A stretch of 38,509 nucleotides of DNA, taken from positions 1 through 38,509 of the forward strand of contig JALSKA010000246.1 of the NCBI GenBank assembly GCA_026989095.1, given 5' to 3'. This document shows positions 1 to 38,509 of the stretch, piece by piece. A program made the position numbers and the translations under genes. The stretch comes from Ardenticatenaceae bacterium (lineage in GTDB: Bacteria > Chloroflexota > Anaerolineae > Ardenticatenales > Ardenticatenaceae). The notes beneath the pieces were generated by a model, which made no database searches, was not told the DNA's origin, and saw nothing but the letters and a program-made list of their open reading frames with translations. How positions within the stretch are numbered: the first letter of the stretch is position 1; each line of letters opens with the position of its first letter.

Positions 1-442
1 GCCAGTACTCCTGGACGCCGTAGCGCTCGTACTCGCGGAACTTCTCCACGTAGTCCCGGCGGACGCTGTCGGCGGAGACGACCTCGACGACGAGGTCGGC
101 GGGGCCGGCGAGGCGCTCCTCGGTGAGGCGGTGGAGGTGTTCGCGGGCGACGAAGAGGATGTCCGGCTCCCGGGCTGGGCCGTCCGGCGCCAGCTTCATC
201 TCGAAGGGGGCAGGCCGCACTTGGCCCAACTCGAAGAGATCGATAAAGAGTCTGAGCAGCGTGTACAGGAACCCCACAATATTCTGGTGTCGATCTTTTG
301 GCGGCATGTGGACGATGACCTCCCCGTTGACCCACTCGGCGTGAACGTCCTCGTCGGCCCAGGCGAGGAACTCCTCGTAGCTCATGCGCAGGCGTGCCTT
401 CTCCTGGGGGACGTGTTTCGCAGGGGTGCGCGCCAAGGTCAT
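1..442 (-). CDS. Uma2 family (DUF820) PD-(D/E)XK-like nuclease, 3' end cut by window
   Basis: The minus-strand frame starts at ATG 442-440 and stays open to the window edge, giving 147 residues; the family is usually about 190 aa, so roughly 40 C-terminal residues are missing. Family features visible are the early SYEEFLAWAD segment, AEWVNGEV (E36, E41), REPDILFV (D94), DLVVEVVSADS (E125), K139 and the closing RYGVQEYW. D94, E125 and K139 match the D, E and K of the PD-(D/E)XK fold. Uma2 proteins are abundant in Chloroflexota and cyanobacteria and their cellular role is unknown. A promoter (TTGCCC-16-TATGAT) lies about 87 nt upstream. The family call is secure; any biochemical role is not shown by the sequence. 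Confidence 0.9.
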   Translation of the reverse strand, partial: MTLARTPAKHVPQEKARLRMSYEEFLAWADEDVHAEWVNGEVIVHMPPKDRHQNIVGFLYTLLRLFIDLFELGQVRPAPFEMKLAPDGPAREPDILFVAREHLHRLTEERLAGPADLVVEVVSADSVRRDYVEKFREYERYGVQEYW

Positions 443-528
443 GCTCTTCGCTCCTTCGCCTGCCACCGCCTTCAGTCGGTCCGGGGGCGTCGTGGCATGG
501 CACTTCTCCACCAACCTGTCCTGGGAAG

Positions 529-556
529 ATCATACCATGAAAGGGGGGAGGGGCAA
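529..556 (-). promoter_or_regulatory. Promoter of the Uma2 gene
   Basis: On the minus strand, TTGCCC (556-551) is followed after 16 nt by TATGAT (534-529), a good sigma-70-type pair. The -35 hexamer overlaps the start of the first copy of a 26-bp direct repeat. The leader to ATG 442 would be about 80 nt. Confidence 0.5.
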
Positions 557-651
557 AGCACACTCCGCCACGTCAGGGGGGTGAGGGATGGGGGAGGAGG
601 GGTGAGGGATGGGGGGTAAGGGGGTAAAGCACATTCCGCCACGTCAGGGGG
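555..651. repeat. 26-bp direct repeat in two copies with G-rich filler
   Basis: The 26 bp at 555-580 and at 626-651 differ at one position; both contain CCGCCACGTCAGGGGG. Between them a short GTGAGGGATGGGGG unit is also doubled (about 581-594 and 602-615). The stretch 443-720 holds no gene that I can support. The first repeat touches the -35 of the Uma2 promoter, so an operator role is possible; simple local duplication is equally likely. Confidence 0.7.
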
Positions 652-720
652 CGTTGTGCATCGGAAGTTGGGAGTGGGGGGCGGTTGCGGATGGAATGGA
701 GAGAAGGGCGCGCCCTGGTT

Positions 721-748
721 TTGATTTGGTAATGGGCCGTGTTATAAT
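721..748 (+). promoter_or_regulatory. Promoter of the cyclase/kinase operon
   Basis: TTGATT (721-726), a 16-nt spacer and a perfect TATAAT (743-748). Transcription would start near 755. This makes the GTG at 760 an unlikely start and favours ATG 784, which has AAAGGAG at 765-771 upstream. Confidence 0.7.
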
Positions 749-783
749 CGTTTTATTGTGTGCAAAAGGAGTGTGAGCAGCGT

Positions 784-1886
784 ATGGCCCCGCACGTTGG
801 ACGTGAATCCCCGAAAGGCGTGATCTTGGTGGTGGAGGACGCGGACGACATCCGTGCCCTCATGCGCGTGCGCCTCGAGCGGCGAGGTCACACGGTGGTC
901 GAGGCCCGCAACGGCCTCGAGGCGCTGGAGGTGGTGCGCGCGCGGGCCGTCGATCTCATCCTGCTCGACATCATGATGCCGGAGCTCAACGGCTTCGACG
1001 TGTTGCGCGCGCTCAAGGCCAACAGCGAGTGGCAGCACATTCCCGTGGTGGTGCTCTCGGCGCTCGACGATACCGAGCACGTGGTGCAGTGCATTCGCTT
1101 GGGGGCGGACGATTACCTGGTAAAACCTTTTAAATCCGTGCTGCTCTACGCCCGCGTGGACAACCTGCTGGAGCGCAAGCACCTCCGCGACCGGGAGCAG
1201 GAGATCTTACGGGCGCTCCAGGAGGAGCAGAGGCGCACGGAGCAGTTGCTGCGCAGTATTTTCCCCCAGGCCATTGCCGAACGCCTCAAGTCGGGCTTTG
1301 CGGGCATTATCGCCGAACAGTATGAGATGGCCAGTGTCCTGTTCGCCGACATCGTTGACTTCACCAGGCGCGCCGCCCAGATGGAGGCCGAGGAAGTGGT
1401 GAGCTTCTTGGGAGATGTCTTCGCCCAGTTCGAGAAGCTCACCGCCGCGTTCGGGGTGGAGAAGATCAAGACCATCGGCGATGCTTTCATGGCCGCGGCC
1501 GGCGTTCCCGAGCCGACGCCCCGCCACGCTGAACAGTTGCTCCGGCTGGCCTTTGCCATGCGCCAAAGTGTGGCCAACATGCGCTGGCCCGACGGCTCCC
1601 CGGTCCACCTGCGAGTTGGCTTGGCCTCCGGCCCGGTGGCGGCGGGCGTGTTGGGCACCAGTCGCTTCAGTTACGACGTGTGGGGCAACACCGTCAACAT
1701 GGCCAGCCGGCTCCAGGAGCTCGCGCTGCCCAACACGGTCCTCGTCGATGAGGTGACGTGGCGCCTCGTTGAGCACTTGGCCATAGGCGCACCCCGGGTG
1801 GAGCGGGTCAAGGGCAAGGGGAACATGACCGTCTACGAAGTGGAGCCCCGGTACGGTCAGGCGGCGGTCAGGGAGGGTGGCGTCAC

Positions 1887-1890
<4 letters not shown>
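784..1890 (+). CDS. Response regulator fused to class III adenylate cyclase
   Basis: A 368-residue cytoplasmic two-domain signalling enzyme. An N-terminal receiver domain (about 12-130) has the acidic pair E18/D19, phospho-acceptor D62 in LLDIMMPE, S92 and K114. A charged helical linker (about 131-170) leads to a class III nucleotide cyclase domain (about 180-355). Metal-binding Asp residues are D189 (FADIVDF) and D233 (TIGDAF). The base-selecting pair is K229 and D298 (SYDVWGN), the adenylate-cyclase type, and N305 and R309 complete the transition-state set, so the enzyme should be active and make cAMP. I start it at ATG 784; an upstream GTG at 760 sits almost at the predicted transcript start. 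It overlaps the next kinase gene as GTGA. Inference: phosphorylation by one of the two downstream kinases gates cAMP output. Confidence 0.93.
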
Positions 1891-3719
<1,829 letters not shown>

Positions 3720-3805
3720 GCCTCCGGGCGTGTTCCGCATTTGAAGAACTCTGTGGTAGAGGGGAAACGGGCTTACGCCGTGGGTTCTCGAGTGGAGGGG
3801 AGTCG

Positions 3806-5964
<2,159 letters not shown>

Positions 5965-5968
<4 letters not shown>

Positions 5969-6345
5969 GCACACGGGTGCTGCTGGTGGAGGACAACGAG
6001 CTCAACCGGAACATGTTGAGCCGGCGGTTGCAGCGGCGCGGGTTCGACGTGATCACCGCGGAGGACGGCGTGGAGGCGCTGGAGCTCGCCCGCCGCGAGA
6101 GGCCCGACATCATCCTGATGGACATGAGCCTGCCCCGCATGGACGGCTGGACGGCCACGGCTCGCCTGAAGCAGGACCCGGAGCTGGCGAACATCCCGGT
6201 TATCGCGCTCACGGCCCACGTCATGTTGGAGGACCGCGAGAAGGCCCTGCGCGCCGGGTGCGACGAGTACGAGACGAAGCCGGTGGATTTCAAGCAATTG
6301 CTGCGGAAGATCGAGCGCCTGCGGCTTCGGGGTTCCCGGGAGTGA
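5965..6345 (+). CDS. Single-domain (CheY/DivK-like) response regulator
   Basis: A 126-residue stand-alone receiver starting at ATG 5965, with GGGAGG five nt upstream and a 4-nt overlap with the kinase stop. The acidic pair E9/D10, phospho-acceptor D53 (ILMDMSLP), T83 and K105 (ETKPVDF) are all present, and there is no output domain. It is likely the direct target of the preceding kinase, passing phosphate or a protein contact to another component. A longer reading of this frame from 5665 lies inside the kinase gene and is not needed. Confidence 0.92.
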
Positions 6346-6347
6346 AG

Positions 6348-6903
6348 TCACGCGAGGGAGTAGACCACCCACCCCGCTCCGCGCTGCCAGTCGATCTCGG
6401 CCTCGAGCACCCCCGGCTGCTCGAAGAGGAGGCCGCGCACGGCGGCCGCACAGCCGCTTCAGGTCATGCCTTCGATGGCGAGCGTAGCTCTGCGCGGCGA
6501 CGTCAGGTTCGATGTCGGCGCTGCCGGAGCACCCTGTGCGGGCTGGGCCGGCGCTGCTTCGGGGGCCAGTGAGCGGTAGACGAGCGTGGGGGTGACGTAG
6601 GTCAACAGCACATAGCTTGCCGCGAAGCTGATCAGCGCCACACTTGGGAACAGCCACACGTGGCGCTGATGTTGTGTGACGTCGCAGGTCTGTCGGCTGC
6701 GCCGCAGGGTGACGGCGAGGCCGGCCAGCGTGAACGTCGCCCCTGCGGCCAAGAAGTAGAGCCGGTATTGGATCAGGCCGAACAGGAAGATGGCCCCTGT
6801 GAGCCCGAGCAGGGCGGCCACGGTGGGGCCCAAACAGAATGACCCCGCCGCTCACGCCCCAACGGGTGCCCGGGTTGCTCTGAGGCAATTTCGGCGCGGG
6901 CAT
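6348..6903 (-). pseudogene. MerT-like membrane protein with C-terminal HMA domain; frameshift plus in-frame TGA at the metal-site Cys (pseudogene or selenoprotein)
   Basis: The reading starts at ATG 6903-6901 with GGGAGG upstream (MPAPKLPQSNPG...). The frame must shift by one base at the GGGG run at 6846-6843; removing one G joins it to FCLGPTVAALLGL, a MerT-like first membrane helix with its Cys. Three hydrophobic helices and a loop with one Cys (RQTCDV) follow, then a Pro/Ala linker and IEGMT. There a TGA (6461-6459) replaces the codon expected to be the first Cys of GMTCxxC. Translation past it gives 36 residues that fit an HMA domain (SGCAAAVRGLL, PGVLEAEIDW, GWVVYSLA) and ends at TGA 6350-6348, two nt from the convergent regulator gene. 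A 6-bp hairpin with a 5-nt loop starts 12 nt after the TGA. MerT/HMA proteins move Hg(II) or other soft metals; the substrate here is unknown. Confidence 0.7.
6431..6461 (-). promoter_or_regulatory. Candidate bacterial SECIS hairpin after in-frame UGA
   Basis: After UGA (6461-6459), 11 nt lead into GGCCGC (6447-6442), loop CGUGC (6441-6437) and GCGGCC (6436-6431). Loop distance from the UGA (about 18 nt) and a G at loop position 2 agree with general features of bacterial SECIS elements. In 70% GC DNA such a hairpin can arise by chance, so this is weak support alone. Confidence 0.3.
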
Positions 6904-7127
6904 GGCATCATCCTCCCACATGTGATTTCCGCGTTGGGTTCACCGTAGCTCCACCATGAGAGGGGGAGAGGGCAGCGGAACCGCTTCTATACCCCATCCC
7001 CCCTACAGGATAAAGAGTGGCAGAAGACTCCCTCCGTGTCAAATACAAGCTTGGGCTTGGGGGACTGAGGAGATTGTGCTGCGGGCAATGCCCGCGCGTC
7101 TCGCGAGTGGGGTGAGGGGGCGGGGTA

Positions 7128-10100
7128 TCAGGGTGATGGCGCGTGAGGAAGGCCCAGCTCGGCTTTCAGGCGCTCGATGCGCTTCGCCTCGCCGCGGGCC
7201 CCCAACTTCTGCACGATCTCCTCGGCTTGCGCCAAGAAGTGCGCGGCCTCCTCCACACGGCCGGACTTGGCCTCCACGCGCGCCAGCTCGACCAGCAGGC
7301 GGGCTTGTCTGTAGGCTTCAGTTTCAATCTCGTAGCTTTTTTGAAGCTCAATACGGGCCAATTCGTAATCACCTTGGGCTTCGGCCAATAGACCGTAGAA
7401 ACGGTGAAGAAAGAAGGTGGTTGTGGGATCCAACTCTTGTACTTGATCTTCATAACTACGAAGCTGTTCAGCTAATGTCATAGCATCTTTCATTTTGTCG
7501 AGATAAATGGCTGTCTCACCTTTTAATGAAATAACTAACAGAAGCATGTTGAGAGGTATATTGGTTTGGTTTTCTAATTCTAGAATGTAATTCAATTCTC
7601 TCTCCGCACTATCCCATGCTTCCTGAGACATATAAAGTTGAGCCAGAGTCTGTCTTACCCACGTTTGTAGAAATCTACTGTCCAGCCGATCGGCTAAACT
7701 TTTGGCCTTTGTCAGCACTACATTTGCCTCTGTAAATCTTCCTAACAAAGTATATAACATGCCGGTATTTATGAATGCCAAAGCCAATCCTTCGTAATCG
7801 CCGATACGCTCTTGGATTTGAGCTGCTTGTTGATAAAAATCAAGGGCATCCTGCCAAAGCCCTTGCACGCTATGGAGGACGGCCAAATTCATGTTGGTAC
7901 GTGCAATTTCATCGAGGTGTCCCAATGCCTCTCGAATGGCTAGAGCCTCTCGGGTGTAGCGCACGGCTGTCTTGAGGTCACGCCGTTGGAAGGCGAGCCC
8001 TCCCAAGCGGTTCAACACGGCGGCGGTGACCGCCTGACTGCTCCGCCGGGCCAGCTCTAGGGCCTTGGTAAGCCACTGGTGGGCCCCGTCGAACTGCCCC
8101 ATGCGGAAGAGCACCCAGCCGATGTCGCTGCAGGTGGCCGCCAGCTCGGCCTCCTCGTCGCCCGCGCCTTCGGCTTGGAGCAACCCGTGGGCGGTCCGCA
8201 GGGCCTCCAGCGCCTCGGCGTAGAGCCCCTGGCGCTCGAAGGTGGTGCCGATGCGCCGCCAGAGGGAGGCCTGGAGCAGGCGGCGGGCCCCGTCGCCTTG
8301 GGTCACGGCCTCGAGGGCCCGGCGGTAGGCTGCCCGCGCCTCCTCGTAGCGCCCCACGAAGCTCAACACGTCCCCCAAGCCCGACTCGATGGCCACCAGT
8401 TGGCTGAGACTTGTTTCGCCCTGTGCGGTCAAGGCCCGGGCGCGCTCGAAGAAGGCAATGGCCTCGTGGTTGGCGTAGCGGGCGGCGGCCTTCTGGCCGG
8501 CCCGGATCAGGTAGGGGAGGGCTCGCTCCGGCTCCGCGCTCCTGGCGTAGTGGTGGGCGAGCATTTCCACGTAGTCGTCGCTGTCGGGCGGCGAGAGGCG
8601 TTCCAGCGCTTGGGCCACCCGCAGGTGAAGGGCTTGCCGGTCGGCCACCAGCAGGCTGTTGTAGATCACGCCGTGGGCGATGCGGTGTTGGAAGGTGTAC
8701 TCCAGCGTGGGCGCGTCGGGCAGGCGCTGGAGGAAGCGGGCCTCCACGAGCGCTTCCACCCGGGCCATGAGGGGTTCCGCGCCGGCGGCGGACTCCAAAC
8801 ACTCCTCAAGGAGCCGGAAGGGCACGCGCCGGCCGATGACGGCCGCCACGCCGAGCACCTCGCGCAGGGAGGGCGCCAGCCGGGCGTAGCGGGCCATGAC
8901 GATTTCCTCGACCGTGCGGGGCACGGCGATCTCTTCCAGGGCCTGTTCCGTGGTGGCCCGCCAGCGGCCCTCCTCGCGCACGAGCACACTGGCCTCGATG
9001 AGGGCCCGCAGGAGCTCTTCCAAGTAGAGGGGAATGCCCTCGGAGTAGGCCACGATGTCCTGTCGCAGGCGGGCGGGGAGCTCCGGCCGGTCGAGGAGCA
9101 AGTCGAGCAGGCGGTCCACCTCCTCGGGCGAGAGGGGGGCCAGCTCCACGATGCGGTGGGCCCCCGGGGCGGCCCGCGCCAGCAAGGCGTGCCAGTCCCG
9201 CTCCCCGCTGCGGGCACTGCGGCTGCTGCAACAGAAGAGCACGGGCTCCTCTTCCAGGCCGACGATGAGGTGTTCCACCAGCTCGGCCGAGAGGTCGTCG
9301 GCCCAGTGGAGGTCCTCCAACACCAACACGAGGGGGCGCGAGCGGGCCTCGGCCCGCAGGAACTCGGCCACGGCCCCGAAGACGCGCTGTTTGAGCTGCT
9401 GGGGCGAGAGGTGTTCCAGGGACGTGGGCAGGGCCACATCGGTGGCCAGCAGGTGGAGGATGAAGGGCACCAGCTCCTCCCACCGGTCGGGCACGAGCCG
9501 GCGCAGGCGCGTCTCCACTTGTCGCCGCGTGGTGGCCGGATCCTGCCCGAAGGGCACGCCGAAGTAGCGCTTCAGCAGATCGCCGAAGAGCCCGTAGGGC
9601 ACGTTGTGGGTGTGTTCGTAGCACCCGGTGCTGATGGTGGTGTGCTCGAAGGGGAGCCGTTCGAGGTATTCAGCCAGGAGGCGGGACTTGCCGATGCCGG
9701 CCTCGCCCACCACCAGGACGACGCCACGGCGCCCGTCGCCCAAGCACTGGGTCACGCCCTCGAGGGCCTTCAGCTCCTCTTCCCGTCCCACGAGGGGGGC
9801 CACTAACCCCGGTATGCTCAGCCCCCGGGCGCGGCCGGGGGTTACGCGCGCGCGGCGCACCTCATAGGCCCGCACGGGCACCGGATATCCCTTCAAGTGG
9901 AGCTCGGGGAGCTCCCGGTACTCGATGTAGGCGCGGGTGGCCTCTTGGACCGCCTCGCTCACCAGGATGTGGCCCGGCTGGGCGGCGTGTTCCAGGCGGG
10001 CCGCCAAGTTCACCGTGTCCCCGATAACCGTGTAGGCGCGGAAGTGGTCGGTGCCCACCTCGCCGGCAACCACCTCGCCGGCGTTGATGCCGATGCGCAG

Positions 10101-10700
10101 GCGGATTTCTGTGCCGTACTTGGCCCGTGCCTCCTCGTTGAAGGCGCGGATGGCCTCCTGCATGGCCATGGCCGCCCAGACGGCGTGGAGGGCGTGCTGT
10201 TCCAAGGGTGTGGGGGCGCCGAAGATGGCCATCAGCCCGTCCCCCGTGAACTTGTCCACTGTGCCGCCGAAGCGGTCCACCTGGGAGGCCAGGTGGCGCA
10301 GGGCCTGGTCCACCAGCACGTAGATCTCCTCGGGGTCCATGCGGGTGGAGAGGGCCGTGAAGCCGCTGATGTCGGCGAAGAGCACGCTCACCTTCCGGCG
10401 TTCCCGCCGGCCCCCTGTGGCGTCGGCGGCGAGGGCCCGGTGATCCCGCAGGGGGTAGGCGCACGTGCTGCAGAAGTGGGAGGAGGGGAGATTGAGGGCA
10501 TGACACTGGGGACAGGCGCGCGGCAGCTCGGCGCGGCAGGCCGCACAGTGGCGGGCGCCGCTCAGGTTGGTGGTCCCACAGCGGACGCACGTCCTCCCCA
10601 AGTCGCGGCCACATTGCCCACAGAACCGGCTGGTGGCGAGGTTCTCGAATTGGCAGGCCGGGCAGCGTTGCAGCAGATAGGGTGGGTGTTCAAAGGCCAT
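7128..10700 (-). CDS. Zinc-ribbon / adenylate cyclase / AAA ATPase / TPR signalling protein
   Basis: A 1190-residue protein starting at ATG 10700. Three consecutive double-Cys zinc ribbons occupy residues 13-80 (CPAC/CGQC, CVRC/CAAC, CPQC/CSTC). A class III cyclase domain follows (about 103-280) with metal Asp D110 and D154, base-selecting K150 and T224 (the Lys/Thr pair of class IIIb adenylate cyclases), and N231/R235. A STAND/AAA_16-like ATPase has Walker A GEAGIGKS (332-339) and Walker B LVLVLEDLHWADD. The C-terminal half is TPR-like helical repeats. Such proteins are thought to tie ligand or partner binding by the TPRs to cyclase activity. Codons for about residues 905-1125 are far more AT-rich than the rest although the frame is intact. 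Downstream bases 6922-7127 hold only a small GCGGGC/GCCCGC hairpin (7081-7095). Confidence 0.9.
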   Translation of the reverse strand: MAFEHPPYLLQRCPACQFENLATSRFCGQCGRDLGRTCVRCGTTNLSGARHCAACRAELPRACPQCHALNLPSSHFCSTCAYPLRDHRALAADATGGRRERRKVSVLFADISGFTALSTRMDPEEIYVLVDQALRHLASQVDRFGGTVDKFTGDGLMAIFGAPTPLEQHALHAVWAAMAMQEAIRAFNEEARAKYGTEIRLRIGINAGEVVAGEVGTDHFRAYTVIGDTVNLAARLEHAAQPGHILVSEAVQEATRAYIEYRELPELHLKGYPVPVRAYEVRRARVTPGRARGLSIPGLVAPLVGREEELKALEGVTQCLGDGRRGVVLVVGEAGIGKSRLLAEYLERLPFEHTTISTGCYEHTHNVPYGLFGDLLKRYFGVPFGQDPATTRRQVETRLRRLVPDRWEELVPFILHLLATDVALPTSLEHLSPQQLKQRVFGAVAEFLRAEARSRPLVLVLEDLHWADDLSAELVEHLIVGLEEEPVLFCCSSRSARSGERDWHALLARAAPGAHRIVELAPLSPEEVDRLLDLLLDRPELPARLRQDIVAYSEGIPLYLEELLRALIEASVLVREEGRWRATTEQALEEIAVPRTVEEIVMARYARLAPSLREVLGVAAVIGRRVPFRLLEECLESAAGAEPLMARVEALVEARFLQRLPDAPTLEYTFQHRIAHGVIYNSLLVADRQALHLRVAQALERLSPPDSDDYVEMLAHHYARSAEPERALPYLIRAGQKAAARYANHEAIAFFERARALTAQGETSLSQLVAIESGLGDVLSFVGRYEEARAAYRRALEAVTQGDGARRLLQASLWRRIGTTFERQGLYAEALEALRTAHGLLQAEGAGDEEAELAATCSDIGWVLFRMGQFDGAHQWLTKALELARRSSQAVTAAVLNRLGGLAFQRRDLKTAVRYTREALAIREALGHLDEIARTNMNLAVLHSVQGLWQDALDFYQQAAQIQERIGDYEGLALAFINTGMLYTLLGRFTEANVVLTKAKSLADRLDSRFLQTWVRQTLAQLYMSQEAWDSAERELNYILELENQTNIPLNMLLLVISLKGETAIYLDKMKDAMTLAEQLRSYEDQVQELDPTTTFFLHRFYGLLAEAQGDYELARIELQKSYEIETEAYRQARLLVELARVEAKSGRVEEAAHFLAQAEEIVQKLGARGEAKRIERLKAELGLPHAPSP
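7320..7980 (-). other. AT-rich island inside the cyclase/TPR gene
   Basis: The segment is visibly AT-rich (TTT, AAT, TTA and ATA codons are common), while flanking parts of the same gene are strongly GC-rich. The reading frame continues without break and still encodes TPR-like helices. This suggests replacement of part of the repeat region by foreign DNA, or an unusual local constraint. Confidence 0.75.
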
Positions 10701-10920
10701 AGAGCACCAGGCAATCGGTTCGAGTTCACAAGCCCTCGGGCACCTCCCGACCGGCCGCCGGAGCTCTTCGCGTTTGCACCTGGTGGGGGGCGAACGGCCG
10801 CCACAAGGGGATGGGCGCCCCGCTATTGTAGCACAGGTGGGGGAGGAGGAGCAAGCGGGACACCGGTGCCCTGAAGTTTTTCAACGAACCGATATGTGCG
10901 TTCAGGTGGCAATCAGCCCG
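10701..10920. other. Intergenic upstream region of the cyclase/TPR gene
   Basis: Between the start of the cyclase/TPR gene and the terminator of the S8 peptidase gene I see no gene. It should hold the promoter of the minus-strand cyclase gene, but I cannot point to a convincing -35/-10 pair. The start codon at 10700 has no strong Shine-Dalgarno sequence. Confidence 0.4.
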
Positions 10921-10966
10921 AGCAGACAAACGCACCGGGCGGGGAGTGCAAGCCCCCGCCCGGTGC
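10921..10966 (-). terminator. Intrinsic terminator of the S8 peptidase gene
   Basis: A perfect 13-bp stem, GCACCGGGCGGGG (10932-10944) against CCCCGCCCGGTGC (10954-10966), with a 9-nt loop. Read on the minus strand it is followed by GTTTGTCT. It lies 82 nt after the stop codon of the peptidase gene. Confidence 0.75.
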
Positions 10967-11048
10967 ACGGCACGGCTCATGTGAGAGGTGGCACCTGGAC
11001 GACAATTGCGCGTGCGCTGAAACACGTGGCGCCCCGGGACCCCCTTGC

Positions 11049-12917
11049 TCAGGGCAGGATGCCCACGGTGACCGTCACGCTCTCCAGGGGGCCGCCAGCC
11101 CAGACCCATGTGCTGCCACTCCATGCCCACTTGCCAGTGCCGGCCCAGACCCATGTGTCACCAGCCCAGACCCATGTGCCACCAGCCCACACCCATGTGC
11201 TGCCAGCCCAGACCCATGTGCCACCAGCCCACACCCATGTGTCACCAGCCCACACCCACTTGCCACCAGCCCAGACCCATGTGTCACCAGCCCACACCCA
11301 TGTACTTCCATCCCACACGAAGTAATTCTCCGGCAGGGGCGGGGCGTCGCTGATGTAGAAGAGGCCGGCGTCCTGGTCGTACTCGGTGTAGCCCTCGTAG
11401 TGGGTGCCGGAGGCGGTCACGTCCAGGTCGGCGTTGATGTCCAGGCCGTTGTTGGCCGAGCGGCGTTCCACGTCGGCGAAGACGGCGTCCCACGCTTGGA
11501 CTTTGCCGGCGCCCTGCTCCCAGATGGTGTAGATGGCGCGGTTGCCCGTCTCATCGACGGCCAGGGCAGCCGTGTCCTGGAGGCGGGCCTTCACCTCGTC
11601 GTTGGTCAGGTCGGGGTTCTGCTCCAACATGAGGGCCACCAGGCCGGAGACCTGGGCGGCGGCCATCGAGGTGCCGCTGAGCTGGAAGTACCCGATCTTC
11701 TCGCGGCCCCAGCGGACCACGGGCACGTCGTCATCGTCGTCGTCATCGTGGCCCTCACCATCATCATCGTCGCCGTCGTCATCGTTGCCCAAGAAGCGCT
11801 GGGCCAACGCCGACTTCATGGGCATGGGGCCGGTGATCTTCCAGCCGGGGGCCAGCACGTCGGGCTTCACGAAGCGGGACTCCGTCGGGCCACGGGCGGA
11901 GAAGTCGGCCAACTCGTCGGCGCCCGAGTCGGTGAAGCGCGCTTCCTTGTACGCGCCCACGGTGATCACGTAGGGCACGTTGCCGGGCACGCCCACGCTG
12001 GCCGGCGTGGGCCCGTCGTTGCCGGCGGCCACGACGACCACCAGCCCGGCCTGCCACGCGCGCATCACCGCCTGGCCCAAGGGGTCAACCCAGTAGGGCA
12101 CTTCGACGGGCGCGTAGAGGGAGAGGTTGAGCACGTCGATGCCGTAGACATCGCGGATGCTCACGATCCAATCGATGGCCGCGATCACGTCCGCGTAGGT
12201 GCCGCTCCCGTCCGCGCCGAGGGCACGGGCCACCACCAAGTTCACGCCCGGCGCCACGCCGGCGTAGACCGTGCCACCATCCTCCTCTTCAGCCGGGGTG
12301 CTGTCGGCGATGATGCCGAGCACGTGCGTGCCGTGGCCGAAGGGGTCCTGGCTCTTCTTGGCGTTGGGGTCGATGAAGTCCTTGTAGAGCACGAACCGGC
12401 CCGTGCGGCGGTCCTTGTAGAAGAGGCTGCCGTCCTGGGGCGCGCCGGCAGGCCGCCCGCCCCGGCCGCGCTTGAGCTTGGGGGTAAAGGGCATGCCCGT
12501 GTCCACCAAGGCCACGGTCACCCCACGGCCGGTGATGCCTTGCTCGTGGATTTCGTTCACCCCGGCAGCGGCAGACGCATAGTGGCCTTCGGGCAGCGTG
12601 CGCCGCGCGCGGCGGTCGGGCTGGGAGGTCACCTGCACCTTGCGGTTGGGCCACACGGCGCGTACAGCCGGATCGCGGCGGAGGCGCGTCACCGTGTCGG
12701 CGGTCACGCGAGCGGCCACGCTGTCGATGATGGAGAGAGGGCGGAGAACAGTGCCGCCGTAGGCAGCAACCAATTGGGCGGCCGCCTCGCTGCTCTGCGC
12801 CTGCACGATGACCTCGACGGGGGATGTGGCGACTGGCGAGGAGAAAGTAATGCCCAGGAGAACGGCGAGGAAGAGAACCAGGGTTAGCCACCGAAAAGCA
12901 CGTCTGTGATGGGACAT
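11049..12917 (-). CDS. Secreted subtilisin-like (S8) serine peptidase with C-terminal WVWAG repeats
   Basis: A 622-residue protein starting at ATG 12917 with GGAGG upstream. A basic N-terminus and hydrophobic stretch (10-30) form a signal peptide; an inhibitor-like prodomain (about 35-100) precedes the catalytic domain. Catalytic residues are D139 (ALVDTGMP), H195 (GHGTHVLG), oxyanion N300 (AAGNDGP) and S417 (SGTSMAAA). An Asp-rich insertion (378-397) just before the serine motif may bind calcium. After the catalytic domain the tail ends in ten short repeats, mostly (D/G/S)TWVWAG. There is no obvious transmembrane anchor or sorting signal, so the repeats may mediate cell-surface or substrate attachment. 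Upstream are a c-di-GMP riboswitch and terminator, so expression is probably linked to the motile/sessile switch. Function beyond peptidase is inferred. Confidence 0.94.
   Translation of the reverse strand: MSHHRRAFRWLTLVLFLAVLLGITFSSPVATSPVEVIVQAQSSEAAAQLVAAYGGTVLRPLSIIDSVAARVTADTVTRLRRDPAVRAVWPNRKVQVTSQPDRRARRTLPEGHYASAAAGVNEIHEQGITGRGVTVALVDTGMPFTPKLKRGRGGRPAGAPQDGSLFYKDRRTGRFVLYKDFIDPNAKKSQDPFGHGTHVLGIIADSTPAEEEDGGTVYAGVAPGVNLVVARALGADGSGTYADVIAAIDWIVSIRDVYGIDVLNLSLYAPVEVPYWVDPLGQAVMRAWQAGLVVVVAAGNDGPTPASVGVPGNVPYVITVGAYKEARFTDSGADELADFSARGPTESRFVKPDVLAPGWKITGPMPMKSALAQRFLGNDDDGDDDDGEGHDDDDDDDVPVVRWGREKIGYFQLSGTSMAAAQVSGLVALMLEQNPDLTNDEVKARLQDTAALAVDETGNRAIYTIWEQGAGKVQAWDAVFADVERRSANNGLDINADLDVTASGTHYEGYTEYDQDAGLFYISDAPPLPENYFVWDGSTWVWAGDTWVWAGGKWVWAGDTWVWAGGTWVWAGSTWVWAGGTWVWAGDTWVWAGTGKWAWSGSTWVWAGGPLESVTVTVGILP
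11094..11306 (-). repeat. Ten tandem 21-bp units encoding WVWAG heptapeptides
   Basis: Nine 21-bp units and one 24-bp unit (11115-11138) encode heptads such as DTWVWAG, GTWVWAG, STWVWAG, GKWVWAG and the variant TGKWAWSG. The DNA units are very similar, mainly alternating CAGACCCATGT and CACACCCATGT on the plus strand, which suggests recent expansion by slippage or unequal crossing over. The array ends about 14 residues before the C-terminus. Confidence 0.95.
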
Positions 12918-12967
12918 TGCTCCACCCTCCTCTGTGTTGAACGGTTGATCGTCGGCGAGGGTGACAC

Positions 12968-12981
12968 TTTCAACGTTGAAA
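12968..12981. promoter_or_regulatory. 14-bp palindrome upstream of the S8 peptidase
   Basis: TTTCAACGTTGAAA is a perfect palindrome about 51 nt upstream of the peptidase start, after the riboswitch terminator. It could be an operator or a small leader hairpin. No regulator can be assigned. Confidence 0.3.
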
Positions 12982-13084
12982 AGGCCACCCCGATACCCCT
13001 GTTATGATGGTTTTTGTGACGTGCATTGATACCTTGGTGTGACAGCAGTCCGGTGAAGTGTCAGGTGAGGGGATACCGGTCCAC

Positions 13085-13117
13085 AAAAAAACTGTGCCCG
13101 GCGCGCCGGGCACAGTT
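13085..13117 (-). terminator. Intrinsic terminator, probable expression platform of the riboswitch
   Basis: A perfect 28-nt palindrome (13-nt arms at 13090-13102 and 13105-13117) is followed on the minus strand by seven T (13091-13085). It lies 40 nt after the riboswitch aptamer and before the S8 peptidase. Its first arm contains GCCCGGC, complementary to GCCGGGC in the 3' part of the aptamer (13177-13171). Aptamer folding and an antiterminator would therefore exclude each other, predicting that ligand binding lets the terminator form. Confidence 0.85.
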
Positions 13118-13154
13118 CACGATCCGAAGCCTGTCTGCGTGCAAACAACAAACA

Positions 13155-13262
13155 GCGGATCCCTTCGGCAGCCCGGCCGCCCTAGCGTGTGTGACACACG
13201 CCGTAGGCCCTCGGCTTTGCGCACCTGCCTTTCGACAGGATTGCCCTTTCGGAAGATCCGTC
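13155..13262 (-). ncRNA. c-di-GMP-I (GEMM) riboswitch
   Basis: On the minus strand the aptamer shows every hallmark of the class. P1 is formed by GGATC (13259-13255) with GATCC, plus a UUC/GAA extension. Then comes AGGGCAAUCC, a hairpin CCUGUC-GAAA-GGCAGG with the GNRA tetraloop, and the GCGCAAAGCC junction. GGCCUA, a perfect GCGUGUG-UCA-CACACGC hairpin and UAGGGC make the tetraloop-receptor arm, followed by GCCGGGCUGCC. The base equivalent to position 20 of the Vibrio Vc2 aptamer is G, favouring c-di-GMP over cyclic GMP-AMP. It sits about 240 nt upstream of the S8 peptidase start with a terminator between, so it should control transcription of that gene. Confidence 0.92.
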
Positions 13263-13283
13263 TTTCAAGATATATGGACTTCA

Positions 13284-13312
13284 ATTGTAGGGTAACACAC
13301 CCCGGGGAAAAA
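13284..13312 (-). promoter_or_regulatory. Possible promoter of the riboswitch transcript
   Basis: TACAAT (13289-13284) on the minus strand is a good -10, about 20 nt before the aptamer. The -35 at 17-nt spacing (TTTTTC, 13312-13307) is poor. Bases 13290-13366, after znuB, contain no gene. Confidence 0.35.
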
Positions 13313-13366
13313 GTGCATAGTACGTTGGGGCTAAGGGGATGGGGCCAAAGTACTGTGGCACCCCTT

Positions 13367-14188
13367 TCACGCCGCGCGGGCGCGCAGCCCTCGCCAGGCC
13401 AAGGCCAGGCCAAAGCCCGCGGCCTGGACGAGCACGATGGTGGCCCCCGAGGCGGCGTCGGCGTAGAAGCTGACCAACATCCCCAGCGCCCCGGTGCCGG
13501 CGCCGATCAGGGCCGAGAGGAGCATCAGGCGGTCGAAGGCGTCGGTGAGCAGTCTGGCCGTGATGGCCGGAATGACCAGGGCGGCCGCGATGAGGGTCAC
13601 GCCGAGAATCTGGAGGGAGGCGATCAGCGTGGCCGCCAGCAGGAGGGCGAAGAGGGTCTCCACCCACGTCGTGCGCACCCCGTAGACGTGCGCGGTTTCG
13701 GCGTCGAAGGTGGTGAAGAGCAGGTGTTTGTAGAAGGCCAGGATCATCAGCGTCACCAACACGGTCACCCCGGCGACCACCACCACGTCTTGGGGGGAAA
13801 CCCCCAGCACGTTGCCGAAGAGGGCGGCGTCGAAGGAACGGGTGAAACGGCGGTATCGACTAATGATGGCCACCCCCACGGCGAAGCTGGCCGTAGTGAC
13901 GACGCCAATCACCGCGTCGGCCTTGATGGTCGTTCGGCGTGCCATCTCGTTGATGAGCACCGCGGCCAGAAAGCCCCACAGGCCGGCGCCCACGTAGAAG
14001 TTCCACTGCATCATGAAGGCCACGACGGCACCGCCGAAGATGGCGTGGGCCAGGCCGTGGCCGATGTAGCTCATGCCGCGCAGCACGATGAAGACGCCGA
14101 GCAGCCCGCAGAGCCCGCCGGCCAAGGTGGCCGCCAGGAACCCGTTGCGGAAGAACTCGAAGGCGAAGGGACGCCACAGTTCTGTCAT
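13367..14188 (-). CDS. znuB: Zinc ABC transporter permease (ZnuB-like)
   Basis: A 273-residue integral membrane protein of the ABC-3 metal permease family with about eight hydrophobic helices. Family features include the early RNGFLAATLAGGLCGLLGVF helix, the GMSYIGHGLAHAIFGG segment and IGVVTTASFAVGV. It forms the channel through which metal delivered by ZnuA is pumped by ZnuC. Its ATG overlaps the ZnuC stop (ATGA), so it is translationally coupled. It is the last gene of the zinc operon. No separate strong terminator is visible between it and the riboswitch promoter, so some read-through into the riboswitch region is possible. Confidence 0.92.
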   Translation of the reverse strand: MTELWRPFAFEFFRNGFLAATLAGGLCGLLGVFIVLRGMSYIGHGLAHAIFGGAVVAFMMQWNFYVGAGLWGFLAAVLINEMARRTTIKADAVIGVVTTASFAVGVAIISRYRRFTRSFDAALFGNVLGVSPQDVVVVAGVTVLVTLMILAFYKHLLFTTFDAETAHVYGVRTTWVETLFALLLAATLIASLQILGVTLIAAALVIPAITARLLTDAFDRLMLLSALIGAGTGALGMLVSFYADAASGATIVLVQAAGFGLALAWRGLRARAA

Positions 14189-15000
14189 GGGGGCACCTTG
14201 TCCGCCAGCAGATCGTGGTACGAGTGGCCGTGGGGCTTCTGGTAGACCAGTCTCAGCCCGTTGTGGTGGACGACCACCATGTCAGCCCGGTACGTGCGGT
14301 TGAGGATCTCCTCCACCAGCACCTGTTCGGGTGGCCCTTGGGCCACCAGCTCCCCGTTGAGGCAGAACATCCAGGGCACGTGGGCAGCAGCCGTGTTCAA
14401 GTCGTGGGTGGAGATGAGAATCGTCTTGCCCTGGCGGTTGAGCTCGGCCAGCAGGTGCAACACCTGTTCGGCCGTGTGCATGTCCACGCCGGAGGTGGGC
14501 TCGTCCAGAATGAGCAGTTCGGGGTCGGCCATGAGGGCGCGGGCGAGGAAGACTCGCTGCTGCTGCCCGCCCGAGAGCTCCCGAATGTGACGCCCCCGCA
14601 AGTGGGCGATGCCGAGCTGTTCGAGGAGCTCGACCATGCGCTCGTGGTCCTGCCGGCGGTACCACGGCCAGTAGGGCGCATGTCGGAGGCGCCCCATGAG
14701 CACCACCTGCTCGACGGTGACCGGGAACGTCCAATCGATGGCGTTGAGCTGGGGCACGTATCCCACGGGCATGGTTGGCCGGCCCTCCACCGGCTGGCCG
14801 CCGACCAGCACGCGGCCGCGTGTGGGCCGCAGCAGGCCGAGGAGCAAGCGCAGGAGAGTAGTCTTCCCGGCGCCGCTGGGGCCCACGAGGGCAGCGAACT
14901 GCCCCGGCCGGAGCTCGAGGGAGATGGCCCGCAGCACGGGCCTTTTGCCATAGCCGAACCACACATTTTCCAAGTGGACGAGCGGCGCGTGCCGGCTCAC
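14185..15000 (-). CDS. znuC: Zinc ABC transporter ATP-binding protein (ZnuC-like)
   Basis: A 271-residue ABC ATPase starting at GTG 15000 with GGAGG upstream. It shows Walker A GPSGAGKTT, Q-loop VPQLNAID, signature LSGGQQQRV, Walker B LLILDEPTSGVD and the switch His in ISTHDLN. It powers metal import through ZnuB, and its place between znuA and znuB fixes the assignment. It begins 12 nt after the znuA stop and overlaps znuB by 4 nt. Confidence 0.93.
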   Translation of the reverse strand: MSRHAPLVHLENVWFGYGKRPVLRAISLELRPGQFAALVGPSGAGKTTLLRLLLGLLRPTRGRVLVGGQPVEGRPTMPVGYVPQLNAIDWTFPVTVEQVVLMGRLRHAPYWPWYRRQDHERMVELLEQLGIAHLRGRHIRELSGGQQQRVFLARALMADPELLILDEPTSGVDMHTAEQVLHLLAELNRQGKTILISTHDLNTAAAHVPWMFCLNGELVAQGPPEQVLVEEILNRTYRADMVVVHHNGLRLVYQKPHGHSYHDLLADKVPP

Positions 15001-15012
15001 TGTTCGCCTCCT

Positions 15013-16023
15013 TCAGCGCCCGTAGCGCACGTTGGTGTCCGGCCCGGGCACATTGCTCGCGTCGAAGTCGGCAATGAGACTCGGGTCTCCGCCCAAGGAC
15101 TCGGCCATGATGCGCAGGTTCTCGACCATGAGGCCAAAGTAGGAGTGAAGCGGGTCGCCGGCCTCGCCGGGCAGGTCGTCGTCCCGCAGGTCGTCCACGT
15201 AGCGGGCGCCTGTCTCCCGGGCGATCTGCTCCAGCACCGTGGAGGGGAAGACCTCGGAGCCGAAGATGGCCGGCACGCCCGTGGAGCGAATCTGCTCGAT
15301 GAGCTTGGCTACCTCTTGGGCCGAGGGCTCCGAGAAGTCGGCCGGCTGGATGGCACCAATGACCTCCATGCCGTAGCGGGGTGCAAAGTAGGCCCACGAG
15401 TCGTGGTAGGTGAGCAGCTTGCGGTTGCCGGGCGGGATGCTCTCCACCGTGCGGCGGATGCGCTCGTCAAGCTCTTGGATGCGCGCCTCGAAGGCCGCGT
15501 AGTTGGCCCGGTAGGTCTCCGCGTTGGCCGGGTCCCGTTCGATCAGGGCGTCGCGCGCCAGCTCGGCGTACCGCAGGGCGTAGATGGGGTTGAGCCACAG
15601 GTGGGGGTTGGGGTCGCCGGCCTCGCGCGGAAAGGAAAAGTCGTACACGTATTGGTCGGGCGTGATCGTCTGCTCGCCGAGCAACAGCATTTCCGCGTCC
15701 TCCCGCTTGTTCTTCTCGGCCAGCCGGAGGGCCGGCAGTTCCAGGTTGAGGCCGTTGAGGACGATGAGATCGGCTTGGGCGATCCGGCTCACGTCCGAAG
15801 GGCTGGGCTCGAAGGTGTGAGAGTCCACTCCCTCGGGAATAATGCCCACCACCTCGATGGCCTGCCCGCCCACGTTGTAGACAATGTTGGTGATGGGCGA
15901 GACCGTGGTGACCACGAGGAGCCGTTGGTTCGCCGGGCTGCCGGGCTCCCCAGAACCGCCACACCCGGCGGCGATGAGTGCGAGGGCCAACGCGGTGAAA
16001 ACGAGCACTGTTTTATGCCTCAT
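15013..16023 (-). CDS. znuA: Zinc-binding lipoprotein of ABC transporter (ZnuA/TroA-like)
   Basis: A 336-residue solute-binding protein of cluster A-I. The signal peptide ends in a lipobox (LIAAGC, lipid-attached C21). The predicted metal ligands are H69 (DSHTFEP), H141 (NPHLWLNP), H207 (TYHDSWAYF) and an Asp near 281-283 (LRDDDL). A His rather than Glu at the third position favours zinc over manganese, as in TroA/ZnuA versus PsaA. It lacks the His-rich loop seen in some ZnuA proteins. The start at ATG 16023 has GGAGAG upstream and overlaps the regulator gene by 11 nt. The metal choice is inferred from ligands and the neighbouring Fur-family gene. Confidence 0.92.
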   Translation of the reverse strand: MRHKTVLVFTALALALIAAGCGGSGEPGSPANQRLLVVTTVSPITNIVYNVGGQAIEVVGIIPEGVDSHTFEPSPSDVSRIAQADLIVLNGLNLELPALRLAEKNKREDAEMLLLGEQTITPDQYVYDFSFPREAGDPNPHLWLNPIYALRYAELARDALIERDPANAETYRANYAAFEARIQELDERIRRTVESIPPGNRKLLTYHDSWAYFAPRYGMEVIGAIQPADFSEPSAQEVAKLIEQIRSTGVPAIFGSEVFPSTVLEQIARETGARYVDDLRDDDLPGEAGDPLHSYFGLMVENLRIMAESLGGDPSLIADFDASNVPGPDTNVRYGR

Positions 16024-16456
16024 GACTTCTCTCCTGTGCGTGGCATTCGGCGCAAAGGCCGTGAATGGCCAAGTGGGTTTCGTCGGGCGTGAAGCCGTGA
16101 GCGGCCACGATCTCCCGCAGGACTGTGCTCAGGGGTTCGGCCGGGACGGCCTCCACGCGGCCACAGCGCAAGCAGACGAGGTGGTGGTGGGGCTCGGCCG
16201 TGGCCACTTCATATTCGTTCGGGCGGTTGGGGGCGCTGAAGCGCCGGATGAGCCCCAAGGAGACGAGCAGCTCCAAGGTGCGGTAGACCGTCGAGAGGTC
16301 CACGTAAGGGGAGCTCTTTTGCACGTAGGCCAAGACTTGTTCGGCAGTTACGTGTCCGCCCAAGTGGTACACGGCCTCCAAGATGAAAAGCCGCTGGGGC
16401 GTGAGGCGATATCCGGCCGAGCGAATGACTTCCGACGCCTGGTGGTAGCAACTCAC
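16013..16456 (-). CDS. zur: Fur-family metal-dependent repressor, probably Zur
   Basis: A 147-residue Fur-family protein. The winged-helix half (about 1-82) has AGYRLTPQR and the recognition region STVYRTLELL. The dimerisation half has the HHHLVCLRCG metal motif and two CxxC pairs (C95/C98 and C135/C138) for structural zinc. I start at GTG 16456, where AGGAGG lies 6 nt upstream; longer in-frame starts run through the leader hairpin and add basic low-complexity sequence. As the first gene of an operon with a zinc-type ABC transporter it is most likely Zur, but Fur or Mur cannot be excluded. It probably represses its own operon through the palindrome at 16578-16591. Confidence 0.85.
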   Translation of the reverse strand: MSCYHQASEVIRSAGYRLTPQRLFILEAVYHLGGHVTAEQVLAYVQKSSPYVDLSTVYRTLELLVSLGLIRRFSAPNRPNEYEVATAEPHHHLVCLRCGRVEAVPAEPLSTVLREIVAAHGFTPDETHLAIHGLCAECHAQERSHEA

Positions 16457-16515
16457 GGGGTGCCTCCTGGAACCGAAATTCGCGCGGAAGGCGGGCTGGG
16501 GAAACACGCCCTTGT

Positions 16516-16552
16516 GTCCCCGGCCCCGACCACGTTTCCGACGTGGCCGGGG
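16516..16552 (-). other. Leader hairpin of the zinc operon
   Basis: CCACGT and ACGTGG (loop TTCCG), extended after a bulge by CCGGCC-type pairs, form a stable stem in the 5' leader of the zur transcript, just after the likely start site. It has no T-tract. It may stabilise the mRNA; a regulatory role is unproven. Confidence 0.35.
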
Positions 16553-16554
16553 GA

Positions 16555-16582
16555 AGTGTATCACAAGACCTTGTATGTGCAA
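16555..16582 (-). promoter_or_regulatory. Promoter of the zur-znuACB operon
   Basis: On the minus strand, TTGCAC (16582-16577) is followed after 16 nt by TACACT (16560-16555). The -35 lies inside the palindromic operator candidate, so repressor binding would block polymerase. The leader to GTG 16456 is about 90 nt. Confidence 0.5.
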
Positions 16583-16591
16583 ATATTTGCA
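16578..16591. promoter_or_regulatory. Candidate Zur/Fur operator palindrome
   Basis: TGCAAATATTTGCA is a perfect 14-bp palindrome and AT-rich in GC-rich surroundings. It resembles the TGAAAAT-type half-sites of actinobacterial Zur boxes and overlaps the -35 of the zinc operon promoter. Confidence 0.55.
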
Positions 16592-16669
16592 GTTCCAAGC
16601 CTGTGCATGAGACGGGTTGCTCCGTTAGGGGGATGCACGTTGGGCCGCCTAAGGGCGGAGCCTGCGAAT

Positions 16670-16698
16670 TTGCACGCCACACCACATTGATATACACT
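16670..16698 (+). promoter_or_regulatory. Promoter for the enoyl-CoA hydratase-like gene
   Basis: TTGCAC (16670-16675), a 17-nt spacer and TACACT (16693-16698) on the plus strand, the same hexamers as the divergent zinc operon promoter about 80 bp away. The leader to ATG 16908 would be about 200 nt and contains an 8-bp hairpin, GGAAGAGG/CCTCTTCC (16803-16832), of unknown role. Confidence 0.4.
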
Positions 16699-16907
16699 CT
16701 GTACACTGATGAGGGGGGCAGCCGTTTTTCTTTGTCCGGTACATGTGATACATTTCACGAGTTTGCCTAGTCGGTCGTGCCTTTGGCCTGTGAGAGCGGA
16801 CGGGAAGAGGCGCGTGTGCCCGGCCCTCTTCCTGTTGCCGGTGTGATGTGAACAGGCAGGATTCGGAACGGCTCCCCAAACTCATCATGTCGAGGAGGAA
16901 ACAATCC

Positions 16908-17837
16908 ATGCAGACCTACACGGAGATCGTCTTCGACCGGACGTGGCACGACCACACGGCCCTCTTGGCCATCAACCGCCCCCACGAGTACAACTCCTAC
17001 ACGCTGACCACCCTGCGCGAGATGGTGAGCGCCATCGAGGAAGCCATGTGGGACGATGACATTCAGTTCATCGTGCTCACCGGCGTGGGGGACAAGGCGT
17101 TCTGCACGGGTGGCAACGTCCACGAGTACGCCGAGGAGTACACGCGCAAGTCCTCCGACTTTTGGAAGTGGGGGGAGATCTACGGGCGCGTCTTCGACAT
17201 GATCATGCACTGCGGCAAGCCGGTGATTGCCCGGGTAAACGGCGCGGTGGCCGGAGGTGGTTTCGAGTTCGTGGCGGCCTGTGACTTGGCCATCGCCAGC
17301 GACAACGCCCGCTTCATCTCCCCGGGGCCCCGCGTGGGCATGACCTCCGTCGGCGGCCTGTCCCAGTGGCTGCCGCTCCACATCGGCGTGAAGCGCACGG
17401 CCGAGATTGTCATGCTGAGCACCGAGATCGACGCCCAAACAGCCCTCGAGTGGGGCGTAGTGAACGCCGTCGTCCCGCCCGACGAGCTCGACGACAAAGT
17501 CCGCGAGTTCCTGGACCGCATGTTGAGCCTGTCGCCCTCCAGCCTCTGGTATTTCAAAGTCCACCTCAACTGGTGGCGCGATCTCATCTGGCGCCTCACG
17601 TGGGAGCACGCTAAGGCGTGGTTTTCCCTCAACATCGGCGGGGTGGAGCCGAGCGAGGGGCTGTGGGCCTTCAAGGAGCGCCGGCCCGCCCGCATGAAGG
17701 AGATTCGCGACCGCATTGGCGAGGGCATGGACCCCCGCTTTCCCTTCGGTCCTCTCATGAAGCGCTGCGGGGTGTGCGGCACCGAGTTCTTGCCCGAGAA
17801 TTCCAAGTTCTGCTTGCACTGCGGCGCGGCGCTGTGA
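16908..17837 (+). CDS. Enoyl-CoA hydratase/isomerase family protein with C-terminal zinc ribbon
   Basis: A 309-residue protein starting at ATG 16908 behind GAGGAGG (16892-16898). Residues 1-260 have the crotonase fold: oxyanion-hole segment AFCTGGNVHEYAEEY and the second glycine motif AVAGGGFEFVAACDLAI with the first catalytic Glu. The second usual Glu is replaced (SPGPRVGMTSVGG). The TGGNxxEYAEEY wording recalls 6-oxocyclohexenecarbonyl-CoA hydratase (BamA/Oah) and related ring-cleaving enzymes, but the exact substrate is unknown. The last 30 residues form a zinc ribbon (CGVCGTEF...CLHCGAAL), unusual for this family and possibly a protein-docking module. No benzoate or menaquinone genes are adjacent. 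Confidence 0.85.
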   Translation: MQTYTEIVFDRTWHDHTALLAINRPHEYNSYTLTTLREMVSAIEEAMWDDDIQFIVLTGVGDKAFCTGGNVHEYAEEYTRKSSDFWKWGEIYGRVFDMIMHCGKPVIARVNGAVAGGGFEFVAACDLAIASDNARFISPGPRVGMTSVGGLSQWLPLHIGVKRTAEIVMLSTEIDAQTALEWGVVNAVVPPDELDDKVREFLDRMLSLSPSSLWYFKVHLNWWRDLIWRLTWEHAKAWFSLNIGGVEPSEGLWAFKERRPARMKEIRDRIGEGMDPRFPFGPLMKRCGVCGTEFLPENSKFCLHCGAAL

Positions 17838-17868
17838 GGTGATGAAGATACAAGGTGGGCGTCAACGC

Positions 17869-17891
17869 AGGGCGGCCTTTCAGGCCGCCCT
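17869..17891 (+). terminator. Hairpin after the crotonase-like gene, possible terminator
   Basis: AGGGCGGCC (17869-17877) and GGCCGCCCT (17883-17891) form a perfect 9-bp stem with loop TTTCA, 31 nt after the stop. No T-run follows, so termination may be weak or Rho-assisted. Confidence 0.4.
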
Positions 17892-17968
17892 CAACGTTCT
17901 CCTGGGGCGAGGCGATCTCAGGTTCGGCAATGCCCTCGTCCCGGTGAAGGACAAGAGGGGGAGGCATC

Positions 17969-18550
17969 ATGGCAGGCCCGAGGGGAGTGATGTGGGCAGT
18001 GGTGGCACACCTCCAGAGCCGCGCGAGGGGCCGGGTGGTGCTGTTCTTCATGGCCGTGAGCGCGCTGTTGGGGGGCGTGGTGTTGCCCGCCGGCAGCGCG
18101 CGCCTGCGGGCCCTTTCGGGCGGCGTGGGCCCGCTCGACGTGCGCCCCTTCTACACGCCTGCCCAAGCGTATGCGGCCCTCGCCGCTTACGGTGAGGCCG
18201 GACGAGCCACCTACCGCACAGGGGCGCTGACGGCCGACATGGCCTTCCCCCTCGCGTATGCGCTCTTCCTGAGCCTGGCCGTGGCGTGGCTGTGCCGGCG
18301 TGCAGGCGACCCCGACGTGGCGTGTGGGTGGCCGCTGTACCTGGTTCCCCTGGTGGCCGGTGCCCTCGACGTGATGGAAAACGTGAGCGTGGCCGCCATG
18401 CTCTGGCGGTACCCCAAGTTCTCGCCGGCGTTGGCTTGGGTGGCCGCCGCCTTCACCGCGATGAAGTGGGTGGCCGTGGCCCTGAGCCTCGGGGCGCTGG
18501 CCGTGGCCGCGTGGCGGGCGGCGAAGGCGGCCTGGGCGAGCCTTCACTGA
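17969..18550 (+). CDS. Small integral membrane protein of unknown function
   Basis: A 193-residue protein starting at ATG 17969 with GGGGAGG upstream. Four hydrophobic segments are visible: about 23-43, 88-106, 118-135 and 155-180. The first loop is likely external and contains a PFYTPAQAYAALAAYGEAGR segment; AGALDVMENVSVAAML and AAFTAMKWVAVAL lie in the second half. I recognise this general pattern from uncharacterised four-helix membrane proteins but cannot name a family or reaction. It is followed after about 190 nt by the glycosyltransferase gene, which has its own promoter, so a functional link is not shown. Confidence 0.75.
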   Translation: MAGPRGVMWAVVAHLQSRARGRVVLFFMAVSALLGGVVLPAGSARLRALSGGVGPLDVRPFYTPAQAYAALAAYGEAGRATYRTGALTADMAFPLAYALFLSLAVAWLCRRAGDPDVACGWPLYLVPLVAGALDVMENVSVAAMLWRYPKFSPALAWVAAAFTAMKWVAVALSLGALAVAAWRAAKAAWASLH

Positions 18551-18646
18551 CGTCGCTCCTCCCACATGAGGCTTTCCCGGACCGATCAACGTTGTCAGGC
18601 CCTGCGTGGACGGCTGGCCCGTTTTCCCCGAAATCGGGAGCCGGGG

Positions 18647-18652
18647 TATAAT
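18647..18652 (+). promoter_or_regulatory. -10 element upstream of the glycosyltransferase gene
   Basis: A perfect TATAAT preceded by GGGG at 18643-18646. No convincing -35 stands 16-18 nt upstream (the region reads TTTTCCCC). It lies about 110 nt before the glycosyltransferase start. Confidence 0.45.
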
Positions 18653-18758
18653 CACACGTGGTCGTCGTGGGTGTGTCGAGTGATGAGGACCGGCAGGCCC
18701 TTCTTCCATCCCCGCCACCGGAGGCCGGCCCACACGGGTGGATCTCGAAGTTGAGGGA

Positions 18759-20753
18759 ATGGGTGAGCGTTTGAGAGGACGCAGACAGGTGGCCGTCGCC
18801 CTGGCATGGGGAGGGGTGGCCGCCGGCGTGGGCGTGTTGGCGGCCCTGAGCCTCGGCCGCGGACCGGGGAGCACGCGGGATCTCGTGATCCTCGCCTTGT
18901 CGGCCGGGGGAGTGCTGGCGTTGGCCTTTCGCTCGGCAAGCAACACCACTGTGGCCCGCCAGACTTCGCTGCCGGCCGTGATCTGGGAGGGGCTCACGGA
19001 GCGCCCCTGGCGCGGTGTCGCCTTCACGGGAGCCTTTGTGCTCTTAGCCTCCGTCCTGCGCCGTCTGCCTCACATGGCCCCGTCGGACGATTTCACCGCC
19101 GTCACCGCCACCTGGGTGATCGCCTTCCTCTTCTACGTGTTGGCCGTCGCCCCCCCGCGCCCTCGCCCGCGCCACGACTGGAGCATTTGGTGGGAGGTGA
19201 ACCGGACCAATGTCTTCATGCTTGTGGCCATTGTAGGGACTGCCCTAGTGCTGCGCACGTGGGGGTTGGAGCGGGCACCGGCCACGCTGGCCGGCGACGA
19301 AGCCACCTTTGCCCAAGAAACCCTCCGCGTCCTCCGGGGTGAGCTGCGCAACCCCTTCATGACGGGATGGCTTTCCCAGCCCACCATGACCTTCTTCTAC
19401 ACGGCCCTGAGCGTGCGCCTGTTCGGGGTGTCCGCCGTGAGCTTGCGGCTCCCGTGGGCACTTGTCGGGACTCTCTCCGTCCTGGTCACCTTCTGGCTGG
19501 TGAGCCGGCTGAAGGGCGGGTACTTGGGCATGGTGACCGCGGCGCTGTTGGCCACCTATCACCTGCACGTCCACTACTCGCGCCTCAACCTGAACAACAT
19601 CGCCGACCCCCTCTTCATGGGGCTGGCGCTGTTGTGGCTCATGCGGGCGCTCGACAGGCGCAGCCCCCTGGACTGGGTGTTGGCCGGCGCGGCCGCAGCC
19701 GGAGCGCTCTACGGCTACACGGGGGGACGGCTGGTCATGGTCGTGGCCCTGCTCGTGCTCCTCTACCACTGGGCCGGAAGGGGGCAGCGCTTCTGGGCCG
19801 AGCAGCGCGTTGGCCTGTTGAGCGCCGTGGGCAGCTTCATCATTGTGGCCGCGCCCATGCTCCAGTTCGCCTACCGTTTCCCCGACGAGTTCAACGGGCG
19901 CATCAACCAGGTCGGCATTTTCCAGAGCGGCTGGCTGGCGCAGGAGATGGCGGCCCGCGGGCAGGGAGCGTTGCCCATCCTGTGGAACCAGTTTCAACGG
20001 ACCCTCTTGGGCTTCCTCATCTACCCAGACCGCTCCCCCTTCTACGGCCTCCCCCGCCCGCTGCTCGACCCCCTGTTCGGGGTGCTCTTCGTCGCCGGCC
20101 TGCTCTACGCCATGTTCCGCCTGGTGGTCCCCCCGACCGACCGACGCCTCTTCCCCTTCGTGGCCTGGTGGTGGGCCGGGGTGATCTTCGGCGGCGTGCT
20201 CACCCAGGGACCGCCCTCCAGCCAACGCTTGGTCACCCTTAGCGTGCCGGTGACCTTCTTCATCGCCCTCGCCCTCTGGCGACTGGCCCTGCTGGTCCGC
20301 CGGTTCCGGGATGACGTGCCGGCCCTCCCCATCTTGTTGGCCGGGGTGCTCCTTTTCGGCCTGGTCAACGTGCGCCTCTACTTTTTCCAGTACGTCCCCT
20401 CAGCACAGTACGGGGGACCGGTGGCCAAACTGGCCATGCACGTGGCCCCCGTGCTGCGCCCTCTGGTGTCCGCACACCGTGTCTATGTCGTCGGTGCGCC
20501 CTGGTTCTTCTCGACGTTTCCCACCTTCAGCCTGTTGGTGCCCGGAGCTCGGGCGACCGACATCGTGGACCCGATCACCGTGCCCCCGGAGGGCTTGGTG
20601 CCGGAGGGCGAAGGGGCTGTCTTCCTCTTTGCCCCCGAGCGGGCCGCAGAGCTGGAGCTGGTGCGGCGGGCCTACCCTCGGGGCCGCGTGTACGAGGTTC
20701 ACGTGCCGCCGCGCGGGGAGCTGGCCGGGCTCGTGTACATCATCCCTCCCTGA
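18759..20753 (+). CDS. GT39/ArnT-like polytopic membrane glycosyltransferase
   Basis: A 664-residue membrane protein with about twelve or more hydrophobic helices. The first large external loop carries the acidic pair AGDEATFAQE typical of GT39/GT83 enzymes, followed by QPTMTFFYTALSVRLFGVS, the usual second element of these polyprenyl-phosphate-sugar transferases. It probably moves a sugar from a lipid carrier to a lipid or protein on the outer face of the membrane; donor and acceptor are unknown. The N-terminus has extra helices before the DE loop. I give ATG 18759; an in-frame GTG at 18738 would add seven residues and has a GGAGG 13 nt upstream, so the start is uncertain. It stands alone between promoters. 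Confidence 0.85.
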   Translation: MGERLRGRRQVAVALAWGGVAAGVGVLAALSLGRGPGSTRDLVILALSAGGVLALAFRSASNTTVARQTSLPAVIWEGLTERPWRGVAFTGAFVLLASVLRRLPHMAPSDDFTAVTATWVIAFLFYVLAVAPPRPRPRHDWSIWWEVNRTNVFMLVAIVGTALVLRTWGLERAPATLAGDEATFAQETLRVLRGELRNPFMTGWLSQPTMTFFYTALSVRLFGVSAVSLRLPWALVGTLSVLVTFWLVSRLKGGYLGMVTAALLATYHLHVHYSRLNLNNIADPLFMGLALLWLMRALDRRSPLDWVLAGAAAAGALYGYTGGRLVMVVALLVLLYHWAGRGQRFWAEQRVGLLSAVGSFIIVAAPMLQFAYRFPDEFNGRINQVGIFQSGWLAQEMAARGQGALPILWNQFQRTLLGFLIYPDRSPFYGLPRPLLDPLFGVLFVAGLLYAMFRLVVPPTDRRLFPFVAWWWAGVIFGGVLTQGPPSSQRLVTLSVPVTFFIALALWRLALLVRRFRDDVPALPILLAGVLLFGLVNVRLYFFQYVPSAQYGGPVAKLAMHVAPVLRPLVSAHRVYVVGAPWFFSTFPTFSLLVPGARATDIVDPITVPPEGLVPEGEGAVFLFAPERAAELELVRRAYPRGRVYEVHVPPRGELAGLVYIIPP

Positions 20754-20815
20754 AGGGGTTGCGAACACCCCTCCTGCCAGACGCGCCGGCGTGAGCCGAA
20801 AGGCCAAAGGTCCCT

Positions 20816-20844
20816 TTGGCAATGCCGGCCGATTGTGTTAAGAT
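20816..20844 (+). promoter_or_regulatory. Promoter of the sigma/anti-sigma/CHAT operon
   Basis: TTGGCA (20816-20821), 17 nt, TAAGAT (20839-20844). The -35 forms part of a 7-bp hairpin (GCCAAAG/CTTTGGC, 20803-20820) that may also end the upstream glycosyltransferase transcript. The pair looks like a housekeeping promoter; I do not see a duplicated ECF-type motif. Confidence 0.5.
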
Positions 20845-20935
20845 GTGACTATTCCCTCGGACGTGGAACGAGATGGTCCCAAGGTGAACGTGCCCGCGTG
20901 CGGTGGGGCAGTTGGGGAGAGAGCAGGGCCCGCCT

Positions 20936-21640
20936 ATGCACAACAACGGAGGAGACAAGCCGGTCACTCATCTGTCCAACGACGTGCTGGCCAAACGGTG
21001 TGCTGAGGAGCGGGAGCGCTTCTTCCGGCGCGAACCGGCTGACAACCGCTTCTGCTTCGAGCTCTTCCGGCGGGCCATCCTGTACCACAATCAACACGCC
21101 TGGCACATTCTCTACGAGCAGTACCACGCCCTCGTGAGCGGGTGGATTCGCCAGAGCAGCGGCTTTCAGGCCGGCCAGAGCGACTTGGAGGAACTGGTGA
21201 ACTTGACGTTTACCAAATTCTGGCAGTCGGTGCCGGCCTCCAAGTTTCAACGTTTCGCCTCCCTCGAAGCGGTGCTGCAATACCTGCGCCTCTGTGCCGG
21301 CAGCGTAGTCATGGACATGGCCCGCCGGCGCAAGCACGAGAACCGGCTCACCGCCTACGAAACCGTCCTGGGGGGGATGGCCGACCATCATGACGTGGAA
21401 CAAGCGGTCTTGGACGACATCACCCGCCAGCGCTTCTGGCAAGAAGTCCTCGCCCTGTTGACGAACGAGGCTGAAGAGAAGGTGGTCTTCAGCTACTTCG
21501 TCCTCGGCATGAAACCCCGACAGATCCAAGCGGCCTACCCGGAGACCTTTCCCTCCGTGGAGCTCGTGTACCAAACGAAGCGCAACGTGCTCAACCGCCT
21601 GCGGCGCTCCAAGATCCTGGAACGGTGGTTGAACGAGTGA
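20936..21640 (+). CDS. ECF-like RNA polymerase sigma factor
   Basis: A 234-residue protein. Region 2 is recognisable: AWHILYEQYHALVSGWI, DLEELVNLTFTKFW and LEAVLQYLRLCAGSVVMDMARRRKHE match the core-binding and -10-recognition helices of ECF factors. The C-terminal part (about 165-230) has a divergent region 4 helix-turn-helix, with LVYQTKRNVLNRLRRS as the likely recognition helix. A variable extension of about 45 residues precedes region 2. I chose ATG 20936; a GTG at 20903 has no ribosome-binding site. The next gene is a zinc-type anti-sigma factor and the third a TPR-CHAT protein, so the three probably form one regulatory cassette. Target promoters are unknown. Confidence 0.82.
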   Translation: MHNNGGDKPVTHLSNDVLAKRCAEERERFFRREPADNRFCFELFRRAILYHNQHAWHILYEQYHALVSGWIRQSSGFQAGQSDLEELVNLTFTKFWQSVPASKFQRFASLEAVLQYLRLCAGSVVMDMARRRKHENRLTAYETVLGGMADHHDVEQAVLDDITRQRFWQEVLALLTNEAEEKVVFSYFVLGMKPRQIQAAYPETFPSVELVYQTKRNVLNRLRRSKILERWLNE

Positions 21641-21875
21641 GCCAAAAAAGGCCGGCCGCGCGTTTATACAGAGTAAGTGATTCAACTCCACCCAGCCTGC
21701 TGTTCAACACGGGTACGTTGACCCTCAGGAGGAGTTTGGGAACGGCACAGGTGTCAGGTGCGGAACACCCTTTCAACTCCATCTCTTCCCACCATATTCC
21801 CCACAGAAGTGGTGATGTGACCCGGAAAATGTGCGGGCAGAGCAAGAAGTGGAGAAGGAAGAAGGAGAAGGTGCT
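21641..21875 (+). other. Spacer between sigma and anti-sigma genes
   Basis: 235 nt without a gene. It contains AT-richer stretches (TTTATACAGAGTAAGTG near 21662) that could be an internal promoter, and a good AAGGAG ribosome site just before ATG 21876. A separate promoter for the anti-sigma and CHAT genes would allow autoregulation, but I cannot define one with confidence. Confidence 0.3.
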
Positions 21876-22595
21876 ATGAGCGCACATGTCGATGAACGGG
21901 TACTGGAAGAGCTCCTGGCCGGCGAGGCGCCGCCCCACGTGGAGGAGCACGTGGCCAAATGCGCCCTCTGCCGGCGGCGGGCGGCCGACTTGGCCAGGGA
22001 AGAGGCCATCCTCATCCGGATGCTGTGGCGAATGTCTTGCCCCAACTCCCTGAAGCTCAGCGAGTGGGCGGCGGGCCTGTTGGCGGCACAGGAGGCTCAA
22101 CAGGTGCAACGCCACGTTACTGTGTGCCCCCATTGCCGTGAAGAGGCCGCCTTGGCGCGAGAGATGCTCAGCTTCGACATTCAGGAGAGCACGCTTGCCG
22201 TGGCCAAGCGGAAAGTGCGCCGCATGGTGGCCACGCTGATGGGCGGAGAGGCGGCAACGTTGCCCACCGCCTTCGCGCTGCGGGGCGCGCCGAGCAGCGG
22301 CCGGCAGTACCAAGTGGGCCCGATTCGCGTGACCCTCGACTTGGAGCGGGAGTCGCCGGCCAACTACACCATCTTTGGGTTAATCTTGAGTGAGGCCGAG
22401 GACATCGGACACTTTGAAGGAATGCATGTGCGTTTGGAGCAACCTCCCGACCTGGAAGTGGCCACAACACAGGTTGATGATCTGGACACATTTGTCTTCG
22501 CCCACGTGACTCCCGGCACCTACATGATCGAGATCGAGACCGATGAAGGGGTCGTCGTCATCGAGAACTTAGTCGTGGGCAACGGCCAACAGTAG
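21876..22595 (+). CDS. Soluble anti-sigma factor with two ZAS (zf-HC2) motifs
   Basis: A 239-residue protein starting at ATG 21876 behind AAGGAG. Two anti-sigma zinc motifs of the form HxxxCxxC are visible: HVAKCALC (H25, C29, C32) and HVTVCPHC (H80, C84, C87); the second is preceded by a SCPNSLKLSEWAAG segment typical of ZAS domains. No transmembrane helix follows, so it is probably cytoplasmic. The C-terminal 110 residues look all-beta (VGPIRVTLDLE, PGTYMIEIETDEGVVVIENL), like a carboxypeptidase-regulatory or Ig-like sandwich. It should sequester the sigma factor encoded just upstream. The CHAT gene starts 26 nt after its stop, which makes it the obvious candidate substrate or partner of that protein. 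Confidence 0.85.
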   Translation: MSAHVDERVLEELLAGEAPPHVEEHVAKCALCRRRAADLAREEAILIRMLWRMSCPNSLKLSEWAAGLLAAQEAQQVQRHVTVCPHCREEAALAREMLSFDIQESTLAVAKRKVRRMVATLMGGEAATLPTAFALRGAPSSGRQYQVGPIRVTLDLERESPANYTIFGLILSEAEDIGHFEGMHVRLEQPPDLEVATTQVDDLDTFVFAHVTPGTYMIEIETDEGVVVIENLVVGNGQQ

Positions 22596-22621
22596 AGCTC
22601 GTCGTTCGAGGAGCGCCGGCG

Positions 22622-25552
22622 ATGCCCTCCCCCGAGGTGTTGCTGGAACAGTGGGAAGCGTGTTCCCCCGCAGAGTTCCGCCGGTGGTTTGAAGCCCACG
22701 CCGATGCTCTCAGCGACGCTTTTTTCGAGGGGATGAAGGCCCGCATCTCCGAACGCTATCTCCAGGAGGACGCCAGGCGGGCCTTGGAGTTGGCCCAGAG
22801 CATTCTCCTCGCCGCCGAGCTGACCCGGCGTCCCTTCCACAGGCTCCTGGGCCTGATGGCCTTGGGAAACGTGTACGGCTTCGCCCAAGGCCGATACCAG
22901 GAGGCGCTGGAGACGTTCGAGGAGGCCCTGAACGTGGCCTCCGCGTGTGGCGCCCAGGAACACGCCCGCCGCATCCGCATGGCTCAGGTCTACGTCCTCG
23001 GTCTTCTGGGGCGCTTCGACGAGGCCATAGCCGTTGGTGAGGCTGTCTCCCGCGAGGCCAAGGAGGCCGAGAACTGGCCGGCCTACATGGGAGTGCTCAA
23101 CAACTTGGCCATCGTCTGTCGGCGTCGGGGAGACCTCAATCGCGCCCTCGCCCTCCAGGACGAACACAAGCGCATCTTGGACCGCTACGTGCCCGACACC
23201 TCTGAGTATTACAGCCGCCTCTTCCGCCTCCAGCTCAACAGTTCCATTATCTACGTCCACATGAACGCCTTCCAAGAGGCCATCCAAGCCGCCCAAGAGG
23301 CCCTTCGCATTGCCGAGCAGATCATGAAGCAGCCGGCGCGGGTGGCGCGTGCGAAGGACAGCTTGGGGCTCATCTACTTCTACAAGGGCGCGTACAACGA
23401 TGCTCTGGCCTACTTTCAGGAAGCGCGCCGCATCTTCGAGGCCAGCCACCTGGAGCGAGATGCAGTCATAGCTCGCCTCTTCGAGACCCGGTGCCTGCTG
23501 GCCCTCAACGACGTGGAGACGGTGGAGCAGGCGGCTTCCCACATCATCGAGTACAGCTTGAAGACCGGCATGGACCACGAGGTGGCCCTGGCTTACTTGT
23601 ACCGCTCCAAAGCCCGCCGGCACATGGGGCGACTTTTGCAAGCGGCCAACGACTTGGAACAGGCCGCAATGATCTTCAAGGCCCACAACAACGAGGAGTG
23701 GCTGGGCCAAGTCTACTTGGAGCTGGCCTACGTCTTCCTGGCCACCGACAGCCTCTTCGAGGCCACACTGGCCGCAGAAGCGGCCCAGTACTATTTTGAA
23801 CAGCTCGACTTGCCCCTTGAACGGGCCCAAGCGTTGCTCGTGCAGGGGCTCATGGCCGAACAGCGCAACTGGCCGGAGATGGCCCGGCGCCTCTACAGAG
23901 ACGTGTTGCGCATTGGCCGGCGGGAGCAGTTGGCCATGTTGATCTATCCCGCCTGTTATGGACTGGCCCGTTTGGAGCAGCGCGTGGGACACGTGGAGGC
24001 GGCCCGTGCGCGCTTCCAACAGGCCATTCAGGCCATCGAGGAGTTGCGCGGCAGCGTGGCCGTCGAGTTGCGAGTGCCTTTCCTGGCCGACAAGCTGAAG
24101 ATCTACGAACAGGCCATCGCCCTGGAGCTGGATGCCGGCACGCCCGAGACGGCCTTTCGGCTCGTCCAGTACGTCAAGTCGCGCGCCCTCCTCGACTTGC
24201 TGGGAGAAGAGCACAGCCTGCGCTTCCAAGCAGCCGATCCCCACGATCAAGAGATCGTGGAGGAGATCCACCATCTCCGCGAACGGTGGCGCTGGCTTCA
24301 GCGCAGGGCCCTCTACATCCCCATGCGCACCAAGCCCGACTCCGAGTTCGCCTTGGACCCACAGCGGCGCAAGGCATTCCTCGCCGAGGCCCAACAGTGC
24401 GAGGCCCGCCTGCGTGCTCTCTTCCGGGAGTTCCAAGTGCGTCGTACTTCCACACATGGCCTGACGCCCTCCTTGGCAGACGTGTCCGCCGAGGACGTGC
24501 GCGCCTGTTTGCCGCCGGACACGTTGTTGGTGGAGTATTTCGCCGTTGACGGCCGGCTGTGGGCGTTCGTAGTCAGTGAGGAGCACCTCCACGCCCAGGA
24601 GCTCTGCACCGTCACCCAGGTGCGCCACCTGATGGGACGGTGGCGCCTTCTCATGGGCCACATGGCCTCCTCCGGCCGGGCACGCTTGGGGGCCGCGCAG
24701 CGCGTGTTGGCCCACTTGTACGACATGCTCTTCGCCCCGTTGCACGAGCACCTCTCGGGCCGTTCGCGTCTCTACGTGGTGCCCCACAGCGTGCTTCACT
24801 ATCTCCCCTTCTCCTCCCTGTACAACCGGCGGAGCGGGCAGTATCTCGTGGAGGAGTGTGCTGTTGCCAGGCTGCCCAGCAGTGGCCTGTTGCCCCTCCT
24901 GCGGGCCCGAAACAGGCACACGTCGGAAGGAACACCCTTGATCCTGGGGCACAGCCACCACGGCATGTTGCCCGTGGCCGTGGAGGAGGCCCGTGACGTG
25001 GCCGAGCTCGTCTGGGGAGAGTGCTACCTGGAAGAGGAGGCCCTGGGCGAACGGCTCACCAGGGGCGACACGTGGCGCCCCCTCATCCACGTGGCCGCAC
25101 ACAGCGTCTTCCGCGCCGACGCGCCCCTCTTCTCGGCCATCTACTTGGCCGACGGCCCCCTGACCACATTGGACCTCTTCGGGGCTTCCATGCCCGCCGA
25201 CCTGCTGGTCCTGAGCGCTTGCGAGACGGGATTGGGCGTTGTCCACCCCGGGGACGAAATCATGGGGCTGAGCCGGGCATGTCTCCACGCCGGGGCCCAA
25301 TCCCTGCTCCTCAGCCTGTGGCGCATCGAAGATCGCACCACGAAGACCTTCATGGTGGACTTGTACGCTCACCTGCTGGCCGGCGCCTCCCCGGCCGAGG
25401 CCTTGGCCCGCGTGCAGCGCCGCCGCCTGCGCGACCCGGCCACGGCACACCCCTTCTACTGGGCGGCCTTCTCCGTCACGGGCGACGCCTTCACTGCCGT
25501 TCGGCTGACGGCCGCGCGGGCCGAGAGCACGGCGCTCGGCGATTCCCCTTGA
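22622..25552 (+). CDS. TPR-CHAT protein, putative caspase-like cysteine protease
   Basis: A 976-residue protein starting at ATG 22622 with GAGGAG upstream. Residues 1 to about 560 are TPR-like helical repeats (for example QEALETFEEALNVA and LNRALALQDEHKRI). A linker of about 90 residues leads to a C-terminal CHAT (caspase HetF-associated with TPRs) domain at about 650-970. The expected catalytic dyad is intact: H827 in HVAAHSVF and C867 in LVLSACETGLG, with supporting LSLWRIEDRTTKTFM and HPFYWAAFSVTGD motifs. CHAT-TPR proteins include separase-like proteases and Csx29 of type III-E CRISPR. Here it follows a sigma/anti-sigma pair with no CRISPR in the window, so it may cleave the anti-sigma factor when the TPRs bind a signal. 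Protease activity is inferred from the dyad only. Confidence 0.92.
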   Translation: MPSPEVLLEQWEACSPAEFRRWFEAHADALSDAFFEGMKARISERYLQEDARRALELAQSILLAAELTRRPFHRLLGLMALGNVYGFAQGRYQEALETFEEALNVASACGAQEHARRIRMAQVYVLGLLGRFDEAIAVGEAVSREAKEAENWPAYMGVLNNLAIVCRRRGDLNRALALQDEHKRILDRYVPDTSEYYSRLFRLQLNSSIIYVHMNAFQEAIQAAQEALRIAEQIMKQPARVARAKDSLGLIYFYKGAYNDALAYFQEARRIFEASHLERDAVIARLFETRCLLALNDVETVEQAASHIIEYSLKTGMDHEVALAYLYRSKARRHMGRLLQAANDLEQAAMIFKAHNNEEWLGQVYLELAYVFLATDSLFEATLAAEAAQYYFEQLDLPLERAQALLVQGLMAEQRNWPEMARRLYRDVLRIGRREQLAMLIYPACYGLARLEQRVGHVEAARARFQQAIQAIEELRGSVAVELRVPFLADKLKIYEQAIALELDAGTPETAFRLVQYVKSRALLDLLGEEHSLRFQAADPHDQEIVEEIHHLRERWRWLQRRALYIPMRTKPDSEFALDPQRRKAFLAEAQQCEARLRALFREFQVRRTSTHGLTPSLADVSAEDVRACLPPDTLLVEYFAVDGRLWAFVVSEEHLHAQELCTVTQVRHLMGRWRLLMGHMASSGRARLGAAQRVLAHLYDMLFAPLHEHLSGRSRLYVVPHSVLHYLPFSSLYNRRSGQYLVEECAVARLPSSGLLPLLRARNRHTSEGTPLILGHSHHGMLPVAVEEARDVAELVWGECYLEEEALGERLTRGDTWRPLIHVAAHSVFRADAPLFSAIYLADGPLTTLDLFGASMPADLLVLSACETGLGVVHPGDEIMGLSRACLHAGAQSLLLSLWRIEDRTTKTFMVDLYAHLLAGASPAEALARVQRRRLRDPATAHPFYWAAFSVTGDAFTAVRLTAARAESTALGDSP

Positions 25553-25577
25553 CGCCCGGCACTCAATGTGCCACAAT
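25549..25577 (+). promoter_or_regulatory. Promoter of the VanW-family gene
   Basis: TTGACG (25549-25554), 17 nt, CACAAT (25572-25577). The -35 overlaps the CHAT stop codon, so the VanW gene is transcribed separately with a leader of about 100 nt. Confidence 0.55.
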
Positions 25578-25684
25578 CCGTACAACGTTCATCTCCCCAT
25601 CACAGGCGAGGAAAACCAAAATGACCTGCGCCGAGCCGCGGACAAAACATTCCGAATAGTCGTGCGAGAAAGGGGAGCGCGCAC

Positions 25685-27544
25685 ATGGCTCAACAGGTAC
25701 ACGTGTGGCCTGTGGCACGGCCAAATGCGGTGGTGCGCCGGCCGGGGAGCTGGCTGGGCCTGTGGGGAGCATGGCTTTTGGCCGCCGTCGTGCTCGTCGC
25801 CGTGGCCGTGTGGGCGACGAGCACGGCCTATTCCGGCCGCATCTACCCCGGCGTGACTGTGGAAGGCGTGCCGCTGGGAGGACTCTCGCCGCAGGAGGCC
25901 GAGGCCGTGTTGCAACGGCGCCTTCGCGAGCGGGAGAGCCGTCCCGTGGTGTTGCGCGCGGCCGAGCGCGAGTGGGCCTTCACGCTGGGCGACGTGGGCT
26001 ATCGGCCGCACGTGGAGGCCACCGTGGCCCGTGCGTATGGCGTGGGCCGGGATGAGCCCATCTGGCGCCGCCCGCTCATCTGGTGGGCCCTGCTCAGGGG
26101 CGGGTATGATCTCCCCGTGGCGCACAGCTTTGACGCCCGTGCCGGCCTTGCGCTCCTCTCACACATTGCCCGCGAGGTGCACCGCAACCCCGAGGAGGCC
26201 CGCGTGCTCCTTGTGGGCTTGGATGCCTCAGCACGCCCGTCCGTGCCGGGGCGCACGCTTGACATCGAGGCGAGCCTGCAGCGCCTTCGTGCCCTCGCCC
26301 TCCGCGGCGATGGGGGCGAAGTGGAGCTCGTCGTGGTCGAGCGCCCGCCCGCCATTCTCTCGGCCGAGCCCGCCGTGGCACGTGTGCGCCACCTGCTGGA
26401 GACGAACCCTCGTTTGCAGGCGCTGGTGCCCACGTGGGTGGCCCAAGGGGAGACCGTCGAGCGTGTAGACCTTCCCCTGACGTGGGCCTTTCGCCGGGCC
26501 ACCCTGAGCCGAACGCTGCGCTTCGTTCCCGTGGAGTCCGAAGACGGCCGGCGCACGTGGGACGTTCGGGCCGACCTCTCCCCCTTGCGGGATGACGTGG
26601 CGACCCTGGCCCGGCGCCTGAACCGGCCGGCGCGGGACGCCCGCTTCGAGTACGATGCCGACACAGGCGCGCTGCGCCCTCTCATCGTGAGCCAGCCGGG
26701 CCTGACTGTGGAACCCGAAGCCACCCTGCGGGCCCTGGCCGACGCCTGGCAGAATGGGCGCCCGGCAGCGTCCGTGCCCCTGCGCGTGACCAAACCGGCC
26801 GTCTCCACCGCCGACGCAGGGCGCCTCGACGTGAGCAACGTGGTGGCCGTGGGCGAGAGCACCTTTGGCGGCTCCCCGCCGGCCCGTGAACAGAACATCG
26901 CCGTCTCCTCGGCCCGCTTTCACGGCATCGTCATTCCGCCCCACACCGAGGTGAGTTTCAACGCCTATCTCGGCGACATCCTCGACGCCACGGGCTACGA
27001 GGAGAGCTACATCATCCTCGGCAACCGCACGGCCGTGGGCATCGGCGGGGGCATCTGCCAGGTCTCCACCACCCTCTTCCGGGCGGCCTTCTTCGCCGGG
27101 TTCCAGATCACCGAGCGGCGAGCCCACGGCTACCGGGTTCGCTACTACGAGCCTCCCATTGGCCTCGATGCCACCGTCTTCTCCCCCTATGTGGACTTCA
27201 AGTTCCGCAACGACACGGACAATTACTATCTCCTCCAGCGTGAACTCGACATGGAGGCCAAACGCCTCCGCTTCGTGCTCTACGGGCCGGATACGGGGCG
27301 CACAGTGGAGATGATCGGCCCTCAAGTGTTGGAAACCACCCCCCACGGTGAGCCCGTCTACGAAGAGGATCCGTCGCTGCCGGCCGGCGTGGTCAAGCAA
27401 GTGGACTGGGCCCAGGATGGCGCCAAGGTGAAGGTGGAGCGCATTGTGCGCGACAACACCAGCGGCCAAGTGATCTACCACGATGTCTTCTGGAGCAACT
27501 ATCGGCCCTGGGTGGCCCGCTACTTGGTGGGAACTGGACCCTAA
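25685..27544 (+). CDS. VanW family protein with putative peptidoglycan-binding domains
   Basis: A 619-residue protein starting at ATG 25685 with GGGGAG upstream. One transmembrane helix (about 25-45) anchors it with the rest outside. Two regions resemble the putative peptidoglycan-binding domain common in these proteins (about 55-165 and 270-345; GVTVEGVPLGGLSPQEAEAV is typical of the first). The VanW domain (about 405-530) has HTEVSFNAYLGD, GIGGGICQVSTTLFRAAFF and RAHGYRVRYYEPPIGLDATV. The tail (about 550-610) resembles a G5-like segment. VanW is named after vancomycin clusters but is widespread and its reaction is unknown; a role in the cell envelope is likely. It has no resistance-gene neighbours here. 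Confidence 0.92.
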   Translation: MAQQVHVWPVARPNAVVRRPGSWLGLWGAWLLAAVVLVAVAVWATSTAYSGRIYPGVTVEGVPLGGLSPQEAEAVLQRRLRERESRPVVLRAAEREWAFTLGDVGYRPHVEATVARAYGVGRDEPIWRRPLIWWALLRGGYDLPVAHSFDARAGLALLSHIAREVHRNPEEARVLLVGLDASARPSVPGRTLDIEASLQRLRALALRGDGGEVELVVVERPPAILSAEPAVARVRHLLETNPRLQALVPTWVAQGETVERVDLPLTWAFRRATLSRTLRFVPVESEDGRRTWDVRADLSPLRDDVATLARRLNRPARDARFEYDADTGALRPLIVSQPGLTVEPEATLRALADAWQNGRPAASVPLRVTKPAVSTADAGRLDVSNVVAVGESTFGGSPPAREQNIAVSSARFHGIVIPPHTEVSFNAYLGDILDATGYEESYIILGNRTAVGIGGGICQVSTTLFRAAFFAGFQITERRAHGYRVRYYEPPIGLDATVFSPYVDFKFRNDTDNYYLLQRELDMEAKRLRFVLYGPDTGRTVEMIGPQVLETTPHGEPVYEEDPSLPAGVVKQVDWAQDGAKVKVERIVRDNTSGQVIYHDVFWSNYRPWVARYLVGTGP

Positions 27545-27688
27545 AAAAACCGGCCAGGCTGTGACGTGGCCCGCTGATCCTCCACCCACGCCACTCCCTG
27601 CGGCCAAGGCGACCCGCTGAATTTCCTCGTCCCCTCTTGTGTCCGGGCGCTTGCCTCACGGGCGTTCTGTCCTGAACGCATAACGGAT

Positions 27689-27717
27689 TTGATTTTTCCC
27701 CGAACCTGATGTATGAT
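27689..27717 (+). promoter_or_regulatory. Promoter of the PSP1-moaA transcript
   Basis: TTGATT (27689-27694), 17 nt, TATGAT (27712-27717). The ATG at 27713 lies inside the -10, so it cannot be the start codon of the next gene; the ATG at 27761 is used instead. Confidence 0.6.
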
Positions 27718-27760
27718 AAGCCCACGTTGGAAAACTCCGGCCGGAGGTGCGACAGAGCTC

Positions 27761-28639
27761 ATGGCGCCGTCACAGCAGGTCTACGGCGTTCGTTTTCAGA
27801 AGGTGGGCAAAATTTATCACTTCGTCAACCGAGCCGGCCACCCTCTAAAGGTGGGTGACCGCGTTGTGGTCGAGACGAGCCGGGGCACTGAATTAGGGTG
27901 GGTGGCCACCGTAGAGCCCATGCCCGAAGGCCGCCCTCCTGAGAGCTACAAGCCCATCGTGCGCAAGGCTACAAGCCATGATCTGCTGCGGCGCCAGCGC
28001 TACCGCCACTTGGAAAAGGAAGTGCTGGTCAAGGCCCGCATGGCTGCCGTGGAGGCTGGGCTGACGGTGAAGATCGCCAAGGCCGAGTACAGTTTCGACG
28101 GCAAGCGTGTCACCCTCTTCTACGGCACCGAGAAGAAAGTGAACCTGACCCCCGTGAGGCGCCGGCTGGAAAAACAATTCCGGGTGAAAGTGGAGTTCCG
28201 CCAGATAGGTCCCCGTGACGTGGCCAAATACTTGGGCGGCCCTGGTGCCTGCGGCTTGGAGACGCGCTGCTGTTCGGCCTTCTTGACCGAGTTTCAGCCC
28301 ATTTCCATCAAAATGGCCAAGGCCCAAGATCTGCCCCTCGTACCTTCTGAGATCGCCGGCATGTGTGGCCGCCTGCGCTGTTGTCTGGCCTACGAGTACG
28401 AGTTCTACAAGGACGCCGGCGCCGGAATGCCCAAAGTGGGCAAGTGGGTGGTGACCGAGAAGTACAGCGGCAAGGTGGTGGAGCGCAACATCCTGAAGCA
28501 GACCATCACGCTCCAAACCGAACAAGGGCGGGTGGAAATCCCCGCCAAGGAGCTGTGGGTGAGCAAGTCAGGCCGACCGCCCATCGCCGGTGGATGCGGG
28601 CCGAACGGCGGGGGATGTGGGGGCGCGTGCGCCCTGTAA
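27761..28639 (+). CDS. PSP1 domain protein (YaaT/RicT-like)
   Basis: A 292-residue protein with the PSP1 C-terminal region. Family segments include YGVRFQKVGKIYHF at the start, KMAKAQDLPLVPSEIAGMCG and the cysteine motifs ACGLETRCC and MCGRLRCCLAYE. In Bacillus, RicT (YaaT) is part of a complex carrying Fe-S clusters that affects RNase Y and sporulation; the cysteines here would allow cluster binding. RicA and RicF partners are not in this window, so the role may differ. The tail is Gly/Cys-rich (GGCGPNGGGCGGACAL), which may be another metal site. The start at 27761 follows from the promoter position and GGAGG at 27743-27747. moaA follows after 24 nt, suggesting a joint transcript. Confidence 0.88.
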   Translation: MAPSQQVYGVRFQKVGKIYHFVNRAGHPLKVGDRVVVETSRGTELGWVATVEPMPEGRPPESYKPIVRKATSHDLLRRQRYRHLEKEVLVKARMAAVEAGLTVKIAKAEYSFDGKRVTLFYGTEKKVNLTPVRRRLEKQFRVKVEFRQIGPRDVAKYLGGPGACGLETRCCSAFLTEFQPISIKMAKAQDLPLVPSEIAGMCGRLRCCLAYEYEFYKDAGAGMPKVGKWVVTEKYSGKVVERNILKQTITLQTEQGRVEIPAKELWVSKSGRPPIAGGCGPNGGGCGGACAL

Positions 28640-28663
28640 GGGAGAACCGAACGGAGCACCACC

Positions 28664-29692
28664 ATGGCAGTGCGGCTTGAAGAACTCGTCGAGGAGCGCC
28701 AAGGTCAAACGAGCCTGTTCGACCGCTACGGCCGGCGCATCCACTATCTGCGCGTTTCCCTCATTGACCAGTGCAACCTGCGTTGCGTGTACTGTATGCC
28801 CGTTCGGGGCAACCACTTCACCCCGAAGGGGGACTGGCTGACGCCCGAGGAGATCGAAACCATCGTGCGGGCGGCCGTGGCCGTGGGGTTCGACAAGGTT
28901 CGCCTGACGGGGGGAGAGCCCACCCTGCGCCCTGACCTCATCGAAATCGTGGAACGGCTGGCCGGCATCGAAGGCATCCGCACGCTGGCCATGACAACCA
29001 ACGGGCTCCTGTTGCCCAAGCTGGCCCGTCCCCTGAAACGGGCCGGCCTTACGAGGGTCAACATCCACTTGGACACGGTGAACCGCGATTCCCTCAGCCG
29101 GCTCATGCTCTACAACCGCTTTGAAAAAGTGTGGGCCGGCATTCTGGCAGCCGAGGAGGCCGACCTGACGCCAATCAAACTCAACGCCGTGGTCCTGCGG
29201 GGGTACAACGACGATGATGTGGCCGACTTGGCCGCGCTCACGCTCGAGCGTCCCTGGCACGTGCGCTTCATCGAGGCCATGCCCTTGGGCCCCCAGGCAA
29301 CGGTGGCCTTGGAGCGCTTCGTCTCCAACGTGGAGACAAAGGCGCGCATCGAGGAACGCTTTGGGCCGTTGGAACCGGCCTTCGGCGGCCGCCTCGTGGG
29401 CGAGGCGCGCATGTACCGCATTCCGGGCGCCGCCGGGCTGATCGGGTTCATCAGCCCGGTGAGCGAGCCTTACTGTGACAGTTGTAACCGCTTGCGCCTC
29501 ACGGCCGACGGCAAGATGCGCCTCTGTCTCCTGACCGACCACGAGCTCGACTTCCGCCGGGCCCTGCGGGAGGAGGGCGAGGAGGCCCTGAAGGCGCTCT
29601 TCGCCCGCGCGGTGCGGGCCAAGCCCGTGGGCCACCAGTTGCGCTCGGGCGTCTACCCGCTTGTCCGCAGCATGAGCCAAATCGGCGGCTGA
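28664..29692 (+). CDS. moaA: GTP 3',8-cyclase MoaA (molybdenum cofactor biosynthesis)
   Basis: A 342-residue radical SAM enzyme that converts GTP to 3',8-cyclo-7,8-dihydro-GTP in the first step of molybdopterin synthesis. The N-terminal radical SAM cluster is held by C37, C41 and C44 (CNLRCVYC), with LTGGEPTLRP for SAM binding. The second, substrate-binding cluster uses C271, C274 and C288 (CDSCNRLRLTADGKMRLCL). The C-terminus ends in MSQIGG, the Gly-Gly tail needed for activity. All key parts are intact. Start ATG 28664 has CGGAG upstream. Other moa genes are absent from the window; it shares a transcript with the PSP1 gene. Confidence 0.96.
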   Translation: MAVRLEELVEERQGQTSLFDRYGRRIHYLRVSLIDQCNLRCVYCMPVRGNHFTPKGDWLTPEEIETIVRAAVAVGFDKVRLTGGEPTLRPDLIEIVERLAGIEGIRTLAMTTNGLLLPKLARPLKRAGLTRVNIHLDTVNRDSLSRLMLYNRFEKVWAGILAAEEADLTPIKLNAVVLRGYNDDDVADLAALTLERPWHVRFIEAMPLGPQATVALERFVSNVETKARIEERFGPLEPAFGGRLVGEARMYRIPGAAGLIGFISPVSEPYCDSCNRLRLTADGKMRLCLLTDHELDFRRALREEGEEALKALFARAVRAKPVGHQLRSGVYPLVRSMSQIGG

Positions 29693-29740
29693 ACGGTGTC
29701 CACCCACCTTCCGCCGCTGTAAGCTGTAAAGCGTGCGATT

Positions 29741-29768
29741 TTGCAGCACACGCGGAAGTGAGTAGAGT
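29741..29768 (+). promoter_or_regulatory. Possible promoter of the A-type Fe-S carrier gene
   Basis: TTGCAG (29741-29746), 16 nt, TAGAGT (29763-29768), about 60 nt before ATG 29828. Each hexamer matches the consensus at four positions. Confidence 0.3.
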
Positions 29769-29827
29769 AGGAGAATGCACGAGGGACAGGCACCATCGTG
29801 CTCAAGAACGACTGAAGGAGGGGTGCC

Positions 29828-30229
29828 ATGACGGTCCAATTCCACCAGGATGAGGCGTTGGTGACAATGAGCGAGGCGGCCATCAACGTGGTCCGTTCCC
29901 TCATGGCCCAGAAGAACATTCAGGGCTATGCCCTGCGCGTCTTCGTCACCGGCGGCGGGTGTGCCGGCTTCCAGTACGGCATGGCGTTCGAGAAGGAGCC
30001 ACGCCCCGGCGATCACGTCATCGAGGTGGCCGAGGACGTGCGCGTGGTTATCGACCCCACCAGCGCCGTCTACTTGGCGGGCTCCCACATTGACTACGTG
30101 GACAATCTGATGGGCGGGGGCTTCCGCATCGAGAACCCCAACGCGGTGGCCTCCTGTGGCTGTGGCCACTCCTTCCGCACCAAAGAGGCCGACAGCGCCG
30201 GCACGGCCGGCGGGTGCAGTTGTGGGTGA
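29828..30229 (+). CDS. HesB/IscA/ErpA-family iron-sulfur carrier
   Basis: A 133-residue A-type carrier starting at ATG 29828 with AAGGAGG upstream. The three conserved cysteines are present: C45 (GGGCAGFQYG) and C110/C112 (ASCGCGHSF). These proteins receive Fe-S clusters from a scaffold and hand them to target enzymes; the three radical SAM enzymes encoded nearby (MoaA and the next two) would be plausible clients. The short tail ends in GGCSCG, adding two extra cysteines not needed by the family. IscU and SufB are not in the window. A strong terminator follows directly. Confidence 0.93.
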   Translation: MTVQFHQDEALVTMSEAAINVVRSLMAQKNIQGYALRVFVTGGGCAGFQYGMAFEKEPRPGDHVIEVAEDVRVVIDPTSAVYLAGSHIDYVDNLMGGGFRIENPNAVASCGCGHSFRTKEADSAGTAGGCSCG

Positions 30230-30245
30230 CGTCGGCTGTTGACGG

Positions 30246-30296
30246 AAATGTCGCCCCGCTGAAAGTGTTAAGGAAGCGGGGCGACATTTGTGTGCC
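30246..30296 (+). terminator. Strong intrinsic terminator
   Basis: A perfect 15-bp stem, AAATGTCGCCCCGCT (30246-30260) with AGCGGGGCGACATTT (30275-30289), loop 14 nt, followed by GTGTG. It ends the Fe-S carrier transcript 16 nt after the stop. The A/T ends of the stem make it potentially bidirectional. Confidence 0.8.
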
Positions 30297-30351
30297 AACC
30301 CGGAGCAAGGCGGGGTGGCACGTCCACACCTTGGAAGCGAGGAGGTGAACC

Positions 30352-31851
30352 TTGCGCGTTCTGCTGATCAACCCGAAATTCCGCCTGCCCATTGACACGC
30401 GCACCACGCCCCACCTGGGGTTGGCCTACCTTGGCGCTGTCACTGAGCGGCGGGGCGACATCTGCAAAATCTACGATGCCGACGTCGAGGACGAGCCCTT
30501 GGCCGACGTGCTGCGCGACTTCCGGCCCGATGTCGTGGGCATTACCGCCAACACTCCCCAGGTCAAACAGGCGTGGCGCACGGCCCAGCTCATCAAGCAA
30601 GTCGTGCCCGGTACCCCCATCGTCATCGGCGGGCCGCACCCCAGCGTGCTCAGCGAGGAGAGCGCCATGCGGCCCGAGATCGACATCGTCGTCCGCGGCG
30701 AAGGGGAGGCCATCTGGGTGGAACTGCTCGACGTCATCGACATGGCCAAACAGGCTGATCCGGACTTCACCGCCGAAGACCTGCTCGACCCCGAGGCGCA
30801 TCTCTTGGACACAGTCTTCGGCATCACCTACCGCACCAACGACGGCAAGATACACGTGAAGCCAGACCACCCGCCAATCCCCAACCTCGACGATCTCCCC
30901 TGGCCCGCTTACCACCTCTTCAAGATGGAACGATACACGAATCTCCAGCCGGCCACCGACCACGTGGACGGCGCCCGTTCCTTCAGCATTCTCACATCCC
31001 GCGGGTGCCCGTACCGCTGCACCTTCTGCTCACAGAGCATCATGCCACAGAAGTGGCGCTGTCGCTCGGCCCAGAATGTGGCCGACGAGTGGGAGCACTT
31101 GGTGCGTGACTACGGCGCCCAGGAAATCGGCGTCCTGGACGACAGTGCCAACATTCGGGTGGACCGACTCCACGAATTGGCCGACGAGCTCATCCGGCGC
31201 AAGATCAACCACGTCCCGTGGATCTTCGTCAACGGCATTCGTGCCAACTTGGCCTCGAAAGAGCTGCTCTCCCACCTCAAGGAGGCCGGCCTGAAGCGCG
31301 TGGCCTTCGGCGTCGAGACCGGCGATCCCGACATCATGCTCTCCATTGACAAGCGCATTGATCACGACACCATTCGCCAGGCTTTCCAGAACGCCAAAGA
31401 GGTGGGGCTGGAGACCATTGGCTTCTTCATCATTGGGCTTCCGGGGGACACCGAGGAGACCATGGAGCGCACCATCCAGTTCGCCATCGAGCTGGACCCC
31501 ATGATCGCCAACTTCTCCATGATGACCCCTTACCCCGGCACTAAGGTCTATGAGATCGTCAAGCGCAAGGGGCGCATGTTGGTTAAAGACTGGGACGATT
31601 ACGTCTTCTTCGACGGGAAAGCCCGCTACGAGATGGGCGAACTCACCGCCGAGCTCGTCGAGCGCAAGTGGCGTGAGGCTTACCGGCGCTTCTACTTGCG
31701 ACCGCGCCGCATCGTGAGAACCCTTTTGCGCAAGGACTTCTGGCTCAACTTCCCGCGCACCAGCCGGGTAGCCTTCCGCACCATTTTCCCCCGCAAGGTC
31801 AAGAAGGAGCTGGCCCGCGAGCTTGGCAAGTCCGCAGTGGGGGCCCAGTAA
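30352..31851 (+). CDS. B12-binding domain radical SAM protein (first of pair)
   Basis: A 499-residue protein. It starts at TTG 30352, fixed by the excellent GGAGGTGA at 30341-30348; no in-frame ATG or GTG fits. Residues 1-130 form a cobalamin-binding-like Rossmann domain (VGITANTPQV, IVIGGPHPSVL). The radical SAM domain (about 205-430) has cluster cysteines C219, C223 and C226 (SRGCPYRCTFC), and FGVETGDPDIM and IIGLPGDTEETM are family signatures. The basic C-terminal tail has several Arg/Lys clusters. Such enzymes include BchE-like and P- or C-methylating radical SAM proteins; substrate unknown. It is followed 17 nt later by a homologous gene, and the two likely act in the same pathway. Confidence 0.92.
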   Translation: MRVLLINPKFRLPIDTRTTPHLGLAYLGAVTERRGDICKIYDADVEDEPLADVLRDFRPDVVGITANTPQVKQAWRTAQLIKQVVPGTPIVIGGPHPSVLSEESAMRPEIDIVVRGEGEAIWVELLDVIDMAKQADPDFTAEDLLDPEAHLLDTVFGITYRTNDGKIHVKPDHPPIPNLDDLPWPAYHLFKMERYTNLQPATDHVDGARSFSILTSRGCPYRCTFCSQSIMPQKWRCRSAQNVADEWEHLVRDYGAQEIGVLDDSANIRVDRLHELADELIRRKINHVPWIFVNGIRANLASKELLSHLKEAGLKRVAFGVETGDPDIMLSIDKRIDHDTIRQAFQNAKEVGLETIGFFIIGLPGDTEETMERTIQFAIELDPMIANFSMMTPYPGTKVYEIVKRKGRMLVKDWDDYVFFDGKARYEMGELTAELVERKWREAYRRFYLRPRRIVRTLLRKDFWLNFPRTSRVAFRTIFPRKVKKELARELGKSAVGAQ

Positions 31852-31868
31852 CTCGAGGAGGTTGCACC

Positions 31869-33329
31869 ATGACAACCAAGGTGACGTTGGTCTACGCTGG
31901 CATTGCCGGCAAGGGGTTCAACAGCCTGAAGCAGGGCATGGACTCGGGGTGGATTAGCCACGGGCTGGCCAGCCTGTCGGCCTGTTTGAAGGAGGCCGGC
32001 TTTGAAGTGGACCTCATCGACTTGCGGGCCCTGCGGGGGTGGGAACATTTCCGCGAGGTCTTCGAACAGCGCGACCCCGACGTGGTCGGCCTGACCATGA
32101 TGAGCGTGGACTTCAACCCCGTCATGGAGGCCATCTCCATCATCAAAGAGGTGAAGCCCCAAGCCGTCACCGTCGTCGGAGGCCCCCACCCCACGGCTGA
32201 GCCGGATGAGGTGCTCGAGAACCCGCTGGTGGATTACATCGTCATTGCCGAGGGGGAGATCACCTTCACCAACTTGGTGCGCTCTATCGCGGCCGGCTCC
32301 CGCCCCGAGAGCCGACGTCTGATCGGCATTCACCCGGACTTGGACAAGCTCCCCTTCGCCGACCGGGACCTCTTCCTGGAGGAGTGGCGCAAATGGGGCT
32401 ATGACCTCGACTCCCCCGAGGTCCCCTTCGTCGAAGAGCTGCCTCCTCCGTTCGTCACCATCATCGCCGGGCGGGGATGCCGCTACAAGTGCAACTTCTG
32501 CAAGCCCATGGAGGACTTCCTCTTCGGCAAGGGCACGCGCCGTCGTTCGGTGGACAACGTTATCGCCGAGCTCAAGATGTTGCGCGACAAGTACAACTTC
32601 GCCTCCTTCATGTTCCACGACGACTGCCTGACCGAGGACCGCGAGTGGGTCATGGAGTTCTGCGAGAAGTACAAGGCCGAGGGCTTCACTCAGCCCTTCT
32701 TCTGTCAATCCCGCGCCGACATCATCTACCACCACGAGGACATGGTGGCCCTCATGGCCGATGCCGGGCTCAGGGGCTACTTCATCGGCTTCGAGAGCGG
32801 CAACGACCGCGTGCTCAACTTCATCCGCAAGGGCACCACAAGGGAGAAGAACATCGCGGCGGCCAAGATTTGCCGCAAGTACGGCCTCACCATCTGGGCC
32901 AACTACATGCTCGGCCTGCCCACCGAGACAGAAGAAGAGGTCATGGACACCATCAGCATGTTGAAGATCATCGATCCCGATTACTACAGCCCCGCCTTCT
33001 ACACGCCCCACCCCGGCTCGGACCTCTTCCAGTACGGCCTCCAACACGACCTGCACCTCGTCATGGACCACGATTCCTACCGCCGGAACCCCACGGAGGC
33101 CAAAATCAAGGGGCTCGACATCGAATTCCTCATGTGGGCCCGCGACGAGAGCCAGAAGCGCCTCTTCCGCAACCGCGTTAAGCGGGCAGTCCGCAAGGCG
33201 TGGAAGAAGTACAGCGACCCTCACAAGTACGTGCGCAAGGCCCGCTCCATTTGGCACAACTTGACCGGCGGCGGCTCCGGCAGCTCTTCCGGCGGCCCTC
33301 GGCGCCGCCCCGAGTTCCGGCGCGCCTGA
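31869..33329 (+). CDS. B12-binding domain radical SAM protein (second of pair)
   Basis: A 486-residue homologue of the preceding protein starting at ATG 31869 with GAGGAGG upstream. The cobalamin-binding-like domain (1-140) has VVGLTMMSV and TVVGGPHPTA; the cluster cysteines are C204, C208 and C211 (GRGCRYKCNFC). FIGFESGNDRVL and YMLGLPTETEEEV mark the rest of the barrel. The C-terminal 80 residues are very basic and end in a Gly/Ser/Arg-rich tail (GGGSGSSSGGPRRRP), unlike the first copy. The two proteins diverge widely in sequence, so they probably catalyse different steps. The substrate is unknown; no glycan, hopanoid or tetrapyrrole gene is adjacent to guide the guess. Confidence 0.92.
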   Translation: MTTKVTLVYAGIAGKGFNSLKQGMDSGWISHGLASLSACLKEAGFEVDLIDLRALRGWEHFREVFEQRDPDVVGLTMMSVDFNPVMEAISIIKEVKPQAVTVVGGPHPTAEPDEVLENPLVDYIVIAEGEITFTNLVRSIAAGSRPESRRLIGIHPDLDKLPFADRDLFLEEWRKWGYDLDSPEVPFVEELPPPFVTIIAGRGCRYKCNFCKPMEDFLFGKGTRRRSVDNVIAELKMLRDKYNFASFMFHDDCLTEDREWVMEFCEKYKAEGFTQPFFCQSRADIIYHHEDMVALMADAGLRGYFIGFESGNDRVLNFIRKGTTREKNIAAAKICRKYGLTIWANYMLGLPTETEEEVMDTISMLKIIDPDYYSPAFYTPHPGSDLFQYGLQHDLHLVMDHDSYRRNPTEAKIKGLDIEFLMWARDESQKRLFRNRVKRAVRKAWKKYSDPHKYVRKARSIWHNLTGGGSGSSSGGPRRRPEFRRA

Positions 33330-33392
33330 GCCCGAACTCGGCCACACACGTGGCCGTGGCCCCGAGGCCATCCACTGTTCCACCGCACGAGG

Positions 33393-33428
33393 AACGCCCC
33401 CGGCGACTTGAAGCCCGCCGGGGGCGTT
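33393..33428 (+). terminator. Intrinsic terminator of the radical SAM pair
   Basis: A perfect 13-bp stem, AACGCCCCCGGCG (33393-33405) with CGCCGGGGGCGTT (33416-33428), loop 10 nt, then GTCGTCCTTCCCC. It lies 64 nt after the second radical SAM gene. Confidence 0.7.
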
Positions 33429-33464
33429 GTCGTCCTTCCCCTGACCTCCGGCATCTCTCACCTT

Positions 33465-33494
33465 TTGGCGCGAAATGGAAAATTGGGGTAAGCT
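33465..33494 (+). promoter_or_regulatory. Promoter of the HEAT-like/ECF transporter operon
   Basis: TTGGCG (33465-33470), 18 nt, TAAGCT (33489-33494). A start site near 33501 excludes the in-frame ATGs at 33475 and 33499 and supports ATG 33559. Confidence 0.4.
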
Positions 33495-33558
33495 AGTGAT
33501 GTCACCCGGCGGAGTCGGACAGGGCCCACCCAGACTGGCGAGCACGGGAGGACAGCTC

Positions 33559-35442
33559 ATGAGCCTGCACCTCTTCTGGACCCTTGAGGAGTACGAGCGC
33601 CACTTGAGGCACCCCGAAATCCCTGTGCGTCTCTGGGCACTCCAGGGGATGCGAGCCCGGTCTCCCCGCCGCAGTGCGCAGGCAGCGGCCACACTGCTCA
33701 ACGCCGAGGACAACACGCCTCGCCTGTGGAACGAGATTTTGAGCACGCTCCTCGACTTCCCGGACGTGGCTGCTCCCCATCAGGATCGCCTGTTGGCCCT
33801 GCTCCCCGACCTCAGCGGTTTCATGAAGGCGATACTCTACGAGCTTCTGGGCAAAGTGGCCCCCCAGCGTATTCGGCCCGAACTGCTCCGCCTGCTCGAC
33901 AGCGTGCCTGACGACGAGGAGTTGCCCTCATCCCTCCGCCTGGAAATCGCGGGCGCCCTGAGAACCCTGGCCCGGGACAACAAGGCCCTCCGCGACCCGG
34001 ACGTGCGCCAGGCCATGTGGCGCTACCTCGAGCGGCTTCTGAGGCATGAAGAACTCGCCTACATCGTGGCCCAAGCCCTCCTCGCCTTCCCGTCCCCCGA
34101 GGACATCCGTCGGCTGTTGGACCTCATGGTATCCAGGAGAACACGGTTCCCTGACACGCGGAACACCGCTCTTCTGTGGGAGGCCTGGATACGGGAGAGG
34201 AAGAAGAGCGTGTTGTTGGCCTGGCTCTCCTGTCTCGATTGGATTCTTCAGGGCACCTCCCTCTTAGACCATGTGGACAGGATCTTCAACGTGGAAGAGC
34301 CCGTCTTCACAGCCGTCCTCGAACAACGCCTGAAGGCCACCTACTTCTCGCCACGCGCCTACTTGCGGGGGCTCCTCCGGGGCGCCGAGGAAGAAATTCG
34401 GTTCATGGCGGCCAAGCGTGGCGACGATCTCGACGGGTGGCTGGCCGCTTGGGAGGCTGGCGAAGAAGTGCGGGGGTATCCCTTCCAGGCCGCCTACACT
34501 CTCTATCTTCTCGGCGAGCTGCGCCGCAAGCTGTCGCCCGATCAAGTCGAAGCCGTGAGCATGGCGGCCGCCGGACTTTTCTTGGCGGCCGAGTACATGC
34601 TCGAGGTCAACGAGGACGCCCTCCTCGGCCGAGCCGCCGACGACGAGGCACGGCTTCGAGCCTCCGTGGACTTGCTTCTCTCCCCCCAATTCCGCACGCC
34701 CGAGGGCCTCTTGGACGAACTGACCGGCCGGGGCGAGGAGCTCCTGGAACACCTGGAGGATCGTTTGGACCAATTCCACTTTCTCCCCACCTTTGCCCAG
34801 GAACGCCTGCTGCGCCTGTTCATCGACATGGTTCCCCAACACGGCCAGGCCATCGCGAGACTGTGGCGCCGCTATTTCCTTGACACAACATCACTTGAGG
34901 ACCTCACCGGTATTTTCTTCGACTTGCTCTCATCACTGCTCGCCCTTCTGAGCCCGCACCTTGGCGACGAGATCGTCAGGTGGGCCCGGCGCGAATTCGA
35001 CCTCCTCTCCCGAGCACGCGACGAACTGGACGAAGCCGAGGAGGACGCTCACCTGACCGACTATCAGAGTTGGCTCGTGGGCATACTCAGCTTCATCCCT
35101 GCTGAGCCGGCCCTCGACGCGGCCTTGGACTTCGCCCGTGAGCTCGCGGAGCCGGCCTACATCGACATCCTGGCCCCAAGCTTGGAGCGCCTGGCCCACC
35201 CGAGAACGTTGCCCACACTCCGGCGCCTGTACGACCTGGTCCAGGAGACAGATCAAGATGCCCAAGAGCGGGACACGATGATCGACGAGCTCTCCCACGC
35301 CATCTTCGTGGTCGCCACGTTGCACGACATTCGCTTGGCCGACGCGGATGAAATCCGCGAGCGGGCGTACCGGTTGCACGAGCAGACCGCGGGCGGGAGA
35401 TTCATGCGCTTACGCGAGCAGGACGCTGAAGAGAAGAGATGA
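33559..35442 (+). CDS. HEAT/ARM-like alpha-helical protein of unknown function
   Basis: A 627-residue, almost fully helical, acidic protein starting at ATG 33559 with GGGAGGAC upstream. Repeats of about 35-45 residues with Leu/Ala-rich amphipathic helices and inter-helix Pro/Asp (for example HPEIPVRLWALQGM, DVAAPHQDRLLALLPDL, LAHPRTLPTLRRLYDLV) suggest a HEAT/ARM solenoid. There is no signal peptide, membrane helix or catalytic motif that I recognise. Its stop overlaps the ecfA1 start (ATGA), so it is co-translated with the energy-coupling-factor transporter. It could be a scaffold or regulator, but this is inference from position only; it might simply share the promoter. Confidence 0.8.
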   Translation: MSLHLFWTLEEYERHLRHPEIPVRLWALQGMRARSPRRSAQAAATLLNAEDNTPRLWNEILSTLLDFPDVAAPHQDRLLALLPDLSGFMKAILYELLGKVAPQRIRPELLRLLDSVPDDEELPSSLRLEIAGALRTLARDNKALRDPDVRQAMWRYLERLLRHEELAYIVAQALLAFPSPEDIRRLLDLMVSRRTRFPDTRNTALLWEAWIRERKKSVLLAWLSCLDWILQGTSLLDHVDRIFNVEEPVFTAVLEQRLKATYFSPRAYLRGLLRGAEEEIRFMAAKRGDDLDGWLAAWEAGEEVRGYPFQAAYTLYLLGELRRKLSPDQVEAVSMAAAGLFLAAEYMLEVNEDALLGRAADDEARLRASVDLLLSPQFRTPEGLLDELTGRGEELLEHLEDRLDQFHFLPTFAQERLLRLFIDMVPQHGQAIARLWRRYFLDTTSLEDLTGIFFDLLSSLLALLSPHLGDEIVRWARREFDLLSRARDELDEAEEDAHLTDYQSWLVGILSFIPAEPALDAALDFARELAEPAYIDILAPSLERLAHPRTLPTLRRLYDLVQETDQDAQERDTMIDELSHAIFVVATLHDIRLADADEIRERAYRLHEQTAGGRFMRLREQDAEEKR

Positions 35443-36326
35443 GCCGAACTTCACCCGTGCCCCTCGTGCGTTTGGAGAACGTCCATCACATCTACGCCGG
35501 CAGCCGCCCGGTGGAGGCGTTGCGGGGCGTGTCGCTGGCCCTCTGGCCGGGAGAACACGTGGCCGTCATCGGGCCCAACGGCAGCGGCAAGAGCACCTTG
35601 GCCCGCCACCTCAACGCCCTGCTCCTGCCCACTGCCGGCGACGTGTGGGTCAAGGCCTGGAACACGAAGGACCCACGCCACCTGCAGGACGTGCGCGCCA
35701 CGGTGGGGATGGTCTTCCAGCACCCTGATGCCCAAATCGTCGCCACCGTGGTCGAGGAGGACGTGGCCTTCGGGCCTGAGAACTTGGGCCTGCCCAGGGA
35801 CGAGTTGCGCCGGCGCGTTGACTGGGCCCTCGACGTGGTGGGCATGAGCGCCTTTCGCCGCCGGCCGCCCCACTGGCTCAGCGGGGGGCAGAAACAGCGC
35901 GTGGCCCTGGCCGGCGCCATCGCCATGAGGCCGGAACTCCTCGTGCTCGACGAGGCCACGGCCCTCTTGGACCCCATCGGCCGGCGCGACGTGTTGAACG
36001 CCGTCATGCGGCTGAACCGAAGGGAGGGTATGGCAGTCGTCACCATCACCCATTTCATGGAAGAGGCCGCCTTGGCCGACCGCGTGGTGGTCATGTGTGC
36101 CGGGGAGGTGGTGTTGGACGGCCCTCCACACCGCGTCTTCGGCCACGCCGAGCGCCTGCGCGCTTGGGGGCTCGACCTGCCTCCCGTTACCCAATTGGCC
36201 CACCGCCTGCACGCCCTGGGATTTCCCATCCCGCCCAACATCGTCACCGTAGAGGCACTGGTCGAGGCAATCTGTCGCCTGCAGGTGGCCCAAGGGCGAG
36301 AACAACACACCCAGAAGCACTCCTGA
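35439..36326 (+). CDS. ecfA1: Energy-coupling factor transporter ATPase EcfA1
   Basis: A 295-residue ABC ATPase starting at ATG 35439 within the stop of the HEAT-like gene. Walker A is GPNGSGKST (45-53), Q-loop VFQHPDAQIV, signature LSGGQKQRVAL, Walker B LLVLDEATALLDP, switch His in TITHFMEEA. The FQHPDAQ wording is typical of the Ecf ATPases (FQNPDNQ in others). It pairs with the next ATPase to drive vitamin or metal uptake through EcfT and a substrate-binding S protein. No S component is in the window, so this is probably a shared (group II) module. Confidence 0.93.
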   Translation: MSRTSPVPLVRLENVHHIYAGSRPVEALRGVSLALWPGEHVAVIGPNGSGKSTLARHLNALLLPTAGDVWVKAWNTKDPRHLQDVRATVGMVFQHPDAQIVATVVEEDVAFGPENLGLPRDELRRRVDWALDVVGMSAFRRRPPHWLSGGQKQRVALAGAIAMRPELLVLDEATALLDPIGRRDVLNAVMRLNRREGMAVVTITHFMEEAALADRVVVMCAGEVVLDGPPHRVFGHAERLRAWGLDLPPVTQLAHRLHALGFPIPPNIVTVEALVEAICRLQVAQGREQHTQKHS

Positions 36327-36346
36327 GCCAACACGAGGGGGGAGTT

Positions 36347-37219
36347 GTGGACACCCGTGAACTCGTTATCGAAGTGCGGGACCTGGTCTACACTCACCTG
36401 CGCGATACTCCCTTCGCCGTCCAAGCCCTCAAGGGCGTGGACATGGAGGTGTGGCGCGGGGAGGCAGTTGCCGTCCTGGGGCCCACGGGCAGCGGCAAGA
36501 GCACGCTCGTCCAACACCTGAACGGCCTGCTGCGCCCTCAACACGGGCGTGTGCGCGTCCTGGACTACGACCTCAGCGACCCCAACGTGGACGTGCGCGC
36601 CCTGCGCCGGCGGGTTGGGCTCGTCTTCCAATTCCCGGAGGCCCAGCTCTTCGAGCGCTACGTGGGCGACGATGTGGCCTTCGGCCCCCGCCAGTTGGGG
36701 TTGAGCCGGGAAGAAGTGCGCGCTCGAGTGCGCGAGGCCATGGAGGCCGTGGGCCTCGACTTTGAAGGCTTCAAGGATCGCCTTACCTTCACCCTGAGCG
36801 GCGGCGAACAACGGCGCGTGGCCCTGGCCGGCGTGCTGGCCCTGCGGCCCGAGATCCTCATTCTCGATGAGCCCCTGGCCGGGCTCGACCCGGCCGGCCG
36901 GCGCCGGCTCATCGCCCTCCTGCGCCGCCTGAAGGGCGAACGGGGGCTCACGCTGGTGCTCGTCTCCCACGACGTGGACGATGTGGTTCTGCTGGCCGAC
37001 CGGTGCTTCGTCGTGGCCGACGGCCGCACCGTCATGGCCGGCACGCCCCGGGAGCTCTTCAGCCACCCGCCCGCCACACTGGCCGAATTCGGCCTTCGGC
37101 CTCCCTCGATTATGACCACCATGCACGCTCTGGCCGACCGGGGCATCCCCGTTCGACGCCATTGTCTCACCGTGGACGAGGCCGCGGACGAACTGGCCCG
37201 CGCGTTGGAGGGAGGGTGA
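36347..37219 (+). CDS. ecfA2: Energy-coupling factor transporter ATPase EcfA2
   Basis: A 290-residue ABC ATPase. I start it at GTG 36347 behind GGGGGGAG; longer in-frame readings from 36095 run inside ecfA1. Walker A is GPTGSGKST, Q-loop VFQFPEAQLFE (typical of EcfA2), signature LSGGEQRRVAL, Walker B ILILDEPLAGLDP and switch His VSHDVDDV. It starts 20 nt after ecfA1 and ends just before ecfT. It forms the A1-A2 heterodimer of the ECF transporter. Confidence 0.93.
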   Translation: MDTRELVIEVRDLVYTHLRDTPFAVQALKGVDMEVWRGEAVAVLGPTGSGKSTLVQHLNGLLRPQHGRVRVLDYDLSDPNVDVRALRRRVGLVFQFPEAQLFERYVGDDVAFGPRQLGLSREEVRARVREAMEAVGLDFEGFKDRLTFTLSGGEQRRVALAGVLALRPEILILDEPLAGLDPAGRRRLIALLRRLKGERGLTLVLVSHDVDDVVLLADRCFVVADGRTVMAGTPRELFSHPPATLAEFGLRPPSIMTTMHALADRGIPVRRHCLTVDEAADELARALEGG

Positions 37220-37221
37220 TC

Positions 37222-38073
37222 GTGGAGAGCCTGGAGCTCAGGCGTCACGTCACCATTGGCCAATACGTGCCCACCGGCTCGCCGCTCCACCGCATGGACC
37301 CCAGGTTCAAGCTGGTGGCCTTTGTGGCCCTGGTGGTGGCCGTGACCTTCACCGGTTCCTACCTGGGGAACGTGGCCCTGCTTGCCCTCATGGGGGGGCT
37401 CATCCTCCTGTCCCGCGTGCCCGCGCGCTACGTGCTGGGCGGGCTGCGCCCTGCTCTGCCCGTCTTGCTGCTCCTCGCGGCACTGCAGGTGTTGCTCTAC
37501 ACGCCTGAGTTCACCGGCGGTGAAGGGTGCGTGACCCTCTTCCGGGCCTGGTTCGTCCACAGCACCACGTGCAGCGTCAAGCTGGCCATCGTCTCGGCGG
37601 CCCGGTTCGTGGAATTGCTGGTCCTGACGAGCCTGCTCACCCTCACCACGACCACCACGGGATTGGCCCACGGCGTGGAACACCTCTTCGCGCCCCTCCA
37701 GCGGCGCTTCGGCTTCCCGGCCCACGAGCTGGCCCTCACCCTGACCATCACCCTGCGCTTCGTGCCCACCTTCGCCGAGGAGCTGGAGCGCCTGATCAAA
37801 GCCCAAGTTTCCCGGGGAGCCGACATGGGAGGAGCGAGCTGGTGGCGTGCTCTCCGACGGGCGCGGGCCCTCCTGCCGATCATGGTGCCCCTGCTCCTCG
37901 GGGCCCTGCGCCGGGCCGAAATGCTGGTGCTGGCCATGGAGGCACGTGGCTACGTGGGAGGGCGCGGGCGCACTCGTCTGGTTGAGCTGCGCAGCACGCC
38001 CCACGACGCCGTGGCCTTGCTCCTCGCCCTGCTGGCTGCCGCCGCCATCCTGACCGTGCCCTGGCCGTGGTGA
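37222..38073 (+). CDS. ecfT: Energy-coupling factor transporter transmembrane protein EcfT
   Basis: A 283-residue membrane protein with about five to six helices. The N-terminal GSPLHRMDPRFKLVAF segment and the two coupling motifs near the C-terminal half (KAQVSRGAD and AMEARGY, the Ala-Arg-Gly signatures that dock on the ATPases) identify EcfT. I choose GTG 37222, where GGAGG sits 6 nt upstream; GTG 37216 overlaps the ecfA2 stop and would add two residues. EcfT couples the ATPases to exchangeable S components; the substrate is not encoded here. panC begins 53 nt downstream. Confidence 0.93.
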   Translation: MESLELRRHVTIGQYVPTGSPLHRMDPRFKLVAFVALVVAVTFTGSYLGNVALLALMGGLILLSRVPARYVLGGLRPALPVLLLLAALQVLLYTPEFTGGEGCVTLFRAWFVHSTTCSVKLAIVSAARFVELLVLTSLLTLTTTTTGLAHGVEHLFAPLQRRFGFPAHELALTLTITLRFVPTFAEELERLIKAQVSRGADMGGASWWRALRRARALLPIMVPLLLGALRRAEMLVLAMEARGYVGGRGRTRLVELRSTPHDAVALLLALLAAAAILTVPWPW

Positions 38074-38126
38074 AGGGGGGAGCGCCGCCTGAGCGCCTGA
38101 GAAGCCTTGTGGGAGGAGGGAAAAAC

Positions 38127-38509
38127 GTGCGCGTCTGCAAGACCGTTGCCGAGTTGCGCGCTGTTCGCGCGGCCCTGCCGTCGCCAGTGGGGTTCGTCCC
38201 CACAATGGGCTACCTTCACGGCGGCCACTTGGCCCTGGTGCGCCGTTGTGCGGCGGAGAACGCGGCCACGGTCGTGAGCATCTTCGTCAACCCCACCCAA
38301 TTTGACCGCCAGGACGACTTTGCCGCCTATCCCCGCGACATTGCGCGTGACCTTCGCCTGTTGGAAGCCGAGGGCGTCCACGTGGTCTTCGTCCCCTCGG
38401 CCGAGGAGATGTATCCCCCGGGCTTCAAGACCGTGGTGCGCGTGCGGGAGATCACCGACGTGCTGGAAGGGGCCCACCGCCCCGGCCACTTCGACGGCGT
38501 GGCCACCGT
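38127..38509 (+). CDS. panC: Pantothenate synthetase PanC, 3' end cut by window
   Basis: The frame starts at GTG 38127, with GGGAGGAGGG six nt upstream, and remains open to the window edge (127 residues of about 280). Residues GFVPTMGYLHGGH contain the ATP-binding HIGH-type motif (here LHGGH), followed by VSIFVNPTQFDRQDDF, the pantoate/ATP site of the family. PanC joins pantoate and beta-alanine using ATP to make pantothenate, the precursor of coenzyme A. No promoter or terminator is evident in the 53 nt after ecfT, so it may be read from the transporter transcript. A link between ECF uptake and pantothenate is possible but not shown. Confidence 0.93.
   Translation, partial: MRVCKTVAELRAVRAALPSPVGFVPTMGYLHGGHLALVRRCAAENAATVVSIFVNPTQFDRQDDFAAYPRDIARDLRLLEAEGVHVVFVPSAEEMYPPGFKTVVRVREITDVLEGAHRPGHFDGVAT

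Follow-up and report, generated by a model that had tools for sequence, protein, structure and literature searches.

Does an in-frame TGA within a metal-transport gene encode selenocysteine (Sec), or is it a stop that has silenced the gene? The question was raised by a MerT-like frame on the minus strand of the window, by which we mean the whole analysed stretch of 38,509 nucleotides from an Ardenticatenaceae bacterium (assembly GCA_026989095.1, contig JALSKA010000246.1). An earlier note on this DNA had proposed Sec, the alternative being a decaying gene in which TGC had simply mutated to TGA. The frame was compared with homologues from the same class and phylum, and the genome was searched for the genes of Sec synthesis and insertion.

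The in-frame TGA and its reading frame

The MerT-like frame opens at position 6851 of the minus strand and leads into IEGMT; past the TGA at 6461..6459 it reads SGCAAAVRGLLFEQPGVLEAEIDWQRGAGWVVYSLA before a TGA stop at 6350..6348 (Table 1). Alignment with homologues placed the internal TGA at the first Cys of the GMTCxxC metal site of a heavy-metal-associated (HMA) domain, where the earlier note had located it. The frame past the TGA was also as described there, except that it holds 36 codons and not 34. The earlier note's claim that they complete an HMA fold is wrong: the Pfam HMA profile matched the window copy with 29.1 bits over profile positions 1-33 of 62 only, versus positions 1-58 in the intact homologue from the same genus (G004), to which the window copy is 69% identical (alignment A1). 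With Cys replacing U, both proteins reached the gathering score of PF00403 (24.8). For Pfam MerT (PF02411, gathering score 32.9) the window copy scored 13.4 bits, and G004, at 30.0 bits, also fell short. No start codon lies upstream in the MerT core frame of the window, and the ATG at 6903 sits in another frame. Ahead of the core frame, a further TGA (6854..6852) was considered as a second Sec codon and rejected as a frame-shift artefact, the relatives having no TGA there. Elsewhere in the window, a c-di-GMP-I riboswitch aptamer was detected at 13164-13255 on the minus strand (68.7 bits).

Table 1. Positions of features at the MerT-HMA locus, numbered along the window.
Feature	Position	Strand	Remark
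MerT-HMA remnant, open between the preceding stop and the final one with the TGA read through	6348..6851	-	
TGA where GMTCxxC has its first Cys; predicted to be the family's Sec codon	6459..6461	-	TGA in 6/6 close homologues
Final stop, about 27 codons before that of relatives	6348..6350	-	
Out-of-frame N-terminal stretch with ATG at 6903..6901, resembling the start of relatives	6838..6903	-	
Site of 11-nt deletion relative to relatives	6837..6838	-	Placed by eye; MAFFT gap within a few bases
17-nt hairpin, 6 bp, 5-nt loop CGTGC, 11 nt past the TGA; predicted SECIS upper stem-loop	6431..6447	-	
Possible lower SECIS helix, 5' side	6451..6455	-	
Possible lower SECIS helix, 3' side	6415..6419	-	
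Convergent response regulator gene, abutting the truncated 3' end of the remnant	5965..6345	+	

Conservation of the TGA among homologues

Genomes of the class (n = 396) were searched with the same-genus homologue (P0004, U written as C) at E <= 1e-8. A match was found in 11 genomes, and in six of these, the window's own genome (G000), G004, G133, G112, G009 and G056, a MerT-HMA fusion was identified; in the other five (G097, G154, G207, G331 and G335) HMA matches lay inside frames of 825-967 codons. One such match, in an 888-codon frame (L063, G207 C246:14229-14537), contained one TGA and one TAA. All six fusions read GMT-TGA-SGC at the identical codon, and the five relatives of the window copy are spread over five families (f1, f2, f25, f6 and f18). 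The G009 copy is cut by a contig end, its contig beginning inside the gene. A second class-wide draw returned the same five relatives and no further one, and a search of the order of G112 recovered G112 alone. None of 19 pattern matches in viral contigs was a relative, and plasmids gave no match.

More distant homologues carried Cys at this position. A phylum-wide draw of 400 genomes gave matches in five (the window's own, G451, G632, G664 and G676), among them a fusion with Cys at the Sec position (G451, YMGCEGC), a separate MerT preceded by a Cys HMA-like gene (G632) and a sequence reading GMTCASC (G664). A scan of genome contigs yielded 28 loci, mostly matches to the HMA part; the single locus read, L025, is a fusion from Bacillota whose site, GMTCSGC, shows Cys where the close homologues have TGA. 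The alignment of homologues that the earlier note had called for returned TGA at one codon in every close MerT-HMA homologue found and Cys in the distant fusions L025 and G451.

Sequence beyond the TGA was conserved in the five relatives, for 62-65 codons. These post-TGA codons are under constraint: pN/pS was 0.25-0.53 when the relatives were compared with one another (ten pairs), and pairing each of the five with the window copy gave 0.33-0.65, highest for G009. Before the TGA it was 0.43-0.73 over all 15 pairs. TGA also serves as the ordinary stop that ends the homologous genes of G133, G112 and G009. Random stops and indels across the gene, which the earlier note had said would refute Sec if present in close relatives, were not seen in the relatives; the window copy itself carries an indel.

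Selenocysteine genes of the host and its relatives

The selA, selB, selC and selD look-up suggested by the earlier note found all four in the window's genome, so that the absence of selB or selC, which would have counted against Sec, does not apply. SelB was found on contig C193 (352 bits) in a frame bearing SelB winged-helix domains, and was directly followed by tRNA-Sec (74.4 bits, gathering score 47). SelD scored 366 bits, and SelA was present as two pieces at the ends of two contigs (528 and 82 bits). The selD gene (C91, L085 1135-1137) itself holds an in-frame TGA, giving CAGUASK when the TGA is read as U, and is predicted to encode a second selenoprotein of this genome; the TGA falls at what we take to be the known Sec/Cys place of SelD.

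Of the five MerT-HMA relatives, the search for Sec genes covered G004, which was found to have tRNA-Sec, SelA and a TGA-bearing SelD. A TGA was also present in SelD of G001, G002, G004 and G005. G005, of the same genus, has SelD with the TGA, no SelA match and no tRNA-Sec above the gathering score in a genome that is 86% complete.

A hairpin downstream of the TGA

The earlier note had described a hairpin shortly after the TGA with a G in its loop, compatible with a SECIS element, and this was confirmed (Table 1). One review (PMC8659212) gives the prokaryotic SECIS upper stem-loop as 17 nt long and 11 nt from the UGA, and the bSECIS model, as set out in PMC13188914, allows a loop of 3-9 nt with G among its first two bases, a stem of 4-16 bp, a distance of 16-37 nt from the UGA and an energy of -7.5 kcal/mol or lower. 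The window hairpin, with a 5-nt loop, 6 bp, 17 nt spacing and -11.2 kcal/mol, lay within every one of these limits when scored as the earlier note had proposed. Applied to 11 ORFs of the window, with 7005 in-frame codon positions in all, the model as coded here also accepted 1181, and 58 of the 7005 had a loop at exactly 17 nt with a stem of at least 6 bp. For this reason the hairpin alone is not striking and is weak evidence on its own; its conservation is better evidence.

Across the six sequences, 95.5% of cells were paired, the hairpin loop was conserved, and three of 11 pairs had changed on both sides. With six sequences only, four of 500 shuffles reached the covariation score, and 57 reached the observed count of pairs changed on both sides. 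Third positions after the TGA were invariant in codons 6, 7 and 9 and varied once in codon 8, with two to four bases at most others. The -7.5 kcal/mol limit was reached by the bare hairpin in three of six sequences and by the 17-nt stretch in five; the window hairpin was the strongest of the six. When a longer stretch was folded, the lowest-energy structure departed from the consensus in several sequences.

Lesions in the window copy

One MerT-HMA locus was found in the window's genome, and relative to the five homologues it is damaged at both ends. An 11-nt deletion has taken out what corresponds to Ala-Ser-Leu, together with most of the codon for the first Cys in the Cys-Cys pair, and leaves the ATG at 6903 out of frame. 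At the other end, the 36 post-TGA codons compare with 62-65 in the relatives; some 27 C-terminal residues are absent, the last part of the HMA domain among them, and DNA similarity to the relatives ends at 6352, adjoining the end of the convergent response regulator gene. No merA adjoins the window copy.

The lesions look recent. The frame holds 166 codons with no stop besides the Sec TGA, and its codons still appear to be constrained, so that either the decay is recent or the indel could be an assembly error. Judged from its sequence, the window copy is most likely a dying gene, a recent pseudogene. Of the earlier alternative of a TGC to TGA nonsense mutation in a decaying gene, decay is thus probably right, through lesions elsewhere in the gene; a simple nonsense mutation is rejected because the TGA is common to the five relatives.

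Gene neighbourhood and the probable link to mercury

Four of the five relatives have a MerA-like C-terminus (LSCCAG) encoded upstream of the fusion gene on the same strand. For G004, domains of flavoprotein disulphide reductases and an HMA domain were recognised in this upstream ORF; in the other three the upstream gene would, from its tail, be MerA. The window's genome has a MerA gene above the family cut-off on another contig (C106, L091 9771-11249), followed by a histidine-kinase-like frame on the other strand, and no merT was seen beside it on that contig. The merA linkage and the family names point to mercury as the probable substrate.

A DsbD/CcdA-looking membrane protein is encoded by the next gene downstream of MerT-HMA in G133 (L081 4929-5678, minus strand) and G112 (L082 3211-3915, plus strand), and G056 has an apparent remnant of such a gene after MerT-HMA. 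Pfam gave E = 0.0068 for the G112 gene and nothing for that of G133.

Relation to known families

The best NCBIfam match of the family described here was NF033556 MerTP_fusion (mercuric transport protein MerTP), which has the same domain order and is presumably a Cys family; its cut-off of 180 bits was reached neither by G004 (70.8) nor by the window copy (38.9). NF045683 MerT_CopZ_Se ('MerT/CopZ fusion-like heavy metal transport selenoprotein') has the same plan of MerT plus a CopZ/HMA arm, with Sec by its title. Compared by title and score, it stands apart, G004 scoring 43.9 bits and the window copy 16.5 against a cut-off of 375, and because of this gap for G004 the family was not filed under it. 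Over 400 phylum genomes, NF045683 gave 49 matches, none above the cut-off, the best of which (G579) was an ordinary merT gene with a Cys-type merP after it. NF041115, the UxxU metal-binding (seleno)protein, is likewise HMA-type, mercury-related and Sec-containing, but differs in its UxxU motif, as against UxxC here, and matched with 53.8 bits against a cut-off of 95.

Within the literature on mercury-transport selenoproteins, on Sec with merA, on Sec in Chloroflexi and on annotation pipelines, only tables in three papers were found to bear on the subject (PMC13188914, PMC9312934, PMC2398784). The tables of the first two list a putative mercuric transport selenoprotein of the MerT family (PF02411, ABB16073.1), and besides it a UxxC-bearing cation ATPase and a metal-binding protein whose motif is UxxU. 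ABB16073.1 resembles the present proteins in combining the MerT family with Sec; its listed motif is C/SxxU, in contrast to UxxC in the HMA arm here. The MerP selenoprotein tabulated in an ocean survey (PMC2398784) is also HMA-type, mercury-related and Sec-containing, and is listed there with no motif. Sec-containing MerT-HMA proteins are therefore a known kind, of which the present family is probably a separate UxxC subfamily.

Discussion

The TGA at this locus is most likely the Sec codon of its family, a prediction well supported by the TGA in all six close homologues, the Sec machinery of the genome, the Cys of distant homologues and the conserved SECIS-like hairpin. We consider it highly probable that the two parts of the answer hold jointly, namely that the TGA is the inherited Sec codon of a mercury-operon MerT-HMA protein and that the window copy is a recent pseudogene. 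The conserved TGA, the Sec genes and the lesions were observed; Sec insertion, mercury as the ligand and the loss of function are inferred.

A different account of the same locus is that a shortened selenoprotein still works in this genome, starting at an internal TTG (6833) and ending 36 residues after Sec, or that the true gene is longer and the deletion arose in assembly. The 166 codons with no stop besides the TGA, the pN/pS of the window pairs after the TGA, the strength of the window hairpin and the Sec machinery of the host are all in keeping with such a product. The frame begun at TTG lacks both the start region found in the relatives and their Cys-Cys pair, its HMA domain is cut at position 33 of 62, and there are two independent lesions, one at each end; we regard this account as unlikely. 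That UGA is read as some residue other than Sec, for example Trp or one inserted by suppression, is very improbable: a conserved TGA alone does not fix the identity of the residue, but distant homologues have Cys at the position, the genome has the Sec set and a second TGA in SelD, and TGA terminates other homologous genes. Least credible of all is a plain nonsense mutation with no coding meaning, since, for all that the window copy has other lesions and TGA is an ordinary stop of homologous genes in G133, G112 and G009, the same TGA followed by 62-65 conserved codons recurs in five relatives of five families, otherwise intact where covered, and the genome has Sec machinery.

With the TGA taken as an inherited Sec codon, the protein would be a MerT-like importer fused to an HMA metal-binding arm with the site GMTUxxC. 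In the relatives with an intact gene, decoding of the UGA would fall to SelB and Sec-tRNA, aided by the hairpin just downstream. In the known mer system the MerT Cys pair takes in mercury and MerA reduces it. In the present family the selenol-thiol (Sec-Cys) pair of the HMA arm may capture Hg(II) and pass it on to the membrane Cys pair, to be taken inward and reduced by MerA encoded next door. The window copy would descend from such an intact gene and would have since lost its frame in the N-terminal part, one Cys codon of the membrane pair for the most part, and the last section of the HMA domain; its function was presumably lost with them. A broader proposal, that Sec serves to bind metal rather than to catalyse redox reactions in a merA-linked importer kept in five or more families of a single class, and that the window's gene is being lost from a host that keeps its Sec machinery, is in our view evenly poised between being right and being wrong.

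An apparent nonsense mutation thus becomes a well-supported case of recoding. The copy in the window carries a caution: by ancestry it would be a true Sec gene, and yet it would also be a pseudogene. Automatic annotation may well label the genes of this subfamily as truncated, which is possible because the subfamily stays under the cut-off of the NCBIfam Sec model. To the known Sec-containing MerT-HMA proteins, these genes add a subfamily, linked to merA, in which selenium and mercury probably come into direct contact.

Follow-up and report, generated by a model that had tools for sequence, protein, structure and literature searches.

What does a c-di-GMP-I riboswitch do in front of the gene for a secreted protease, and does its ligand turn that gene on or off? 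The question is raised by a leader on the minus strand of the stretch of DNA analysed here (38,509 nucleotides, hereafter the window). The riboswitch itself is of an already known type; the interesting part is its recurrent pairing with subtilases. Our analysis makes it quite probable that the riboswitch of the window acts by premature termination of transcription to control a secreted S8 protease, whose gene the ligand would switch off. The parts of the locus are the following.

11049 to 12917, minus strand: S8 subtilase of 622 aa, predicted to be secreted (PF00082, E 1.5e-44; orthologue alignment)
11091 to 11318, minus strand: C-terminal Trp-rich repeats of 7 aa, WVWAGDT/WVWAGGK (tandem repeat finder, period 21 bp, 10.7 copies; translation)
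12926 to 12930, minus strand: Shine-Dalgarno-like GGAGG upstream of the ATG at 12917 (sequence)
13085 to 13118, minus strand: intrinsic terminator with a 13-pair stem, a GCGC loop and seven T at 13091 to 13085 (sequence; -22 to -24 kcal/mol)
13164 to 13255, minus strand: c-di-GMP-I (GEMM-I) aptamer (RF01051, 68.7 bits, E 1.4e-11)

The first-pass annotation, made from the sequence alone, had described a complete c-di-GMP-I aptamer carrying the G that selects c-di-GMP, and had proposed a covariance-model search. That search (cmscan) bears out both statements. The score is about twice the gathering cut-off of 35 bits, the model is covered end to end (positions 1-87), and no other Rfam family is matched in the window. 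In the alignment to RF01051 the aptamer, read from 13255 to 13164, contains both the GAAA tetraloop (GNRA) and the GCGCAAAGCC junction, and the base at model position 11 is G; we take this position to be equivalent to G20 of Vc2, where G selects c-di-GMP. Among 33 aptamer copies aligned across the class, changes on both sides occur at 16 of the 21 pairs. Given the match and the selecting G, the ligand of this RNA would be c-di-GMP.

Could the ligand instead be 3',3'-cGAMP, as in the GEMM-Ib type? We regard this as improbable, since the selecting position, in the sense that general knowledge of Vc2 G20 gives it, carries G and not A. Moreover, the host genome has six matches to GGDEF cyclases, and the GGEEF or GGDEF motif is intact in five of them, which would likewise speak for c-di-GMP. 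Five HD-GYP-type domains are also present; neither EAL nor PilZ gave a match in that genome. In favour of cGAMP one can cite the identical aptamer scaffold and the fact that some GEMM-I members do sense cGAMP (PMC6456294, PMC9262584).

The terminator is present as annotated: the hairpin from 13118 to 13089 reads GAACTGTGCCCGGC-GCGC-GCCGGGCACAGTTT, starts 46 nt past the aptamer and shares no base with it. The next gene on the minus strand is the protease, which had been annotated as a secreted, repeat-bearing S8 peptidase, a description that we can uphold: it matches Peptidase_S8, its DTG/DSG, GHGTH and SGTSMA catalytic motifs are kept in five orthologues, its translated N-terminus resembles a signal peptide and hence predicts export, and a tandem array of 21-bp units encodes the 7-aa repeats. 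Short Trp-containing or aromatic C-terminal repeats also occur across the S8 clade (the window, L003, L004, L005, L060, L064, L068, L166, L204, L209 and L298). The unit is fairly uniform inside one protein and differs among orthologues (WVWAGDT, WTWAGGK, EWAFLG, DYALLG, GSVNW, STWAGSY), a pattern that suggests concerted evolution of the repeat units. Elsewhere in the window, at 7128-10700 on the minus strand, lies a gene whose 1190-aa product combines double zinc ribbon, adenylate/guanylate cyclase, AAA and TPR domains; similar proteins begin 630-740 nt past some c-di-GMP-I aptamers (L040, L053, L150, L206, L219), a distance at which another gene in between could have escaped notice.

Does the aptamer belong to the protease at all? 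It lies about 110 nt past the stop codon of a metal ABC permease gene, and the region 12850-13500 yielded no match to the sigma-70 promoter consensus, as one would expect if the aptamer were part of the 3' region of the metal ABC operon; the lack of such a promoter also counts against our main reading. We hold this to be very improbable, because the aptamer and the protease stay together while the gene upstream of them varies. The comparison rests on relatives within the Ardenticatenaceae (Chloroflexota). The aptamer-protease unit is kept in four genomes, that of the window and three others, G004 (WFWG01000145.1), G001 and G002 (WFOS01000073.1, Ardenticatena sp.), the last three having one aptamer each, directly 5' of an orthologue of the protease (identities of 75, 52 and 55 percent, respectively). 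The window and G004 share the metal ABC permease as upstream gene; in G001 and, by sequence, G002 that place is taken by a formyltransferase-like gene. It is thus the protease to which the switch belongs. In G003 an orthologue occurs with no aptamer upstream of it, and in G005 neither was seen. The host genome itself has two aptamer copies, the second of which (G000:C174:1056-964, minus strand; L006; L001) precedes a secreted, Asp/His-rich protein with Thr-Pro repeats.

In which direction would the switch act? Four further elements enter the argument.

13253 to 13260, minus strand: 5' strand of the extended P1 helix, CGGATCTT, whose partner is 13163 to 13156 when the aptamer is enforced (sequence)
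13156 to 13163, minus strand: 3' strand of extended P1, GGGATCCG, with CGGATC at 13126 to 13121 as alternative partner (folding with and without the enforced aptamer)
13171 to 13177, minus strand: GCCGGGC in the aptamer 3' strand, a possible partner of the terminator 5' arm (minimum-free-energy folds of 177-190 nt transcripts)
13105 to 13111, minus strand: GCCCGGC, part of the 5' arm of the terminator and second strand of the proposed antiterminator (sequence; folding)

When the leader is cut at 177-190 nt and folded freely (ViennaRNA), GCCGGGC pairs with GCCCGGC to form an antiterminator around a second hairpin, and at 177 nt this fold lies 10 kcal/mol below the one in which the aptamer is enforced. 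With the aptamer enforced, the terminator forms, and the closing of CGGATCTT on GGGATCCG competes with the pairing of GGGATCCG to the downstream CGGATC. At full length the terminator is present whether or not the aptamer is held, so that any switching must be co-transcriptional.

These folds are consistent with the following mechanism. Bound c-di-GMP would keep the 3' strand of the aptamer (GGCCGGGCUGCC) and the extended P1 closed, the 13-bp terminator downstream would form, and the protease would remain unmade. Without ligand, the aptamer 3' strand would pair with the terminator 5' arm as that arm is transcribed, enclosing the second hairpin, which would be built with the freed 3' strand of P1; with the antiterminator in place, polymerase would read through into the protease gene.

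The ligand-OFF direction had been predicted by the first-pass annotation from the seven-nucleotide complementarity. The pairing does exist, but taken alone it is non-significant: the GC-rich terminator arm does no better than shuffled arms (p 0.38 with dinucleotide and 0.52 with mononucleotide shuffling; p 0.10 for the whole leader), and other hairpins of terminator type in these genomes equal that of the window in their pairing to the aptamer strand (median -17.5 kcal/mol, as against -16.3 in the window). We have therefore set the complementarity aside as proof of OFF switching. Class-wide, the complementarity of arm and aptamer 3' strand is marginal (Fisher p 0.064, n=87). Better support comes from related leaders. 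In the second genomic copy the aptamer 3' strand has a perfect 11-bp complement in a stretch that overlaps the 5' arm of its terminator (p 0.014 for the arm, 0.042 for the leader). The antiterminator of the sister genome G004 is intermediate by the same measure (p 0.054 and 0.29), and its minimum-free-energy fold contains no terminator pairs when free, the antiterminator being formed, and eight with the aptamer enforced; for the subtilase switch L166, also from the class, the corresponding numbers are 0 and 10. Taken with the separate terminator and the truncated folds of the window, these cases make the OFF direction likely, short of proof.

The weakness of the window's own pairing gives some room to a plainer arrangement, in which the aptamer binds c-di-GMP, the terminator forms in both states as a mere attenuator, and the protease is controlled elsewhere, at the promoter or in translation. 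Such an arrangement would accommodate the stable terminator (-22 to -24 kcal/mol), which folds at full length be the aptamer held or free, the non-significant antiterminator complementarity, and the leaders of G001 and G002, in which no recognisable terminator was found. We nevertheless consider it unlikely, since the truncated transcripts favour the antiterminator at the decision point, the OFF logic is clearer in G004 and in the second genomic copy, and the aptamer has stayed with the protease across two genera.

How widespread is the pairing of this riboswitch with subtilases? We found c-di-GMP-I aptamers in 58 of 298 genomes of the class, taken from the named relatives to be Anaerolineae, and surveyed the next gene for 133 aptamers, namely the best 150 matches listed less tandem partners and a few others, for instance one situated at the end of its contig. 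As next gene we counted the longest open frame whose start lies no more than 700 nt away (900 nt in the first 33 loci); with the proviso that a few such assignments may be wrong, it encodes an S8 subtilase in 24 of the 133 cases (by Pfam, 5, 5 new and 14). At L057, a 25th case, the S8 domain lies outside the stretch read. The background, 288 S8 matches in 175.7 Mb from 41 genomes, amounts to about 0.18 percent of genes if 0.9 genes per kb are assumed, so that about 0.24 subtilases would be expected by chance against the 24 observed. The corresponding binomial p of about 1e-40 is overstated because related genomes are not independent; the safer figure is that the 24 switches are spread over 13 of about 20 family-level groups. 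Papain-type, C25, M12 and C39-like peptidases likewise recur after c-di-GMP-I aptamers. The enrichment suggests that protease control is a principal output of c-di-GMP in Anaerolineae. A literature search, with most subscription journals outside it, found no description of a subtilase association of c-di-GMP riboswitches, nor was a c-di-GMP riboswitch from the Ardenticatenaceae lineage found described.

Other targets turned up in the course of the survey. Secreted peptidases of other kinds (gingipain-like C25, C1 papains with a chagasin domain, M12) follow aptamers L148, L149, L154, L182 and L035. A surprising target is ruvB, about 50-160 nt past the aptamers L168, L174, L193, L194 and L205 in five genomes of family f29, and radC-like genes follow L210 and L211 in family f26.

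The history of the pairing can be read from a tree of 85 S8 domains, on which the riboswitch label requires 7 changes, compared with 21 for shuffled labels; at least 5 of the 7 are forced by well-supported branches. One group is made up of eleven subtilases, drawn from eight families, all of them switch-bearing in our sample. A search with one member of this group gave 11 aptamers at 10 of 30 loci, the other relatives being without a switch, and the pairing is thus patchy. The S8 group of the window is sister to switch-less enzymes of Herpetosiphon and of G003. When the aptamer was sought at 80 loci of other S8 relatives (Herpetosiphon, Steroidobacter, Acidobacteria and others), matches were obtained at two Ardenticatenaceae loci only.

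Not all of these subtilase switches appear to be wired alike. In six of them (L215, L221, L224, L227, L228, L237; families f29 and f53) the terminator 5' arm overlaps the last 7-11 aptamer bases, an overlap that predicts a ligand-ON response. Since this layout resembles that of pilM (PMC9262584), ON switching in front of S8 proteases is plausible in the class, and one may ask whether c-di-GMP could also block the terminator of the window, so that the protease would be made at high c-di-GMP, in the sessile state. We think this unlikely, if slightly less so than a plain attenuator: the terminator of the window is set well apart from the aptamer and free of its bases, the two fold together, and no strand freed by the ligand and able to open the terminator was seen. 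For the window we therefore retain the OFF direction. A joint reading, which we offer tentatively, our judgement leaning slightly against it, is that secreted subtilases are a main c-di-GMP-I target in Anaerolineae, that several lineages separately acquired or kept the switch, and that its sign is opposite between them, OFF in the lineage of the window and most of its relatives and ON in the PA-domain type of f29 and f53, protease export being a core output that runs through RNA where PilZ is not found.

What might such a switch be for? The protease may take part in remodelling the cell surface or the biofilm matrix. The first-pass annotation had gone further and proposed biofilm release, with the protease made as cells leave the sessile state. 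This idea matches the ZmpI precedent in C. difficile (PMC6200980), but the ON layout predicted for another subtilase lineage of the class means that it cannot serve as a general rule. Filaments and biofilms of Chloroflexota are important in hot springs and sludge, and the switch would offer a testable link in this phylum, by RNA alone, from c-di-GMP to exported proteolysis. Moreover, since two terminator layouts occur with one kind of enzyme, the wiring of a single aptamer for opposite responses can be tested cleanly.

Finally, we compare the locus with known systems. From RF01051 (GEMM-I) the aptamer does not differ at all; the host lineage is Ardenticatenaceae (Chloroflexota). The pilM switch of Geobacter, an ON switch for cGAMP, builds its terminator from aptamer strands (PMC9262584); it has the aptamer fold in common with the window and a layout like that of the f29 and f53 subtilase switches, whereas the window's terminator uses no aptamer strand and begins 46 nt past the aptamer. 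In Cd1, a transcriptional OFF switch of C. difficile, the terminator can stand beside the ligand-bound aptamer, while the antiterminator is formed by invasion of the aptamer 3' strand (PMC9262584). The window is similar in that its terminator stands apart from the aptamer; in the truncated folds its aptamer 3' strand also pairs with a terminator strand, though by a complementarity that is not beyond chance. It differs in that this pairing is a prediction and in that its antiterminator would enclose an extra hairpin. The closest functional precedent is Cdi-1-12 of C. difficile, where class I c-di-GMP switches act as OFF switches and this one controls the protease ZmpI (PMC6200980). Both loci have a c-di-GMP-I switch 5' of an exported protease, with OFF switching predicted in ours. 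However, ZmpI is a zinc metalloprotease while the window encodes an unrelated S8 subtilase with Trp repeats, so that the subtilase pairing in Anaerolineae parallels that of C. difficile with an unrelated enzyme.

Follow-up and report, generated by a model that had tools for sequence, protein, structure and literature searches.

An ECF-like sigma factor, an anti-sigma factor and a TPR-CHAT protein are encoded as a real cassette on a contig of an Ardenticatenaceae bacterium (Chloroflexota). We lean towards the view that this cassette works as a CRISPR-independent, protease-gated sigma switch, in which the CHAT protease would cut the linker of the anti-sigma factor. The three genes lie side by side on the forward strand at positions 20936-25552 of the stretch of DNA that was analysed (contig JALSKA010000246.1, 38,509 nucleotides, referred to as the window; Table 1).

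Table 1. Features of the cassette (window positions; residue numbers of the anti-sigma factor are counted from GTG 21831).
Feature	Position	Strand	Basis
Operon promoter, sigma-70-like, extended -10 (TTTGGCA-12-TGTGTTAAGAT)	20815..20844	+	motif scan
ECF-like sigma factor, divergent; sigma2 and sigma4, extended at the N-terminus	20936..21640	+	profile searches
Soluble anti-sigma factor: double ZAS, linker and beta domain	21876..22595	+	zf-HC2 4.6e-6, above cut-off
First zinc motif HVAKCALC, residues 40-47	21948..21971	+	alignment of relatives
Second zinc motif HVTVCPHC, residues 95-102	22113..22136	+	alignment of relatives
Linker RRMVATL...FALR with R151, candidate CHAT cleavage or docking site	22218..22283	+	conservation
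Beta domain at the C-terminus, CarboxypepD_reg/SdrD_B-like; candidate module for docking to CHAT	22302..22586	+	profile matches; CHAT co-occurrence
TPR-CHAT protein, 976 aa	22622..25552	+	Pfam CHAT and TPRs
TPR region, presumed sensor	22856..24034	+	TPR_12, TPR_MalT and others
CHAT protease domain	24698..25486	+	Pfam CHAT 7.1e-57

The three proteins

The reading frame of the sigma factor spans 20903-21640. The ATG at 20936 is most likely its start, because the open frame begins only at about 20888. By direct comparison the protein is remote from its characterized relatives: its Sigma70_r2 match of 13.7 bits lies below the Pfam cut-off of 24, and a profile of its family reaches RpoE at E=0.019. 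Iterative profiles tie it to canonical ECF sigma factors at 1e-30 to 1e-41, and the canonical factors linked in this way do match ECF structures.

The anti-sigma factor is encoded in a frame from 21831 to 22595 and starts either at GTG 21831 or at the better-conserved ATG 21876. Its N-terminal anti-sigma domain contains two HxxxCxxC motifs, as expected for ZAS anti-sigma factors, and has ChrR, DdvA and RsiW as relatives. Among relatives we distinguish class A, with a double ZAS on the beta protein, from class B, with a degenerate one. The spacing from the first to the second motif is 52-61 residues in class A relatives, mostly 55, and H95, C99 and C102 of the second motif are invariant (alignment A1). 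No transmembrane segment was found in the anti-sigma factor of the window, which rules out here a membrane-anchored protein that is released by intramembrane proteolysis.

The beta domain is preceded by a variable linker and is retained in relatives whose zinc ligands are lost. R151 (codon 22281-22283) stands out within this linker: the position is an arginine in 60 of the 61 aligned rows, with an entropy of at least 2.2 bits in the neighbouring columns. Structures predicted from the window and L009 sequences only were of too low a quality to draw on (pLDDT 55 and 41); in the model, the linker is the part of the anti-sigma factor with the lowest confidence.

In the TPR-CHAT protein the catalytic residues H827 (codon 25100-25102) and C867 (codon 25220-25222) are invariant in 61/61 relatives. 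Among solved structures the CHAT domain is closest to the Csx29 proteins (~1e-18), with which both residues align; PDB 8ROT_B is more distant. Against the Csx29 model the protein scores 36.8 compared to a cut-off of 300, and in a search of a defence-system database only the TPRs were matched. The original prediction had placed three genes next to each other, for a sigma factor of ECF-like type, for a soluble anti-sigma factor with two zinc motifs and a beta-rich tail, and for a TPR-CHAT protein with an intact His/Cys pair, and profile searches and alignments confirm this gene content including the positions of both residues.

Conservation of the cassette

The order sigma factor, anti-sigma factor, CHAT protein is kept across many Chloroflexota families. 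We counted 51 related CHAT loci, namely those with at least 2 kb of upstream sequence. A beta protein is encoded directly upstream in 44 and a sigma gene on the same strand upstream in 40 of these loci. At the level of genomes, the sigma family is present in 81 of 400 Chloroflexota. It was found in 46 of the 50 genomes with the CHAT subfamily versus 35 of the remaining 350, such that the co-occurrence of both is far beyond chance. This is not a matter of any CHAT gene lying beside any sigma gene: ten genomes were compared, and their remaining CHAT genes in no case came within 10 kb of the sigma family. The plasmid CHAT genes that were inspected have different neighbours, and no beta protein was found on plasmids.

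The trees of the sigma factors and of the CHAT proteins divide into matching subfamilies. Four genomes (G305, G339, G256, G369) have two paralogous cassettes each, with every cassette keeping its own partners. The beta domain and CHAT are also absent together: both are present in 48 loci and neither in 22, with 5 discordant loci (Fisher 6e-14, phylogeny ignored). With independent contrasts, about 4 supported changes underlie the correlation, which then reaches p=0.125 at best. One clade of 14 sigma factors is without detectable beta domain or CHAT, and 10 of its members retain an anti-sigma factor that consists of the ZAS without beta domain. Beta-type sigma/anti-sigma pairs distant from CHAT occur at six loci (L048, L071, L077, L085, L166, L167) and speak against the switch proposed below, though most of the genomes concerned carry CHAT elsewhere. 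Gene order, co-phylogeny and linked loss thus bear out, in a survey of genomes, the earlier proposal that the three genes belong to one cassette.

Proposed mechanism and alternatives

In the switch that we favour, the anti-sigma factor would bind the sigma factor through its double ZAS and keep it inactive, and its beta domain would dock onto the TPR-CHAT protein. The TPRs would sense a signal and activate the Cys/His dyad of CHAT. CHAT would then cut the anti-sigma factor in the linker that separates the ZAS from the beta domain, with R151 as the most likely site. The remaining ZAS fragment would be finished by host proteases or, in many relatives, by a co-encoded subtilase, and the freed sigma factor would go to RNA polymerase and act at its putative targets. 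The beta domain that accompanies CHAT and the constant arginine of the linker sharpen the cleavage step, which the original prediction had offered as an inference. Unlike R151, the cut sites published for Craspase show no conservation; the arginine may therefore serve folding or docking instead of cleavage.

Alternatively, CHAT, together with the subtilase where present, could be an effector that is expressed under the control of the sigma/anti-sigma pair and acts on other substrates in stress response, differentiation or cell death, with the beta domain being a sensor or a feedback substrate. A subtilase (S8) is frequently encoded downstream of CHAT in relatives; in the genus of the window it is present but unlinked to the cassette. 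CHAT genes with a subtilase but no nearby sigma gene (L010, L011, L117, L121) agree with the effector role and count against the switch; the secreted-type subtilases that follow CHAT in class B also agree with the effector role. We nevertheless consider this role unlikely, since beta domain and CHAT are missing together, which suggests a direct partnership, and since nothing points to CHAT having a promoter of its own. The sole conserved promoter motif is housekeeping-like and lies upstream of the sigma gene. In the scan it has the boxes TTGGCA-17-TAAGAT, with the -35 box at 20816, where the original prediction began. Both boxes are identical in 3/3 congeneric genomes, with no further exact copy. 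Deriving a sigma regulon from this motif was abandoned, as the exact motif is unique to the locus and near matches resemble ordinary sigma-70 promoters.

Still less probable is a non-proteolytic three-way complex, in which the ZAS would inhibit the sigma factor and the beta domain would inhibit CHAT, until a signal frees both and CHAT acts on other proteins. Such an arrangement would fit the finding that the beta domain stays with CHAT even where the ZAS has lost its zinc ligands. It does not, however, require the invariant linker arginine, and the known substrates of the proteases Csx29 and HetF are inhibitors of gene regulators (PMC10028731; PMC12288457). A plain redox or metal switch as in RsrA/ChrR, where oxidation of the zinc sites frees the sigma factor and CHAT is incidental or later clears the anti-sigma factor, would account for the two conserved HxxxCxxC sites and for the ZAS-only proteins in CHAT-less relatives, but is very improbable given that class B cassettes, mostly devoid of zinc ligands, still keep sigma factor, beta domain and CHAT.

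Independence from CRISPR and relation to known systems

As originally stated, neither a CRISPR array nor a cas gene, gRAMP/Cas7-11 included, was seen in the window. Two 31-nt repeats, at 550 and at 621, were dismissed as an array, since they have no more copies. Type III RAMP genes are present on other contigs of the same genome. However, RAMP genes are absent from three near-complete genomes with the cassette, so the cassette needs no CRISPR system, and a type III CRISPR system acting in trans is ruled out as a requirement.

Combined protease, anti-sigma and sigma cassettes are known from type III CRISPR, where CalpL, a Lon-SAVED protease, is encoded with the anti-sigma factor CalpT and the sigma factor CalpS (see also PMC11417357). 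This system resembles ours as a single signalling cassette, but its protease is of Lon type, is activated by cyclic oligoadenylate and has a fold unrelated to CHAT. HetF is a CHAT-type protease. The HetF-PatU3-HetZ system of Anabaena, in which HetF cleaves PatU3 and PatU3 inhibits a gene regulator (PMC12288457), offers a case outside CRISPR, although one without sigma factor and without ZAS anti-sigma factor.

A close parallel is Craspase (DiCASP) of type III-E CRISPR, with the TPR-CHAT protease Csx29, Csx30 and CASP-sigma (PMC10028731). The substrate of Csx29 is a sigma inhibitor that docks with its C-terminal part and whose cut site varies (PMC10028731, PMC11106740). The three Craspase-like roles that had been ascribed to our genes are backed by homology: the genes for a TPR-CHAT protein that has a His/Cys dyad and is homologous to Csx29, for an inhibitor of sigma and for a sigma factor of ECF type lie together. 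Unlike Craspase, the cassette is without gRAMP/Cas7-11 and without need for type III genes, and its inhibitor combines a ZAS with a beta domain and is not of Csx30 type; searches of Pfam, NCBIfam and PDB gave no Csx30 match for it. New here are the version with a double ZAS, a beta module that is a candidate partner of CHAT, and a candidate scissile site.

Among solved structures, 8ROT_B ('CHAT domain-containing protein'), for which we found no publication, has an N-terminal stretch that matches the ZAS family of the window and a C-terminal CHAT. It joins in one chain what the cassette divides between two proteins, with the beta domain on the ZAS protein. A solved relative of the ZAS family is 8RLZ, the antisigma factor DdvA, which restrains the ECF sigma factor DdvS in Myxococcus (PMC4374960).

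Part of the neighbourhood has been described before. According to a review, CHAT, subtilase and carboxypeptidase genes surround ECF54 sigma factors, for which proteolytic regulation was already proposed and which are there described as being without anti-sigma factor (PMC8999054, citing Casas-Pastor 2021, Huang 2015). Judged by neighbours alone, our sigma family resembles ECF54, being surrounded by CHAT, S8 subtilase and a carboxypeptidase-regulatory-like beta protein; CHAT and the beta protein are adjacent in the window, the subtilase only in relatives. The beta protein of the cassette differs in bearing a double (class A) or degenerate (class B) ZAS.

Taken more broadly, and as a tentative proposal, a widespread non-CRISPR module may exist in which TPR-CHAT, a caspase-like protease, recognises the beta domain, cuts at the invariant arginine and frees a sigma factor of a new, deep-branching family. 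This switch of protease, anti-sigma and sigma factor would be older than Craspase, which would be the version recruited by CRISPR. If true, CHAT proteases would govern transcription outside CRISPR through cutting of anti-sigma factors, and the module would be a plausible evolutionary source for the sigma branch of Craspase. It would also provide a simple CHAT system of three proteins, for which substrate, docking domain and cut site are all predicted. The CHAT, subtilase and carboxypeptidase genes reported next to ECF54 sigma factors, so far unexplained, would gain a possible function.

Conservation of the cassette

The window belongs to a Chloroflexota genome of 3.29 Mb in 262 contigs. As originally predicted, three adjacent genes form the cassette (Table), while the left edge of the predicted span turned out to be the -35 box of a sigma-70-like promoter found by motif scan, with the sigma gene starting further downstream. 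Both promoter boxes are identical across three congeneric genomes, with diverged flanking DNA, and no further exact copy of the motif was found in these genomes. The proteins of the window cassette share 74-83% identity with their counterparts in 'Ardenticatenia bacterium Faavne_M6_B1'.

Table. Cassette genes, associated sites and other features of the window.
Feature	Position	Strand	Remark
-35 box	20816		ahead of sigma gene
Sigma gene	20936-21640	+	first of three cassette genes
Anti-sigma gene	21876-22595	+	alternative start GTG 21831
R151 codon	22281-22283		anti-sigma linker, counted from GTG 21831
TPR-CHAT gene	22622-25552	+	
Direct repeat pair	550-580 / 621-651		31 nt, intergenic, 71 nt apart, no more copies in window
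Response regulator-cyclase and two histidine kinases	760-5968		near the 7131-10700 cyclase gene
Adenylate/guanylate cyclase fused to AAA ATPase and TPRs	7131-10700	-	with zinc ribbons
21-bp tandem repeats	11091-11349		eight or nine copies, inside ORF 10896-12887

Conserved co-occurrence of the three genes had been set beforehand as a test. Among 400 Chloroflexota genomes the sigma family was present in 81, a close CHAT relative (E<=1e-60) in 50, and both together in 46 (Fisher 3e-33, kinship ignored). We inspected 86 gene neighbourhoods. Upstream genes were counted wherever 2 kb or more of sequence preceded CHAT, which left 51 loci: a same-strand sigma gene lay upstream of CHAT in 40 and a beta-domain protein directly upstream in 44. 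At two additional loci (L072 and L134) the sigma gene was present in a different arrangement. Other CHAT genes in ten largely complete genomes were never near this sigma family, and the plasmid CHAT genes inspected had unrelated neighbours. The sigma and CHAT trees recovered the same subfamilies, and in four genomes with two cassettes each (G305, G339, G256, G369) every sigma stayed paired with its own CHAT. The expected co-occurrence was thus found, and the cassette is a real, conserved system.

The sigma factor

The predicted ECF-like sigma factor is very divergent: the Sigma70_r2 match (Pfam) fell below the cut-off, phmmer against the PDB gave no match, and the family profile reached only RpoE (E=0.019). 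Iterative profiles, however, tie the family to the canonical ECF sigmas of cassette class B (1e-30 to 1e-41), most of which hold the same position beside CHAT. Since these match solved ECF sigma factors (8e-8), we accept the window protein as ECF-like from this profile link.

The anti-sigma factor and its beta domain

The anti-sigma factor carries the two anticipated HxxxCxxC motifs, 55 residues apart, a spacing near constant among class A relatives. It is soluble as proposed, with no membrane segment found. Its tail is a beta domain with weak matches to CarboxypepD_reg, SdrD_B and related folds; the strands are also seen in a predicted structure (poor model).

The presence of this domain appears to track the protease and not the zinc site, on three grounds. 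At 75 sigma loci, beta domain and CHAT occurred together in 48 and were both missing in 22 (beta only, 4; CHAT only, 1). One strongly supported clade of 14 sigmas lacks both; most of its members keep an anti-sigma factor with the ZAS but not the beta domain, and at the loci of the remaining members none was detected. Class B, finally, has mostly lost the zinc ligands but retains sigma, CHAT and the beta domain. The association calls for caution: if each evolutionary change is counted once, it reduces to about four independent events (p 0.125). In most of the beta-only cases the genome has CHAT at another locus, and the sigma-less CHAT loci of G001, G002 and G166 are the counterpart of such split loci.

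The protease and a candidate cleavage site

The predicted H827/C867 dyad is invariant across 61 relatives. Between ZAS and beta domain of the anti-sigma factor, a helix ends in RRxxAxL, and the stretch behind it varies in length and sequence. Of 61 aligned rows, 60 have Arg at one position of this stretch (R151 in the window), whose adjoining columns show at least 2.2 bits of entropy. Arg is a frequent cleavage residue for clan CD proteases, e.g. separase. As a hypothesis from this alignment, R151 is a candidate CHAT cut site. It could alternatively be a docking or folding residue, because Csx30 of Craspase docks through its C-terminal part and is variable at the cut site (PMC11106740).

Relation to CRISPR and to known systems

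No CRISPR array was found in the window, in line with the original prediction. Type III RAMP genes occur in the window's genome on four contigs (C3, C196, C219, C252), unlinked to the cassette. They are absent from three near-complete cassette-bearing genomes, and CRISPR is therefore not required by the cassette, although the closest solved structure to the window CHAT domain is Csx29 of Craspase (1e-18, catalytic His and Cys aligned). The next solved relatives are TPR-CHAT 7ZOQ and 8ROT_B. The N-terminal stretch of 8ROT_B, a 991-residue chain, matches the ZAS family, such that the structure of a ZAS-CHAT fusion is already solved; in the window, by contrast, ZAS and CHAT are separate proteins. 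A literature search found no paper on 8ROT_B.

According to a 2022 review (PMC8999054), ECF54 sigma neighbourhoods contain CHAT, subtilase and carboxypeptidase proteins; the review proposes proteolytic regulation without an anti-sigma factor. This set is strikingly similar to the CHAT, subtilase and beta-protein set of the cassette relatives, which suggests that the proteins listed as 'carboxypeptidase' around ECF54 may be (anti-)sigma partners with a beta domain. With this proposal, Craspase (PMC10028731) and HetF-PatU3 (PMC12288457) as precedents, a CHAT-type protease that would free a gene regulator is an already known idea. The novel elements are a cassette that combines a double ZAS with a divergent family of sigma factors, a beta domain that is apparently a module linked to CHAT, and a specific candidate cleavage site in the anti-sigma factor.

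Subtilase and other neighbours

At 21 of the 54 loci compared, the CHAT gene has an S8 subtilase gene behind it in the same orientation. This order occurs in classes A2, A3 and B, the L059/L072 pair and sigma-less loci; among these 54 it was never seen in class A1. No subtilase lies near the window cassette, and the orthologue is unlinked in the window's genus. The subtilase may be a second protease of the pathway, or its output.

Beside class A1 cassettes, genes with DUF4388 and Cache domains (family f31) are conserved, at locus L145 (11679-14396) and 13 further loci. In the close relative L009 the glycosyltransferase gene that lies upstream is broken into two ORFs (5776-7845), either by sequencing error or by frameshift. 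At four loci (L010, L011, L117, L121) CHAT is paired with a subtilase and lacks a neighbouring sigma gene; a beta protein with double ZAS accompanies some of these pairs, and the L010 and L011 subtilases contain a repeated NEGNPAP tract.
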